This document shows, one piece after another, positions 1 through 64,000 of a stretch of 64,000 nt of DNA. Position 1 is the stretch's first letter. Each line of letters opens with the position of its first letter. The notes below the pieces were generated by a model. The model saw only the letters and a list, made by a program, of their open reading frames with translations. It did no database searches and was not told the origin of the DNA. Source of the stretch: Siphonodentalium dalli (lineage: Eukaryota; Mollusca; Scaphopoda; Gadilida; Siphonodentaliidae); the NCBI GenBank assembly GCA_032622095.1, contig CP136068.1, positions 11,453,729 through 11,517,728 of the forward strand, written 5' to 3'. A program made the position numbers and the translations under genes.

Positions 1-372
1 TGCGCACGAATTATTAATCCGTGCACACGGATTATAAAATATATTTACCATGTCACCTCCCGGGCTCCATATCAATTCAACATATAACGAAGACCCTTTA
101 TCCCCATTGACATTCCTTGAGAAATGCAAGGGGGATTGCTAATCCGTGCGCACGGATTTTTATTATTTCGTGCGCACGGATTGTTAATTCGTACGCACGG
201 ATTACTAATTCGTGCGCACGGATTATTAATTCGTGCGCACGGATTATTAATTCGTCCGCACGGATTATTAATTTGTGCGCACGGATTACTATTTCGTGCG
301 CACGAATTACTAATCCGTGCGCACGGATTATATAATATATTTACCATGTCACCTTCCGGGCTCCATACTGAT
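1..372. repeat. 21-bp palindromic minisatellite
   Basis: About ten tandem units of ~21 bp fill 124-330. Each holds the perfect palindrome CGTGCGCACG followed by an AT-rich spacer (gattattaatt). A flanking block containing atatatttaccatgtcacc occurs before the array (about 36-75) and again after it (331-372), and the window opens inside another unit, so the array probably continues to the left as a higher-order repeat. Because the unit is a multiple of three, several frames on both strands stay open; I regard none as coding. Confidence 0.85.
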
Positions 373-627
373 CTGCTGTTGAACAAGAAAATAATATATA
401 TTTTTTTAATTTAAGACTTCAAGTTTTTTTATTTTCTTTTTAGATTTTTAGATTTTTGACCAAAAAAATTTATTTGAAAAAAAAAGCAAAATAGTTTTAA
501 AATTTAATGTTTTTTAAATAGGGCCGTTATTAACTTCTGTCGGAGTACCCCAAAGGCACCACACCAAATTTGGTTGAAATCGGTCAAGGGCTCTGGAAGA
601 AAAACTATAAACAGACCCGAACAGGCA

Positions 628-1691
628 GATATAGTTAACTTAGGTTTCAACTGCACGGGATCAAATTTGGGGTGGGCATGTAATGTGGATGTTGGGACAT
701 ATCTGGACCCCCATGCATCTTCTACATAAATCAGGTATATGTGCCTATAGCTTTGGATTTAGGACATCGAATTTGGATTTTGGGACATATTTTGACCCTT
801 CTGCATCTGCACATGACCCAGTTATAGTTGACTCAGGTTTTCGCAGCAGGTTTTCGGGCTCCAAATTGGGGTTCAAACATTTAAGGGCCCATCATAGAAA
901 ATGGGTAGGTGACAAAAGCTTTGGATTCTTGGAATATAATATGGATGTTGGGACATATCTGGACTCACCTGCATCTGGAAATGACTCAGGTATAGTTTAA
1001 TTAGGTTTACACTGTACGGGCTCAAATTTGGGGTTCACCATTTTAAGGGCACATCATAGAAATTGTATATGTGCTTATATCTTTGGATTCTGGCATATAA
1101 TATAGATGTCGGGACATATCTGGACCGTACTGCATCTGTACATGACTCAGGTATAGTTGACTTAGGTTTAAAGTGTACGGGCTCAAATTTAGGGGTTCAA
1201 CATTTGAAGGTCCCATCATAGAAGTGGGTATGTACCTATATATTTGGATTCTAGCTTATAATATGGATGTCTAGACCATCCTGCATCTGCACATGGCTCA
1301 GGTATAGCTGACTTCGGTTTCGCTGCACGGGCTTCAAATTGGGGTTCAAACATTTAAGGGCCCATCATAGAAAATTGTTAATTGTTGTGCCTCTATCTTT
1401 GGATTCTGAAATATCATATTGATGTTGGGACATATCTGGACCGTCCTGCATCTGTACATGACTCAGGTATAGTTGACTTAGGTTTAAACTGCACGGCCTC
1501 AAATTTAGGGGTTCACCATTTTAAGGACCCATCATAGAAAATTGGTATGTGCCTATATCATTGGATTCTGGCATATAATATGGATGTTGGGACATATCTG
1601 GACCCTTCTGCATCTGCAAATGACTCAGGTATAGTTGACTTAGGATTTCCCTGCACGGGCTCCAAATTGGGGTTCAAACATTTAAGGGCCA
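628..1691. repeat. ~160-bp tandem satellite, family A
   Basis: About seven imperfect tandem copies. The landmark string gactcaggtatagttgac recurs near 818, 978, 1141, 1294, 1457 and 1620, giving a spacing of about 153-165 bp. Each monomer also has 'ctgcacgggctcaaattt' and 'catatctggacc'. No conserved reading frame runs through the copies. The next array, with a different sequence but a similar period, follows without a gap. Confidence 0.8.
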
Positions 1692-2490
1692 ATATCAAAG
1701 CTAAATAATATACTTTGAACTGGGACAGGAAAATATCAAAGATCAATAATATATTTAATATGAAAAGATTAGAAATTGGTTTGTCTCGGCCTGTACCAGT
1801 CAAATCAGTTTGTCCCAGTGTTCCCTACTAAGATGTGCTTCAAAATTATCCTGTTCGGTCGGTCCCAGACCTTTCTACTGGGACAGGAAAATATCAAAGA
1901 TAAATATTATTTTTAATATGAAAAGATTAGAAATTGGTTTGTCTCAGCCTGTGCCAGTCAAATCAGTTTGGCCCATGGTTCCCAAATAAGATGTGCTTCA
2001 AAATTATTCTGTCTCGGTCGGTCCCAGACCTTTCTACTGGGACAGGAAAATATCAAAGATAAATATTATTTTTAATATGAAAAGATTAGAAATTGGTTTG
2101 TCTCGGCCTGTGCCAGTCAAATCAGTTTGGCCCATGGTTCCCAAATAAGATGTGCTTCAAAATTATCCTGTCTCGGTCGGTCCCAGACCTTTCTACTGGG
2201 ACAGGAAAATATCAAAGTTATATATTATTTTTAATATGAAAAGATTAGAAATTAGTTTGTCTCGGCCTGTACCAGTCAAATCAGTTTGTCCCATGGTTCC
2301 AAATAAGAAGTGCTTCAAAATTATCCTGTCTCGGTCTGTCCCAGAACTTTCTATTGGGACAGGAAACATAGATAAATAATATTTTTGAAATTGGTTTGAC
2401 ATATGTTTCTGAAATGGAATCTCAGCGCAGGATAATTATACTGTCTCGCCTGTCTCGGTTTGTCCCAGGACTTATCACTGGGACAAAAAT
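1692..2490. repeat. ~160-bp tandem satellite, family B
   Basis: Four to five copies of a monomer marked by 'ctactgggacaggaaaatat', 'aatatgaaaagattagaaa' and 'ccagtcaaatcagtttg'. The string aaaatatcaaag recurs near 1730, 1890, 2047 and 2206, a period of about 159 bp. The copies are more alike than those of the preceding array, so this array is younger or better homogenised. Short open frames inside it are repeat by-products. Confidence 0.82.
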
Positions 2491-4782
2491 GCCGTTGTAT
2501 TTTTTGTTGGCCACGTTTCTTGCCATATCTACTACACGCATACTAGTGTAAACGGGTTGATATAGAATTTTTTTCATAGGCATCAGTGCTAACGTTTTAG
2601 CGTATACTGTTGGCAATATAAATTTTGGGTCCAAAATTTCTTTAGATCTGAAAAATAGACATTTGGGAAAACTTTTTACCAAAAAAATATTGTCTGTCTA
2701 GCAGGGAATTCGCCTTGAAATCTTGTATTTTCGTAACTAGTGTCAGATCTGCATAAAAAAGGCACACAAGGCTATTGACCAATCAGGGCCCAGTGTCTAT
2801 TTTATTCCCTCCAATATATTCCTCCCGCATCCGCTAGACGTCACTCCGAACCCTATTTACACCAATGTAACCTAAAGCGACAGCCTGCTTTTTCGCGGAA
2901 TAACTGTAACTCCCTACATTTCTTCAGAATTACCCATCAATGGAAAAATGAGTTAAAAAACAATATCACTTCTGTGGTTCTTTATTTATCACACACAATT
3001 TAACCCCACCCCCTTTAACACATTATTCATCAAAAAAGCACAATTTCTCCACCATAAGTCATGTTCAGGCCCCATTTTCACACAGTTTTTGGGGTCTGGT
3101 GTTGCAAACTTGGATCAGCTATGGAAGACTTCTAGTCATTGGAGACAAAGGGTTGTTTTATTCCATGTTGTGTAGATTATTCTTGCATAATAAAAAGTCA
3201 TTGGAGACAAAGGGTTGTTTTATTCCATTTTGTGTAGATTATTCTTGCATAATAAAAAGTTTAGTACTTTAGTGGAGGTTTATTTAGAACTTTATGAGCA
3301 TGTTATATAGAACAACCCCGAAATAATTCACCATTTCGTCATCAAGTTGCAACAAAAAGGATCGTAGCTCTAAATATAAACATCAAAACAGGAAGCAGTA
3401 TACTCTGTATCAAATAATAATGATTGTAGGAGCTGGGGATAATAACGTTTTATGCATCAAGGTCCATGTTTTCTGAGATTTTGTCAATATGGTTTCCCCT
3501 ATACCATTATTCAGATATTCAAATTTGGCATCAGTTTCCAAAACAATTTGTGAAATTCAGGCACATTCATTGGCATATCCAATATAATTAAGGCATTCAT
3601 ATCGACACTGAAGTGTTTTAGGAGGAAACTTCAAATGATTTTACAGATTAAAGCACTTTGTTTTCACTATTTATACACAAAAACCTTTAAAAATGGACAA
3701 AAACACCCAAAATGGCATTTTTATAAAAGGGCAATTCTCAACATTCAAAGGGCCATAATTTTATTTTCTACACCATGATTTTGGAATTTCCTTCACAGTG
3801 TGTTTAACCATGTATACTTAAGTGATTATGAGAAATAAAGGGAAAATGGATATATATTTATTGAGTTGTATGACCTCAAATATGCTTTATCATCACGCTG
3901 GTTCTGGACGACATGCAAATTTGGCTGTCCATACAATGGTGGAACACACATCTTGTTTAAGAATATTTTTGTCTTCTCAATCATAGATGCATAAAGAGAA
4001 CATATTTTGTGTACAACCTAGAGCGGAAATGACTAAAACAACAAGAAATCCCTTAATTTTCTTTAGTTTTTAAAATACAAGACCATAAAAAAAGGATTTT
4101 AACTAATTTTGAGAAATTGAGGCTCCGAAATTAGAAAAACTCCAAATTTTGGAGGCACATAACTAAACAAAATACTCAACGTATCTGGGAAAGATTTTCT
4201 GTTCTGTAATCATTTTTTTATAAACAATCTTGAAAATCCATAAATTTAGTATTTTTATAAAATTTTGACAAATTTATTTTACAAAATTCATCAATTTCGC
4301 ATTTCTTGATTTTTTTTTTTTTTTAGTATGTTGTTTGTGATTGGTTAAAGCATTTATTCCCATGAGAAACTTTGTGTTGTAATTAGTTTGAGGTGAAACC
4401 ATAAATGCACTGGACTATAAAGCACACGTACCAGTCCCCACATTGCTGACCATGGCAAAACTGTCTGTCATCGTTTGTCATTCGTCTCTCCTATTTCAAG
4501 ACTCCTATTCAGCTGACAAGTCTGAATGAACACCCACTTGCACAAAGTCTTATGGTTGGGACCATATTTCACCACAGCACAACAAATGATTATTACCACT
4601 TTAGAGCGCGTTCTCTTGTAGATTAATAGTAAGTCAGTATTTTACCCGCACGATAATATTCCATAATTTTGAGGCGAAGTTGAGCGGAATCGGGTGTTAA
4701 TGAGGCTTTGTTTTCATTAACACACACTTCCGGTAAAGTCACCGATCACGTGATCACATGATGACAGAGTGGTAATAATAGT
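2491..4782. other. AT-rich non-coding stretch
   Basis: No supported gene. It contains one 62-bp tandem duplication (listed separately), a T run near 4310-4325, and scattered A/T-rich text. A CCAAT-like 'gaccaatca' lies near 2778, without other promoter evidence. Confidence 0.5.
3137..3260. repeat. 62-bp tandem duplication
   Basis: Two adjacent 62-bp copies, 3137-3198 and 3199-3260, beginning cattggagacaaaggg. They differ at only about two positions (ccatgttgtg against ccattttgtg), so the duplication is recent. Confidence 0.9.
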
Positions 4783-4962
4783 ATAACATGATTTTGTCTG
4801 GCGTCATGGTTTATTAACGGCCCTCCAGGAATTATTAACAGCCCTCGGGCCTATTAGTGGCTCTCGGCTGCACATGATATCGGGCCTCTAATAGGCCATT
4901 GGGCTGTTAATCATTCTTGTTGGGCTGACAATAAACCATGACGCCTTTAAAAATCATGTTAT
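4783..4962. mobile_element. MITE-like element with ~40-bp inverted ends
   Basis: The left end (ATAACATGATTTT, then GGCGTCATGGTTTATT) is matched in reverse complement by the right end. Thirteen outer bases match, then a 4-base mismatch, then about 16 more matches. The 180-bp body has 'cggcc/gggcct' motifs and no reading frame. It is probably a non-autonomous DNA transposon; I could not fix a target-site duplication. Confidence 0.7.
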
Positions 4963-5164
4963 GGGACATCGGTATATTGTTAGCTTACATGTAGTGTTAA
5001 AGTTTAATTGAGTTAGTGTTAAAATTATATTAAATTAAAATGTTTTTGGAAACATATCTCTTTTAATCTACTTCATTATTCGACTGGCATTGGTCATATT
5101 TCCAAATCTATAGTAATAATAGTTTACAATGACATGGTCATATCTGGCATTATCGTTAATGAAC

Positions 5165-5279
5165 AGCACTCTGGAATGATGAACAACCCTTTCATCTCGG
5201 GCTGCTAATAGTCCCTTGTGCTGCTAATCATTCCTGACGGGTCGTTAGTAAACCATAACACCCTAAAAAATCATGTTAT
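5165..5279. mobile_element. Partial second copy of the 4783 MITE
   Basis: This matches the right half of the 4783-4962 element, including 'ctgctaatcattcctgacggg' against 'ctgttaatcattcttgttggg' and the terminal 'aaaatcatgttat'. The left inverted end is missing, so this is a truncated or rearranged copy. Confidence 0.6.
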
Positions 5280-6626
5280 TGTTATATATTGAAAAGTACA
5301 ATGATAACCATATAATCTCCATTGTTCGGCAAAGTAAATCACATGAGTGCAATGACACGCTGTGTTAGCAAATAACCGCGTGCTCACTCCGTAAAAAAAA
5401 CTATGATAAAACAACAAACACCTTCTGGGTTCTTTGAACACAGGGGACGTGGCTAGAGGGTCTCCGTTGGGGAGTGTCCACCTTGAGGAGTTCCAATTGC
5501 ACCCCCTTGAATCCGACCAAACACGGTTTTGCATATTTCCATTTGACCCCACCCCCTTGCACTTACGTTATCTGGCCTAATAGCCTATGCATAAACAACG
5601 GTTCTATATGCCTGGCATGAGAACATTCAGATATTTGAACCCTTTGTGCACTACCAATTTGCTTTTCGCAGTCTTTATTCAGCAGCGAAGGGGAAACAGG
5701 CTCTGGCACTGCAGCACATTTGATCACTGGCAAACAGTGTGAAAGACCATTTAGCACCCATCTCCAATGATGGTAGAGCGTTTTTAATTTACATACCATG
5801 CACTGCATTGCACTCCATGACAAAACCAACATCCATTACTTATATTCACACTCAATCTGAACTGACAAATTAATTTATTGCGCCTATTTTCAACAAAACC
5901 TTGGTTGAGTGCATGGAAATATCTTCAATACAATATCAAAGCAAGTGTTAGTTTGCATGTGACATCACATGGCGTCATAAGAAATAGTGTCTATTTGAGT
6001 GCACATACTGCATTTGGGGACCATATTAGATCTCAGGTTTTCATTGACCAATCAGAGTGAAATTTTGTGTGTCATATTTTATGACCCAATATACTAGTAG
6101 GCCTTGATCCAAATCTGGGCCACATTGGACCCATGGTTGAAAAGTTAATAAATGCGCCAAAAACATGACCGAGTTATACACATACACCCTCACATACACA
6201 AAGATACACTCACAGATGGCAGGTTTTATATACCGGTATATAGATTGGATCATTTATGTTGAGTATAAGAGATGGCCCCATATATGGCTGGATTTAGGTA
6301 CAGTCTCCCTTTAAATAGATTGTTATATATCATTTTCAACATAGCAATCAACATCATGACCAAAGCTATTTGTACTTTACATAATTTCATTCTAAAATAA
6401 TTTATCTGCCCTTGTCCTTTCAGAATGGTGTATATACATGTGGTCAGAGGTCTATGTACATAATTAGAAGTTTTGGAACTTCTAGATGTCAATTGTAAGT
6501 GATTATTTATAGTTTCAAAGACAATTAAAGAAGACATTCCTGCAAACATTGGTGGATTTTATTAATATCTGCCGGCCAGGAATGGGCATATTGAATGCAA
6601 TGATTATCCCAGACAAAAACAATTAT
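5280..6626. other. Non-coding stretch
   Basis: Several open frames of 60-99 codons exist on both strands, but none shows a recognisable domain, splice pattern or repeated context. A CCAAT-type 'gaccaatcagagtg' lies near 6047. I see nothing else to annotate. Confidence 0.4.
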
Positions 6627-6765
6627 GAAATAAATATAGTTTGTTAGTGTTTTATTGAATGGTATGGCCCTGCGGTCATTATTTGAAGCGGTTCACACTT
6701 GAATGTGCTCCAACTGGCCACAGCGCCATACTCTCAATAAAACACACTCAAACTACATTCATTTC
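6627..6765. mobile_element. ~140-bp imperfect inverted-repeat (MITE-like)
   Basis: The left arm (gaaataaatatagtttg, then gtgttttattga, then ggtatggc) and the right arm (gccatact, tcaataaaacacac, caaactacattcatttc) are reverse complements with scattered mismatches. The arms meet around a short GC-rich centre. No coding potential; it could fold as a hairpin. Confidence 0.65.
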
Positions 6766-7230
6766 TTATATTCATAAATACTTTTTCTGAAATTTGGATC
6801 AGGGAACGATCCAGGTCTGTTTTGAAACCTGTTACAGGTGAGGGCGCCAAACTTATGGAAGGCCAAATGTCTCGAAATTCCCCAGAGCTCGATTTAACTG
6901 AATTTGTATTACCACTTGCGATGCAATTTCCAATTTCTGCTAACCAATTTAAAATAAAAAAAATAGTATTGGTAGGGAATGCTATACAAAAAATACCCAG
7001 TATAACTATAACAAATTAAAAAATTAAATCGACCCTGGGGTGTCCCAAAAAATATATGGATTCTTCGCTGGTTTGGATATAATTAATACCATGCAGCAAT
7101 GTGAGTTAGCCCAATATGCCACCTGTGAATTATCAATCGATTAGTCCGTGACCATATTCTTAAAGGCATGCACGCCTGTTCTAATACTTTTAGTCATCTA
7201 GGTCAAAAAGATGTGACATTGGTTCATGTT
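6766..7230. other. Non-coding stretch
   Basis: A 65-codon frame at 6822-7019 has no recognisable feature. Nothing else is seen before the TIR-bounded satellite. Confidence 0.4.
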
Positions 7231-8378
7231 ATCAGCAGATTATCACCTAAAACGCTGATCAGCAGATTTCCCAATTTTAGTTTAACTCAAATATAACGAC
7301 GATGGCGGGTTGTAGGTTGTGCAAATGACTTGTAATTAATGGGACATAACCAGGTGCATGGATAGAAAACCATTTGGCCGACGTCCACTCCAGTTGAGCA
7401 GTTCAAAAATCCCGTTCAGCGGTTCATCACTTCATATCGAGCTGTTCAGCAGATTACCCGAACGCAGTTTAACCGATTTTTAACGAGGATGTTCGGGTAT
7501 GTGTTGTGCAAATGACATTTTATCGATGGTCCATAAAGAAATACAGAAAGAAAACACCGACATACACACCAGTTCAGCTGTTCAAAATCGGGTTCAGAAC
7601 TCTATTTGGGGCAGTTCAGCAGAATCTCCAAAACTCAGTTTAACTGATTTTTAACAAAGCTATTCAGGTATAGGTGATGCAAATGACATTTTATCGATGG
7701 CTCATAACCAGGACATGGATAGAAAACCGTTTGGCCGACGTCCACCCAAGATCAGCAGTTCAAAATCCCGTTCAGCACTTTACCGGGAACAGTTCAGAAG
7801 AATCCCCGAACGCACTTTAACCGAATTTTAACGAGGATAGTCGGCTATGTGTTGTGCAAATGATATTATATCGATGGTCCATGAAGATATACAGGAAGAA
7901 AACACGATTTGGCCGACATACACCACAGTTCAGCAGTTCAAAATCCGGTTTAGCAGTTCATCAGAATCTCCAAAACTCAGTTTAACTGATTTTTAACAAA
8001 GATATTCAGGTATAGGTGAAGCAAATGACATTTTATCGATGGCTCATAAGAGGTACGTGGATAGAAAACCGTTTGGCCGACGTCCACCCCAGATCAGCAA
8101 TTCAAAATCCCGTTCAGCACTTTACCGGGAACAGTTCAGCAGATTCCCCGAACGCAGTTTAACCGATTTTTAACGAGGATAGTCGGGTATGTGCTGTGCA
8201 AATGACATTCTATCGATGATCCATACAGAAATACGGGAATAAAATACGATTTGGCTAACATACACCCCAGTTCAGCAGTTCAAAATCCCGTTCAGCACTG
8301 AGTTTTGGAGATTCTGCTGCACTGCCGCAAATCGATCAGCGTTTTATGTGATAACCTGCTGATTCAGCGTTTTAGGTA
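7231..8378. mobile_element. TIR-bounded array of alternating ~172-bp monomers
   Basis: About six monomers of ~168-178 bp lie in tandem. They alternate between type A (tttaaccgatttttaacgag, then ttgtgcaaatgaca) and type B (tttaactgatttttaacaaag, then gatgcaaatgac), forming a ~345-bp dimeric higher-order unit. Landmarks fall near 7464, 7638, 7810, 7979 and 8157. The array lies between inverted ends: 7231-7260 (…tcacctaaaacgctgatc) and 8334-8363, which match in reverse complement over about 30 bp with two mismatches. Part of a B monomer is inverted at 8299-8320. This is the layout of satellite-carrying non-autonomous transposons described in bivalves. Whether it moves by a DDE or rolling-circle route is unknown. 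Confidence 0.7.
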
Positions 8379-9620
8379 CACCCGCATTACCAGATCCTGG
8401 AAACGCATTTATTAAACAACTCGAATCACTTCTTTACAAATTTCTTTAGAATTCGAATAGGGACAGAATAAAAAGAAAGCTCATGTGTCAAGACCATCAA
8501 CATGGCGGTTTGAAAATGGTAGATATAAGAAACTTTATAATGTCAATGAAATTAACTTGGGTTAGACGTCTTGTATCAATGACCTCGAAATGGATCCCTT
8601 TAACTGATCTTTTGCCGATGACTCACTATTTCTTTTTTATGACAGCATGTACTTGCGAAACTACTCCAAAAATATATTAAATCCATTTTGGCGTGATATA
8701 CTCACAGCATGGAGCTATTTCAGCGAGAAGAACGAGTCAAACAGGAATATATGTACATGGGTCTTATGGAATAATCCAAACATAAAGTTGCACGACAAAA
8801 TGATAAACTTCGCTACATGGAGAAGACATGGCATATTTTGTATTAATGACTTGATACATACAGATGGTAAATTCCACACACCCGAAAGTCTTTACGCGTC
8901 TTTTAATGTATCCACCGACTTCATCACCCTGAACGCAATTCACAGACAAATTAATTCATTAGCCAAAAAATATACGAAAACCTTAACTCGTTGTAGTAAT
9001 CCCATACAACCCAGCAATATGGTTCCACTTTTGCAAAATTCAAAGGGTGTGCAAGACTTCTACATGATAAAATTTTGAATGCTATGAAATTTTCCCCCAA
9101 GCCCCAAAGCAAATGGACAATTGAACTTGGGGAGCCAGAAATACACTGGACAACTTTCAACCGCCTACCTTACTCCACGACGCCTGATACAAAGCTTCAG
9201 TGGTTACAGTTTAGGATTACTTCTCAGATATTATCAACTATAAATAGATTTCTTAAAATAATAAAAGTAAGATCTGATGACCAGTGTAATCGATGCAGAA
9301 ATAATGAGGACATCTCACATATATTCTGAGACTGCGCATGCGTACAATATTTCCTAGGTGAGCTTAAACAATTGGTTAACCAAAAATAACCTTAATCTCA
9401 AAACTTCGAAACAAATAATTATTCTAGGTTCTCCACCAAGAGAAGGAAATTATACCACCAATTTGTTTTGGCTGCTATTCAAACAATACATATATCGAAC
9501 TAAATCAATGCTTTTATAGCAGCCCTCCAATACAGATATTGATGTGACAAATTCAATGCTCGTTGTAATATGAAGATTGCAGAATTTGAGAAAAACTGGT
9601 TCCTGATTGAAAGCGATATA
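8378..9620 (+). pseudogene. L1/Tx1-type LINE ORF2 C-terminal remnant
   Basis: The translated text follows the C-terminal part of L1/Tx1-type ORF2 after the reverse transcriptase: an LPDP-like start, 'NRDRIKRK', 'GGLKMVDIRNF', a long helical stretch, then a zinc-knuckle-like C-x2-C-x7-H-x4-C near 9286-9335. The tail matches the usual end (KQYIYRTK, then EFEKNWFLIESDIK at about 9575-9620). It is dead: two tryptophan positions have become stops (TAG near 8449, TGA near 9327), and frameshifts fall near 8650, 9075 and 9500. RT and endonuclease are absent, so it is a 5'-truncated insertion. Its end is cut exactly by the next element. Confidence 0.75.
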
Positions 9621-10253
9621 AAGGTGACACTCCACAGTTTCAACAGGTAGGGGCCCAGAAATAGGGGGCCCATATATTCATTGAAATTGATCTGGATTAT
9701 GATCCCAAACCATATAGACAATATATATGCCTGAAATTTGTACAGAATAGGCATTCATAATTTGATACACAAATTCCATAATATATGGGCTATCAAGAGT
9801 TATGGCCCTTGATATTTGAATCGAAAATGTGAATTTTATTCAAAAAATGACAAAAATATTGCATTTTTATACCCAAGGGGCACGAATACCAGATTTTTTC
9901 AAGCATGGTCACCTATGTTGGTTCAAAGGCCTCTGGCTTCCAACATCAATGTGAAAATTTTTACAATTCCAGAAAATCTATTTTTAATGCAGATGACAAA
10001 TTTTGGGTGCTAAAAAATTGACCCAGTATCTAGACCCACTGTTTCGCAGAAAACGCTACTGCTGTCTATGGGTGGGGTCAAGGTCACTTGCACTTAATTT
10101 GTTCATCAGTCTAGAACACCTTCTAAAATTACACAAACTCATATCCCACCTTGTCTCAATATACATACCACATCAATGGTGCCAGAAACCACTAGCACTT
10201 TATATCTATAAAATCACCCCTACTGATCATTCGAAACTGTGGAGAGTCACCTT
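9621..10253. mobile_element. 633-bp non-autonomous element with 20-bp TIRs
   Basis: The left end 9621-9640 and right end 10234-10253 are inverted repeats of 20 bp with one mismatch (AAGGTGACaCTCCACAGTTT). The first ~340 bp recur at about 90% identity at 32975-33304, directly before the Helentron gene remnant, and include the same short reading start (MVTYVGS). The simplest reading is an internally deleted, non-autonomous relative of that Helentron, since Helitron2/Helentron elements are known to carry inverted terminal repeats. An ordinary cut-and-paste MITE is the alternative. No clear target-site duplication was found. Confidence 0.65.
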
Positions 10254-11184
10254 AAGAGATATGCAATATCATTTTCCGGTCATCGGGACTACATAACCAT
10301 ATTTCTGGAGTCATGCGGATTAAAATTATATACGACACCCCGTGTATTACTTCAAATAATATGATAATATGCAATGCATATATAGAACAACCGCGACATA
10401 ATAGTAAGAAGACGGACAATGCAAAGGATCGTGCAAATGATCATGGAACTATATGCCAATATATATTATATAGGCCTTTACGCATTTCAGCGATGCGAAT
10501 TCTTGATTGTTAGTGTAGATCGTTTTGGATGCCAGTGGACTTCGATAAGTACATAATGCCCTAATAGCAACCGCATCGGGCCGAATTGTTATCACCGCTG
10601 GGTGCAATTGCTCTCACAATGAAATGGTCAAATCACGGAATCGGCAGTGGACCAGCGGGATGATTATGAAATTAGCAACTTCAGTTTTTCCGAATAACTC
10701 CTATGTGATTTAGGCCTATAAATTAGTTTAATTTTGGCCAATTTCGTTGCTTAGCTCAACGAAAACAAGCGAAGACGTCATGACATGGTCCATGACGTCA
10801 TTGGCGTCATTTGGTTTTGTGGGCCAGAATCCAGACGCATTTGGTGTCCGCTGGAAACACTGATTTCACATCACTACACTAGACATCATGATATATACAC
10901 ATACACACCTCAATAGAGGCTCTATCAGCACCGCGTATAATCGCTTTTGTTAGAAATTCGGAAACAGCTTATTTAATGTATATTTGTCTTTAATAAGCCT
11001 TTTCTATTTCCTGCGTTTATCGATCTTTTTTAGTCGCCAGTACGCAAATGAATGCTTTATTGCAAATACACAAATCAATCAGTAACACGAATAACATTTT
11101 ATATCCGATATGTACACAATAAATATGGTACCTCCCCCCTCCCTACACACGTGTTGTTTGTTTGGGTTTCTTTGTTCATTGATT
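10254..11184. other. Non-coding stretch
   Basis: No supported gene. Clustered tgacgtcat motifs lie near 10777-10815 (three occurrences within about 40 bp), which resemble CRE sites but may be chance or repeat-derived. Confidence 0.4.
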
Positions 11185-11835
11185 GCAGCGCGGTGTCGGG
11201 GCATCGCCTTTCAATTGCGCTTGGGTGCAGCGCAATGTCTCCGCGCCGAAGTGCAATTGCGATTGAGTGCAGCGCAATGTCGCCCCATCGCAGTGCAATT
11301 GCGCTTGAGTGCAGCGCAATGTATCCGCGTCGCAGTGCAATTGCGCTTGAGTGCAGCGCAATGTCTCCGCATCGCAGTGCAATTGCGCTTGAATACAGCG
11401 AAAAGTCGCCGCATCGCAGTGCAATTGCGCTTCAGTGCAGCGCAATGTCTCCCACCGCAGTGCAATTGCGCTTGAGTGCAGCGCAATGTATCCGCGTCGC
11501 AGCGCAATTGCGTTTGAGTGCAGCAAAATGTCACCGCATCGCAGTGCAATTGCGCTTGAGTGCAGCGCAATGTCGCCGCATCGCTGTGCAATTGCGATTG
11601 AGTGCAGCGCAATGTCGCCGCGACGTAGTGCAATTGCGCTTGAGTGCAGCGCGATGTCACCGCACCGCAGTACAATTGCGCTTGAGTGCAGCGCAATGTC
11701 ACCGCGCCGCAGTACAATTGCGCTCGAATGCAGCGTACTGTCGATGCACCACATTGTAATTGCGCTTCGGTACAGTGAAATGTCACCGCAATGCAGTGTA
11801 GTTGCACTTCAGTATAGGTGCCGTGTAACGTAATT
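11185..11835. repeat. 42-bp minisatellite open in several frames
   Basis: Fourteen to fifteen units of 42 bp, each with the core cagtgcaattgcgcttgagt and then gcagcgcaatgtc. Variation sits mainly in the 'tccgc/gccgc/tcaccgc' part. As 42 is a multiple of three and stops are rare, frames of 120-235 codons stay open on both strands. The units contain short inverted motifs (ttgcgc…gcgcaa) and could form hairpins. I treat the frames as repeat by-products, since no upstream coding context or domain supports a protein. Confidence 0.85.
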
Positions 11836-12949
11836 GCGCCTGTGTCCGAGTGGTTGTTTCTATGAGTATGCAATGAATGTGCTGGATGAAATTATGAACG
11901 GATTCCATCCGCTGAAACGTCAATTATATAATGGACATAATCAGCAATATGTTTTCGCTGACCAATGCCAGTATTCGCTTCTAATTTTATTAGAATACAT
12001 TGACGAACGAGCCAGAAAAACCGACTTCACGCGCGCTTATATGACCTTGTCGCCATCGGGTTACACGTTTTATTGACTGCCGAATATCATCCAAGCGGAC
12101 ATCGCAAGCAACGTGTGCGCCTTCACAATACGAGTTCTTAGAAAGAAATATCATGCGAATCGGCCCAATAGAAGTGGAGATAATTGGATTATTGCCCTTC
12201 GCGTGGAAGCTTGATGACACCACGTGATCCTGACTATAAGTCCGGCTAGTTCGCAAACTAATAAGAGTTCCGCCAAACCGATTACATGCCTGTGGTCAGC
12301 TTTCAACAATCTTTCCAGCAAAACAAAATTTTGCGCTCTTACCGTTTGTTTGAAATTTTGTTAAAATATCGACAGAAAAGTTCAGGGAAAAGTAACGACC
12401 CTCGGGGCGGAGAACTTTGCAAAATGTAAACAAACTTTCCATTTGATTGAATTTTTTTTATTTCTGGACGAATTTCGTCGAGTAAAGTATCATTTTGTTC
12501 GCAGTTTTACGCTGCATCTTATGTCGTAAGGGAAATAGAAATTCGAGAAGAGGATTTACTGCGCTATACTAGAATCGAAATCCAATAGAAATCGATCACC
12601 TCAGACGACCGGGTCGCTACAGGAATCGGCGCATCTGCTGTTTGAGTCAGTTAGATCTCATCACTCCGTCTACCGAACCACATACACGTTTGCGGGGCAT
12701 TAGTCTTCCATGTCATCATATGCATCACAATATTGAGCCTGCTACAACTAGAAATACATTGTAGAATTGGGGCATAATATTTATCTGACCACCTATCTCT
12801 ATTATTCTTTCAGGTGCACTGACAAGATGTGTTACATTCAAGAAATTTACACGATTCAGAAGATTGAAGACTGTAATATGTGTTTCCATAATCTAATATC
12901 TAAATATATGTAACTCAATCATGGTTACACCGTGTTATCTTGAGATCCC
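11836..12949. other. Non-coding stretch
   Basis: Two overlapping frames of 80-88 codons at 11834-12256 lack any recognisable feature. Nothing else supported. Confidence 0.35.
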
Positions 12950-13400
12950 ATGGGGGTGTGATTTCAGTCCCTGTTAGCACAAATAAAGGGTCAAATGTGC
13001 AATTTACACATTCATTTTCATCCCATTTGATGAGTTCCAACATGAAATGATCACCTCTTTAGCAAGAATATTGCCTATATTGACAAACACGGTTGCATTC
13101 AGGCTCTGTCCTCATGCCTAGGGGACCCATGGTGTGTGCATTCATTGATGTTTACCTCACATGAAGGGTTAAATATGCAAATTACACTTTTTCTGACATA
13201 ATTATGGCATACAAAGGCACTATAAGATGCTTACATTGCCATGAATCAGAGACATGAGGGCTCAGCAAGTGTCTTTTTAGCCATTTTCATCACATTTAAT
13301 GACATTTAATGAGTTCCAACATGAAATGTTCACATGAAGGGTTAAATATGCAAATTGCACTTTTTCTGACAAAATTATTGCCGACAGTGCTACGGTGAGT
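12950..13400. repeat. ~175-bp degenerate tandem repeat, three copies
   Basis: The landmark aagggttaaatatgcaaatt recurs near 12985 (as aagggtcaaatgtgcaattt), 13164 and 13336, a spacing of 172-179 bp. Linked strings 'gagttccaacatgaaatg' and 'cactttttctgac' recur too. Copies are diverged. Confidence 0.65.
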
Positions 13401-14137
13401 TGCAATTGTTACCAGATGTCAAGAGGGCACACCAATTGTGTTTTCAAGTCAACATCATATTTAATTCATCACATAATAGTCTATATGCAATACGATGTGT
13501 ATTTAAATGTATTAATGCCCCAAGCAATAGCATACAAAAGACCACCCAATAAAAACAATAAAAATATGGGGTCCACGGTTTGATGCATAGTAAATATAAT
13601 GCTGAATAAATCTACATTCTGCATCAACCGAATCTAGAAATCATGGTCAATCCATTGCTCATTGACCGCTATCCTTCGCGAGGGTTCTCAAATACAATAT
13701 AATAATACCTTTCACCCGAGCCTTTATCACAAAAGACGATGGGGTGGCTTCATGGCGTATATGCATGATGGATTGTCATACATATAAGTATATTTACATA
13801 CTAAGTGTTGTCATCACTAAATCCAGCATTCTGATTGGTCGGCGCCCACGTGGATAGTTGCAGTTATTTCTCGGTGAATGCGCAACGCCTCATAACACCA
13901 AGCTCATAACACCATCGATACGTCATTGGGTTTGGAAAGACGAACGCGTAATGTTTTGGGCGCATTTGGACTTGCGCAGGATTGACTTATTACATCATCG
14001 GGTTTCAATATGAAGAGAAATTGTTCCAATTAACTTTTGCCAAGGGTGCTATTGGGTATTTTGGGCTGTTTTTGTCACAATACACTTTTCGATTTAAATA
14101 CATTTACAAAAGTGGCTTTTTCGCTAAATGTATATTA
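13401..14137. other. Non-coding stretch
   Basis: No gene or repeat recognised beyond a CCAAT-type 'ctgattggtcgg' near 13831 and a short local duplication (ctcataacacca) near 13890-13910. Confidence 0.35.
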
Positions 14138-14303
14138 ATATAAGGATTAACTGTCATGTGGACTATTTTTATGGAGATGTAACCGTGAGGTAAATGGTCA
14201 TAACGTGTATGTAAAACCCTTCGGGTTTTACACAAGTTATGTCCACTTACCTCACGGTTACATCTCCATAAAAACAGTCCACATGACAGTTAATCCTTAT
14301 ATA
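14138..14303. repeat. 166-bp near-perfect foldback
   Basis: The two arms are reverse complements over about 80 bp each, with few mismatches. The outer end is atataaggattaactgtcat, the centre is accctTCgggt-like, and there is almost no loop. As RNA or single-stranded DNA it would form one very long hairpin. It is probably a foldback MITE; a small-RNA precursor is possible only if it is transcribed. Confidence 0.85.
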
Positions 14304-15153
14304 ATGTCGCAAAGATTATATGTAAACTAAACATAACGAAAACATGCCTACTTCACTTTTAATCAACACTGTGCAATAGCCAAGGCAATGACCTTTCAAA
14401 TGATGTACGACATGCCCACATAAGTTATGACATTGTCATGTTATCGCGCTTTGGAATAGCGCGCCCGCTTAGCAGGGAAGGAATTTCGCGCCAGACAAAT
14501 TTTTCAATGAATCCTCCGCCTAACAGGCGGAATTAGCTGTCAATAGATTTCCGTCTCGCCTGGTCTCGCTATAGGTTCAGCGGAGCAGATATTTCACGGC
14601 ACGCGATTTCGTTCGAGATAATTTAATTGAAGCAATCTAGCCTAACACGCCGAGCGCCACTCACGTATTTGTCCGCGGCAACGAAGTTGGCCCACTGCCA
14701 GGTAAATTAACTCAACATCGAAACGCGGGTGTTTTATTTAAAATCATTCGTGGATGCTGGTGGCAGATATCAAGTCAAATTTTATGTCGATCAAAACATG
14801 GGTCGCCTTGATAGCAGAAGTTGGAATTTGACATCAACCAAATTTGTTGTCAAGTTGATGTGGGGGTCTCATATGACAATAAAACGACCTTGACCTCCAT
14901 TGAAAGACATCTCACTTAAAGGGTCATTCTGCTAGATATGTGTTGCGATTGTATGCGCTTATGTCAATATTCAGAGGCCTTGTCCATGATAGATATACCA
15001 GTACCGAGGCTCCTACATACATGAGTCTGTATCTGACGAACAGAAACATGGGACTTCGATATCGATTTGAACTTGACCTACATAGAGAATCTAATAAACA
15101 TGTATATTTAGGGATTTCTGTCTGTTTGCCTGTTAACTATGGCCGGGAAAGAC
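14304..15153. other. Non-coding stretch
   Basis: A short hairpin (tccgcctaacaggcgga) lies near 14514-14532. The part from about 14760 carries phrases ('gaccttgacct') shared with the next repeat. A 79-codon frame at 14940-15179 is within this repeat-like text. Confidence 0.35.
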
Positions 15154-15390
15154 GGATTTCGACAAAATTTGATACCTAAGGATACTCTTGTCCGGAAAGT
15201 GTTTTGGACAGGTCAAATCGTGACCCCGACCTGACCTTGATCTTCAAAATGGTCAATGCAAGGTAAAATCGGTTAAAACTGGCGGATTTAGACGAAATTT
15301 GATAACTAGGGGTACTGTTTTGGACGGGTGAAATCGTAACCTCGAACTGACCTTGACCTTTTAAATGGTCAATTCAAGGTCAAATCTGGT
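15154..15390. repeat. Two-copy tandem repeat, related to Helitron interior
   Basis: Two ~110-130-bp copies, each running cggattt, acgaaatttgata, ctgaccttgac, aatggtcaat, aaggtcaaatc. Closely similar text occurs at 31928-32005 inside the interrupted Helitron, so this is probably a decayed fragment of the same element family. Confidence 0.55.
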
Positions 15391-16568
15391 CCATTTTCGC
15401 ATGTGACCGTGTCCTTGCTCGTATACGCTCACATAGAGTCATGTTTCGGGCAAATAAATGCCTAAATGGGCCCACCAGCTAGTAACATAGAAGACGGGTA
15501 AAATTGTGGGTAGAATCGCGATTTGGAGATGCGCATGTTAACGGGAGCTGTTTATTGAATAAAATGTGCTCTGCCTCGTGTCACGCAGACCCGACCCAGT
15601 GAACTATATAGCGTACAGAGTGCCTCCGGGACCTACCATATTCCACATATACAAACAACTTGCACCATGTCCGTTCTAACTGAGATGATGCTTAATTTGG
15701 CATCGAGATTATTCCGAGTGAATCACCTCCAAAACAAAGTAACTAGATCCGACAAAGCATCGCATGTGGTAGCCCCGTTACGTGTCACATATGGTCATAT
15801 TATAGCCTATCGGCCTTTGATAATAAAAGCCTCTATATTATAATGTAAATAGTCAATGCTATAGACTACAATGTATTTCGCTGCGATTAAGTGAAGATGA
15901 CACAATGCGTCCAGTCATGTCTGGATTCTACACCGCAGGGACAAATGACGTTTTGACGTCATGACACCATAACTACCTTCAATTGGCTAACAGACGAAAC
16001 TGAACTAATATTAACATTTGCAGGATATATTCATAAAACTTACTGTTTATAAATAAATAAATACTTCAGTTGTCCATTGCCACATATCGGAAGTTGTGAA
16101 GTATTAAATTCGTTTAATTGCTGATTCGCGATTTTGTGAAACCACTGCCGGAAGTCACGTGATTTTTCCACAAAAATGTTGTCTGAAATTACAGTATCCT
16201 GTAATTTATGCGTGACGTCACAAGTATGCGCGCCCACCTATTACCTATACACGACCCGAGCTCGGGCGCGTCGAGCGGGGTCGTTATTAGAAATTATAAC
16301 AGTTGCGGTTTTATGGTCACCCCCATGCTTTTGCCCCATTTTTTTAAATTTTAAAGCCAATGATGTCATGTTTAACGTACTGGCTAAATAGGAACATTCC
16401 ACCACTAATTGATTCTTGATAATGTTATAAAATGTTAAAATGCATATGATAAATTACTTCAGTATGCTTTTTTTTCTTCAATAACCATTTTATATCATAA
16501 TAATTCATGTCACTATCATGTTAATACATATATTTCCAAAAACACTGATTGGGTTCAGGCCTGATCTA
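15391..16568. other. Non-coding stretch
   Basis: A 58-codon frame begins at an ATG in fair context at 15667 (caccATGt), about 60 bp after a TATA-like 'aactatatagc'. No domain or splice evidence supports a gene, so it is not called. A GC-rich imperfect palindrome lies near 16252-16290. Confidence 0.35.
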
Positions 16569-17028
16569 TCTATACTATATATTTTTGAGACTTCGTATAT
16601 GTGTGTGTGTACTTCATGGAATCCAAAATGCGTGTACAGATTGAGCTCAAATTTCGTATGTAAGTGTAAAATCCCACCGACACGGCCGTGGTCGCGTTTT
16701 GGAGAAGCTCAGAGCACCCTTTATCCACTCCCAAATCACCACAAAGGCACGGCGTGGGTTAATCAAGTGATTATTTAATGAGCGTTTGTTTTTGACGCAT
16801 CGCTATAAAGAGCGTCTGTTTGCCATTCAACGTTATTAGCATCTGCAGAGAGATATACGGAACATAAATTAAATTTAAAAAACATTTGTTTCTGATCAAC
16901 CCTGCGAGCACGGATGGCGCGCTTTGTTTTTACAGTATGGTATATACCGAAATCATCCCAGATAATCACGAATACAGCATCAGACTTCTCCCCATATATA
17001 CCGTTATCAAGCTACTGGAATCTGCCAA
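16569..17028. repeat. Tandem Helitron-like unit 1 (~460 bp)
   Basis: First of three tandem units that begin TCTATACTATATATTTTtGAG and end ctactggaatctgccaa. The start has the TC of a Helitron 5' terminus and resembles the 5' ends at 18538 and 19156. No CTAG 3' terminus is present, so the unit looks like a 5' portion amplified in tandem. Confidence 0.7.
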
Positions 17029-17498
17029 TCTATACTATATATTTTGAGAACTCCGTATATATGTATATATGTGTGTGTGTGTGTACTTCATGGAATCCAA
17101 AACGCGTGTACAGATTGAGCTCAAATTTCGTATGTAAGTATAAAATCCCACCGACACGGCCGTGGTCGCGTTTTGGAGAAGCTCATAGCACCCTTTATCC
17201 ACTCCCAAATCACCGCAAAGGCACGGCGTGGGTTAATCAAGTGATTATTTAATGAGCGTTTGTTTTTGACGCATCGCTATAAAGATCGTCTGTTTGCCAT
17301 TCAACGTTATTAGCATCTGCAGAGAGATATACGGAACATAAATTAAATTAAAAAAACATTTCTGACCAACCCTGCGAGCACGGATGGCGCGCTTTGTTTT
17401 TACAGTATCGTATATACCGAAATCATCCCAGATAATCACGAATACAGCATCAGATTTCTCCCCAGATATACCGTTATAAAGCTACTGGAATCTGCCAA
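17029..17498. repeat. Tandem Helitron-like unit 2 (~470 bp)
   Basis: Second unit, very similar to units 1 and 3 along its length (shared cggccgtggtcgcgttttgg and catctgcagagagatatacgg). It begins TCTATACTATATATTTTGAG and ends tctgccaa, directly followed by unit 3. Confidence 0.75.
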
Positions 17499-18537
17499 TC
17501 TATCTCATATATATTTTGAAGACCTCTGTTTGACTGTCTGTCTGTATGTTTGTCTGTCATTGATACAAATCTACGATTCTCGACCGATCGGGACGAAACT
17601 TGGTACGTGTGTGTAGTTTGACCAGGCGGTGGTCGTTGTCGTATTGGCGAGCCCGTGCGGCGCCCGCTTCGCGCATGCGCAGACGAGATCTTGGAAACGG
17701 GTGGAGCTATCGACTTGAAATTTTGTATGTGAATGTATCTTGCCCCGAATACGAATTTTATCTGGTCGCCGAGCCCGTGCGACGCCAGCTTCGCGCATGC
17801 GCAGACGAGATCTCGGAAACGGGTGGAGCTATCGACTTGAAATTTGGTATGTGAATGTATCTCGCCCCGGGTACGAATTTCATCGGGTCGCCGAGCCCGT
17901 GCGACGCCAGCTTCGCGCATGCGCAGACCAGATCTAGGAAACGGGTACAGCTATCGACTTGAAATTTGTTTTTTGAATAGCCCGGACAACGTCGGGCTGG
18001 GTAGAGCTATCGACTTGAAAATTGGTTTTTGAATAGCCCGGACAACGTCGGGCTCATCGGCTAGTACTATATATTTTGAGAACTCCGTATATATGTATAT
18101 ATGTGTGTGCGTGTGTTCTTCGTGGAATCCAAAACGCGTGTACAGATTGAGCTCAAATTTCGTATGTAAGTGTAAAATCCCACCGACACGGCCGTGGTCG
18201 CGTTTTGGAGAAGCTCAGAGCACCCTTTATCCACTCCCAAATCACCGCAAAGGCACGGCGTGGGTTAATCAAGTGATTATTTAATGAGCGTTTGTGTTTG
18301 ACGCATCGCTATAAAGAGCGTCTGTTTGCCATTCAATGTTATTAGCATCTGCAGAGAGATATACGGAACATAAATTAAATTTATAAAACATTTCTGACCA
18401 ACCCTGCGAGCACGGATGGCGCGCTTTGTTTTTACAGTATATACCTTTGGTATATACCGAAATCATCACAGATAATCGCGAATACAGCATCAGATTTCTC
18501 CCCATATATACCATTATAAAGCTACTGGAATCTGCCA
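17499..18537. repeat. Tandem Helitron-like unit 3, split by a Helitron
   Basis: Third unit. Its first four bases (TCTA, 17499-17502) are separated from the rest (TACTATATATTTTGAG…, 18065-18537) by the 562-bp Helitron insertion at 17503-18064. Removing the insertion restores the junction seen in units 1 and 2. Confidence 0.8.
17503..18064 (+). mobile_element. Non-autonomous Helitron, 562 bp
   Basis: It starts TCTCATATATATTTTG after an A and ends CTAG before a T, so it sits exactly between A and T, the target of canonical Helitrons. A GC hairpin (AGCCCG…CGGGCT) lies 8 bp before CTAG, the usual 3' terminus structure; the hairpin region is duplicated (17973-18054). The interior holds three ~122-bp tandem repeats marked by gcgcatgcgcagac at about 17671, 17793 and 17915. 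No Rep or helicase is encoded. The uninterrupted target is visible in the neighbouring units, which proves the boundaries. Confidence 0.88.
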
Positions 18538-19155
18538 ATCTACTATATAATTTGAGACTTCCGTATATATGTGGGTACTTCATAGAATCGAAAACGCGTG
18601 TAGGAACGGGCATCCCCACGGCAATGTCGCTTATAAGACATCTTTACTACGCATGACAACCGGGTCTCTATATATGTACCAAAATTACGCCGCGTTGGTG
18701 ACTGGGAAATTCCAGGGAATGCCGATTGAGCTCAAACTTGCTACCTACGGGAAGTGTCATATATATGTGTGTGTCCTTTATAGACTCGAACCGATTGAGC
18801 TCAAACTTGCTAAATACGGGAAGTGTCATGGACGGGTTCATTGAAAAACAAAAAAAATTCGGCTAAAATTTAAAAACAAAATTAATTAACTCATTGAAAA
18901 ACCAAAACAAATACGGGAAGTGTCATGGACGGGTTCATTGAAAAACCTAAAAAATCGGATAAAATTTAAAAACAAAATTAAAAAGGCACAATTAACTCAT
19001 TGAAAAACCAAAACAAATCGCGTAAAATTTAAAACAAAAAACAAAAAAATTAACTCATTGAAAAACAAAAAATTAAATTAATTAAAAAAATTAATTAAAA
19101 CTTAAAAATTGTCATGTTTCTGACCAAGCACGCCAGTGGCGGGCTAACCTGCTAG
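18538..19155 (+). mobile_element. Non-autonomous Helitron, head copy (618 bp)
   Basis: It begins TCTACTATATAATTTGAGAC after an A and ends CTAG at 19152-19155, with a short hairpin (CGCCAGTGGCG) 10 bp upstream. It holds the intact target sequence (gaatgccgattgagctcaaac, near 18718) that is split by the LTR retrotransposon in the next copy. The 3' part is rich in aaaac/taatt low-complexity text. It encodes nothing recognisable. Confidence 0.8.
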
Positions 19156-19345
19156 TCTACTATATAATTTGAGACTTCCGTATATATGTGGGTACTTCAT
19201 AGAATCGAAAACGCGTGTAGGAACGGGCATCCCCACGGCAATGTCGGCTTATAAGACATCTTTACTACACATGACAACCGGGTCTCTATATATGCACCAA
19301 AATTACGCCACGTTGGTGACTGGGAAATTCCAGGGAATGCCGATT

Positions 19346-19722
19346 TGTAATGAATGTGCATATAATATTACAAATAAACTCACCGATAGTAAAGTCTGTG
19401 CAGGTGTAGATAGTGTATGAATAACAATAATCATCAGCAAAAACATATACGTCTGTTTAATAAGTTGGTTTGGATTGAAGAGAGCGGGCGATGACGTATT
19501 TCCCACAATTCCGTAGTTCCGCTGAACTCCGTGAACATCCGCTCCTCTTCGTGTGTTTCCGGTGAAATCCGGCACCATCTTTATAGAGTTACCTTTCTTC
19601 AGTTAGCTAACCAAAGTGGCCTCGCATTCCTCTATAGTATCAGGTTAAAATCATCTCTTCAGCGAGCGGAACAAACGCACGATATTTACGCGCTATTTAC
19701 TTAAAAACCCATAAATACAACA
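19346..19722 (-). repeat. 3' LTR (377 bp)
   Basis: Downstream LTR in element orientation; same length and, by eye, same sequence as 31162-31538. It holds the TATA-like motif at 19579-19585. The inner edge abuts a purine-rich tract and the outer edge abuts GATT. Confidence 0.95.
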
Positions 19723-19736
19723 CTCTTCCCCACTTT
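19723..19736 (-). other. Polypurine tract
   Basis: In element orientation the last bases before the 3' LTR are AAAGTGGGGAAGAG, a purine run of the kind that primes plus-strand synthesis in LTR elements. Confidence 0.8.
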
Positions 19737-20058
19737 AATAAAAAAGAACTACTTGCCTACTCCAACCTTGCGGGAAAGTGTATTTCAATCCCCATTAATG
19801 CCAAAAAGGGGAGTACAGTTCTCGGAGACATGTTTAACACCTCTCCGAGACCTCTCAATGGACTCTACTCTAGTGAGTTCCATTAACCCATCAAAATGTA
19901 TATATTCCAGAAGTAAAAATGACGCAATGTGCGACTGTAAAAATGCTGTATTTACACAATAGTCCTGGCATTAAAAGATGCAGCGGCATCCTCCAATTTA
20001 TACAAGGCGACAGGACAATCTGAAAACAACATCACGTAGGTTCTGAAGCTTGGGGGAT
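19737..20058 (-). other. 3' untranslated part of the retrotransposon
   Basis: About 320 bp between the stop of the third ORF and the polypurine tract. It has a small inverted pair (gttctcggagacatgttta, then cctctccgagacctct, near 19819-19855) and no reading frame of note. Confidence 0.6.
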
Positions 20059-23000
20059 TCAGCTGGATCCTCCAATCTTGAATAGGTGTACGGCGTTGAA
20101 AGTGGTCACCGCTAATACCTGCTTCAGTTGCATGTTTTTAATGTCTGCTACTTTCAGTGCCACCTGACCCAGATGGATGGGGGTCGTTGCCCGCAGTCCC
20201 AGTCTTTCGCCGAAGAACGGGGCGTCTGTCTCTAGCAGCAGTCGGTCCAGCGGGACCGAGCGCAGGCCTTCTTTTTGGACAGGGGAGAAGTCGTAGCAGG
20301 CAGCGGTGAAACCAAAATAGCTGGACGAGAAAACTCTGGACCAATCTGCCACCATCTCTGCATTCCCCATGAAACAGTGGATGTGGAATTCCTGCATCGG
20401 GGAGCAGATTTGCCGACATTTTTCCAGAGCCAGATAGAAGACTCCCTCGTTCAGCTTGTCGTCCGGCGTTCCTCTGAGATGGAGTATTATTGGTTTTCCG
20501 ATCCTGGCTCCCATCTTAAGCAGCTGCTTAAAATGGTAGAGTTGAAGAGCCTGATCTGCTTCACTCAGTGGTAGAGATCTGTCCAACCCAATTTCTCCAA
20601 TCGCCGCGACATGTGGTAGACTGACCAACATCTCTAGATGTTGCCGGAAACCCTCATTTTCTAATAACTTAATCTTCTTAGGGTGACAACCCACGGCGTT
20701 CCTCCAGTTAGAATCTCCGGGCAGCTGCGCGGAGGGATACTCTTCTGGGTCGCAGTGGATGTTAAGGCCTCCCAGCAAGGTGATCGGAACAGTGGAACTC
20801 GTTCTGTCCCGGAGGATTTCTAACGCTTCAGTGATAGATGCCGTCTGAATCTTGAATCGATTCGCCATTCTGTTCAGATGGAAATGGGAGTCTATCCCGG
20901 TAAGATAAGGCAAATCCATCAAAGATTGTATCGTTGCGGCATTGCAGTCATACGGAGGTTGATTTGGCACGGACGTCTGTGTTTCCTGAATCGTTGGCTG
21001 ATTCCTCGGCGACTGTTCCGTGGTCACGGTCCTTCTTTCCTCCGTCTGCTGTCTACCATTTACGCTTGATTCCTGTGATGTGCCTGGAATGGCTGCTGCC
21101 GTTTCCAGGGTACCTCTCACGGGACACGGATGCTCTATCCGCACTGTTATTTTCCTCTGCTCTGACCGGGGTATATTCTTTGGTTCGGCCCTGCTGGGTC
21201 GAATATCTGCGTTTGTTCTACTTGAGGACCTTTCCAGTTCGCCCCTGCTGGGACGAGAGTCAGGTCGCCTGGCTGCCTCCGAATCTTCGCCTCTCCTCCT
21301 CTTTGGTGGATGGAGCAGCAGGGCAGCAGCGATCAATGGGTCCTTGGCCGATTCCGCATCTAACCCTCTTTTTGCGGTCTCAAGGGCCTTTTGGACCTCC
21401 TCTTTCGAGATCTTTCCCGACTTGATATGTCGCCGCTTCTTCTGTATTTCATTGGGTGGGATGTTTTGAGGGCCCATGAAATGGTTCAGCTGTGCCTGTG
21501 ACAGATGGTTAATTAGCAGACATATAGGTCGATAATGTATCATACAGACCGGGTGATTCAGAGGTTGTAGGTCGAAACAGGGCGGCACCTGCCACCCCTG
21601 ATCAATACAGATTTTTGTCATCGTCCGGTGATATCCTGCCGAAACTGTTGTTATTTTAGGAATGATGTCAGTACATCCTCTTAGTTTACGGTTGGCCCAC
21701 CGGACCAGCTTCTGCAGCGTTGCCCAATCTGACCTTCCTTTTGTGTGGGACAGCTCATCAGAAGATAACTCCTGCTCGAACAAAGCCTCGCTTATTTCTA
21801 CGAGGTCTCTCATCATTTTCATTCTTTGGGACTCGGTCGGGACTTCATCTTCTTCCACCCACCAGCGGGTAGGTAGATGTGTACAGAACATGTGTCGACG
21901 GAAAGGTTTCGGGTTAAAATTACACCCGATCACCGGACATCTTGCGTCTTGACTATTTGACGGTGCTGGGTGAAGTGTGACCCGAGGGTTAAACGCCACC
22001 CTCCTTTCCCTTGGTCCTGAAAAAGATCTTTCTCGAGACTTTGGAGAAGACTGTCTATACGGCATTGAGGAGGATCTTCGAGTTTCCGTCTTCTGACTGA
22101 AACTGCCCTTCCTTGAACGATATGTTGATGAGGGCCTTGGCGCTCCCGCCTGCTGGCTGAAACTCCGTCCCCTGATTTGTGGTTCTCTTGGCTTTTGAGT
22201 TTCCGTCTGCTGACTGAACCTCTTTTCTGTTGTGCTTGGATGGTCTGGAAAATAAGAGTATTGTTTCACATCAAGTATTTGTCTTCCCTTCTTGGAAGAG
22301 GATACCACCTGAGCATACGACTGTTTAGAATACTCTACTCTTTTGTAAGGGCTATTTCCTCGGAGTTGCTTGGGGGAATTGTCTTCCGAAAGTTCTGCTG
22401 AACTTTTACAGGTCCCCAATATTTTGTCAATTGATTCAACAATCCGGGCATCGGTATCAAAACTTACATCCAAATCATTTACAGTTATTACCGACTTATT
22501 TGAAACTCCCTTGACTACAGGTGTGGAAACCTTAGAGGGGGGTTGGTGGTTATTAGCTGACCTACCTGGAGCAAATGGTCCCACGTTCCTGTCTATCCAT
22601 TCAACGCTCCACTCCAGGAACTGATAGGCGCCCATCTTGGACTCCCGGAGCCAGTCCCCCATCTTCTTGGACTTGGCCAACCGCACTTGCTTCTTAAAAG
22701 CTTCTTTTCTTTGATCTTCAGACCAGCTGGTCAGAAGAAGCGAAGCCGCCAAATGGTTTGGGCTGTGGTAGATGATGTTGTTTAGATTCTTTCCATCTAT
22801 TTCAGCTTCCTTCAACAGGCTATCTTTTGCCTTGCTGTTGAAATCTTTCCATGCCCTTTTCTCGTCCGAATCGCTCTGGTTCTCTGTCCCCACATTCTGC
22901 AGAATCTGGGGTTGTTTTCTAATCACTTCCTCGGCTGACTCTTTGTCTTCGAGCACCATGGTGTTACTTTGCCTGTCTTCCCTCAGCGGAGGGGAGGTGT

Positions 23001-23109
23001 CAACCACCATGTTCTCCTTTTCCTCGTTTTCCTCGTCAGATTGTAATAGGATCTCGTCATCCCCGGCAGCTGCAAGGGAATCGGTCTCCATTCCTTCTTC
23101 CTGCGACAT
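20059..23109 (-). CDS. Third ORF: TatD-family nuclease protein of retrotransposon
   Basis: The 1016-residue protein begins at ATG 23109, 30 nt after the pol stop. The N-terminal ~360 residues are acidic and then Ser/Arg/Gln-rich, probably disordered. A C-x4-C-x9-H-x4-H finger lies at about 388-410 (CPVIGC…HMFCTH). Residues ~430-560 form an unrecognised, possibly folded region; ~600-700 are Arg/Ser-rich. The C-terminal ~285 residues match the TatD metal-dependent nuclease family: DSHFHL (~735), GCHPK, IGEIGLD (~837), ILHLRG (~875), HCFMG (~913) and ETDAPF (~963). All the usual metal-ligand positions (HxH, E, H, H, D) are present, so it should be catalytic. The layout, long disordered N-terminus plus C-terminal TatD, resembles animal TATDN2, a likely source (inference). 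There is no signal peptide or membrane segment, so it is not an envelope. Expression is probably from a spliced RNA. Its role in the element is unknown; trimming or resolving DNA or RNA:DNA intermediates is a guess. Confidence 0.92.
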   Translation of the reverse strand: MSQEEGMETDSLAAAGDDEILLQSDEENEEKENMVVDTSPPLREDRQSNTMVLEDKESAEEVIRKQPQILQNVGTENQSDSDEKRAWKDFNSKAKDSLLKEAEIDGKNLNNIIYHSPNHLAASLLLTSWSEDQRKEAFKKQVRLAKSKKMGDWLRESKMGAYQFLEWSVEWIDRNVGPFAPGRSANNHQPPSKVSTPVVKGVSNKSVITVNDLDVSFDTDARIVESIDKILGTCKSSAELSEDNSPKQLRGNSPYKRVEYSKQSYAQVVSSSKKGRQILDVKQYSYFPDHPSTTEKRFSQQTETQKPREPQIRGRSFSQQAGAPRPSSTYRSRKGSFSQKTETRRSSSMPYRQSSPKSRERSFSGPRERRVAFNPRVTLHPAPSNSQDARCPVIGCNFNPKPFRRHMFCTHLPTRWWVEEDEVPTESQRMKMMRDLVEISEALFEQELSSDELSHTKGRSDWATLQKLVRWANRKLRGCTDIIPKITTVSAGYHRTMTKICIDQGWQVPPCFDLQPLNHPVCMIHYRPICLLINHLSQAQLNHFMGPQNIPPNEIQKKRRHIKSGKISKEEVQKALETAKRGLDAESAKDPLIAAALLLHPPKRRRGEDSEAARRPDSRPSRGELERSSSRTNADIRPSRAEPKNIPRSEQRKITVRIEHPCPVRGTLETAAAIPGTSQESSVNGRQQTEERRTVTTEQSPRNQPTIQETQTSVPNQPPYDCNAATIQSLMDLPYLTGIDSHFHLNRMANRFKIQTASITEALEILRDRTSSTVPITLLGGLNIHCDPEEYPSAQLPGDSNWRNAVGCHPKKIKLLENEGFRQHLEMLVSLPHVAAIGEIGLDRSLPLSEADQALQLYHFKQLLKMGARIGKPIILHLRGTPDDKLNEGVFYLALEKCRQICSPMQEFHIHCFMGNAEMVADWSRVFSSSYFGFTAACYDFSPVQKEGLRSVPLDRLLLETDAPFFGERLGLRATTPIHLGQVALKVADIKNMQLKQVLAVTTFNAVHLFKIGGSS

Positions 23110-23118
23110 ACTGTATTA

Positions 23119-23143
23119 CTGGAATAGTGAAAAACTGAATTAG
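23119..23143 (-). promoter_or_regulatory. Candidate 3' splice site before the TatD ORF
   Basis: On the minus strand the text is CTAAT (branch-point-like, overlapping the pol stop), then a pyrimidine-rich run TTTTTCACTATTCCAG. The AG ends at 23119, 9 nt before the ATG at 23109. This is the expected position for an acceptor making a subgenomic mRNA for the third ORF. Not proven by transcripts here. Confidence 0.6.
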
Positions 23144-26100
23144 CATGTGGGGCAAGTAAATGTATCCATTGCTTGACCAATTTCAGGTGAAATGTTAACG
23201 CATTTACCATGGTACCATTTACAACAATGGTCGCATTGAATCATGAATTGTCCCCGGTAAGCTTTCTGACAAAAACAATACGACTTCGTGGATTTGGGGG
23301 TAGAGACTATGCCTGTAGTTTTAAAGTTTGTGACACATTTATCCAACCACGGTGGTAGAGTGTTCTCGTAACATCTCTTTAGTCTATCATGGTTAGCTAC
23401 GACAATAGCCGAATTCAGCAGAATTCTGAACAAGTAAGGGGTGAAAACCTCGGCAATTATCCCCGGACCTTTCCAAAATGGGGCCAATTTCCGGTTTTTC
23501 CCTTTCACTTTGGCCGTATCTAACATGTAGACTAAATCGCCCACCTCGTATGTGTGTTTAAGTATAGACACGTCATAATTTTTCTTCATTTTTTCTTGGG
23601 AGGACTTTAACGTCTTCCTGGCCATTTCGTGGCAAGTTTGCAATTCTTCCCCCAATTTCTGGACATACTCCGGAAACGTCTTATCATTTTCATCATGTTT
23701 CAGCGGGAACATAATGTGCGTGGGGTGATTTACTTCTCTCCCCAACATTAATTTATTTGCAGTGAAACCCGTACTCGAATTAACCGAGGAACGAAGTGCC
23801 CCAGCAAGTTGGGGGAGGTATTTATCCCAGTTTTTCTGTGCTTTCTCTACATAGCACCGCACCGCGTCCATCAACGTACGGTTTTGTCTTTCAATTTGAC
23901 CGTTAGAACTTGGTCTGTACGGGGTAGAACGCGTCTTATGTATTTGTAGCAGTTCGCATACTGAAGAGAAAAGCTTGCTCTCAAAACACGGCCCTTGGTC
24001 AGTGTGTATATTAAACGGGCATCCAAACCTAGCGAAAAATTCATTAACAGCCGCCATCGCTGTGGTTTCCGCTGTTTGGTCGGGCAGAGCGATGCATTCC
24101 GTCCATTTTGTAAACTGATCGATTATCATTAAAATGTAACGGTTGTTTTTCCAACTTAGAGTAAGAGGGCCCAAAAAATCCATATGAACGCGTTCCATGG
24201 GAGCTCCTGCATGGAATTTGGTGAGCTCCCACTTAGCATGTCGGGTAGGTTTTTTTCCCTGACTGCATTTTGAACACGCCTTCACATACGTTTCCACATC
24301 TTTGTTTAGGCCAAACCAGTGGTAATTTTGTTTTATCCTACTCAAAGTTCTGGTTATCCCCTGATGACCAGAAGTTGGAATGTCATGGGCTATCGCCAGA
24401 ATTTCCTTAGCGAATTTCTTTGGAAGAATAGTGGCCAAGTTTCCATTTTTTCTGATTTTCTGGAGGATGCCATTGTTTAACTTAAAACGCGAGCGATTTA
24501 TCCAAAAATACTTGGCCGCTGGACTGGCAATAAACATTTCGGCTTCGTTAGGTTCCACCCCCTTATCCAACCAATTTATTACTATTAGTAGGTCGGGGTC
24601 AGCTAACTGTTCATTGGCCAATTCTCCCGTTTCGCAAATCTCTGCAAGCGAGACCTCATTGGAATCAGATACTGATTGAACCAAAATTAAAGGTTCAGCA
24701 GAATCTTTAATTTTCAGATCTAATTGAGTGTGGACCCAGCCACTTTGATTATCAATGGACCCATATTGAAATTTGGTTTCGGACCATTGCTCTGTTACAG
24801 GCCATGGTAGAATTGATATTTCTTGAGATAAACTGCTGTCTGCTGCCACTCTGCTTGTCTGCGATATTTCGGGCATTTCGTTCGAAAATTCTATGGAACC
24901 TTTAGTTAGAGGTATCGCGTAATCTACTTCTTCGTTAAAACGCGCCCAATTTTTGTGCACTCGGATGCAGTATTTACAAGCGTTGCAAGGCAATCCTGCA
25001 GGAATGTCACCGGCGCTGTAATTATAACACATCTCGGTTAAAGGCGGTCGCGATAGTAGATCGGCATTTGCATGCTTTGCGCCAGGGCGATGTTGCACTA
25101 TCATGTCGTACTGGCTCAATTCCTCTAACCAGCGAGCTAATTGGCCTTGGGGTTCTTTGAAACCTATTAACCACCTGAGGCTCCCATGATCTGTTCGCAA
25201 TATGAAATGTCTACCCAACAGATAATGTCGATATTGCCGCGTGAACCGTATTACCGCCAGCAATTCTTTTCGGGTGGTACAATACCGGATCTGCTGACCC
25301 GATAATATAAAACTTCCATAGCATATGACTCTCTCTTTCCCATTTTGAATTTGGGAAAGCTGCCCACCGATCGCGAAGTTGCTCGCATCGCAATCTAAGA
25401 GAAAAGTGTCTTTTCGATTGGGTAGAGATAAAACCGGGGGGCTGGTTAAGACTATTTTTAATTTATCAAAAGCTTCCTGTTGCTCAGGCCCCCAGCTGAA
25501 AGCCCTTTTGCCTGTGATGGCATACAACGGTTGTGCCAACTCAGCGTAGTTTTCTATAAATTGACGATGGTAATTGAGAAAACCACACAACCTTTGTACG
25601 TCTTTTGCGTTCTGAGGTTCTGGCCACTTTTTTATGACCTCTGTGGATGATTCCAGTATTTGAATTCCGTCTCTACTGATTTTTCGTCCCAGAAATTCGA
25701 CAGTTTGTTGACAAAACACGCATTTAGCTGGTTTGAGCTTTAAATTGTATTGTCGAAATCTCTGCAGAACCGTGCGAATGTTTCGGAAGTGCGAGTTAAT
25801 ATCAGCACCCATGATCAAAACGTCGTCCAAGAAACATAACGAGATGGACCAAAGTAGGCCCTGAAGCACCAAATTCATTATTCGCGTGAACGTAAACGTG
25901 GCTCCACACAAACCGAATGCTAATTTCCGGAATTCGAACAATCCATATCTCGTTATGAATGCTGACTTGGGGCGGTCTGATACTTTTAAATTGACTTGAT
26001 GGTACGCACTTATGCAATCGGCCTTACTTGCCCATACGTTTCCAGCAAGTGCATCTAATGTTTGGTCGATAAGAGGAAGTGGGTAGATTTCGCGCTTTGT

Positions 26101-27384
26101 CACAGCGTTTAACGCGCGATAATCTAAACACCAGCGAACTGAGGAATCTCGTTTACGAATGAGTACCGGTGCCGAACACCACTCCGAAACCGAGGGTTGA
26201 ATGACGTTCGCTCCCAACATCTTTTTAAGATGTGCTTCTTCCTCATTTATAAAACACAGCGGTGTTCTACGCATGCGTTGGCGCACCGGAGAAGCGTCTC
26301 CAGTGGGAATGGTATGCTCTATTTCCGAGAATTCGCCCAAATCAAATTCATGTTTCGCAAAAACGTCTTGGTATTCGCATAAAATTTCGGCCATTTCTTC
26401 CGCTTCAGTTTGATCTAAAAGCATGATTGAACGATCGTATAGATCCTGTAAATGTGCCGGTATGCGACTTGTTTTGCGTACATGCCCCGTTATGTGCAAG
26501 TGTTGAAAGTTATTCGCTGCGTTGTCCTGGCCGCTGTCCGGACAAATATCAGGGGGTGATTCATCATGCGACGTCTCGGTACGGTCTTGACCGTCCTCAT
26601 TTAACGGAAAAGTGGTCTCAATTTCTGACGCATGAGAAACTAACTCGTTGCGTCTCAACTCCACACTATTTTCGTTTAAATTTAGTATTCCAATTTTAGG
26701 CTTGCTACCTGCATCGTGTAATGTACTAAAAATGATCAAACCATGACGCGCAATTGGTTCAATTATATATGTGTTCAAATTCGGCTGAATTTGACACCGT
26801 AATAACATTACTGACCTAGGTGGAATTATCACGTTTTCCTCTATTGACACTCTAGCGACATAGGCTGGCAGAAATTTAACGTTTGTGATTGACGTGATTG
26901 TGTCTTGTCCCAGAGACAAAGTCCCATCACTTACATTGATTCGGGCCTGGTGTTTACTCAAAAAGTCAATCCCTAACAGCATCTCATCCACAATCGGTGC
27001 TACATAAATATTTTCCAAAAATGTAACCTTCCCGATTTTTAGTTCTACCGGACCAATTTGATTTGCTGACATTTGGCTTCCGCGTTCGGCTGTATTGAGG
27101 CGGATAGTCCGAATAGTTGGAGGTTTCGAAACTAGTTTGTTATAAATACCAACCGATAAAATAGTCACATCCGCAGCTGTGTCTATTACTGCGGTTATAT
27201 TTACGTCGGAAATCACAATTGGAATTTTGATGGTTGAGAACGATTTGACTCTGTTGATGGACAAACAACTGTCGCCTGGCGTGTCAGTAATGGTAGTAAT
27301 TTGTGTAAGGTCATTCGTTGAAGATTTGTGGGTCGTAATCAGGCCTCGGGATCCGACCCCTTGTCTTTTAAATGTTTTTCGAAG
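23140..27384 (-). CDS. pol: Pol polyprotein: PR-RT-RNase H-IN-PHD finger
   Basis: The pol frame is open from 27384, overlapping the gag end, to the TAA at 23142-23140. There is no upstream ATG in the overlap, so it is probably read after a -1 shift near 27366. Numbering from the codon at 27264, domains are: protease (IDTAADVTIL, ~27-38; DTA-A instead of the more common DTG/DSG); RT (~340-520, with KADCISAYHQV and FLDDVL, the latter replacing YxDD); RNase H (~615-740, LLDCDAS… RTDHGSLRWL); a Cys-rich linker; integrase HHCC (~958-1000) and DDE core (MDFLG ~1026, HTDQG ~1087, GQIERQNR ~1124); a GPF/Y-type module (PFWKGPGI…); and at the very end a C4HC3 PHD finger (~1326-1373: CFC, CDHC, WYH, GKC, CPTC). 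A PHD finger in the place where chromoviruses keep a chromodomain suggests targeting to histone tails (inference). No disabling change seen. Confidence 0.95.
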   Translation of the reverse strand, partial: LRKTFKRQGVGSRGLITTHKSSTNDLTQITTITDTPGDSCLSINRVKSFSTIKIPIVISDVNITAVIDTAADVTILSVGIYNKLVSKPPTIRTIRLNTAERGSQMSANQIGPVELKIGKVTFLENIYVAPIVDEMLLGIDFLSKHQARINVSDGTLSLGQDTITSITNVKFLPAYVARVSIEENVIIPPRSVMLLRCQIQPNLNTYIIEPIARHGLIIFSTLHDAGSKPKIGILNLNENSVELRRNELVSHASEIETTFPLNEDGQDRTETSHDESPPDICPDSGQDNAANNFQHLHITGHVRKTSRIPAHLQDLYDRSIMLLDQTEAEEMAEILCEYQDVFAKHEFDLGEFSEIEHTIPTGDASPVRQRMRRTPLCFINEEEAHLKKMLGANVIQPSVSEWCSAPVLIRKRDSSVRWCLDYRALNAVTKREIYPLPLIDQTLDALAGNVWASKADCISAYHQVNLKVSDRPKSAFITRYGLFEFRKLAFGLCGATFTFTRIMNLVLQGLLWSISLCFLDDVLIMGADINSHFRNIRTVLQRFRQYNLKLKPAKCVFCQQTVEFLGRKISRDGIQILESSTEVIKKWPEPQNAKDVQRLCGFLNYHRQFIENYAELAQPLYAITGKRAFSWGPEQQEAFDKLKIVLTSPPVLSLPNRKDTFLLDCDASNFAIGGQLSQIQNGKERVICYGSFILSGQQIRYCTTRKELLAVIRFTRQYRHYLLGRHFILRTDHGSLRWLIGFKEPQGQLARWLEELSQYDMIVQHRPGAKHANADLLSRPPLTEMCYNYSAGDIPAGLPCNACKYCIRVHKNWARFNEEVDYAIPLTKGSIEFSNEMPEISQTSRVAADSSLSQEISILPWPVTEQWSETKFQYGSIDNQSGWVHTQLDLKIKDSAEPLILVQSVSDSNEVSLAEICETGELANEQLADPDLLIVINWLDKGVEPNEAEMFIASPAAKYFWINRSRFKLNNGILQKIRKNGNLATILPKKFAKEILAIAHDIPTSGHQGITRTLSRIKQNYHWFGLNKDVETYVKACSKCSQGKKPTRHAKWELTKFHAGAPMERVHMDFLGPLTLSWKNNRYILMIIDQFTKWTECIALPDQTAETTAMAAVNEFFARFGCPFNIHTDQGPCFESKLFSSVCELLQIHKTRSTPYRPSSNGQIERQNRTLMDAVRCYVEKAQKNWDKYLPQLAGALRSSVNSSTGFTANKLMLGREVNHPTHIMFPLKHDENDKTFPEYVQKLGEELQTCHEMARKTLKSSQEKMKKNYDVSILKHTYEVGDLVYMLDTAKVKGKNRKLAPFWKGPGIIAEVFTPYLFRILLNSAIVVANHDRLKRCYENTLPPWLDKCVTNFKTTGIVSTPKSTKSYCFCQKAYRGQFMIQCDHCCKWYHGKCVNISPEIGQAMDTFTCPTC
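27330..27372 (-). promoter_or_regulatory. -1 ribosomal frameshift signal, gag/pol
   Basis: In the gag frame the minus strand reads CAT TTA AAA, giving the heptamer T TTA AAA at 27372-27366, which fits the X XXY YYZ slippery rule. After a 6-nt spacer (GACAAG) a GC-rich stem can form between GGGTCG (27359-27354) and CGACCC (27335-27330). The pol frame is -1 relative to gag and open across this point, and gag stops at 27339. Heptamer, spacer, structure and frame all agree. Confidence 0.82.
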
Positions 27385-30300
27385 TTAACTTTGGCCTCTT
27401 TATTGGGTTTGTTGTTAGCGTTCTTTACGGGGCACTCTCTAATCATGTGACCGTAATCGCGACAGAAAAAACATTGGATTGGTCGACTAGGCGAAGGCGA
27501 CCGTGACATCGTTTTAACTGGCTGTTTACTAGTATTACTGAGCACCAATTTGTCTAATTTTCCAAAGACGGTTTCAATTTTTGTCTCCATAGATAGCATT
27601 CTTGACTTCAATGAATGTATATCATTGTTAGACGCGCCCCCTGGAGACTGGGAACGGGAGCCGCGGCCTTCGCGGTCTTGACTCCATCTAGGTCTAAACG
27701 ATTGCGTTCTGTTATCGTCTGTTTGTCTATTGGAACCCGGGCTCCGATTAAACCTGCGGTTATTTCGGTTAACGGTACGTGATCTATTTGGTGATTGTAC
27801 TGCCCGGACATGGCGGAGTCCTTCGTCATCCGAATCTTCTGATTCGGATTTTACCCTCCGAACCCCGCGCCGCGTTCGGTCTGAGCCCCAAATCGCTACT
27901 TGGGTGCACTGGTAAAGTCGAACTTGGTTAATGGCGTCCTTTAGAGTCTCCGGTCTCGCGTTCGCAACATGCCCCCCTGCGTGCCGATCAGTGGCCCCTT
28001 GGCAGAAACGTTGAATGGCTTGCGCATTCACCTCCTGTGGGGGGTGACGTGGGAAAGCGCGTTGTGCCAATGACAAAACTGTTTGTGCCCACTCTTCCAG
28101 AGACTGGTCCGCCTCTTGCTTAAGTTGCATGAATTGCAACTGCACGGACTGCGGAAGATCGCTGGGTTCAAACCGGCTCGCCAGTAACTGTAAAAGTTCC
28201 AACGACTCGTAATTTGGATTTTGATGCAACATGAGAGTAAGATAATCTCCAGCCTGGCCTGTTAGACACCAACCCAAAGCAGATTTGCGGGTTGGTTCAT
28301 CCCAACGCTGTGTGTTCGCCAAGGTATCGAACTTCATACGGAATGTCAGCCAGTTAGATATTCCGTCGTATGAAAAGTTATACGGCAATTTGGGAAACCA
28401 ATTATTGGGTTGATCTTGAGCTGCAGCGGCAGGCTCAGGATTTGGGTACATGTTACCACCCATGACTTGTGGAATCAATTGTTGATTATTTGGAGGTATG
28501 GGCGGCATGTTGCCCAAATAACCCAAATTTGGTGGCGGTATCGGTGGGGCGTTCCCACCTGGCGCAAGAAAACCTTGATTTTGCGGAGGTATTTGTGGCG
28601 CCATAAAAACCGGATTCTGTGGCGGTACGGGAGGCGCGTTCCCACCTGGCGCAATAAAACCTGGATTCTGCATGTTTACTGGTGGCGCATTACCCCCTGC
28701 AGCAATAAAACCTAGATTTTGCTGCGGTACTAATGGTGCGTTCCCACCTGGCGCAATAAAAGCCTGATTTTGTGGCGGTACTGGTGGCGCAATCCCACCT
28801 GGCGCAATAAAAACCTGATTTTGTGGCGGTGCCGGTGGCGCATTCCCGCCTGGCGCAATAAAAACCTGATTTTGTGGCGGTACCGGTGGCGCATTCCCGC
28901 CTGGCGCAACAAAAGCCTGATTTTGTGGCGGTACCGGTGGCGCGTTCCAACCTGGCGCAACAAAAGCCTGATTTTGTGGCGGTACCGGTGGCGCGTTCCA
29001 AACTGGCGCAACAAAAGCCTGATTTTGCTGCGGTACTGGTGGCGCGATTCCACCTGGCGTAATAAAAGCCTGATTTTGTGGCGGTACTGTTTGCACATTA
29101 CCACCTGCTGGTGGCGGCCAGGAATAAAACTGATATTGCTCTACTCCCCCTTGCGTAACAACCATTTGTGGTGTTACCGGTGGAACATTCTGAGTAGAAA
29201 CTACACTCGGATTGCTCGAAACAACCATATTGGTGGGGTTAATTAATGCTTGGACTTGAGGTGCTGCTGCATTCGCAATATAATGGTTTGGCGGAACCGG
29301 GGGATTTGCCCCCATTAGCATTGCTACACTAGATGGTTGAATATTGGTTGGGAGTGGCGTCTGCTGACACGACTGTTGACTAACCACCGGAGTGTATGGA
29401 GGGTTTGTATTTGGTTGGCCCGTAATAGGAATATAAGGCACCATTTGACCCTGTGCATTCGTTAGCATCCAAACAGTTTGCTGTTTGGTGTCATGTCCAC
29501 CCCATGGTGCTGTAACCAATTTACTGTTACTCATCGGAACAGGACTACTCGTTAGGGGATTGACTGTTTTCCCCACGGGGAGATTTTGCCCATTTCCTGT
29601 TGACGGAATTGGCGAAACTGTTTGCGCCCTCGCAAGCATGTTTGTTGCTGACGCTAAAGTTGTCTGATTAAAATCTGCCCCTGGCGGCAAATTATACCCT
29701 GGTGGTGGAAGCATGTTCATTGCAGGGTTAATTTGCAGTGCCTGAGCTTGATGTATTTCTCCGGGTTGGTTTATCACCGGTTTGCTAACTGATGACCCGA
29801 ATGAGGTAAGAACCCCGGTTTGAGGTGCGTTTGGGGGCACAAAACCCGACACCGAGTACCCCAACCCAGCTTGACCCGTCGCTAGTGGCCCAGAAAATTT
29901 CCCTGAAACCATGCACGTATCGGAGGTAGGCATACCCCAAATCTTTGTATTAGTCCCCCATGGCGTCCGATCAGGGACATAGCCATGTGGTACTGACATT
30001 GTGGGCATGGCCCAAGATGTCGGCTGTACTGGCGGTGTCTGAATTGTCTCGTGTTTTGTCCCATTCAGCGGAGCGGGATTAGTCACCATTCGGGATGTCT
30101 GACCCGTTCCTGTACTGGAACAGGTGTAGGTTGACATCGGCACTTGGGTGCCTTTCCAAATCGGCAATTCCCACTTCTCGGGGTCTGGTTTCCACGTTTT
30201 GGAAACTGGCTTCTCCCCCCTTGTGGTCCCCGGATTGGTGCCCACATTAATATGAACTATCCCATCTTTTGTTTTCGGTCTCACGACATCATGACTCTCC

Positions 30301-30800
30301 AATGAATGTTGTAAGCCCCCTTGATTTGAAAACGCGGTGGGAACATCATAGCCCCTATCAGCAGAAAGGGGAGGGGATGGTGGTGTGAACATCTCCCGAA
30401 ATCTCGACCTATCTAGTCCATGTGGGGAACCCATTATGGCGTCAACCACTTTATTTATATCGGACACCTCTTCCTCTCTATAATCGTTCTGCTGAACAAT
30501 TGTGTGGTGGGAGGTGTTGAGAGGGTCACGCGTGCTCGGGATATAGTTATCCACGGGAGCCCCTTTCGGCGGTATGTGGAAATCCAACAACAACAATTGC
30601 TCTTTGGGTATTCGCATGTGCGATATACCCATCATGTCGTCTCTGGACACAAATCCCATCAACCGCCTTTTTTCAATGATGCTGGCTGCCAATTTGGGAC
30701 CAACACCCTGTATGCTCTGTAGCTCGGCAAAGGAAGCGATATTCACATTTGTCCGAGTAACCGTCGGTGAGTCCGTATTGGCTGCTGCCATCACCGACAT
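27339..30800 (-). CDS. gag: Gag protein with N-terminal HhH motif and zinc knuckle
   Basis: 1153 residues from ATG 30800. Residues ~17-75 form a helix-hairpin-helix region of the ComEA type (VNIASFAELQSIQGVGPKLA, then a second helix ending in a MGIS/IP loop), a motif that binds DNA backbone without sequence specificity. Residues ~75-560 are Pro/Gly/Gln/Asn-rich and low in complexity. About eleven 17-residue tandem repeats follow (~565-775, NQAFVAPG…APPVPPQ). A Gag-like capsid region lies at ~797-975 (WFPKLPYNF…, LEEWAQTVLSLAQRAF), followed by an Arg/Ser-rich stretch. A CCHC knuckle, C-x2-C-x4-H-x4-C (CFFCRDYGHMIREC), is at ~1107-1121. The length is about two to three times that of a typical Gypsy Gag, because of the N-terminal extension and repeats. 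It should form the particle and bind RNA. The last ~15 codons overlap the pol frame. Confidence 0.93.
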   Translation of the reverse strand: MSVMAAANTDSPTVTRTNVNIASFAELQSIQGVGPKLAASIIEKRRLMGFVSRDDMMGISHMRIPKEQLLLLDFHIPPKGAPVDNYIPSTRDPLNTSHHTIVQQNDYREEEVSDINKVVDAIMGSPHGLDRSRFREMFTPPSPPLSADRGYDVPTAFSNQGGLQHSLESHDVVRPKTKDGIVHINVGTNPGTTRGEKPVSKTWKPDPEKWELPIWKGTQVPMSTYTCSSTGTGQTSRMVTNPAPLNGTKHETIQTPPVQPTSWAMPTMSVPHGYVPDRTPWGTNTKIWGMPTSDTCMVSGKFSGPLATGQAGLGYSVSGFVPPNAPQTGVLTSFGSSVSKPVINQPGEIHQAQALQINPAMNMLPPPGYNLPPGADFNQTTLASATNMLARAQTVSPIPSTGNGQNLPVGKTVNPLTSSPVPMSNSKLVTAPWGGHDTKQQTVWMLTNAQGQMVPYIPITGQPNTNPPYTPVVSQQSCQQTPLPTNIQPSSVAMLMGANPPVPPNHYIANAAAPQVQALINPTNMVVSSNPSVVSTQNVPPVTPQMVVTQGGVEQYQFYSWPPPAGGNVQTVPPQNQAFITPGGIAPPVPQQNQAFVAPVWNAPPVPPQNQAFVAPGWNAPPVPPQNQAFVAPGGNAPPVPPQNQVFIAPGGNAPPAPPQNQVFIAPGGIAPPVPPQNQAFIAPGGNAPLVPQQNLGFIAAGGNAPPVNMQNPGFIAPGGNAPPVPPQNPVFMAPQIPPQNQGFLAPGGNAPPIPPPNLGYLGNMPPIPPNNQQLIPQVMGGNMYPNPEPAAAAQDQPNNWFPKLPYNFSYDGISNWLTFRMKFDTLANTQRWDEPTRKSALGWCLTGQAGDYLTLMLHQNPNYESLELLQLLASRFEPSDLPQSVQLQFMQLKQEADQSLEEWAQTVLSLAQRAFPRHPPQEVNAQAIQRFCQGATDRHAGGHVANARPETLKDAINQVRLYQCTQVAIWGSDRTRRGVRRVKSESEDSDDEGLRHVRAVQSPNRSRTVNRNNRRFNRSPGSNRQTDDNRTQSFRPRWSQDREGRGSRSQSPGGASNNDIHSLKSRMLSMETKIETVFGKLDKLVLSNTSKQPVKTMSRSPSPSRPIQCFFCRDYGHMIRECPVKNANNKPNKEAKVNFEKHLKDKGSDPEA
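28480..29105 (-). repeat. 51-bp tandem repeat inside gag
   Basis: About eleven in-frame 51-bp units encoding a 17-residue Pro/Gln/Asn-rich repeat (NQAFVAPG-x-NAPPVPPQ). Units differ by substitutions that keep the frame. Open frames on the opposite strand here (up to 158 codons) are shadows of the repeat. Confidence 0.9.
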
Positions 30801-31161
30801 TGTTTTTCACGTTCGGAAAAAGATGTGGCAAAAGCAATTGCCACCTCCAAAAAAAAAAATCCGACGGGCCACGGTGCAAAGAATTTTATGGTGCTAGATA
30901 CAAACACGGTGCGAAGAAATTATGTTGCGGCAAAAAACAATCAATGGGGAGAAAATATCTAGAAAAGACACAGAAAACAGTGTTACATATAATTGAGATG
31001 AAAAGAGAAAAGTGGATTGTAAAAATTATCAAAGATAATTACGGATTGAAAAAATGTGAAAAACTATCTGTGAGAAAATAGTGAAATTACCGGCGAGGAA
31101 AAAATATCAAACAGTGCTTCAAAAAGCGCCAAAGGTCCGTGTAAGGTCGACGACGCCATTT
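30801..31161 (-). other. Leader of the retrotransposon RNA
   Basis: 361 nt between the 5' LTR and the gag ATG. It is A/T-rich in element orientation, with a T run at 30849-30860 and no long frame in the sense direction. It holds the primer-binding site at its start. Confidence 0.7.
31145..31158 (-). other. Primer-binding site
   Basis: Three bases after the 5' LTR the element reads TGGCGTCGTCGACC. TGG pairs with the CCA end of a tRNA. The following bases fit an acceptor stem ending …GACGACG-CCA, which is most like a serine tRNA, but the tRNA identity is uncertain. Confidence 0.6.
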
Positions 31162-31193
31162 TGTAATGAATGTGCATATAATATTACAAATAA

Positions 31194-31200
31194 ACTCACC
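31194..31200 (-). promoter_or_regulatory. Candidate 5' splice site in the LTR/U5
   Basis: In element orientation the sequence is ATCG|GTGAGT, a near-consensus donor, positioned after the probable transcription start and before gag. With the acceptor at 23119 it would remove gag-pol and place the TatD ORF first on the message. Inference from motif and position only. Confidence 0.5.
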
Positions 31201-31394
31201 GATAGTAAAGTCTGTGCAGGTGTAGATAGTGTATGAATAACAATAATCATCAGCAAAAACATATACGTCTGTTTAATAAGTTGGTTTGGATTGAAGAGAG
31301 CGGGCGATGACGTATTTCCCACAATTCCGTAGTTCCGCTGAACTCCGTGAACATCCGCTCCTCTTCGTGTGTTTCCGGTGAAATCCGGCACCAT

Positions 31395-31401
31395 CTTTAT
31401 A
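31395..31401 (-). promoter_or_regulatory. TATA box of the LTR promoter
   Basis: The minus strand reads CTCTATAAAGATGG here. The copy in the other LTR is at 19579-19585. It lies about 140 nt into the LTR, leaving about 230 nt for R and U5. Confidence 0.6.
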
Positions 31402-32094
31402 GAGTTACCTTTCTTCAGTTAGCTAACCAAAGTGGCCTCGCATTCCTCTATAGTATCAGGTTAAAATCATCTCTTCAGCGAGCGGAACAAACGCACGATA
31501 TTTACGCGCTATTTACTTAAAAACCCATAAATACAACAGATTGACCTCAAACTTGCTACCTATGGGAAGTGTCATATATATGAGTTTGTCTTTTATAGAC
31601 TCGAACCGATTGAGCTCAAACTTGCTAAATATTGAAATGCAAAAGTTTTATATTGACTGGGAAATTCCAGGGAATGCCGATTGAGCTACATACGGGAAGT
31701 TTTTCCGCCCTAGGTGATTTTCACCTTGAAGCGGGTACCCACAAATTATATATGCGTGTTGTGTGCTTCTTACGTACTTAGGGCTTCCTGGGAACGCGGA
31801 TCGGGTCAGTTTTTCCGCCCTAGGTGATTTTCACCTCGAAACGGGTACCCACAAATTATTTATATGTGTGCATGTGTCCTTTATAGACTCGAACCGATTG
31901 CGCTAACACTTGCTACCTACGGGAAGTGTCATGGACGGGTTAAATTGTGACCCCGACATGACCTTGACCTTGAAAATGATCAATTCAAGGTCAAATCGGG
32001 TAAAATATTGAAAAACCAAAAATTAATTCAAAAATATTAAAAAACAATTGTCATGTTTCTGACGAACGCCGCCAGTGGTGGGCTAACCTGCTAG

Positions 32095-32974
32095 TTCAAT
32101 ATAAACAGAAAAACATTTAAAGTCTCTAAGACTGTGACATCACATAAACAATATGTTGTCAAGTGAAACACAGCTTGGACAACATAACTTGATCAATCGC
32201 AGTCATTGATATGCTTTAAATTTAATATTCTGATAATTTCATTGTGTTGCGCCTTGTTAAATTTAGTTTTTTCAGCTATAAAACATGATGCAATGAAGAC
32301 ACACATGTAAATGATGTAGCCTATGCTGTGTCAGCTAACTGCATTCTCAGTTAGATAACAACATACATGATTGAGAGAGAAATGAAGGAACTTCTGGAAT
32401 TAGTTGAAGTATTTGGGTGTCTCCTCAATCTGCCTGATGCTGCCTCTGATAATAAATAGCTGTTATGATTATTTAAAACTGGCAGATATAGTGTGATTAC
32501 CTAGGGGTAACAGCATATACTGACAATGACCCCCCCCCCATTTCCCCAATATTCTCGACATGGTCTTGGTTAATGCAATGTCCACCGGTCTAACAACACC
32601 ACCATCCCACTGACACTGGGCACAAAATATTATGTGTGGATGAAAACTCAACCAAATTTGACTCTTATATAGATCTTTTTCATAAAGACTAAAGTAGATT
32701 CACACAGAAACTTGCAACAGAATGTTGAACATGATTTGTATAATTGTATATGGATTGTCACTAAACACACACCAAATATTGGTCACCCCCCCCCAATCCA
32801 ATAGCCAGCTCTACACTACTTTAGTAAAGTTTGCAACTAATATGGGCTATATGGCAAAAGGAAACACATATTATAAACTTTTCCACTTGGATGGGATATT
32901 TACACAAAAGAGCTTTATTTAGAGAATTAAAGTAAAGTAAATGTCAACAATTGTGATATTTTAGGCTGATCTTT
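32095..32974. other. Non-coding stretch
   Basis: Between the Helitron end and the Helentron-type repeat. It has two short C runs (near 32530 and 32787) and no supported gene. Confidence 0.4.
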
Positions 32975-33304
32975 AAGGTGACATTCCAGTTTCAACAGGT
33001 AGAGCCCAGAAATATGGGACCCATAGATTCCTTGAAATTTATCTGGATTATGATCCCAAACCATATGGACAATATATATATGCCTGAAATTAGTACAGAA
33101 TAGGCATTCAGAATTTGATACATAAATTCCATAATATATGGGCTATCAAGAGTTATGGCCCTTGATCCTTTTATCGAAAATGTTATTTTTATTCAAAATA
33201 TTGCATTTTCATACCCAAGGGGCACGAATACCTGATTTTTTCAAGCATGGTCACCTATGTTGGTTCAAATGCCTCTAGCTTCCAACATCAATGTGAAAAA
33301 TTTC
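32975..33304 (+). repeat. Second copy of the 9621 element's 5' half
   Basis: About 90% identical to 9621-9960, starting at aaggtgacattcc and diverging after 'tcaatgtgaaaa'. It lies directly before the Helentron coding remnant, and the shared text contains the reading start MVTYVGS that runs on into that remnant. This is probably the 5' end of the Helentron. The left border matches the TIR of the 9621 element. Confidence 0.7.
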
Positions 33305-34429
33305 AAACTTTCGCCGTTTATGCTGCTGATGATCTTGATAACTTTATGGATGGTCAGAAACTAAAGAATAACTGTGTTGTTAAAGAAGGGTTTCTTTGTT
33401 TGAAAAATAAAGTATCTCCTCGTACAGTGAATTCTATGAGATGGAAGCAAGCTCTAGCGATTTACATGAAAAAGCCTTCATGTGCGTGGTTCCTGGATGT
33501 GTGTATTCATCCTTCAATTATTTTGATATCACTGATCATATGAAAACCCTTCATAAAGAAAGTAAACAACAGGAAATGACGCAATCACAAGATAGCTCTA
33601 TTCCCACTTGTTACCTCTGCTCTTTGTTTGTTTCCATGAAACATTTTCTGATACAGAAATAGGTGACCACATGCGAATTGTACATGATCTCCCAACATTA
33701 TCTGATGTCGAAATTCATACCAAACAACTGAAGCAGGACACAACGAATGTTCTGATGTGAATAATGTGTTGATTACCGAAGAAGCTTGTGACAATGAAGA
33801 ACCAAAATCTGGTGTACTTGACACTCTGCTGACAGGCCCGGACTTCTTAGATGATGATGAGCGTAATAAAGCAACATCATTTGCACCTGTAAACCAATCA
33901 GTGTCTTCAAAGATGAACATTGTGAAGAATTAGCATTTCCAGAAATATTCTTTGGTTCATCGAGAGAGAAAAACAAAAACAGACATGTACCTGTTCATTA
34001 TAGTGAAACTTGCAAATCTGAATTGAGACAGAAGAGCAGCCAGGTGTATAGATAATATCTTTTTCAAAACAAAGAAATTACAAATGAAAGCTATAATTAG
34101 CAAAACAATGTTAGCAGTAAGGAAGCATAAGACCCGGGGTAAAACGTTGACAGCAGGATACTTAAAGAAACCTGATGCCATTAAAAAGCTACTACATCTG
34201 GATGAAGGATATGCCTTCTTGAGAAGCTTGAGAGGATCTCCACCATATTTTGAGAAGGCAAAGAAAGATGTCTTTGCTATGCTGAGACAATTGGGGCCCG
34301 CCACTGTATTTTGTAGTTTTTCCTCGGCTGAAACAAAATGGTTACATTTACTAAGGATACTCGGGAAATTAGTTGATGATAAAGAATATACGGATCAGGA
34401 TATGTCCTGGGATGAAAAATGTTGACTAA

Positions 34430-35290
34430 TCTCCAGCGATCCTGTTACATGTGCTCGACATTTTGACTACCATGTACAGTGCTTGATAAACAAACTTATT
34501 CTGACACCACTCAACCCAGATGGTGAGATATCAGACTGGTTTTATCGAGTTGAGTTCCAGGCTAGAGGAAGCCCACACATACACATGATGCTCTGGGTGA
34601 AAGGTGCACCAGTATATGGTGAAAACACTGAAAGAGAAATAGTTTAATATGTTGACAAATATATTTCAATGTCTTGAGAAACCTCAAGACATTGGATGGC
34701 TAACCTTGTTTCACGACAAGTTCACCCACATTCAAGAACATGTCATAAAAAGAAAACTGGAAAATGTCACTTCAATTTTCCTCAGCCACCTTTGAGGAAG
34801 ACAGTTATTTTAAAGCCACTGAATTCAGATGATGAGTCAAAGAAACACAAAGCAGAATGGACACGCATTAGGAATATCCTGAACAACATGAAGCTAGGAG
34901 AAGATATTTCTAATGAGGAAAATCTAGAGAAAATAGGAACCACTGAGGAACTATACACTATAGCTATAAGATCATCAATCATCAAGTACTTTATTCCTAA
35001 AACGGATGCCCAATGAGATCCGTATAAACAACTACAACAAATTGTGCTTGTCTGATTTTAGAGCTAACATGGATTGTCAGTTCATCTTAGATATGTATTC
35101 ATGTGCCACATATGTTGTGTCTTATATATATAGAGGAGAGAGGTATCAGTGACCTGGTGTACAAGGCATGCAAAGAAGTCCGAGAAGGGAATTATACTAT
35201 CCGAGAACAAGTCAGGAAAATAGGTAATAAATTCTTGAACAATGTTTAGATACCAGCACAAGAAGCAGTTTATATTGTACTTGGATTACC
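34430..35290 (+). pseudogene. Helentron Rep domain remnant (HUH and Y2)
   Basis: Rep starts near DPVTCARHFDY (34439). The HUH motif is intact as HIH at 34576-34584 (SPHIHMMLW). The Y2 region YSCATYVVSYI lies near 35092-35135 with both tyrosines. In-frame stops separate the two halves, with CAA-to-TAA-like changes near 34646. The middle part contains SRQVHPHSRTC, a conserved Helitron segment. Confidence 0.8.
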
Positions 35291-36059
35291 AATGAAGAAA
35301 GCTTCCAGAGAGGTTATATTCATCAACACTGCTCCTCCCGATGAGAGAACTAAGTTACTGAAACCACTGAAAGAGATAAATGAGATGATTGATGATTCAG
35401 AAGAGGTGGAGTCAAATAACATGTTAACAGGATATGCAAAAAGACACAAAAAGTTGGAAAAAGTCACGATAGTTGATTGGGTGGCCATCTATGATAAAAG
35501 AAATATCTGGAAGAAGAGAAATACAGCAGAAACTGATACTGATGGTGTCCCTGTTGATGATGACCTAGAAGAAAACTCGGATGATGAAGTGCCTCAAAAT
35601 GAAAAACCAACTGATTCTGTGCACAGAAAAGTCATACGAAGTGTCTGGTTCAATAAAACATGTATCCCGAGAAGCACTACAGAGAACTACTCATGCTGTT
35701 CACCAACTGGAGATGTGAAGATACTGATCTATTACATCGATGTAATACATATGAAGACATATATTTGCAACTGAAAGGGGATATAGATGAACAAATGAAA
35801 CTCTATGCACCTTGTCAAGATGCCCTCGATGATGCTATGGTTCACTTACATAACAGAGATAACATGAATGACATCATTGTTGCTCCTACCGCTCAACATC
35901 AAGATGACATAGATGAAGATGAAGGAATGATAGCTGTGACAGAAGACCCAATAATCACATATGATTTAGCAGAAGATCTGGGTGTCGGAATTGAAGTGCG
36001 AGTTGAAGATGATGACATTGAGTCAGTATTGACTGAAACTGAATTTAGAAGTCTCATGA

Positions 36060-37440
36060 GAAGGATGAACAAGAAACAACTTTCAATCTTCTACCACGTC
36101 CTTTATACAGTCAAAACATCTGATGAGCCATTCTATTATTTCCTAAGTTGTGACACTGCTATGTCATGCCATCAGAAACTACCAGTGAAGAAGGTGGTGA
36201 TTTCAATCTGAAAAAACGTTCTGCTTGTGGCTCCAACTGGTAAGGCTGCTCACAATATTAATGGTCGAACACTTCACAGTACTTTCGTTATACCTGCCAG
36301 TCATTCGCTCAAATATAAACCCTTGGATAGTGATCGGTTGAATACACTCCGCAGTAAGTATGGATCTATCAAATTAATATTTTCTGATGAAATATCTATG
36401 GTCGGAAATAGGATGCTAAACTTCATCAACATGAGTTTGAGAGAAATAAAAGGAAATAGCAAAGACTTTGGAGGAGTTTGTATTATAGCAGTCTGTGACA
36501 TGTTCCAACTGAAACCTGTATTTGATCAATGGGTTGTCCGGCGACTTGATTTGGACTACGGATCCCTTGCTACCAATCTGTGGTTTGAATATTTTAGTTT
36601 GTTCGAACTCACAGAAAGCATGCGCCAAAGAGAGAATAAAACATTTGCAGAATTGCTTAATAGATTGAGAGAAGGGATCAGACTCATAAGACATACATGC
36701 TCTCCAACGAAGGACCATAAATGATAAACATCCAGATTATCCACACGATGATGTCCATCTATCCACAACCAACAAGAATGTGAATGCATTCAATGAAGAT
36801 AAATATCGGTTAAGCAAGGAGATCAAGTATGAAGTCCATGCTGTTGACTCGGTTGTTGGTGTCACTGGGACCAACCTTGAGAAGAATATTATCGATACAA
36901 TATCAGATGATCCAAGGAAAACAATGCAGCTCAGCAAAGTTCTGAAACTCGCTATTGATGCAAGAGCAGAGATTTGTATTAACACTGATGTGGAAGATCG
37001 GTTGTCAAATGGATCTTCAGATATTGTTAAACATGTGCAGCTAACTGTCAAGAAAGGAATTGTTTGGATCGCATTTGACAGTAAAGATATAGGTAAAACA
37101 AAACAAGAAAAAAATACCAACATATATTTGACAACACCGTGGAGTCAACCTGGACACCTATCTTTCCAGATTCTAGACAGTTCAGAGTTGGGCGCAGTGC
37201 ACAACACCAAGTCATTCGTAAGCAGTTTCCGCTGAGATTATCTGCATCTAAAACTGTACATAGATCTCAAGGAGACACTGTGAATAGTATTGTTGTTAAT
37301 CTGAGTGGACGTCATAGGGAGCATATTCATTATGTGACTCTCAGTAGGGTAACACCTTTTCAATGACTCCATATTCTAAATCTGAATCACACAAAGATAG
37401 CAGTTTCAGATGAAGTCAAGATAGAAATGGAACGACTGTG
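36060..37440 (+). pseudogene. Helentron Pif1-type helicase remnant, Walker A lost
   Basis: It is recognised by APTGKAAHNINGRTLHS (36231 on), the Walker B-like LIFSDEISMVG (~36378), CDMFQLKPVFD, and the C-terminal motif SASKTVHRSQGDT (~37243). Text before APTGKAA goes from PFYYFLS straight to a short linker; the GxxGxGKS loop expected there is missing, which points to a deletion near 36150. Frame breaks near 36210, 36721 and 37230. Confidence 0.8.
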
Positions 37441-37479
37441 AACTACAAAGAACATTTCAATAAGCAGAGTGGTACAAAC

Positions 37480-38140
37480 TCAAAATTCTTGCAGAATAGT
37501 CTATCTGAATGCCAGGTCATTGCACAAGTACCTGGCAGATGTAAAGGCTGATCCAAGATTTACATCAGTTGATATCTGTGTATTCTCAGAAACAAGATTT
37601 GAGAAGAATGATCCCGAACTTGCTGTCAATATACCGCCATATTATCTGCATCGCATGGACAGCAAAATGAATAGAAATCATGGATCTGCAATTTATTCTA
37701 GACTAGCATATGAAGATGGTTACCCAAGGAATGTGCTCCACTCTGATATCGCAGAGGTGTTGGGAATTAAAATAAAAAAAACTGAAAAACACTATAATTT
37801 TGTGTGTGTATAAGGCACCTTCTTGTTCTGATCATGAACTGTTCTCCACTCTGAGCAAATATTTAACTGAGAATTGTCAAAATCATGATATCATTATCAT
37901 GGGAGATTTCAACTATTAATTGACTGGCATTGAGTCCGCAGCAAACAATGTTAGCAAGAAAATCTATAAAGAACACAGCCTGAAACAGCTAATTTCGACT
38001 TACACAAGACTACAGAACTACCATTGACCATATCTATACAATCAGGATGACTTATTTGACTTTGGGACATATGAAACCTATTTCAGTGACCACAAGGCAG
38101 TTTGGATATATGTGACAACTGATAGAATTATGACATCATG
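37480..38140 (+). pseudogene. Helentron C-terminal endonuclease remnant
   Basis: An AP-endonuclease-like domain of the kind also found in CR1-type LINEs: VYLNARSLHKYL at the start, ICVFSETRF, the IIMGDFNY motif near 37895 and the SDHKAVW motif near 38085. A TAA directly follows the GDFNY motif, and one frameshift lies near 37800. Confidence 0.75.
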
Positions 38141-39039
38141 ATGTGTGTGACAAAACACAACATCTGTTGACTGGGCCATGTATATTTATAATCTAATCTA
38201 AAACTGGAACTGTATTTTTTTTTCAGAGTAATCTTATTTAATATAAACTAGTACCAATGTTTCAAACTTTTTTGCTGACTAACTGTACATAAATGAAATA
38301 TTACAATGCTGGTTGGTCTAAATATCAATGAATACCATTCAAATGGTTACTGTATGATTCATTAATATATTTCATTTAATTGTTGGAGAGGCATGACAAC
38401 TACAAATATACCCATATATTGAGGAAAATTGTTTTAAGTTTTCTTATTGAATGAGAATTGTAGTCCAAATTAGCTGATCCAATGGATTCAGGCTCGTGAC
38501 CATACCGACAGTAGTCTTAGGTAAGTTTGAAGTAACAATAGAGGTTACATGGGTCTTTCTGTTTTCTTAATTATATGACTTAATGGGGTAGGATCTTTTT
38601 CTGGTCGTACCGGTACAATACAGTATCCCCTGTCTGTGCTAAAATCAATCATATTATGCAACCTAAGAATAATATTAACGCCGTGATTTGAAGAGGGAAT
38701 GTTATTTAGATGTAAAATACTTTTACTATTGTGTCATTGATAGCATTTTGATAACGTTTTTCGTATCTCTTTGAATCTATTCATCTTGTCAAGAGAGATA
38801 TTCTTCTTATCCATATTTGAAAAATAATTTGCATATAGCCAATTTCCACCATAAATTTCTCAAGAATCATCATGATATGGTATTTTATTTCATCAAACCA
38901 ATTATATATACACTGGTATTCATTCTGTCAGGTAAGATGTAGCCGTAGAAATATAACCAAATTTTATAATTCTTTTGACAATTTTTTATGACTTTTGATC
39001 AGAATCATATGTGTATATATAAATATGTTCACATTACTA
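38141..39039. other. Non-coding stretch
   Basis: May hold the unrecognised 3' end of the Helentron. AT-rich, no supported gene. Confidence 0.35.
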
Positions 39040-39730
39040 ATGTAAGAAATCATGTCCTTGTCACCATCATTCGCTATCGCCAAGGTATGTGTTAAACATC
39101 TGTCGATCGTGATCGGCCTCTCGTTAGCTTATGTTGACGAAGTCATCGAGCGTGCAGAAGTCTGTGAGTCTGTCCTCAATGCGTTTAGCACAGTCTAGGC
39201 CGTATTTCTTACTTGATTATCACCAAATTTCATATGCAGGTTCGGGTCAATGCCTAAACCGGAATGTCCTATTTTTGTCACGGTCGGCCGTCCAAAATGG
39301 CTGCCAGCGGCCATCTTGTATTTGATCGTTAAAAACGAGCAGCACAGGCTACAGTCTTTTCTTTTCCGATCATCACCAAATTACATATGCATGTTCAGGT
39401 GCCTAGATGAGAACATCATATTATGGTCACAGTCGGCTCCCCGGGAATGTTTAGGGAAGTTCAAATCGAACATGCGCCATGACCTTGGGAACTACGGATT
39501 TCGTAAGTAAACTTTACAAGATGACATAGTATGAGTTGATGGGCAGATTCTATATTGGTCACACTTCACCACAACCAATAGTTGCATAATGCAGCCATCT
39601 TGGATGTCTTTAGTGCGGTATGCAGGGCATGTTAATGCATCGACTCTCCTGTAACTTTGCAGAATGACTTAATATCATGAGTAGCTGAGAATGTTATATT
39701 TTGGTCATGCTCGCCTGCACACATGTTCAA
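39040..39730. repeat. ~170-bp degenerate tandem repeat, ~4 copies
   Basis: Best pair: 'gattatcaccaaatttcatatgcaggttc' context near 39218 and 'gatcatcaccaaattacatatgcatgttc' context near 39370. Two more diverged copies follow, marked by 'ttggtcac' (39556) and 'ttggtcatgctcgcc' (39701). One copy has 'aaaatggctgccagcggccatcttg', like the array at 49970. Confidence 0.55.
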
Positions 39731-40169
39731 CCATCTGAAATTTCTTCAATACACTTTATGCATTTATACTACACTCTACACGTTTATACATATATAAATA
39801 TGTGATGTGTGATTCTTCTTGGATACATTTGTGATAGTTATGTAACAATCACAAGTCAAGGTAAGCTTCAGTGTCATTGAAACTTTCATTTTTGCTTCCC
39901 AAACATGAGTGAGGGTATATAGTATATATAAGCAACATCCAGGAGATCTGACATAATCATGTGACTTCCGCAAAAAAAAAACAAGTCCAGCACTGTAAAT
40001 TTTTTATCGCACGATCCAAATGGGAAAAGTGATGCGGACCCGAATATACCAATTGTTAGTTTTTTGGTCCGACCTACGATGGGGACTATAAATGTTCTAT
40101 TTATAGCGCCAAATTATTGTTCAAGGTTAATGCAGTAGCAGATACGGCGATATCATGTAGGTACGATTC
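39731..40169. other. Non-coding stretch
   Basis: No gene or repeat recognised. Confidence 0.35.
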
Positions 40170-40800
40170 CAAAGTTTGATCACTCTACCATAAAAGTAAC
40201 CTGCCCAAAAGCGACCCAGCTTCCGGTGGGTTCAAACTTTTGGCAAATTTCAACGAAAATCAAAGGGGGGAATTTGTCAAAAAACAGACATCAAGATAAA
40301 ACAAATTTGATAAGTGTATGTGGTAGCTAGTGTCCAGGCGCAACTTAGTCATGTCTGTTTCAATCGCCATAAAGCCGAAGATTTTCTCGTGGCAAGGCTT
40401 TATAAGATAAATGAGAATAGTTAAGTGATGTATCACTAACCCACTTTTCCCGCCAAATCGAAACGGGCTAATGAAAGAGCGAGCTAATGGACGAGCAAGT
40501 ATTTTGATATACCATAGATAATTTCCCAAACTTTTAAGCGTTCTACTATATAAGCAACCTGCCCAACGGAGAGCTCGCTTTCGGTGGGTCCAAATATGTC
40601 AATTCTACCGAAAACGAAACGTGAAAAAAAACACTCCAAAAATCAAACATGGGGATAAAACGTTTTTGATGAGTGGATGCTATTAAGAGTATCAACGCGC
40701 CACTTGAGTGCGATTTCCTGAGTTTTGGAGTGAATGGTTTACTCATGGCGACACTATTAATTATATCGTAAAACGTACGTACCACTAACTTAATCGTATC
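40170..40800. repeat. ~355-bp diverged tandem pair
   Basis: Two copies share, in order: 'aacctgccca', 'agct-cgctttcggtgggt', a tract of 'caaaaatcaaacat-gataaaac', 'gcgc-actt' and 'accactaact'. They start near 40170 and 40525. Confidence 0.55.
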
Positions 40801-41532
40801 TTGTATGTGAACATGGATCAATATTAACCATTTATATCAAGAAAAATAATATGACTATTTGTGCACTCAATTGTTTTTGTCTGTATTGTGATACAAATTA
40901 CAATGTCTGTCATTTTGGCAGAGGTGTCCATCTTCTTGATACGTGTACAGAAATACCTACATGTATTGGTATTGAATTATTGAAGCAGTCTCATAGTTCA
41001 GAAGTATAGGGGCAATCACATGCTACTATTTAGTCATGTAAATTGAATTTTCCCAGATATAACATGACTTCAAACATTCACTACGATAAGTGCTTGTGCA
41101 CAAAGCACCAGAGAAAGACAGTACCTGAGACTTTGGTCAATTACGGATGACAGTGAAAACAAACAGGTGTACACCAAAAAAATCAAAATATAAAAGTAGC
41201 ATCAACGCGAGAAATAGGAAGAGAGAAGAATAGATAGTGGTGAAGCACAATACATGTAAAAGAGAATCATTACAAACCTTTAATTATATGGAAGTATACG
41301 AATTTCCCACCGGGAATTCGAAAAGCCGCTAGTTATTATTTATATTGGTACTTATGTTTTGGGAATGAGGCTTAAGGTGAGCACCCCAGCTGCCTTGAGG
41401 GCTCTAGTTTTATACATTATGTTGAAAATAATGTTTTTGTGATTAATGTGATATGAATTCTTTATGTATGTCTTTAAGGCCGAAAGGTGGAGCATGATGT
41501 ATTTGTTAAATGGGTGATTTTTTTCATTTCAG
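40801..41532. other. Upstream region or intron of the recombinase-like gene
   Basis: No exon recognised with confidence, although the gene must have upstream coding sequence. It ends with a polypyrimidine tract and AG (gatttttttcatttcag) at 41532. Confidence 0.4.
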
Positions 41533-41734
41533 GGATGCGTGTATTTCGAGCATATGACTCGCCGAGGAACGTGTGCCAAAACGCTGACCTTGAACAACCA
41601 CATCTGATAACAACCACCAACCTCCGTAAATACATGGCAACTATTGTGCAAGTTCTCGATCTTAAACAGAATGAAGTCGATCGGATAGTTCGCCATATGG
41701 GACATACTTTAGACATGCACAAGATCTTTTATAG
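41533..41734 (+). CDS. Exon of tyrosine-recombinase-like gene
   Basis: The exon is bounded by a good acceptor (ttttttcatttcag, AG at 41531-41532) and a donor (TATAG|GTAGAG). It encodes about 67 residues ending TTTNLRKYMATIVQ…RHMGHTLDMHKIFYR. This fits the C-terminal part of a tyrosine recombinase/phage-integrase fold: an R in 'LRKYMAT' (box II, first H replaced by T), H in 'MGH', and a tyrosine in 'FY'. A family of such proteins with an LRKHxAT…LGHxxxxHxxYY signature is common in invertebrate genomes. The exon ends in phase 2, and the next exon at 43093 continues the same frame. It may be a domesticated transposase-like gene; upstream exons were not identified. Confidence 0.6.
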
Positions 41735-42924
41735 GTAGAGTTACATTTAATAAATATGAGAATTGTTTTGAATATTGATGGGACTAAACCATGAAAAGCC
41801 CTTCATATATATGGTGTGATGGATACAAATAGAAACAAAACATTTTCTTGGAATTCAACACCTTAATTTACTAACAAACTCGCCTAATATAATGATATTC
41901 ATTCAACAAAAATCTCAATTGGCTGGAAGTTTATTGATAAATTGATTGCTTCCAATGACAGTCTTTGAACTGTAATTTGAATTTGAAAACCCCAGCATGT
42001 GTTCAATAGCAATAATACACAGCCACAAATGTAAAACACCACACTCTCATTGCCATGGGCACCAGAACATCAAACATGTCAATCAAAGCTTGTTTTCTTT
42101 TAAACCTTTGTCTTTGTTGGTAGGAGAGGCCTCAGTATGTGCTATTCCATATAATTTTTAACATTTAAAGAACTTTACATTTTAAAACGTTGTGTGTTTT
42201 GAAATTTCGTTTGGGAGAATTCTTCATGTTTGATTCAATATATATTATTATGTGTATATTCACTCCTGTAACAGTCCATACTGTAATGTCAATTTTATTA
42301 CATGATGAAATTTGTTTTAACATACTGGTACCCTAGTGCACCGTTTTTTCAAAGAAACATTGTTTTGAATTTTGAAGTTAAATATTAAGGGGATAATTGT
42401 CATGGTACAACATGTAAATAAAACAAATTCATTTAAAACTTAAAGTAAAAAAAATAGTCTTAATTAAATTTTTACGTAATCTGACATTGACTCACATATC
42501 GTATTTTAGACATTTCTTTGTGTAACAAATATACATGACCATGAGGCAATAAACTGATTTGATTTACCATATACAGAACAACACGATCGCATTAGGCTTT
42601 TTTAATAGCAGTACAAAATCGGCAATAAAACAAATGTTATTGTTACTGCAATCGGAATAATGACAGTCGACCGACCGATGAAATTGGCATGACTTTTATG
42701 AATGAAATTGACGTTTTGTTTATCAATGGAATGACGTCATTTGCACTTTTATAAATGGAATGACTTTCCATTGGGAAAGTTGAACGTGCAGCGCCGGTTA
42801 GAATTTACACAGAATGCTTTACTTTGGCACATAACAATGTACATTTAATTGCAATCTCGGCAAAGTGGACAACAGTGAGGTATACTATTTTATTAAAAGT
42901 ATGGTAGATAAATGTGTAATAAAC

Positions 42925-43044
42925 ACATTGTGTCTGCAAATGATCTTTTATCAGGACTCGAGCCATTTTTGGGGCGTATATCATAGCTATATGTCCCCGA
43001 GAATGGCTCTCGTCGCGATAAAAGACTATTTACATACACAATGT
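42925..43044. repeat. 120-bp inverted repeat in the intron
   Basis: Left arm ACATTGTGTcTGcAAAT…TCTTTTATC…GAGCCATT and right arm in reverse complement match over about 50 bp with some mismatches. It sits 48 bp before the acceptor of the next exon and could fold in the pre-mRNA. Probably a MITE. Confidence 0.7.
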
Positions 43045-43092
43045 AACCATATTTACAGCTGATATTTATGTATATTTAAAAAAAAAATTCAG

Positions 43093-43205
43093 GGCGACAA
43101 GTGATGGCCTCGAAAGGACGCAAGTTGCAAAAATATTGTTAATTCAGGACCGAAACCAGTTTGAAAACTTTGCAGGAATGAAGTTACAGGACATTGAGTT
43201 GAAAG
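43093..43205 (+). CDS. Next exon of the tyrosine-recombinase-like gene
   Basis: Acceptor aaaaaattcag (AG 43091-43092) and donor GAAAG|GTTTGT. Joined in phase to the 41533-41734 exon, the reading continues ATSDGLERTQVAKILLIQ…GMKLQDIEL, the kind of segment that follows the 'HREYYRL' motif in this family (LAKVSKLL…). The intron is 1358 bp. The last exon(s) were not found. Confidence 0.55.
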
Positions 43206-43930
43206 GTTTGTACATTTAAATCTCAGATCTCTTTTATCTCAACCTGCTAAATTAATCGAATATATGTCCACAATCTGTTTAGGGCTGTTCCATTTAAACT
43301 TGTGTACCACCCCCCCCCCCCCCCCCCCCGGAAGTCAGCTGAAATTTACAACCGCAGTTTTTACTCCTTGGGAAGACCAACAGACTCCGGCAAAATATTG
43401 CAATATCCACCCACCAATACAGGCAAATTAAATTATTAAGTAAATATCATATGGGTTATTGAAGTAAATCTTTGAATCTCACAGTAATTTGGTGCACAAC
43501 TTTAACCCTTAAAGGCCCAATTCCGAATATTCCGACTTTTTTAATGTTCGCGGTATAACTTCATAATAGCTCTATAATATTCTACATCCGGTTCTGGTTA
43601 CCCCGCTATTAACGACTTAGTACGCAATTGCAAATGCCCGCGCCCATTTTGCAGCGATTTGGAGCTGCAATTATCGAATTACCTGCCGTTTTCACCGAGC
43701 CACCACACCTAAGAGATTACACATCTGGCACAAACATACCACGGCTTCGTTATGGCCCCGGGAAAAATATAATTCCTTTCGAAATAACAAGGAAATCGGA
43801 CTAGGAGCCCACGAACTGAGTTAATCTTATGCCAGTGATGTCATCTCTTTTCCAATGATGATACACAAGGAAGTAATCAAGAGATAGTGAGCACACATGT
43901 GACAGGTGGATGGACCAAAAATATAGTTCG
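43206..43930. other. Non-coding stretch with a 20-C run
   Basis: An uninterrupted run of 20 C lies at 43310-43329, and could form a G-quadruplex on the other strand or an i-motif. No further exon was recognised. Confidence 0.45.
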
Positions 43931-46140
43931 TAATCAAGTTCCAATTTTTGACAAGTCTGGCTGTTCCAGTTCATTAATTAGATGACAAGACAGCAGAATT
44001 GGACTATCTATTCCTGACTGATGAAACAATTCACTGATGACTATTGATGGATCGGTTTCGGTTTTTGGCTCACCTGAGACGAAGTCTCTGGTGGAGCTAT
44101 AGTCATCACTCCTCGTCCGCCGTCCGTCCGTCCATCCATCCGTCCGTCCATCCGTCAACAAGTATTTAAACATCTTCTTCTTCCAATCCATAGGACCAAA
44201 TGGTTTCATATTTGATGTGGATGTTGCTTAGGTGACTATAATTCACATTTGTTCAAATGAGGTAACTAGCTCAAATAGTTGCGAAAGCAGGGCCATAATT
44301 CTTAGAATGATTTCTTCTCAAGAACCATTGGGCCGATTTAGCTTATATTTGGTATGAAGGGTCCTTGTGTGACTGGGGTTCAGATTTGTTCAAATGGGGT
44401 TACTGAGTCAAATAGGGGCGGAGCCAGGAACACAACTCTTAAAAAAAAAAAAAAAAAATTACATTGAACTCCTTGTTCAATTTAACGAGAAAAAACATAA
44501 ACAAAGACAAAACAAAAAATGTTTTATTTGGAAGAAAAAAAACAGACAAATATTTTATTTTTCAAATTCATTTTTTTAATTTTAATTGAATTTAATTTCC
44601 TGCTCAATTTGAAGAAAAAAAATAACACCATTATAACATCCACCAGGGTGACGCAACCAATTTTGCTTTAAATCAGTCTAAAATCAAGAACATGCAAACA
44701 GCTAGCAGACAATCAGAGCTCTATAAGATACCATACCAGGAAGCTGTCCGCAATCACAGATATACACCATATAGAAGTCACATTGGTTATAAAGTAGTAA
44801 ATGAAATGGCAGTGTTAACAAAATCAGATTGGAATGACAGCTAGTTTGATTAATAGCCTAAAATGCTCTGCCTGTTCAAGAGTTTGTAAATAAATTACCC
44901 ATGGTTTATAATAACAAACTCCCCAGGGCTTGTGAATGATGAATCTGACAGTTAGGCCAGTAAAACTAAATACCCGTTTATCAGGCAATTACATATGGGA
45001 AACTGGATGAGAAAGAACGAGGCATTTTTCTTAGCGTACCTGTAATGAATAATTGAGACTATTTTGTTAGGATGGTCCCTAGGTGGCTGGGATTCAGTTC
45101 TGTTCAAATGGGGTCACATGGTCAAAAAAGTGGCATAGTTCGGGACCTAACTCTTTCCATCCATATTAATTCTTACAACATCTTCTCTAGAATCATCTGG
45201 GCTATTTAGGTTATAATTGGTATGGAAGGTCCTTGGGTGACAGGGATACAGATGTGTTGAAAACAAATAAGGGCGGAGCCAGGGACATAACTTGTCCATC
45301 CATTGTAATTCTTAAAATGTCTTCCTACCAAGAACCATCAGGCCTATTCAGCTTATATTTGGTATGGGCGACAAGGATTCAGATTTGATTCAGAATTGGG
45401 TCAAATAGGGTCAGAGCTACAGACATAATTCTTTCCCTCATTAGTTGAACCATTTGGCATATTTAGCATACATTTTGGTACAGAGAGTCCTTGTGTGACT
45501 GGCATTCAGATTTGTTGAAATGGGTTCACCAGGTCAAATAGGGGTGCGACCAGCAACATAACTCTTCCCCCATAGTAATTCTTTAAATGGCCCCTCCTCA
45601 AGACCCATCAGTCCTATTTAGCTTATATGTAGTAACTAGTATGGAGGGTCCTTGTGGTACTTGTTTAAATGGGGGGTACCTGGTCAAATATGGGCCAAGC
45701 GAAGGACATTTTCCTCTTAATATGCTTCATTCACAAGGACCATCAGGTCTATTTTACTGATATTTAGTATGAAGGGTTTTTGGTGTCTGGGATTCAAATT
45801 TATTCAGATGGGGTCACCAGGTTAAATAGGGTGGGACCTGGGACACAACTGTGTGTCTCTATAGTAATACTTAAAATGTCTTCTCAAGAGAGTTTGGACT
45901 ATTTAACTTACATATACCGTAGTATGGAGGATCCTTTAGTGACTGAGATTCAGCTTTGTTAACATGAGGTCAACTTGGAAATGACGGGGCTATGGGGACT
46001 TAACACTTTTGTGTCTAATAAAATCATTAAAATACGAAATTCATTAAAACATCTCCCTTGGAACTACCTGACTGATTAATCTGAGATACATGTATGGTGT
46101 TTTGGGTCCATGGATAATCGGGCTTCAAACATGTCTAAAT
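43931..46140. repeat. 130-170-bp degenerate satellite, ~8 copies
   Basis: Repeated phrases 'ggtatggagggtccttgtgtgactgg', 'ttcagatttgttcaaatgggg', 'ggtcaaatagggg-ggagccagg-acataactctt' recur near 44391, 45104, 45253, 45513, 45667, 45803, 45957 and 46129. A head block at 44085-44165 has ccgtccgtccgtcc-type short repeats. The array is split at about 44440-45055 by an A-rich, unrelated segment that starts with a long A run. No coding content. Confidence 0.7.
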
Positions 46141-46620
46141 GGTTTTTATTAAAAAGGTGCTTGTGAGATTGGAAATTTCCAACAATTGAGAAAGTTTGAT
46201 ATGTCGGTTGTGAAATTCCAACCTAAGACTTGGGAGTCTGGAGCCCGGTCAGAACGGTACTTGTTGAGCTGGAGGAGGGGGTGATCAGTAGTGTACAGTT
46301 GGTAATTTCAGGGTAGATATTCACCGATCTACATACATGAAGCCTCTCTAGCCACATATCCTGTTTATATCTAATTCTTTTAAAATGATTATGAAAAGTT
46401 CTGACTGTTGTGGTCTCCAGAGTCCCAGTCTTATCAATCTTTGCAGACTGATGAGCGACCCCACAGTCTTTGAATGTCTTGCTGTAGTTCGGTTTCGGTT
46501 TTTATTTAAACCGAAGAACCGAACCGATCGTACATGAAAAAAACGGGAAAACGTTTCCCGATTTTAAATCCACGCAATATACTTTTTTTCTTCTGTTTGT
46601 GGCTTTTTCCTGTTTAAAAA
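46141..46620. other. Non-coding stretch
   Basis: Contains the palindromic phrase ttggaaatttccaacaattg near 46165, repeated in direct orientation near 47573. The 1.4 kb between them may be one inserted unit, but no ends could be fixed. Confidence 0.35.
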
Positions 46621-46770
46621 AAATGGAAGCGTCTGCTAACTCGAAAACTAAACCAAGTAAATGGTATGAACACTTTGATCGTCTGGACAAGAAGCTCTGC
46701 AAATGACTTCTGTGCTCAAAACAAGCAGCGGCGGATAAAGGAAACACAACCCAGATAGCACGGCTACGTT
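46621..46770 (+). pseudogene. BED-finger fragment (hAT/ZBED type)
   Basis: From ATG 46623 the reading is a short lead, then SKWYEHFDRLDKKLCK, a stop (TGA), and LLCSKQ. The W-x2-F and spaced Cys pair fit the start of a BED zinc finger (…VWxHFxxxDxxxxxxxCxLC). A stop replaces the codon for the first Cys, and homology ends at about 46760, where a different repeat-like text (ttggaccaatgttggcccaacg) begins. Confidence 0.45.
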
Positions 46771-48068
46771 GGACCAATGTTGGCCCAACGTTTGCCACAG
46801 TGCGGAGAAATCGGTCGATTACGTCGTAGCGTAATTTTAACGTCATTCTTAACAGGTCGCGTGTTTCTTGTTGAAATAACGCTTTGGTTTATTGACTGAA
46901 CTTGCATTTGATTTCTGAGTGATCATTCTCGTTTAATGGATTATTGTTTGGATAACGCACGTACCACCTAACACCATCACCAGCTATGGACCCGAAGAAG
47001 TACCGTTAAGTACTTTAGTTGAGAATATCGTGCCGAATAACTTGGAATTTAAACGATAAGCGTGCGTCGTCGGATTTATTTCCTACACAAACAACTTAAA
47101 GTTTGAATTTGAAGTTTAACCCTTCAATTCTTAGAAACGAAAACAAAATTGTGTCAGTTTCGTGTGATGGCATTTTAATTACTACCTAAATTTCACGATC
47201 CATGTGTGGTAATGCATGGATTTAGGGACATGGCGGCAGGTAGTTCAGTCATGAACGTAGCGCGCTGGGAGCAGCAATATGCGAAAGCGGTCATGTTGAC
47301 CTAGGCGGCAGGGGTGTTGCGCGGGTGTCTAACATTCCCACCACGGCCAAACTTTGGTCAAAATTGTCAAAACAGTTGGATATTTCATACATGACACAAC
47401 ATTAGTTGGAACTTTCGCACGGTCACACCAACACTATTATAGGTTGAGATTGTTCTCATAGTTTGATTTTCCATGAATTTTTAATTGTTTTTAGAACAAC
47501 ATTTGCATATTACTTTTTGGTAAAATTAGATTTAAATGGCATCAGTTGGAAATTTTCCGACCTTATGGTGGGGTGGGGGTCTCAGGTTGGAAATTTCCAA
47601 CAATTGGAAATCTTGAGGCCAGTCTAGATGTTAGGAGTGGCAACAATATCAATGATCTATTTAGAATAATGCTATCATCCAGGCCGTGACGGTGCAGTAA
47701 TTTGGGAAATTTAAATTGCAAGGTGAAAACCCCCTCCCCAACGCGGAAACCATCTAGTCACGTCCCTGCTCGTGGATTTCCATGAATAATTAAGTTTAGG
47801 CTACGCCCTGCAGTGATAACCATTCCACCCCCAGTTGTATGATGCATACCCTATCATGCTTATAACTGTCGGGGGGGGGTGTACTGCCAAAATAGGAATA
47901 TACAATTGCACCATGAGCCACCCCGTTGAAGAAAATGCTCAGCTGCAAAACAGAGTTCAGTCCCCTCATCTGACGCCCTGCGTATGGGATCGAAGTGCCA
48001 CCGCACACGCTACGATTAAAATCATAAGTGGGGAAAATCGCAGGTGGAGAAAAGTGACTTGCCCGCAG
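46771..48068. other. Non-coding stretch
   Basis: Starts with the inverted 'gttgg…ccaacg' motif and otherwise holds no supported gene. Confidence 0.35.
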
Positions 48069-48416
48069 ACGCTACGATGTATGCAGCTACGATATTATCC
48101 ACGTGATCGATCACATGATAGCAAAATGTTTTATCACATTCTCCGCATTATGAAATTATATACATATACACACACATTACCCGTAACCATAAAATCACTC
48201 ACTATTTATCCACACACCCCATCTATGATCATACTTAAGAAAACGCTACGATGTATGCAGCTACGATATTATCCACGTGATCGATCACATGATAGCAAAA
48301 TGTTTTATCACATTCTCCGCATTATGCAATTATATACATATACACACACATTACCCGTAACCATAAAATCACTCACTATTTATCCACACACCCCATCTAT
48401 GATCATACTTAAGAAA
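48069..48416. repeat. 174-bp near-perfect tandem duplication
   Basis: Two copies, about 48069-48242 and 48243-48416, differ at only one or two positions (attatgaaatt against attatgcaatt). As 174 is 58 codons, a 212-codon frame runs through both; nothing else supports it as a gene. Diverged ~60-bp units with 'catatagtcactcca' phrases continue to about 48740. Confidence 0.88.
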
Positions 48417-48740
48417 ACACATGTACATCCCACCCATGACCTTACAGTCACTCCATATATACATACCATGTAGCTATATATCCATACACCACATCAAAGT
48501 CTATGCAGGCACACCGGGTGCACCCGTACAGGATACACACAACCATACACCATATAGTGACTCCATGCATATACCGATTCACCCCACATCTGACCATGAC
48601 CTCTCCCTGTATACCTATACATTTCACAATGGACAACACACTCATAACCATATAGTCACTCATTGTAAACATATTCATACCATTCATGACATAGACTAAC
48701 TCCATGTATACCTATTCACCTCACCTATGATCATAGAGTA
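48417..48740. repeat. Degenerate ~60-bp repeats
   Basis: Phrases of the type 'ccataYagtcactcca-tatacctattcacc-cacc-atgac' recur about five times. They are likely diverged relatives of the last third of the 174-bp unit. Confidence 0.5.
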
Positions 48741-49081
48741 ACTCCCTGGCTACCATCTTGGCATCCATCCTGTATCCAGTTGATACTGGTTTATCACAAT
48801 GGACCAGAAGAGCCACATATTATGGTTAATCTCAGTTCCGTCTCAAAGTTCTGCCCATTTCCTTTCAAAATATGGTCAGAATCACAAAAGAGGTTCTCCG
48901 CAAAATTCCATACTTTAAAATGAATTTGTTATGCCCTATACTGAACTGGGACAACCATAATAGAACATTCAGTTGTCAGTTAATTAACTAACACGTAATA
49001 TGATCGTACGTGACACGTAATGGAGCAACCACCAAATTGATCATTAAGTTCAATGTTACAATAATTATAGGATGTACCATA
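48741..49081. other. Non-coding stretch
   Basis: No gene or repeat recognised. Confidence 0.35.
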
Positions 49082-49266
49082 CAGGGTACTGCATGTGCTA
49101 CACCACTCGAATAGTTCACTAGATAGGCAATGTCAGGTACTACGGTAGTAACCCGGCTATTGGTGACTATATACGATTACGAATATATCAATTCAAGTTC
49201 TAACATGGTATTTTAGTGTGATGACACAGACATTTCTCCGAGTGGTGTAGCACATGTAGTACCCTG
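49082..49266. mobile_element. 185-bp MITE with 28-bp TIRs and TA flanks
   Basis: TIRs 49082-49109 and 49239-49266 (CAGGGTACTgCATGTGCTAC…) match with one mismatch. The element is flanked by TA on both sides (49080-49081 and 49267-49268), the target-site duplication of Tc1/mariner-like elements. No coding sequence. Confidence 0.82.
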
Positions 49267-49344
49267 TATGTATATATACATATATATATATATATCACAG
49301 CAGAAGTTTCCTTAGAATTAATGGATGGAAATGGAATGCCTCTA

Positions 49345-49760
49345 ATATTTGTATTATTTGAGTCGGACATATATTACCTTAGCTGCAGGCAATCAATGCA
49401 ATACGTGTAAACTATGTAGAAAAAGAAATTATTGAATAAAGTGTAGTGAATATGATGCGTCACTTTAATATTTGAGTCGGACATAGCTTACCTTACCTTA
49501 AGGCAATCAATGCAATAAGTGATATAGAAACATAAATTATTGAATGAAGTGTAATGAATATGAAGCGTCATTTTAATGCAATATCGATTGGGAGGAAGAG
49601 AAATGTCACTTTAATAGTTAACAACGATATACATATATAATTATAGATTATCCCCATTGAACACGATCAATGCAATGACCAGTGTAGAAATGGAAAAAAA
49701 TGTTGCCTGAATGAATCGATGTGTGAACATAAAGTCTCACTTTAATGAAATGTTGAGATG
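49345..49760. repeat. ~115-bp tandem repeat, 2-4 copies
   Basis: Two good copies start at 'tttgagtcggacat' (49358 and 49472) and share 'ggcaatcaatgcaata', 'aaattattgaat-aagtgta-tgaatatga-gcgtca-tttaat'. Weaker copies follow to 49760. Confidence 0.65.
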
Positions 49761-49969
49761 ATGGAATCAACGATGAATTTGCAATTTCTGTAATGATGAA
49801 ATTGGTTCACATACCGGTATACATGTATATGCAGCTGAAAATGTGAATTGACTGAAATGTAACTATGAAAGTGTCAATGATACTGTAGCTCAATGAGGAA
49901 AGGGAATAATGTCATGTGTTACAGTTAATGGAGCGATTAGGAATGTGGAAAGTTGAAAGGCCTAGTTAT

Positions 49970-51395
49970 GCAAAAATTAAAATCCAAGATGGCCGCGACA
50001 GCCATCGTTTTTTTGTCAAATGACACAAAAAAAGACTCCTTCCTATTTACATGTCATTGTTAACATCCTTCACAAATTTCATGATGATCCGACAAAAGAT
50101 ACGACCTGTAGCCCGTGTCAAAGGATTTAGTCGTGTAAAGAGTAAAATACAAGATGGCTGCTGGCAACCAGGTTTCTTGGTTGAATTCAAAATGAATCTT
50201 TTCCCATCTACATGTAATTGTTAACATCCATTACAAATCTCATGATGATTGGACCAAAGATTCGACTTGTAGCCCTTGACAAAGAATTTAGTCATGCAAA
50301 GAGTATAATCCAAGATGGCTGCTGGCGGCCATGTTTTTGGCCGAACAACCCCAAAATTACTCATTTCCCATCTACATGTCCATTTTAACATCCATGACAA
50401 ATATAATAATGATCCGACAAAAGATACGACCTGTGGCCCGTGCTAATGGATTGAAATTTGAAATCCAAGATGACCGCTGACGGCCATGTTTTCTGGCCAA
50501 ATGACCCCAAAATGACTCGCTCCCATCCACATGTCAACATCAATATTCATGACAAATTTCATAATGATCTGACCAAAGTAAGGACCTGTAGCCTGTGCCA
50601 AAGGATTTAGTCATGCAAAGAGTAAAATCCAAGATGGCTGCTGGCGGCCATGTTTTTTGGTCAAACAACCCCAAAATGACTCGTTCACATCTACATGTCA
50701 ATGTCATCTACATGTCAATAGCCATGACAAATATCATATTGATATGACCAAATGTACAACCTAGAGCCTGTGCTGAAGGATTTAGTCAAGCAAAGAGTAA
50801 AATCCAAGATGTATTTTGGCCGAATGACCACAAAACAGCTCGTTCCCATCTACATGTCATTGTTAACACCAATGACAAATTTCATGAAGATCCGTCCAAA
50901 GCTACGACCTGTAGCCCGCGCCAGAGGATTTAGTCATGCAAAGAGTAAAATCCAAGATGGCTGCTGGCGGCCATGTTTTTTGGCTGAATGACACCAAAAG
51001 GACTCTATCCAATCTACATGTCATTGTTAACATCCATGACAAATTTTATGAAGATCCTACCAAAGCTACGACCTGTAGCCCGCGCCAAAGGATTTAGTCA
51101 TGCAAAGAGTAAAATCAAAGATGGCTGCTGGCGGCCATGTTTTTTGGTGGAACAACCACAAAATGACTCGTTAACATCCATGATAAATTTCATGATGATC
51201 AGACAAACAGTAAGACATGTAGACCGCGCCAATCGATTTAATTTTGAAATCCAAGATGGCTGTCAGCCGCCATGTTTTTTGGCCAATTACCCAAAATGAC
51301 TTGTTCCCATCTACATGTCAATGTCAACATTCATGACAAATTTGATAAAGATCAGACCAAAGGTACGACCTGTAGCCCGCGCCAAAGGAAATTGT
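49970..51395. repeat. ~160-bp satellite with AAGATGGC motifs, ~9 copies
   Basis: The phrase aaaatccaagatggctgctg recurs near 49985, 50152, 50312, 50466, 50630, 50803 (partly deleted), 50955, 51117 and 51254. Linked phrases are 'ggcggccatgttttttggcc', 'tcccatctacatgtcattgttaacatcc' and 'acgacctgtagcccg'. The array ends in an (AC)n run. The motif CAAGATGGC-GC matches the known YY1/Pho binding consensus, but a role is untested. Confidence 0.85.
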
Positions 51396-51397
51396 TG

Positions 51398-51421
51398 ACG
51401 ACACACACACACACACACACA
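51398..51421. repeat. (AC)n microsatellite
   Basis: About 11-12 AC units directly after the last satellite copy. Confidence 0.9.
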
Positions 51422-52001
51422 TGGACGTCGTTGAGCTAATAATGAATATGTGATGTGTCGCTTTTAATGAATTGGCAATGACAGCAGTATGGAAACGGTC
51501 ACTGTGGTGGAGTTACGATACATGCCGTTAGGTTATGATACACGGTCTACAGCCCTACAGGTATTAGCGGGTTGTCACAACAGACGTTGAAGAAAATTAT
51601 GATATATGTCCATGAGGATCTTTTTAAAGATTGTTGGCGCTGGGTATAGCTGTTAAAACAGTCACATCTGTTAAAGACCAGCTGAATAATACAATTAATT
51701 TAGCTCCAAACATATATAAATATGTCTTAACTCATGCTAAATAAGGTTTATAACATGTATCCTTTCCATTTTGTTCACATTTTTACAAAAAAAGTACTAT
51801 TTCCAGACATTTGAATAAAACGGCTTCTTTGTTTACAATAGTCATTTTTGAATCGGGTGTTTCCGTCGCGACTCGGAAATGACGTCACCGAGGGTACAAA
51901 GACGGAAGAAATTTTATGCGCCGTTTTTAAAATCACGTATTTTGAAATCGCCTTTTTTATTGTTGTTTATTTTTTTGAAGAATAAAACGTACTCGTCGCT
52001 G
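51422..52001. other. Non-coding stretch, possible promoter of the THAP remnant
   Basis: A CpG-containing patch with 'aaatgacgtcaccgag' lies at 51876-51896, before the THAP-like text. No other support. Confidence 0.35.
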
Positions 52002-52200
52002 CATGGCTGCAAACTGTAGCCATAAATGTTCAAGTGGCACAAGAATTAATGCAGCCATTCGACAATGTTCAGTGGGCGGCGTTTGTCCACAACGAGAGTT
52101 TGGAATGGGCTGTCACAATACAGCTGCTTGTGTTCCAAGCACTTTGAAGAAGGATCTTTCACAAATATTGTGAAATGCAAGCTGGGACATACAAAAGTGT
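52002..52200 (+). pseudogene. Degenerate THAP-type zinc-finger fragment
   Basis: ATG at 52003 opens MAANCSHKC (C-x3-C). A second frame has VQWAAFVHNE, like the THAP W-x-x-F segment. A third frame has LCSKHFEEGSFTN (52127 on), like the conserved C-x2-H-F end of the THAP finger. Three pieces in three frames suggest a decayed copy of a THAP-domain gene or P-type transposase. Weak, based on motif memory. Confidence 0.4.
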
Positions 52201-55200
52201 GATTCGCATTGTCAAACAAAATGTTATCTACGTGAATACCGGTACCAATAAACACCCATGCACTCCCGGTCCTTGTGGGGGGGGGGGGGTATCAGTAGAC
52301 CTACGGCTACGTCGTTGTACATGGATCATACATAAGGATTTACTTTCGGCGATGTGTGAATCGTGACTTGTTCTACTCAAGCGTGAATACATAAATCGGC
52401 ACCTTGACAATACAAAATGTCAGCTATGCATGACAATATGCAAAATTAAGCATGATTTACAAGGCTACCAATTAACAATCTGTGTAATATAAGTGACTGT
52501 TCTACGTTAATTCTAGTCTAACGAGTAACGTGACGCAAATATCGATTAGAACCTGAACTTGAAATATGTAATGATTCAATGAAAATCATTAGTAAGTCTA
52601 CTCACCAGATTGAATTTTTCGAATAATTAAAATCCAATACGAATCACCAATGTATTAATCCATTTGTGACAGCATATATAAATGAAATCAGACGAAAACG
52701 TACCGCACTACATCCACGTGTTGCGAGCTGTGTCGATCATGTCAGTTTGTCACAATTTTTCGCCAATATTTCCACCAACAAGACATAAATTTCTTGTATT
52801 CCAATCGAATTGTTCAGAGAAATTCTTGACGGTACTTCGAATTATATACATGGCTACGAATTTATATGACTACATCAGTCATTAAGCAGTAACCGAGCAT
52901 TAACAAACTGGTATTTGAACTATAAACACAAACAAATATTATGCAGGTGATGTGACCTATACATCTGACCTAACCTCAACGTCATACGTTCGTGCATTGT
53001 GCATATCCATACTCGACAATAATGTGTCTAAAGTTGACTATGAAACACCTACTATCGTAAAAGATAGATCAATTATGGAATTCTGTTACGTTTTAACATG
53101 CCTTCAGTCCACTGTATGGGTATTAATTTAAAAATAAGAACAGCAATCGCGAGGGACTATTTTGTTATTGCGAATGTAGCATGCGTAAAATATCGTTCGA
53201 TTTGTGATCAAAGCGCAGTACCGTAGGCCTAGTAAGTACTACGTTCGTCATATGCACGGGAACGCCTACATTTCCACCGAGTGTGGTAGATATAGGCCTA
53301 TATAGGCCCTAGAAAGTTGGTCCGTGTGGAAATTGTGCGTTACTGGTCTTGATTCATTTGAAACAATAAAGTGAATAAACATAATACATACTGAAAATAA
53401 TATATATATACGTACGCCTTTTGCGGTTTTTGTTTTGTTGACAGATTGTCAAAAAATGTGTTTTATATGATAATCTAAAGGCCATGCATGATACTGCATG
53501 TATAATTCAGGTCAGTATCGGTACGTAGACAGCAGTTTGGAAATTCTTGATAGTATAAAATGTTTGATGTTTCACACCTAGGCCTACCTTCCATTAGTGA
53601 CCATACATTCTCAATGAGAACTTGGGTGTCTATATAAAGCCAGTTGAAAATTTTAAACATAAAGAGCATTTAATTGGAGGATTATAGGGCCTACTAGTAA
53701 TGGAATATATAGGTCAAGCTTTTGCGGATTTCTGCTCACTACGTTCATGACTGACTAGATGAAATAATTACATACCAACAAATCTAATAGTAATACCCAG
53801 TATCGTGAATATCAAGTTAAAACATAATTGTTTATTTAATCATGGAGCGATCTAGGCCCACTTGTGATATGCAATAGGTTTCTGCATAAATGGTGAAATG
53901 ATGTGTCCCCCCCCCCCCCCCAATTAACTGCTTGATACAACATAAGTTGAAAATTATACACCCCGTATACAGGCTGAACTGTCTAACTGTTTTAATTTCA
54001 ATTCAGTTATTGTTGAGGATTGGGAAATGTGTTGACGTTTAGACCAACGTACATCATGCAGCCTATCTTTCTACTTTTGGTCCGAAAGAGGGGGAACCGG
54101 TGCAAATGCATGGTCCATGGATGCGATGATTTATTGTCGGTAAATGGTCTCTCGCCGATATGTGGAGGATCATTGTCATCAGGCTCGAATGCAGCAAGAT
54201 CAAAATCATCTTTACAACGTTAGCGCTGACCTGCCATCGCCATTATAGCCGCACGTTGCCAATGACGCAAAGCAGAACTGTGCATTTGTGTTCCCTCCGT
54301 GACGTCATGTCACGTGCTCCTCCAGTAGCCATGTGCGCGCAGTGCAAAATGAAAACAAATCTTCGGTGACTGTTTCGTTCCCAAGATATAAAAAATAATT
54401 GCAGGATATTTTGACGGAATTTTTTGCGGATTTGTGTTAAGGGGACTTAGATACACACGGGATGATATATCAATACTCAAATTAGGTTACAGTTCAGCTG
54501 GACTTTAAAACCGCCATAAACAGAATTAATATTATAAACAAATCTTGTTCTTATACCAATCATAAATACATGTATCACATTAATTTCAGCATGTTGTTAT
54601 GTTAGTACTTTGTGTTACATTGTATGTAAGCAAACTTCATCTTATGTAAACAAACAGTACATCTACCTGTACATGTATGTAAAGAGTATGCGATAAGCAA
54701 AACACTCAACACCGAGTAGACACCCACTGCATATACATGTACCGGTATACGGATTTTTGTTAGAAATGCCACCGTTATTTCACGCCTTTAGATTAGGCTA
54801 ATTTGGGGACATTTTGGGGGACAGAGGTGATAGGTTTGAGTGAGGGGGGGTACCCCCTTGTGACTATTGGGGGTACTTTTTAAAGTAAACCTAAAATGGG
54901 GGCTGTCTGGTTGTTCTGAAGCATATGAAAGGTGAAAGAAATGAACCAATGGCCCCCATATCATTTCCTGGCAACTTGGGCTTATATCAGCATTCAGCAA
55001 GTTATGTTACATGTACCCTTATATTTTCAAGTTTTGTAGGTCACAATTTATTGAATATTGGGAATATTGGATCATTTGACATCAACAAAGCCATTTTATA
55101 GATGTATGGTGCTTGAAAGTTCACCAAGCAGTTCACCAACACACTGATCATGGGTATTTCCAATTAAAATTTAATTTAATCCAAGTTAAATCGCATAATC

Positions 55201-55465
55201 AAAGTAATTAATGGCTGAACATCACCAACTTCAACTGTGGAATCTGACCCAATGCCTCCCATACAGAGAGGCCTAAGCTGAATGAGGTTCCCAGAGGGTG
55301 AATTTGGTGATGCTAGCCCTCTGGGGACCTCATTCCGCAAATGTCAGCCACACTAAATTCAGGCTTGGGGACCGCCCACCTCTAGTTCTATTGAGAATCA
55401 TATATTAACCCTTCCTTTACTAAGTGCTTATTGACAAGTAGATGGGAAGTGTTCAGATATAGAGG
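52201..55465. other. Long non-coding stretch
   Basis: No supported gene. It contains a 13-G run at 52277-52289, a 15-C run at 53907-53921, and a TGACGTCA (54300-54307) next to CACGTG (54311-54316). This looks promoter-like, but I found no convincing first exon. Frames of 60-70 codons have no recognisable feature. Confidence 0.4.
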
Positions 55466-55607
55466 ATCTCACATGAGTTCCTATTTTATACGGAATTTAT
55501 CAACCGAGTTCACTAAATTCGGTTTGAGCCGATGTTTACCGAGGCTCAAATAGAATTTAGAGGACGAGGTTGATAAATTACGTATAAAATAGGACGAGTG
55601 TGGGATA
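55466..55607. repeat. 142-bp inverted repeat (MITE-like)
   Basis: The left arm (ATCtCACAtgaGTtCCTATTTTATACG, then AATTTATCAACC) is matched in reverse complement by the right arm. A second inner inverted pair (aaattcggtttgagcc / ggctcaaatagaattt) makes one long hairpin. Confidence 0.72.
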
Positions 55608-56375
55608 CCTTTTATCACATGATCAAATAAACACGAAGCAACGCGAAATATTCATCGAAAACAACAATCATACACTACAGCGATAGCAAGTTATCTGAAG
55701 AACGCCGTGACGTCATCGCACGCGCTGATATTAAACGTGTCTATTACCGATAATTATGAAACTGCTTTTATGGCCAAATTATGTGATAAAAAGTCGTCTG
55801 TTGAACTTTTCTGAACATTTCCAACCAATTAATAGATATCCTTCTACACATGTACATGTATGTATTATCTGTTAGTCTGTTGTCATCTGCTTGCATTTCC
55901 TGAACACCCCTCTGAATGAATAATAGATCATTCAAATAAATTCTTTTTTACTTGGTGGGAGAATCCATTTAGTAAAGAAAGGGTTATATCAAATTTTAGC
56001 TACGATAAGGCAGCAATGATTCATAGCCCCTACAATTCAGTGGAATCATGAACTTATTTACAACATACCGCATTACCGGTATAGCCATTTAATAAGCTAA
56101 ATCTCAGATTTTGGTGTTGAATGGGTCACCATGAATCACTCTCAACCTAATCAATCGCCACGGTGTTTTGCTTATCGCTCACTATTTACATGCTGGATAT
56201 ATACAAACGCTCCGCTCACACAAAGTGTTTTGCGGAAAATAACGCATTCTTAATATGATCATTATTCTACATGTATACTATTAGGATATTATTGAGGAAA
56301 GTTTCATAATTTGGTAACTGTTATTTCTAAATTATTACTTATTACATGTACATATGTACATGTACACATATACCG
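55608..56375. other. Non-coding stretch
   Basis: No gene or repeat recognised apart from short 'acatgtacatgta' simple-sequence text. Confidence 0.35.
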
Positions 56376-56985
56376 GCAGACTTTCATTTTTAGAAAATGT
56401 AGGCGCGCAGAGTCCCGCTCGCTGGGTTTTGGCCAGGCGCGCGGTTTCTATCAAGATAAACTAAACAGCGGAAATACATTCATAAATGCCGCGTAAATTG
56501 AATTTGTTTACTCGCGATCGATGTCCAGTGAATCTCTTTGATGGTTTAACACTGCTTAATCCACTATCCATAAGCACAAGTGAATGTTACACACTATGTT
56601 TTATATTCTACATGCTCCTATATTAAATGTAATTCATAATTATTAATAAGGAATCAATTTTATACTCAGATTCCAAGCTGACAGAATAAATATCAACATC
56701 TCCCGGCCACGTGGTCTCGATTTGATTTTCGAGGAATTTATGTGACGTCATAAGCCATACCGGTACATAGAAATGTATTTTTAGCTTCGAATCATTCAGT
56801 CTCAGACAGATAGTGCATTTGACACGTCACACCGTGTGACCTCATCTGGGTAGACACTGATAATAGCGTTATCAGGTTCGCTCTCTGTATTTGGCCTAGG
56901 TGCGCAATCGATCGCTCGCTGGTTTTCAGTTTTAGCCGTGCGATGGTGCGCAAGAGCGATCGCGCGCCTCAAAAATGAAAGTCTG
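56376..56985. mobile_element. 610-bp element with GC-rich TIRs
   Basis: Left CAGACTTTCATTTTTag…AGGCGCGC (56376-56408) and right GCGCGCCTcaAAAATGAAAGTCTG (about 56962-56985) are inverted repeats. TACCGG flanks both ends and may be a 6-bp target duplication, though 'accggta' is frequent nearby. The interior encodes nothing recognisable. Confidence 0.62.
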
Positions 56986-57635
56986 TACCGGTACACTTAG
57001 CTGATGTGCCTGACTTCATCCGGGCTCTTTATGGAACAACGTTGCCAACCGGTATACATGTACAATGTATGAGTATATATCGAGGTCGCAGTCAAGGACA
57101 CAGTCGCATATGAAATTGGACCCACCCATATAGTTCCCGGGATCAAAGTAGGCCTTTGGTACATTAATACCAAATTTGAGTCCGATCAGTCGTGCAGTTT
57201 TCAAGTCTATAACACACAGAGACAGAAGTTCTAAAATATAACATAATAGACCAAATGATGTACCTGACTTCGTCCGCGCTATTTAGGGATTTCTCTATGA
57301 TCGCCTCCGTTTGGACAAAATATACAGCATCTGGTCAGTGGAAAAACGATCAGTCGAGGTCTAGAAACCGATGAGTGTTAATGTGCGCTACCGGTAGGTC
57401 AATGTCAAGGACAGTCACATGTGACATTAGACCTCCCATATTGTTTCCAGGATGAAAGAAGCCTACCGTGCATACAATGTACATGTACCAATCGATTGGT
57501 TGAGGTCCAGACACATGCCTATAGTATATGAGCATATACCTACATGTATATGAGCGAGGTCATGGTCAAGGACATGGTCACTCATGAAATTGGACCCGCC
57601 CATTTCCGGGATCAAAGTAGACATACAATACATGT
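56986..57635. repeat. Three diverged copies of a repeat block
   Basis: The block 'gaggtc--gtcaaggaca-agtc-catatgaaattggacc-cccat', followed by 'ggatcaaagta', occurs near 57085, 57390 and 57555. The lead phrase 'gcctgacttcatccgggct' occurs at 57009 and, changed, at 57263. Confidence 0.55.
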
Positions 57636-58690
57636 ACCCCGCTGGACAAAACAAGTATCCATTGGCACCGCAGTGTATTAATTTTGCTGTTCGGCTGCGG
57701 TGTCAGAGTTTGTAACTGCAGTTGAGCACCGCAGCCGAACGGCTAGTACACTGCAGCCAAACGGCAAGTTCACTGCGGCCGAAAGGCAACTACCCTCATG
57801 TACACCGTGCTTAGATTTCTGGTTTGTATTGTCTTTTTTCAGTTTGATGAAAGTACACCGTGACAAATACACCATACCGAATGGCAATTACATCACGACC
57901 CAACTGTAGTTAACCGGTGGCGCCGCGGTGTAGTTGCATTTCAGCCGCGGTGGCAATGCTAACCGCACCGAAGTTAAGTGGTCCCACACACAGACAGAAT
58001 TTCCGAAAAACAACCGATGAACAAATTACCGATGATGAAAAACAACTAACGAAAAAACACACCGGCTGACGAATGGTGGCAAATGACAGATAAATGGCGA
58101 GGATGACGATGGCAAATGGCAACAAACAACAACGAAGAAAAATACCGACTGATGACAAAAAATTACTGATGACGAAAAACAAATGGCCAACGACTAACAC
58201 GATGTCGAAAAATGTCTTGATGACAAACACATCGACCCAGGCCTGCAGGTTTCAAAATTATGTGTAACCTACAGTACATGTATTGTTTTTTTCGCCTGGT
58301 TTGTGCTAGGTAATCCTAGTCCAAATCTACGGGATATAATGTACCCTGCTGGACAAAACAAGTTTCCACTTGACCACGGGGCAGTTAGCATTGCCACTGC
58401 GGCCGAAATGCACTACATTGTACACCGCGGCTCCACTGGCTAACTACATTTGGGCTGCGGTGTACTTGCCACAAAAACCACGACTGATGACAAATGAACA
58501 AAGGATGAAAACAAACGACCAACAATAAACACGACGACAAACTACCAAGGACGAAAAACGACAGACGACAACCAAACACGAATGACGACAAACACACTGA
58601 CTGTGACACTGATGACCAACGAATGACCACGACAAATTGTCAAATGATGAAAAATGATTAAATGAAATAATAATCAAAATTTAATTTTTA
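57636..58690. repeat. Paired GC-rich and (gac)-rich low-complexity repeats
   Basis: The phrase 'cgctggacaaaacaagt-tccat/ctt' opens two units (57640 and 58348). GC-rich motifs (caccgcggccgaacggc) follow, and one block (57932-57963) is inverted at 58385-58425. Each unit then runs into 'gatgacgaaaaacaaa' low-complexity DNA (58010-58240 and 58480-58650). Confidence 0.6.
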
Positions 58691-59111
58691 ATTTAAAGCA
58701 AACAGACCTACCTTTAAAAAAATCTTGGATTTGGAGAAAAATGCCTCCAGGAGCACGCATTGTGCTGTTGTGTTCACAACTCCACAAGAATCGTCATCCG
58801 ATATCAATTCCTTGAACTTAAGTTGAAGTTGAAGATGGTAACTAGGAACCATACTACAATTTTAGTATCACAATTTACACGTAACACAGAATTCATTCTT
58901 TCATTTTTTATCTTTCTTTGAACTTCGAACTTTTTGGTTGATTGAATGATTAATTATTCTACGTACACTCGTACATTCGTGTTTGCCATGAAGCGAAGGT
59001 GAAGGCCTTATCGGTCTATGGGATATACGGAAGTAATTTCCGATCAAGTAACCATCATTAGCTGTAAATGGATATACTCCTGTACATGTTGAAGAATCTA
59101 GCTGGAGTACA
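58691..59111 (+). other. Upstream part of the LINE at 59112
   Basis: No reading frame recognised; it may be the 5' region of the LINE or unrelated flank. Confidence 0.35.
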
Positions 59112-59513
59112 ATGCCACCTGGACTGCATTATACCACAAATAGACATGCTTCAGAGTACTCATCACCTCCATACAGTACTAGTACCTACAATAATTATGA
59201 CTACCACGGTGCTCCATTAACCTATCATCACCCTCAGCAAACTACGCTACCCCGATCCAGGGATCAGAGTGTGATCAAGAACCTGTCTAGTCATACACCT
59301 AATTGGGAATCCTCTATCCAATCTAACAACCCGGCATGTTTGGAACCAGCTGCTGGTGTGAATGATTATGTTCCTGCATTTAACTCAAAAGACTGTACTC
59401 GGCATACCCAATGTACTGCAATCAATGACCCTCATCTACAGATGTATGGACAAGAAACCGGTAACCAAAATTCTTTTTTGTCCTACCGCGGGAGGAGAAG
59501 GATGATGAGATAA
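59112..59513 (+). CDS. Short ORF preceding the LINE endonuclease
   Basis: 133 residues from a true ATG, rich in Tyr, Ser, Pro and His, with no recognised domain. It ends in RGRRRMMR and stops 30 bp before the endonuclease text. It is either the C-terminal part of an ORF1-like protein or the N-terminus of ORF2 before a frameshift. Its position directly upstream of the endonuclease supports a LINE origin. Confidence 0.5.
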   Translation: MPPGLHYTTNRHASEYSSPPYSTSTYNNYDYHGAPLTYHHPQQTTLPRSRDQSVIKNLSSHTPNWESSIQSNNPACLEPAAGVNDYVPAFNSKDCTRHTQCTAINDPHLQMYGQETGNQNSFLSYRGRRRMMR

Positions 59514-59677
59514 CATCTAGCAACAAGAAGGTAGAAGAAAATAAAGAAGTACTGTCCGTTATTACGTATAATTGTAAGCATATTCATACATGCGACGTTA
59601 TTTTACCTGATATTGCAAGTATGGCCGATATTCTTCTCATTCAAGAACACTGGTTATATGACTGTCAACTACAATAA
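59514..59677 (+). pseudogene. Truncated LINE endonuclease N-terminus
   Basis: The frame reads …VLSVITYNCKHIHTCDVIL, then ADILLIQEHWL, the first motifs of an AP-type endonuclease, and hits a TAA at 59675-59677. The middle of the domain is missing: the next frame resumes with NVNGYGSSLIDFIL and SDHHPVL, which belong to its end. A deletion of several hundred bases is inferred, so the endonuclease is not functional. Confidence 0.7.
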
Positions 59678-61799
59678 CGTCAATGGTTATGGATCCTCTT
59701 TAATTGACTTCATACTGATATACAAATCAAAAGAAGACGATATAATATCTGTGGACAGTCTACAAGATCTTAATGGTAATGTATCTGACCATCATCCTGT
59801 GCTGATGTTAGTGAAGGTTAATCTCGCTATTACCGAGAAGAAAGAAAATCCTCCTATAATTACCAGAAGAATTCCATGGAGAAACATTGATAAGGATAAG
59901 TACCAACAAGCCGTCAGTGATGAACTCTCCAAACTCAATCACAATACTTTATCTACTGATCCTGGTACATATATAGAACTTATCCATCATGCTCTGTCTA
60001 ATGCTTCTGATCAACTTACTCCACGAAGAAAAGTTTCGGCTCGGCGGAAATCCTTCAAAATATTATCTCCAGCTATAACTGATGCTGTGCAAAAGCAAGC
60101 ATTTTTTAAATGGAAAACTCAAGGACGTCCAATTGACTCCACTAACCATCTGCTGATTGAAAAGAAGCTAACCACTCAAGCCCTACGTCGGGAGATAAGA
60201 GTTCAAAAAGCTACAACAAAAGCACGGGTGAAAGAAGAAATTATCAATGCACGATCAACTGACAACCAGCTCTTCCATAGATTGATCCACAAGCAAAAAA
60301 AACGATCAAACTGCCTCATTGAAGATTTACATGTTGGCGAAGACATTTATGGCAGTGAAAACATACTTGAGGGATGGTTTAACCACTTTAAGAAACTAGC
60401 AACTGAATCACCAAGTAACGAGATTGATGCTGATTATATTAAATCCATACAGAAAGAGAAATACAGTATTCAGCAGCTCTGCGAAATTGCTCCAACATTA
60501 CTCTTCAATATAGTGTCATGCGATGACGTTCACCAAGCAATAAAAATGCTAAACAGGGGAAAAGCATTAGATCCCTATGGAATTGCAGCTGAACACCTTT
60601 ACTTTGCTGGCAGTGACCTGCTGACCATTATACGGAATCTCATCAACCACCTATTTCTAGCTGATGATCTGCCAGAATGTCTAACGCTAGGTACTCTAAA
60701 TCCAATCTTCAAGAACAAGGGAGACAATCATCACGCATGCAACTACCGTGGTATAACAATAACTCCTGTCTTGTGCCGTACCATCGAAGGTGTACTAAAA
60801 ATTCGAATCAACAAGAAGATTCTAGAGTCACAGAATCCACTCCAACGCGGATTTACAAAACATTCATCGCCTATGAACTGTTCACTGATTGTGGAGGAAT
60901 GGTGTCGCAATAACAGAGACCTCAATCGCCCATCATATATAGCATGTCTGGATGCCAAATCTGCATTTGATGTAGTTGTACATGATAATCTTCTCAAGAA
61001 ACTCTTTTATATTGGTGTCGAAAACCATGAATGGATGATGATTAAAAAACTGTATGAAAATGCAACTACAGCTGTTAAATGGCAGAACCAACTTTCACAA
61101 CGCTTCATCAATCACCAAGAGGTACGTCAAGGTGAAGTGTTGAGTGCTGACCTCTACAACGTATATATAAATGACCTTCTGTACCGTCTATCTCTTTCGG
61201 ATTGCACAACATATATTGGTCCAGCCAACGTTATCTCCCCAACATGTGCAGATGATGTAACTCTTCTCAGTAACTGTCCACTGAAACTTCAACATCTGGT
61301 CGACATCTGCTACGATTATAGCCGTAAGGAAGGCTACCTACTTCAAAAGAAAAAGAGTGTCATCATTCAAGTAAAGACCTCCAATCAGTCTGAAATAATT
61401 TATCCACCACTTAACATTAACGGTGCTGACATGCCAACAGTTGAGAGCACTTCGAATATGGGTATCACAAGAACATGGAATAATCAATCCCAGACAGCAG
61501 TGGATGAGCATATAAAGAGGGCTACAAAAGCTGCATATGCACTGATGGGAGCAGGTCTCCATGGTGAAAATGGTGTCGATCCAATAACAGCCTTTGCTCT
61601 GTTCAACACATACATATCCCCACTCTATTCTTATGGACTTGAGGTTATATTACCATCGGGTACACAGCTGGAGAAACTGGAGTTACATCAGAGACGACTC
61701 GCACGACAACTGCTATCTCTACTGAACAATGCTGCAAAACCAGCTATCTACATTTTATCAGGACTACTACCTATCGAATCTATCATTCAATTCGTTTAA
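59640..61799 (+). pseudogene. LINE ORF2: endonuclease end plus reverse transcriptase
   Basis: About 720 open codons (open from 59613 without an ATG). It holds the last endonuclease motif (SDHHPVL, ~59786) and an RT with NRGKALDPYGI (~60552), NYRGITITPVL, LDAKSAFD, VRQGEVLSADLYNVYINDLL and CADDVTLL (~61244), where C replaces the usual F/Y-A-D-D first residue. It belongs to the jockey/CR1/I-like LINE group; the clade is not resolved. It stops at 61799 just after PIESIIQF, short of the usual C-terminus. RT is intact but the protein is 5'- and 3'-damaged, so it is called dead. Confidence 0.78.
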
Positions 61800-62136
61800 T
61801 CTTTTTGACCCATAATACATAGGTATTAAGATAACATATAATACATTTTATGTACATGACTTACATAATAGAAATACAAATGATATACATTATAATATAT
61901 GAAAAGTATTTACAATATAAATAATATACCTGTTTGCCATAGGTGCTGTCTGCTGACGCTATATACTATGGTGTCATATATGACTGATCCACACAAAGTG
62001 CATAGACACCCTCAATTATATTACCAGCGAGGTAATATAATTAAGAGTATGTATCCACTCTGGTTTAGTCGCTTGCACATGTTATTTCGTGTTAGGTTCG
62101 TAGGAATACTGTGTCATTTACTATCTTTTTCGGTAT
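61800..62136 (-). other. 3' UTR of the minus-strand LINE, with hairpin
   Basis: Between the two LINE frames. A perfect 12-bp stem (AATTATATTACC, 62014-62025, with 62031-62042) and loop AGCGA forms a hairpin. AT-rich 'atacatta' text near 61820-61930 may be the tail. The border between the two LINEs is within about 61800-61930. Confidence 0.55.
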
Positions 62137-64000
62137 CTACCCAAGCTTATCTGAATTTATAAGTTTACGATTGATTATTTTAATAAAGTCGCACAATTTC
62201 CGTATGTCTGTTGAATTGTTCTGGTTAAGTATTTCACTCATTGTGATAGTATTTTGTTTTTTGTTAGTAAATTTTGATAGTAATCGCTGTCTTTCGGGTG
62301 ATAGTCTCTCGCATTCAAGAAGATAATGAAATTCATCTCCAATCTTTCTGGAGTTACAGAGTGGACATAGTCGGTTAGTTTGTTCAGGTTTTCGCCAGCG
62401 TCCTGTTTCAATAGGTAAATGGTGATTACTGGTTCTAAATTTACATAATGTAATCCGGTTTACTACGTTCAACGTTAGATACCTTTCAAAAGATAAGTCA
62501 TGTTTAAAAATTTGGTATATCTTACCACGACTGGAGTTGTTCATATCAGTTTCCCAATTATCCGTGAATTGTGAAATTAAACTACACTTTATATACGAAA
62601 CGAATTGGGCAGTATCCGGTATGCGTTCCATGTGCCATGCATGTAATTGGTTACAATGGTCTAATAAATCATAGATTCGGTGTAACAAAGGGAAATGATT
62701 AGCGTTGATTTCGAACATAGTCTGTGCTAATTTCAGAAGTATTCTGGGATATCTCACCTCCTCACTGTTCATAATTTTGCACCAATATTTTATTATTCTC
62801 GTGTTTATATACACGTCAATTGGTAGTCTCCCACATTCCCCATACAGCATAAAGTTGGGAGTAGATGGCCTCAGGTGAAGAATATGCTTCATAAATTTTC
62901 GATGAACTTTTTCAAGAATATCATTGTTACCGAAACCCCAAATCTCGCAACCATATAATAAAATTGGCATAACGTGCAAGTCGAACAAATCAAGTTGGGT
63001 TTTGATCGAGAGACAGTGCTTTCGCGAATTGCCAATAACTGAGTACATGGCTTTGGTAGCTTTTTCTGCCAGGGCCTTTTTTGCCGTCGTGAATGATCCA
63101 GATTTGCAAAATATTATTCCTAGGTAATTAAATTTGTTTACTGTTTCGATTCTTCTTCCTTTGAACAGAAATTTTGTCTTTTTTGTAAGACTGGTCTTCG
63201 AAAAGTTGACAATTTTCGTTTTCTCGATATTCACTGTTAATTTCCATTTATTGCAATATTTTTCAAAGAGGTCCAGTTGTTGTTGTAATACTTTTGGGGT
63301 TTCCGCCATGATTGTCGTATCATCGGCGTACATAATCATGAATATTTTCACATAACAGTTGAGTCGATTCTCTATTTCTAGGTCTATTGTTTTTAAGCCC
63401 ACTACGTCGTTATCAAGTAAATATTCTTGCAAATCGTTCAAGTACAGTGTGAATAGTAGGGGGGATATGTTCTCACCTTGCCTAACACCAGCATGGCAGG
63501 GGAAGTAAATGGATTTACTTCCCTCTGCTTGAACACAGGATTTAATATGATTATACATGTTGGCAATAACCGTAAATATTTTCCCATTGATCCCATATTT
63601 CAAAATTTTCATCCAAAGTCCTTGCCTCCACACCATGTCGAATGCCTTTTGGAAGTCAATGAACGCACATAATAATTTCTTGTTTAATTTTCTACTTATT
63701 TCAAATAATAAATTTAAAATGAAAATGTTGTCGATAGTCGAATAATTTTTCCTGAAACCGGCCTGATTTTCTGATATAACGTCAAAATCGTCAGTGAATT
63801 GTCCCAAACGGTTGGATAAGATCTTAGTAAACAGTTTACCAAAACAACTCAGAAGGGTGATCGGCCTATAATTACTGGGGTCGGTCGGGTCACCCTTGTT
63901 TTTGTAAAGAGGTACAATAGTACCTATCACCCAATCTGCCGGTATTATCCCCGTGTTAAATACTATGTTAAACAATTTGCAGTATATGCCGATGAAAACA
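62137..64000 (-). CDS. LINE ORF2 reverse transcriptase, partial (runs off window)
   Basis: The frame is open from the window edge (64000) to the stop at 62137, over 610 codons; the start and any endonuclease lie outside. RT motifs: NYRPITLLSCFGKLF, CAFIDFQKAFDMVW, AGVRQGENISPLLFTLYLNDL, MYADDTTIM (~63320). The C-terminal part has LLYGCEIWG and a knuckle C-x2-C-x9-H-x4-C (CPLCNSRKIGDEFHYLLEC). A jockey/CR1/I-like LINE, different from the one at 59112. No stop or shift in the visible part, so it could be young. Confidence 0.88.
   Translation of the reverse strand, partial: VFIGIYCKLFNIVFNTGIIPADWVIGTIVPLYKNKGDPTDPSNYRPITLLSCFGKLFTKILSNRLGQFTDDFDVISENQAGFRKNYSTIDNIFILNLLFEISRKLNKKLLCAFIDFQKAFDMVWRQGLWMKILKYGINGKIFTVIANMYNHIKSCVQAEGSKSIYFPCHAGVRQGENISPLLFTLYLNDLQEYLLDNDVVGLKTIDLEIENRLNCYVKIFMIMYADDTTIMAETPKVLQQQLDLFEKYCNKWKLTVNIEKTKIVNFSKTSLTKKTKFLFKGRRIETVNKFNYLGIIFCKSGSFTTAKKALAEKATKAMYSVIGNSRKHCLSIKTQLDLFDLHVMPILLYGCEIWGFGNNDILEKVHRKFMKHILHLRPSTPNFMLYGECGRLPIDVYINTRIIKYWCKIMNSEEVRYPRILLKLAQTMFEINANHFPLLHRIYDLLDHCNQLHAWHMERIPDTAQFVSYIKCSLISQFTDNWETDMNNSSRGKIYQIFKHDLSFERYLTLNVVNRITLCKFRTSNHHLPIETGRWRKPEQTNRLCPLCNSRKIGDEFHYLLECERLSPERQRLLSKFTNKKQNTITMSEILNQNNSTDIRKLCDFIKIINRKLINSDKLG

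Follow-up and report, generated by a model that had tools for sequence, protein, structure and literature searches.

The 64,000-nucleotide stretch of Siphonodentalium dalli DNA analysed here (the window, to which all coordinates refer) contains an intact, recently inserted Ty3/Gypsy-type retrotransposon, a conclusion that is near certain from the anatomy of the element taken alone, and this element carries a TatD nuclease domain in a third ORF behind pol. Similar genes lie behind the replication genes of many related elements in this genome, in gene models from mussel and starfish, and in Helitrons, and the TatD gene accordingly appears to be standing equipment of these elements as opposed to a chance capture. 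Taken as a whole, the explanation we prefer, in which ORF3 is a functional accessory nuclease inherited with pol across many subfamilies and acting by the steps proposed below, is probable though well short of assured.

The element lies on the reverse strand between a 5′ LTR (31162..31538) and a 3′ LTR (19346..19722), direct repeats of 377 bp with TG..CA termini and 100% identity by BLAST, which returned a length of 379 because two flanking T's also match; the LTR has 32 matches in the genome. Reading of the flanks gave a GATT target site duplication on either side, at 31539..31542 on the 5′ side and 19342..19345 on the 3′ side. The two flanks continue a local repeat unit, gggaatgccGATTga, an uninterrupted version of which occurs near 31660-31690. 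By eye, a candidate primer binding site, TGGCGTCGTCGACC, was located 3 nt inside the 5′ LTR (31145..31158, reverse strand), and a purine-rich tract before the 3′ LTR, AAAGTGGGGAAGAG, is a candidate PPT (19723..19736, reverse strand). ORF1 (27339..30800, reverse strand) encodes a gag-like protein of 1153 residues with an N-terminal helix-hairpin-helix (HHH_3, 1.4e-7) and with matches to zf-CCHC (a CCHC knuckle, 0.0016) and PNMA (0.0076) that both fall below the Pfam curated cut-off. The pol ORF (23140..27384, reverse strand; 1414 codons from stop to stop) overlaps gag by 46 nt in a different frame, and profile matches place protease, RT, RNase H, H2C2 and integrase core within it; its nearest solved relatives are Ty3 Gag-Pol (7q5b, 2.7e-97) and Ty3 RT (4ol8, 4.6e-74). 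A PHD finger (PF00628, 3.5e-8) occupies the integrase C-terminus at pol residues 1330-1374 (23143..23277, reverse strand), and the closest solved PHD is that of BPTF (2fui, 2.8e-9). The element thus has the LTRs, target duplication and PR-RT-RH-IN order of Ty3/Gypsy elements.

ORF3 (20059..23109, reverse strand) has its own ATG, in the frame of pol after two stops, and runs for 1016 codons in the env position, downstream of the pol stop and upstream of the 3′ LTR. The TatD_DNase profile matched residues 739-1011 along its whole length (1-253 of 253; E 6.7e-33; score 114.6 bits, cut-off 27), which rules out a chance ORF. The TatD nuclease domain itself spans residues 735-1012 (20074..20907, reverse strand), and every one of the 13 PDB sequence matches listed belongs to the TatD family. 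Its motifs are HFH (742-744), GEIGLD (from 838), HLRG (from 877), HCFMG (from 911) and ETDAPF (from 960); within them H742, H744, E839, H877, H911 and D962 are the residues that we take, from TatD structures, to be the metal ligands. In the predicted structure the domain has the barrel fold of TatD proteins; TATDN1 and TATDN3, the TATDN proteins compared with it, both match this model. The initial annotation had described a Gypsy-type element with a TatD nuclease as third ORF, a 1016-residue protein in the env position with TatD hallmarks at its C-terminus, and had called for the profile search; the element structure, the ORF, every motif quoted and the whole-profile match all agree with that description. 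Inspection by eye showed no signal peptide or membrane segment in ORF3. TatD is the only Pfam domain found in the protein, and the modelled part consists of zinc finger, helices and TatD. The C2H2-like finger, CPVIGC..H..H (391-411), and a helical block with the motif LNHPVCMIHYR, together residues 385-605 (21295..21957, reverse strand), are additions to the earlier description; their C, C, H, H and P residues are near-invariant across the family alignments, and the helices of the block have pLDDT values mostly of 72-96 in the AF2 model, falling toward the end.

Errantivirus env is expressed from a spliced subgenomic RNA, and ORF3 may be translated in the same manner, as suggested by an acceptor-like site in the gap between pol and ORF3 (23110..23139, reverse strand) whose first exon base is 23118, 9 nt before the ATG. 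By a simple score of our own devising this site ranks 4th among the 768 AG sites of the element. Among six subfamilies (seven loci) with a short pol-ORF3 gap (≤105 nt), in four the ATG lies no more than 25 nt from one of the four best AGs in the stretch, and 2/6 lack a strong acceptor; at 11 loci with longer gaps the best acceptor ranks between 6 and 180, two loci having been skipped in this survey. The region from the 5′ LTR to gag yielded no clear splice donor, its best score being 2.3; GTs scoring above this value are located in the LTR and inside the ORFs of the element.

A genome search for near-full-length LTRs with at least 96% identity to that of the window found ORF3 in 7/7 pairs spaced 11.8-25.8 kb apart. 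This refutes a one-off host-gene insertion or an assembly accident in a single element, the former being the outcome that had been named beforehand as fatal to the initial annotation. At each of 20 hand-picked TatD loci, one or more pol-type domains lie upstream in the same orientation (integrase at 19, PHD at 18, and the zinc finger at 19), and five pol/TatD pairs from other animals share identical source and contig size (jitter control mean 0.11, 0/5000 as high); on these two results we reject a host gene lying merely beside the element. A fixed-step sample yielded five loci from ten planned rows: three RT-RH-IN-PHD-ZF-TatD arrangements, one 5′-truncated copy and one Helitron. Both Gypsy pol types, one that includes a PHD finger and one that lacks it, are accompanied by TatD ORFs. 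Gene models from Mytilus edulis (P0028; protease, an integrase piece and ZF-TatD) and Acanthaster (P0178; H2C2-rve-PHD-ZF-TatD) have related arrangements. With nothing beyond the single window in its favour, and with the LTR pairs, the 20/20 loci and the mussel and starfish models against it, an isolated accident retains a vanishingly small probability.

The range of the TatD ORF is also wider than the initial annotation had supposed, as it is present in a Helitron (L120) identified by Helitron_like_N (1.4e-26) and PIF1 helicase (1e-24) matches; this locus also has an OTU domain (8.6e-7).

Between the window copy and a copy 93% identical to it, dN/dS is 0.12 for TatD and 0.23 for the whole of ORF3; the value for TatD is about 0.1 in most pairs compared, and the N-terminal third is weakly constrained (0.44). 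In the close pair L102/L109, TatD has 5 non-synonymous changes and 1 synonymous change. Integrase and TatD distances are correlated across nine chosen representatives (Mantel r 0.69, 2/10,000 permutations as high). The HHEHHD ligand pattern is intact in 57/61 aligned rows and has lost a ligand in four; a zinc-finger pattern of our own making went unmatched in 31/81 database relatives. An env-like or structural role, with the TatD fold retained and catalysis irrelevant, would suit the env position and the members that have lost a ligand, but the 57 rows with all six ligands, the low dN/dS of TatD and the lack of a membrane segment on inspection by eye make it very improbable.

In the mechanism that we propose, the zinc finger and helical block may bind nucleic acid or the particle of the element, and the TatD barrel, a predicted metal-dependent hydrolase, would trim 3′ ends or cut damaged sites of the element's nucleic acid, as suggested by the conserved ligands and the known activities of TatD and TATDN2. 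The substrate can be named only tentatively. Helitrons lack a reverse transcriptase but share a single-stranded DNA intermediate with retroelements; because one of them bears a related TatD ORF, we favour a role in processing or repairing single-stranded DNA ends or abasic sites over a step specific to reverse transcription. Alternatively, ORF3 might act on RNA, as a TATDN2-like RNase that clears RNA from RNA:DNA hybrids, trims the RNA of the element while reverse transcription proceeds or once it is over, or resolves R-loops at element loci. A published account of human TATDN2 (PMC10707325) describes Mg-dependent, structure-specific 3′ exonuclease and endonuclease activity on RNA, directed at R-loops, and the match of the ORF3 model to TATDN1 and TATDN3 would be in keeping with such a role; but pol already supplies RNase H, and the Helitron with a related ORF has no reverse transcription, so that we regard an RNA substrate as unlikely. 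Counter-defence, in which ORF3 would destroy small RNAs of the host or their targets, or interfere with silencing, and hence be useful to unrelated mobile elements, would be in keeping with the presence of TatD ORFs in a Helitron as well as with both Gypsy pol types, and with conservation across very diverged subfamilies; we consider this quite doubtful. Returning to the accessory nuclease, the chances seem evenly balanced that the zinc-finger-TatD gene is a mobile accessory module of unrelated TE classes, having served Helitrons as well as LTR retrotransposons with at least two types of pol in molluscs, echinoderms and other groups. On this reading it would meet a need common to all elements, either the processing or protection of single-stranded DNA intermediates or the countering of host silencing, and many animal genes now labelled TATDN2-like would belong to such elements or descend from them by domestication.

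Errantiviruses and other env-bearing Gypsy elements have three ORFs, with ORF3 behind pol and an acceptor before it. The window element has the same layout and an acceptor-like site, whereas its ORF3 encodes a predicted nuclease and theirs a fusion glycoprotein. Chromoviruses have a chromatin-reader-like domain at the integrase C-terminus, and the window element resembles both these and Ginger elements in this respect. Ginger transposases have C-terminal reader domains, with a PHD finger in one Ginger1 family; in Ginger1-9_HM the PHD accompanies Ulp1 (PMC2836005), whereas here a PHD closest to that of BPTF belongs to a Gypsy integrase. The nearest precedent is found in the bdelloid rotifer LTR retrotransposons Vesta and Juno, which have an enzymatic ORF3 (Rodriguez et al., 2017; PMC5408684). 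As here, a non-envelope enzyme stands behind pol, one type being a nuclease, and ORF types are common to unrelated elements, there including Penelope-like ones. The rotifer enzymes are a DEDDy exonuclease or a GDSL esterase, not TatD, and sharing is among retroelements, not between Gypsy elements and a Helitron; its authors report that intragenomic evolution does not depart significantly from neutrality, in contrast to the TatD dN/dS of about 0.1 in most of our pairs. TatD adds a nuclease family to the enzyme set of LTR retrotransposons, with signs of purifying selection absent from the report of the bdelloid precedent, and its sharing makes the role of a common accessory nuclease testable in two very different transposition routes. 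A literature search, with most subscription papers and preprints outside its coverage, turned up no publication that places TatD in LTR elements or in Helitrons, and the main texts of LTR surveys in Lamellibrachia (PMC8220671) and molluscs (PMC6238403) have 0 occurrences of TatD.

ORF3 resembles animal TATDN2 and TatD nucleases in its fold, ligands and long N-terminus ahead of a C-terminal TatD domain (for the TATDN2 layout, PMC12709183), but is encoded by multi-copy LTR elements and has a C2H2-like finger and helical block. The proposal that the element explains multi-copy TATDN2-like annotations holds for part of them, as two Lytechinus proteins named TATDN2 (P0067, P0070) fall within the element clade, near the starfish integrase-PHD-TatD gene model, in a tree containing no undisputed TATDN1, TATDN2 or TATDN3 sequences; counts of TATDN2-like genes in animals include transposon genes and should be read with caution. 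Capture from a host TATDN2-like gene, as put forward in the initial annotation, is only a candidate origin of ORF3; exons of this genome that encode TatD with a CCCH motif (L084-L089) are placed outside the element clade. A third protein search for true TATDN2 returned 48 rows, all TatD-domain proteins and none named TATDN2. In a larger tree a 100/93 branch separates type B (Gypsy L113 and Helitron L120) from the type in the window, and this tree therefore lends no support to one common origin of ORF3; in an AU test with L090, a single clade for both types was compatible with the data (p 0.372). A TATDN2 gene is named in the Hox cluster figure of the giant squid paper (PMC6962438), and the passages that mention it tie it to no element.

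Among prokaryote contigs, the best 80 of 112 TatD matches are all titled bacteria or archaea, and 17 of these served as outgroup; bacterial-labelled TatD from bivalve symbiont bins also includes transposon genes and calls for the same caution. In viral contigs a single-sequence scan found 0 TatD loci and an alignment scan 3. The one match below 0.001 in a viral structure library was to an uncharacterised protein from Yasminevirus (E 5.6e-10).

The element in the window (G000:C8:11453729-11517728) is complete (19346-31538, minus strand). It is bounded by a pair of mutually identical 377 bp LTRs with TG..CA ends and flanked by a GATT target duplication, and the insertion is therefore recent; its target was a local repeat, the empty site of which can be read from a unit left uninterrupted. 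In the element, a gag-like ORF1 is followed by pol and ORF3, and then by a purine tract ahead of the 3' LTR. The gag-like ORF1 has an N-terminal helix-hairpin-helix motif (30615-30749, minus strand), a CCHC knuckle under the Pfam cut-off, and a 51 bp in-frame tandem repeat rich in P, Q, N and G (28545-29156, minus strand). The helix-hairpin-helix motif is likewise present in a Gag-Pol fusion protein, P0138. The pol frame differs from that of ORF1, which it overlaps by 46 nt, and encodes protease, RT, RNase H (RH), H2C2, integrase core (IN) and PHD finger domains, with Ty3 as its closest solved relative (7q5b, 2.7e-97; 4ol8, 4.6e-74). The PHD finger at the C-terminus of the integrase (23143-23277, minus strand), whose closest solved relative is BPTF, is a possible domain for chromatin-guided integration; of 110 related pol proteins examined, most have such a finger as well. 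In one related pol protein, P0146, an RNA 2'-phosphotransferase (Tpt1/KptA, E 4.2e-43) sits between integrase and PHD finger. ORF3 (20059-23109, minus strand) lies in the pol frame beyond two stops and has its own ATG. Elsewhere in the window, a 42 bp tandem repeat with long frames on both strands (11052-11873) is probably non-coding.

The window LTR was found at 32 places in the genome (2.2 Gb, 9 contigs), and 14 of these matches, all full-length and at least 96% identical, form seven same-strand pairs; the solo, partial or diverged matches were left out of the pairing. The spacing is 11.8-11.9 kb in five pairs, including that of the window, and 16.9 and 25.8 kb in the other two, which perhaps contain nested insertions. 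The refuting outcome named in the initial annotation, that all other copies of the element lack the TatD ORF, was not borne out: in a DNA search, each of the seven pairs had a copy of ORF3 beside its 3' LTR (five near 100%, one at 97%, and one at 95% and interrupted). Among the matches listed by the same search, none lies at the unpaired LTR neighbours on C7 at ~210.14 Mb (one being a 48 bp piece) and 92.9 Mb, on C5 at 132.91 Mb (two pieces of a single LTR length) and on C8 at 86.35 Mb (~70% identical). Further partial or diverged ORF3 copies occur at 93%, 88% and lower, and the TatD profile gave at least 150 scored matches (529 first-look candidates), every one above the cut-off.

Simple pairwise estimates gave a dN/dS of 0.23 over the whole of ORF3 between the window and L112, the 93% copy, itself decayed; by region the values were 0.44 for the N-terminus, 0.17 for the zinc finger (ZF) block, 0.26 for the linker and 0.12 for TatD. 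Further pairs gave TatD values of 0.10, 0.09, 0.20 and 0.12, and the L102/L109 pair 1.57, from six changes; two distant pairs were saturated in TatD.

Twenty TatD loci, hand-picked for spread and mostly with long frames (L111 being a copy of the window's family), were searched with profiles derived from the window together with its database relatives. Upstream of TatD and on its strand, every one of the 20 has a pol-type domain, with integrase in 19, PHD in 18 and ZF in 19: L104 has PHD alone within range, L097 lacks PHD, and L106 (G000:C5:240190201-240199969) joins RT-RH-IN-TatD in one 2082-codon frame without PHD and ZF. Among nine representatives, with near copies left out along with loci whose integrase match was short, identity is 53-78% in integrase and 32-61% in TatD. 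The two sets of distances are correlated (Mantel r 0.69; 2 of 10,000 permutations as high), as expected if ORF3 has long travelled with pol. Because these loci were hand-picked, we also took every 14th of 150 TatD rows and examined five of the ten. Three (L121, L122, L124) read RT-RH-IN-PHD-ZF-TatD, one (L123) is an L092-family copy without its 5' part, and one (L120) is a Helitron. Among six further short stretches, L114 has RT and RH, ahead of a TatD of the L113 kind described below, and L119 has integrase; the other four have only ZF and/or TatD within their 1.4 kb flanks.

A second type of ORF3 is found in L113, where a Gypsy RT-RH-IN, with no PHD finger found in it, is followed by an ORF of 513 codons that encodes two finger-like motifs and TatD. 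L090 and L091 are broken copies, the latter with an integrase-end-like frame recognized by eye. In L120 (L120:2-7301; G000:C3:265650922-265658313) a ZF-TatD ORF follows a Helitron frame of 1582 codons with OTU, Helitron_like_N and PIF1 domains, and its protein can be aligned with that of L113 over nearly the full length (30% over 506 columns). At six places in the genome the DNA running from the helicase end to the end of the TatD ORF is present, whole or short of 7 bases: four at 98-100% (C3, C2 and twice on C7, ~52 kb apart and inverted) and two at 83% on C8; thus helicase and TatD have multiplied together. Bdelloid LTR elements are described as carrying enzymatic ORF3s, one a DEDDy exonuclease, that are common to Penelope-like elements also (PMC5408684, in the text available), while the literature as far as searched yielded no report of TatD in LTR elements or Helitrons. 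An enzymatic ORF3 as such is therefore already known, as in the bdelloid elements, and what is unusual here is the reach of the TatD ORF3 over element classes.

TatD proteins other than TATDN2 are reported to be 3' exonucleases or abasic endonucleases. The ligands and predicted fold make TatD catalysis by ORF3 likely. TATDN2 is described, in the text available, as an RNA 3' exo- and endonuclease acting on R-loops (PMC10707325). That a Helitron also carries a TatD ORF argues for a substrate that retroelements and rolling-circle elements would have in common, such as single-stranded DNA, or else for counter-defence. Potential splice acceptors were scored with a rough matrix of our own, leaving out L097 and L106. 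In the window element an acceptor-like site 9 nt ahead of the ORF3 ATG ranks 4 of 768. Six subfamilies have at most 105 nt between pol and ORF3; in four of them (L092/L094, L101, L110 and window/L111) a top-four AG lies within 25 nt of the ATG, and none does in L103 and L105; in 11 loci with longer gaps the best AG within 150 nt ranks from 6 to 180. These sites suggest, no more, that ORF3 may be translated from a spliced RNA; a search of the leader gave no good donor.

Relatives occur in other animals: a database search with the TatD region gave 81 matches, and their named sources include scallop, oysters, mussels, pearl oyster, clam and sea urchins. A zinc-finger pattern made here is present in 50 of the 81 and the block N[SH]P[AV]..WR in 29, although these patterns miss variants (the window has NHPVCMIHYR, and the fingers of P0080 and P0081 are spaced differently); many of the remaining matches may lack a finger. 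The initial annotation had proposed looking for TatD beside integrase in other animals, and two proteins do join them: P0028 (Mytilus edulis), a protease and integrase fragment fused to ZF-TatD, and P0178 (Acanthaster planci), with H2C2-rve-PHD-ZF-TatD. Pfam identifies PR (protease) and TatD in P0028 and H2C2, rve, PHD and TatD in P0178; the fingers in both proteins were read from the sequence, as was the integrase piece in P0028. Among 110 proteins matching the integrase-PHD region, P0178 alone also has TatD, as expected where pol and ORF3 form separate frames. In five TatD/pol pairs the two contigs share their source and have exactly equal lengths (8,316; 8,390; 9,881; 11,370; 16,046), where a jitter control expects 0.11; known from source and length alone, they are indirect evidence of linkage. 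Six animal-element proteins filed in bacterial symbiont bins (Sedimenticola, Thiodiazotropha; P0042, P0049, P0101, P0110, P0115 and P0179) are probably host contamination. A protein of the giant virus Yasminevirus (BFVD A0A5K0U911) has a TatD-like model (E 5.6e-10).

In an unrooted tree of 69 chosen TatD domains, with no undisputed TATDN1/2/3 among them, the ORF3 family forms one clade (99/91) that includes both pol-joined gene models, with P0080 and P0081 outside. Two Lytechinus proteins named TATDN2 by NCBI (P0067, P0070) fall within this clade, where P0178 and a Strongylocentrotus protein join them (93/78). Bacterial and archaeal TatD form a single group (100/97). In a larger tree, L113 and L120 have sister TatD domains (100/99), set by a 100/93 branch, together with P0080, P0081, bacteria and the L084-L089 loci, against the window's type; a single clade of both ORF3 types was not rejected in an earlier AU test using L090 (p 0.372). 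In the 69-domain tree, L084-L089 (four rows used) form their own group (98/99) across an 83/90 branch. They are exon-like frames of ~300 codons with a CCCH-like motif ahead of TatD, recognized by eye and with no Pfam match. Some of these frames follow a splice-acceptor-like site; L085 and L086 are 99.7% identical across 3.7 kb on two chromosomes, and L087 and L088 98.9% identical across 3.4 kb.
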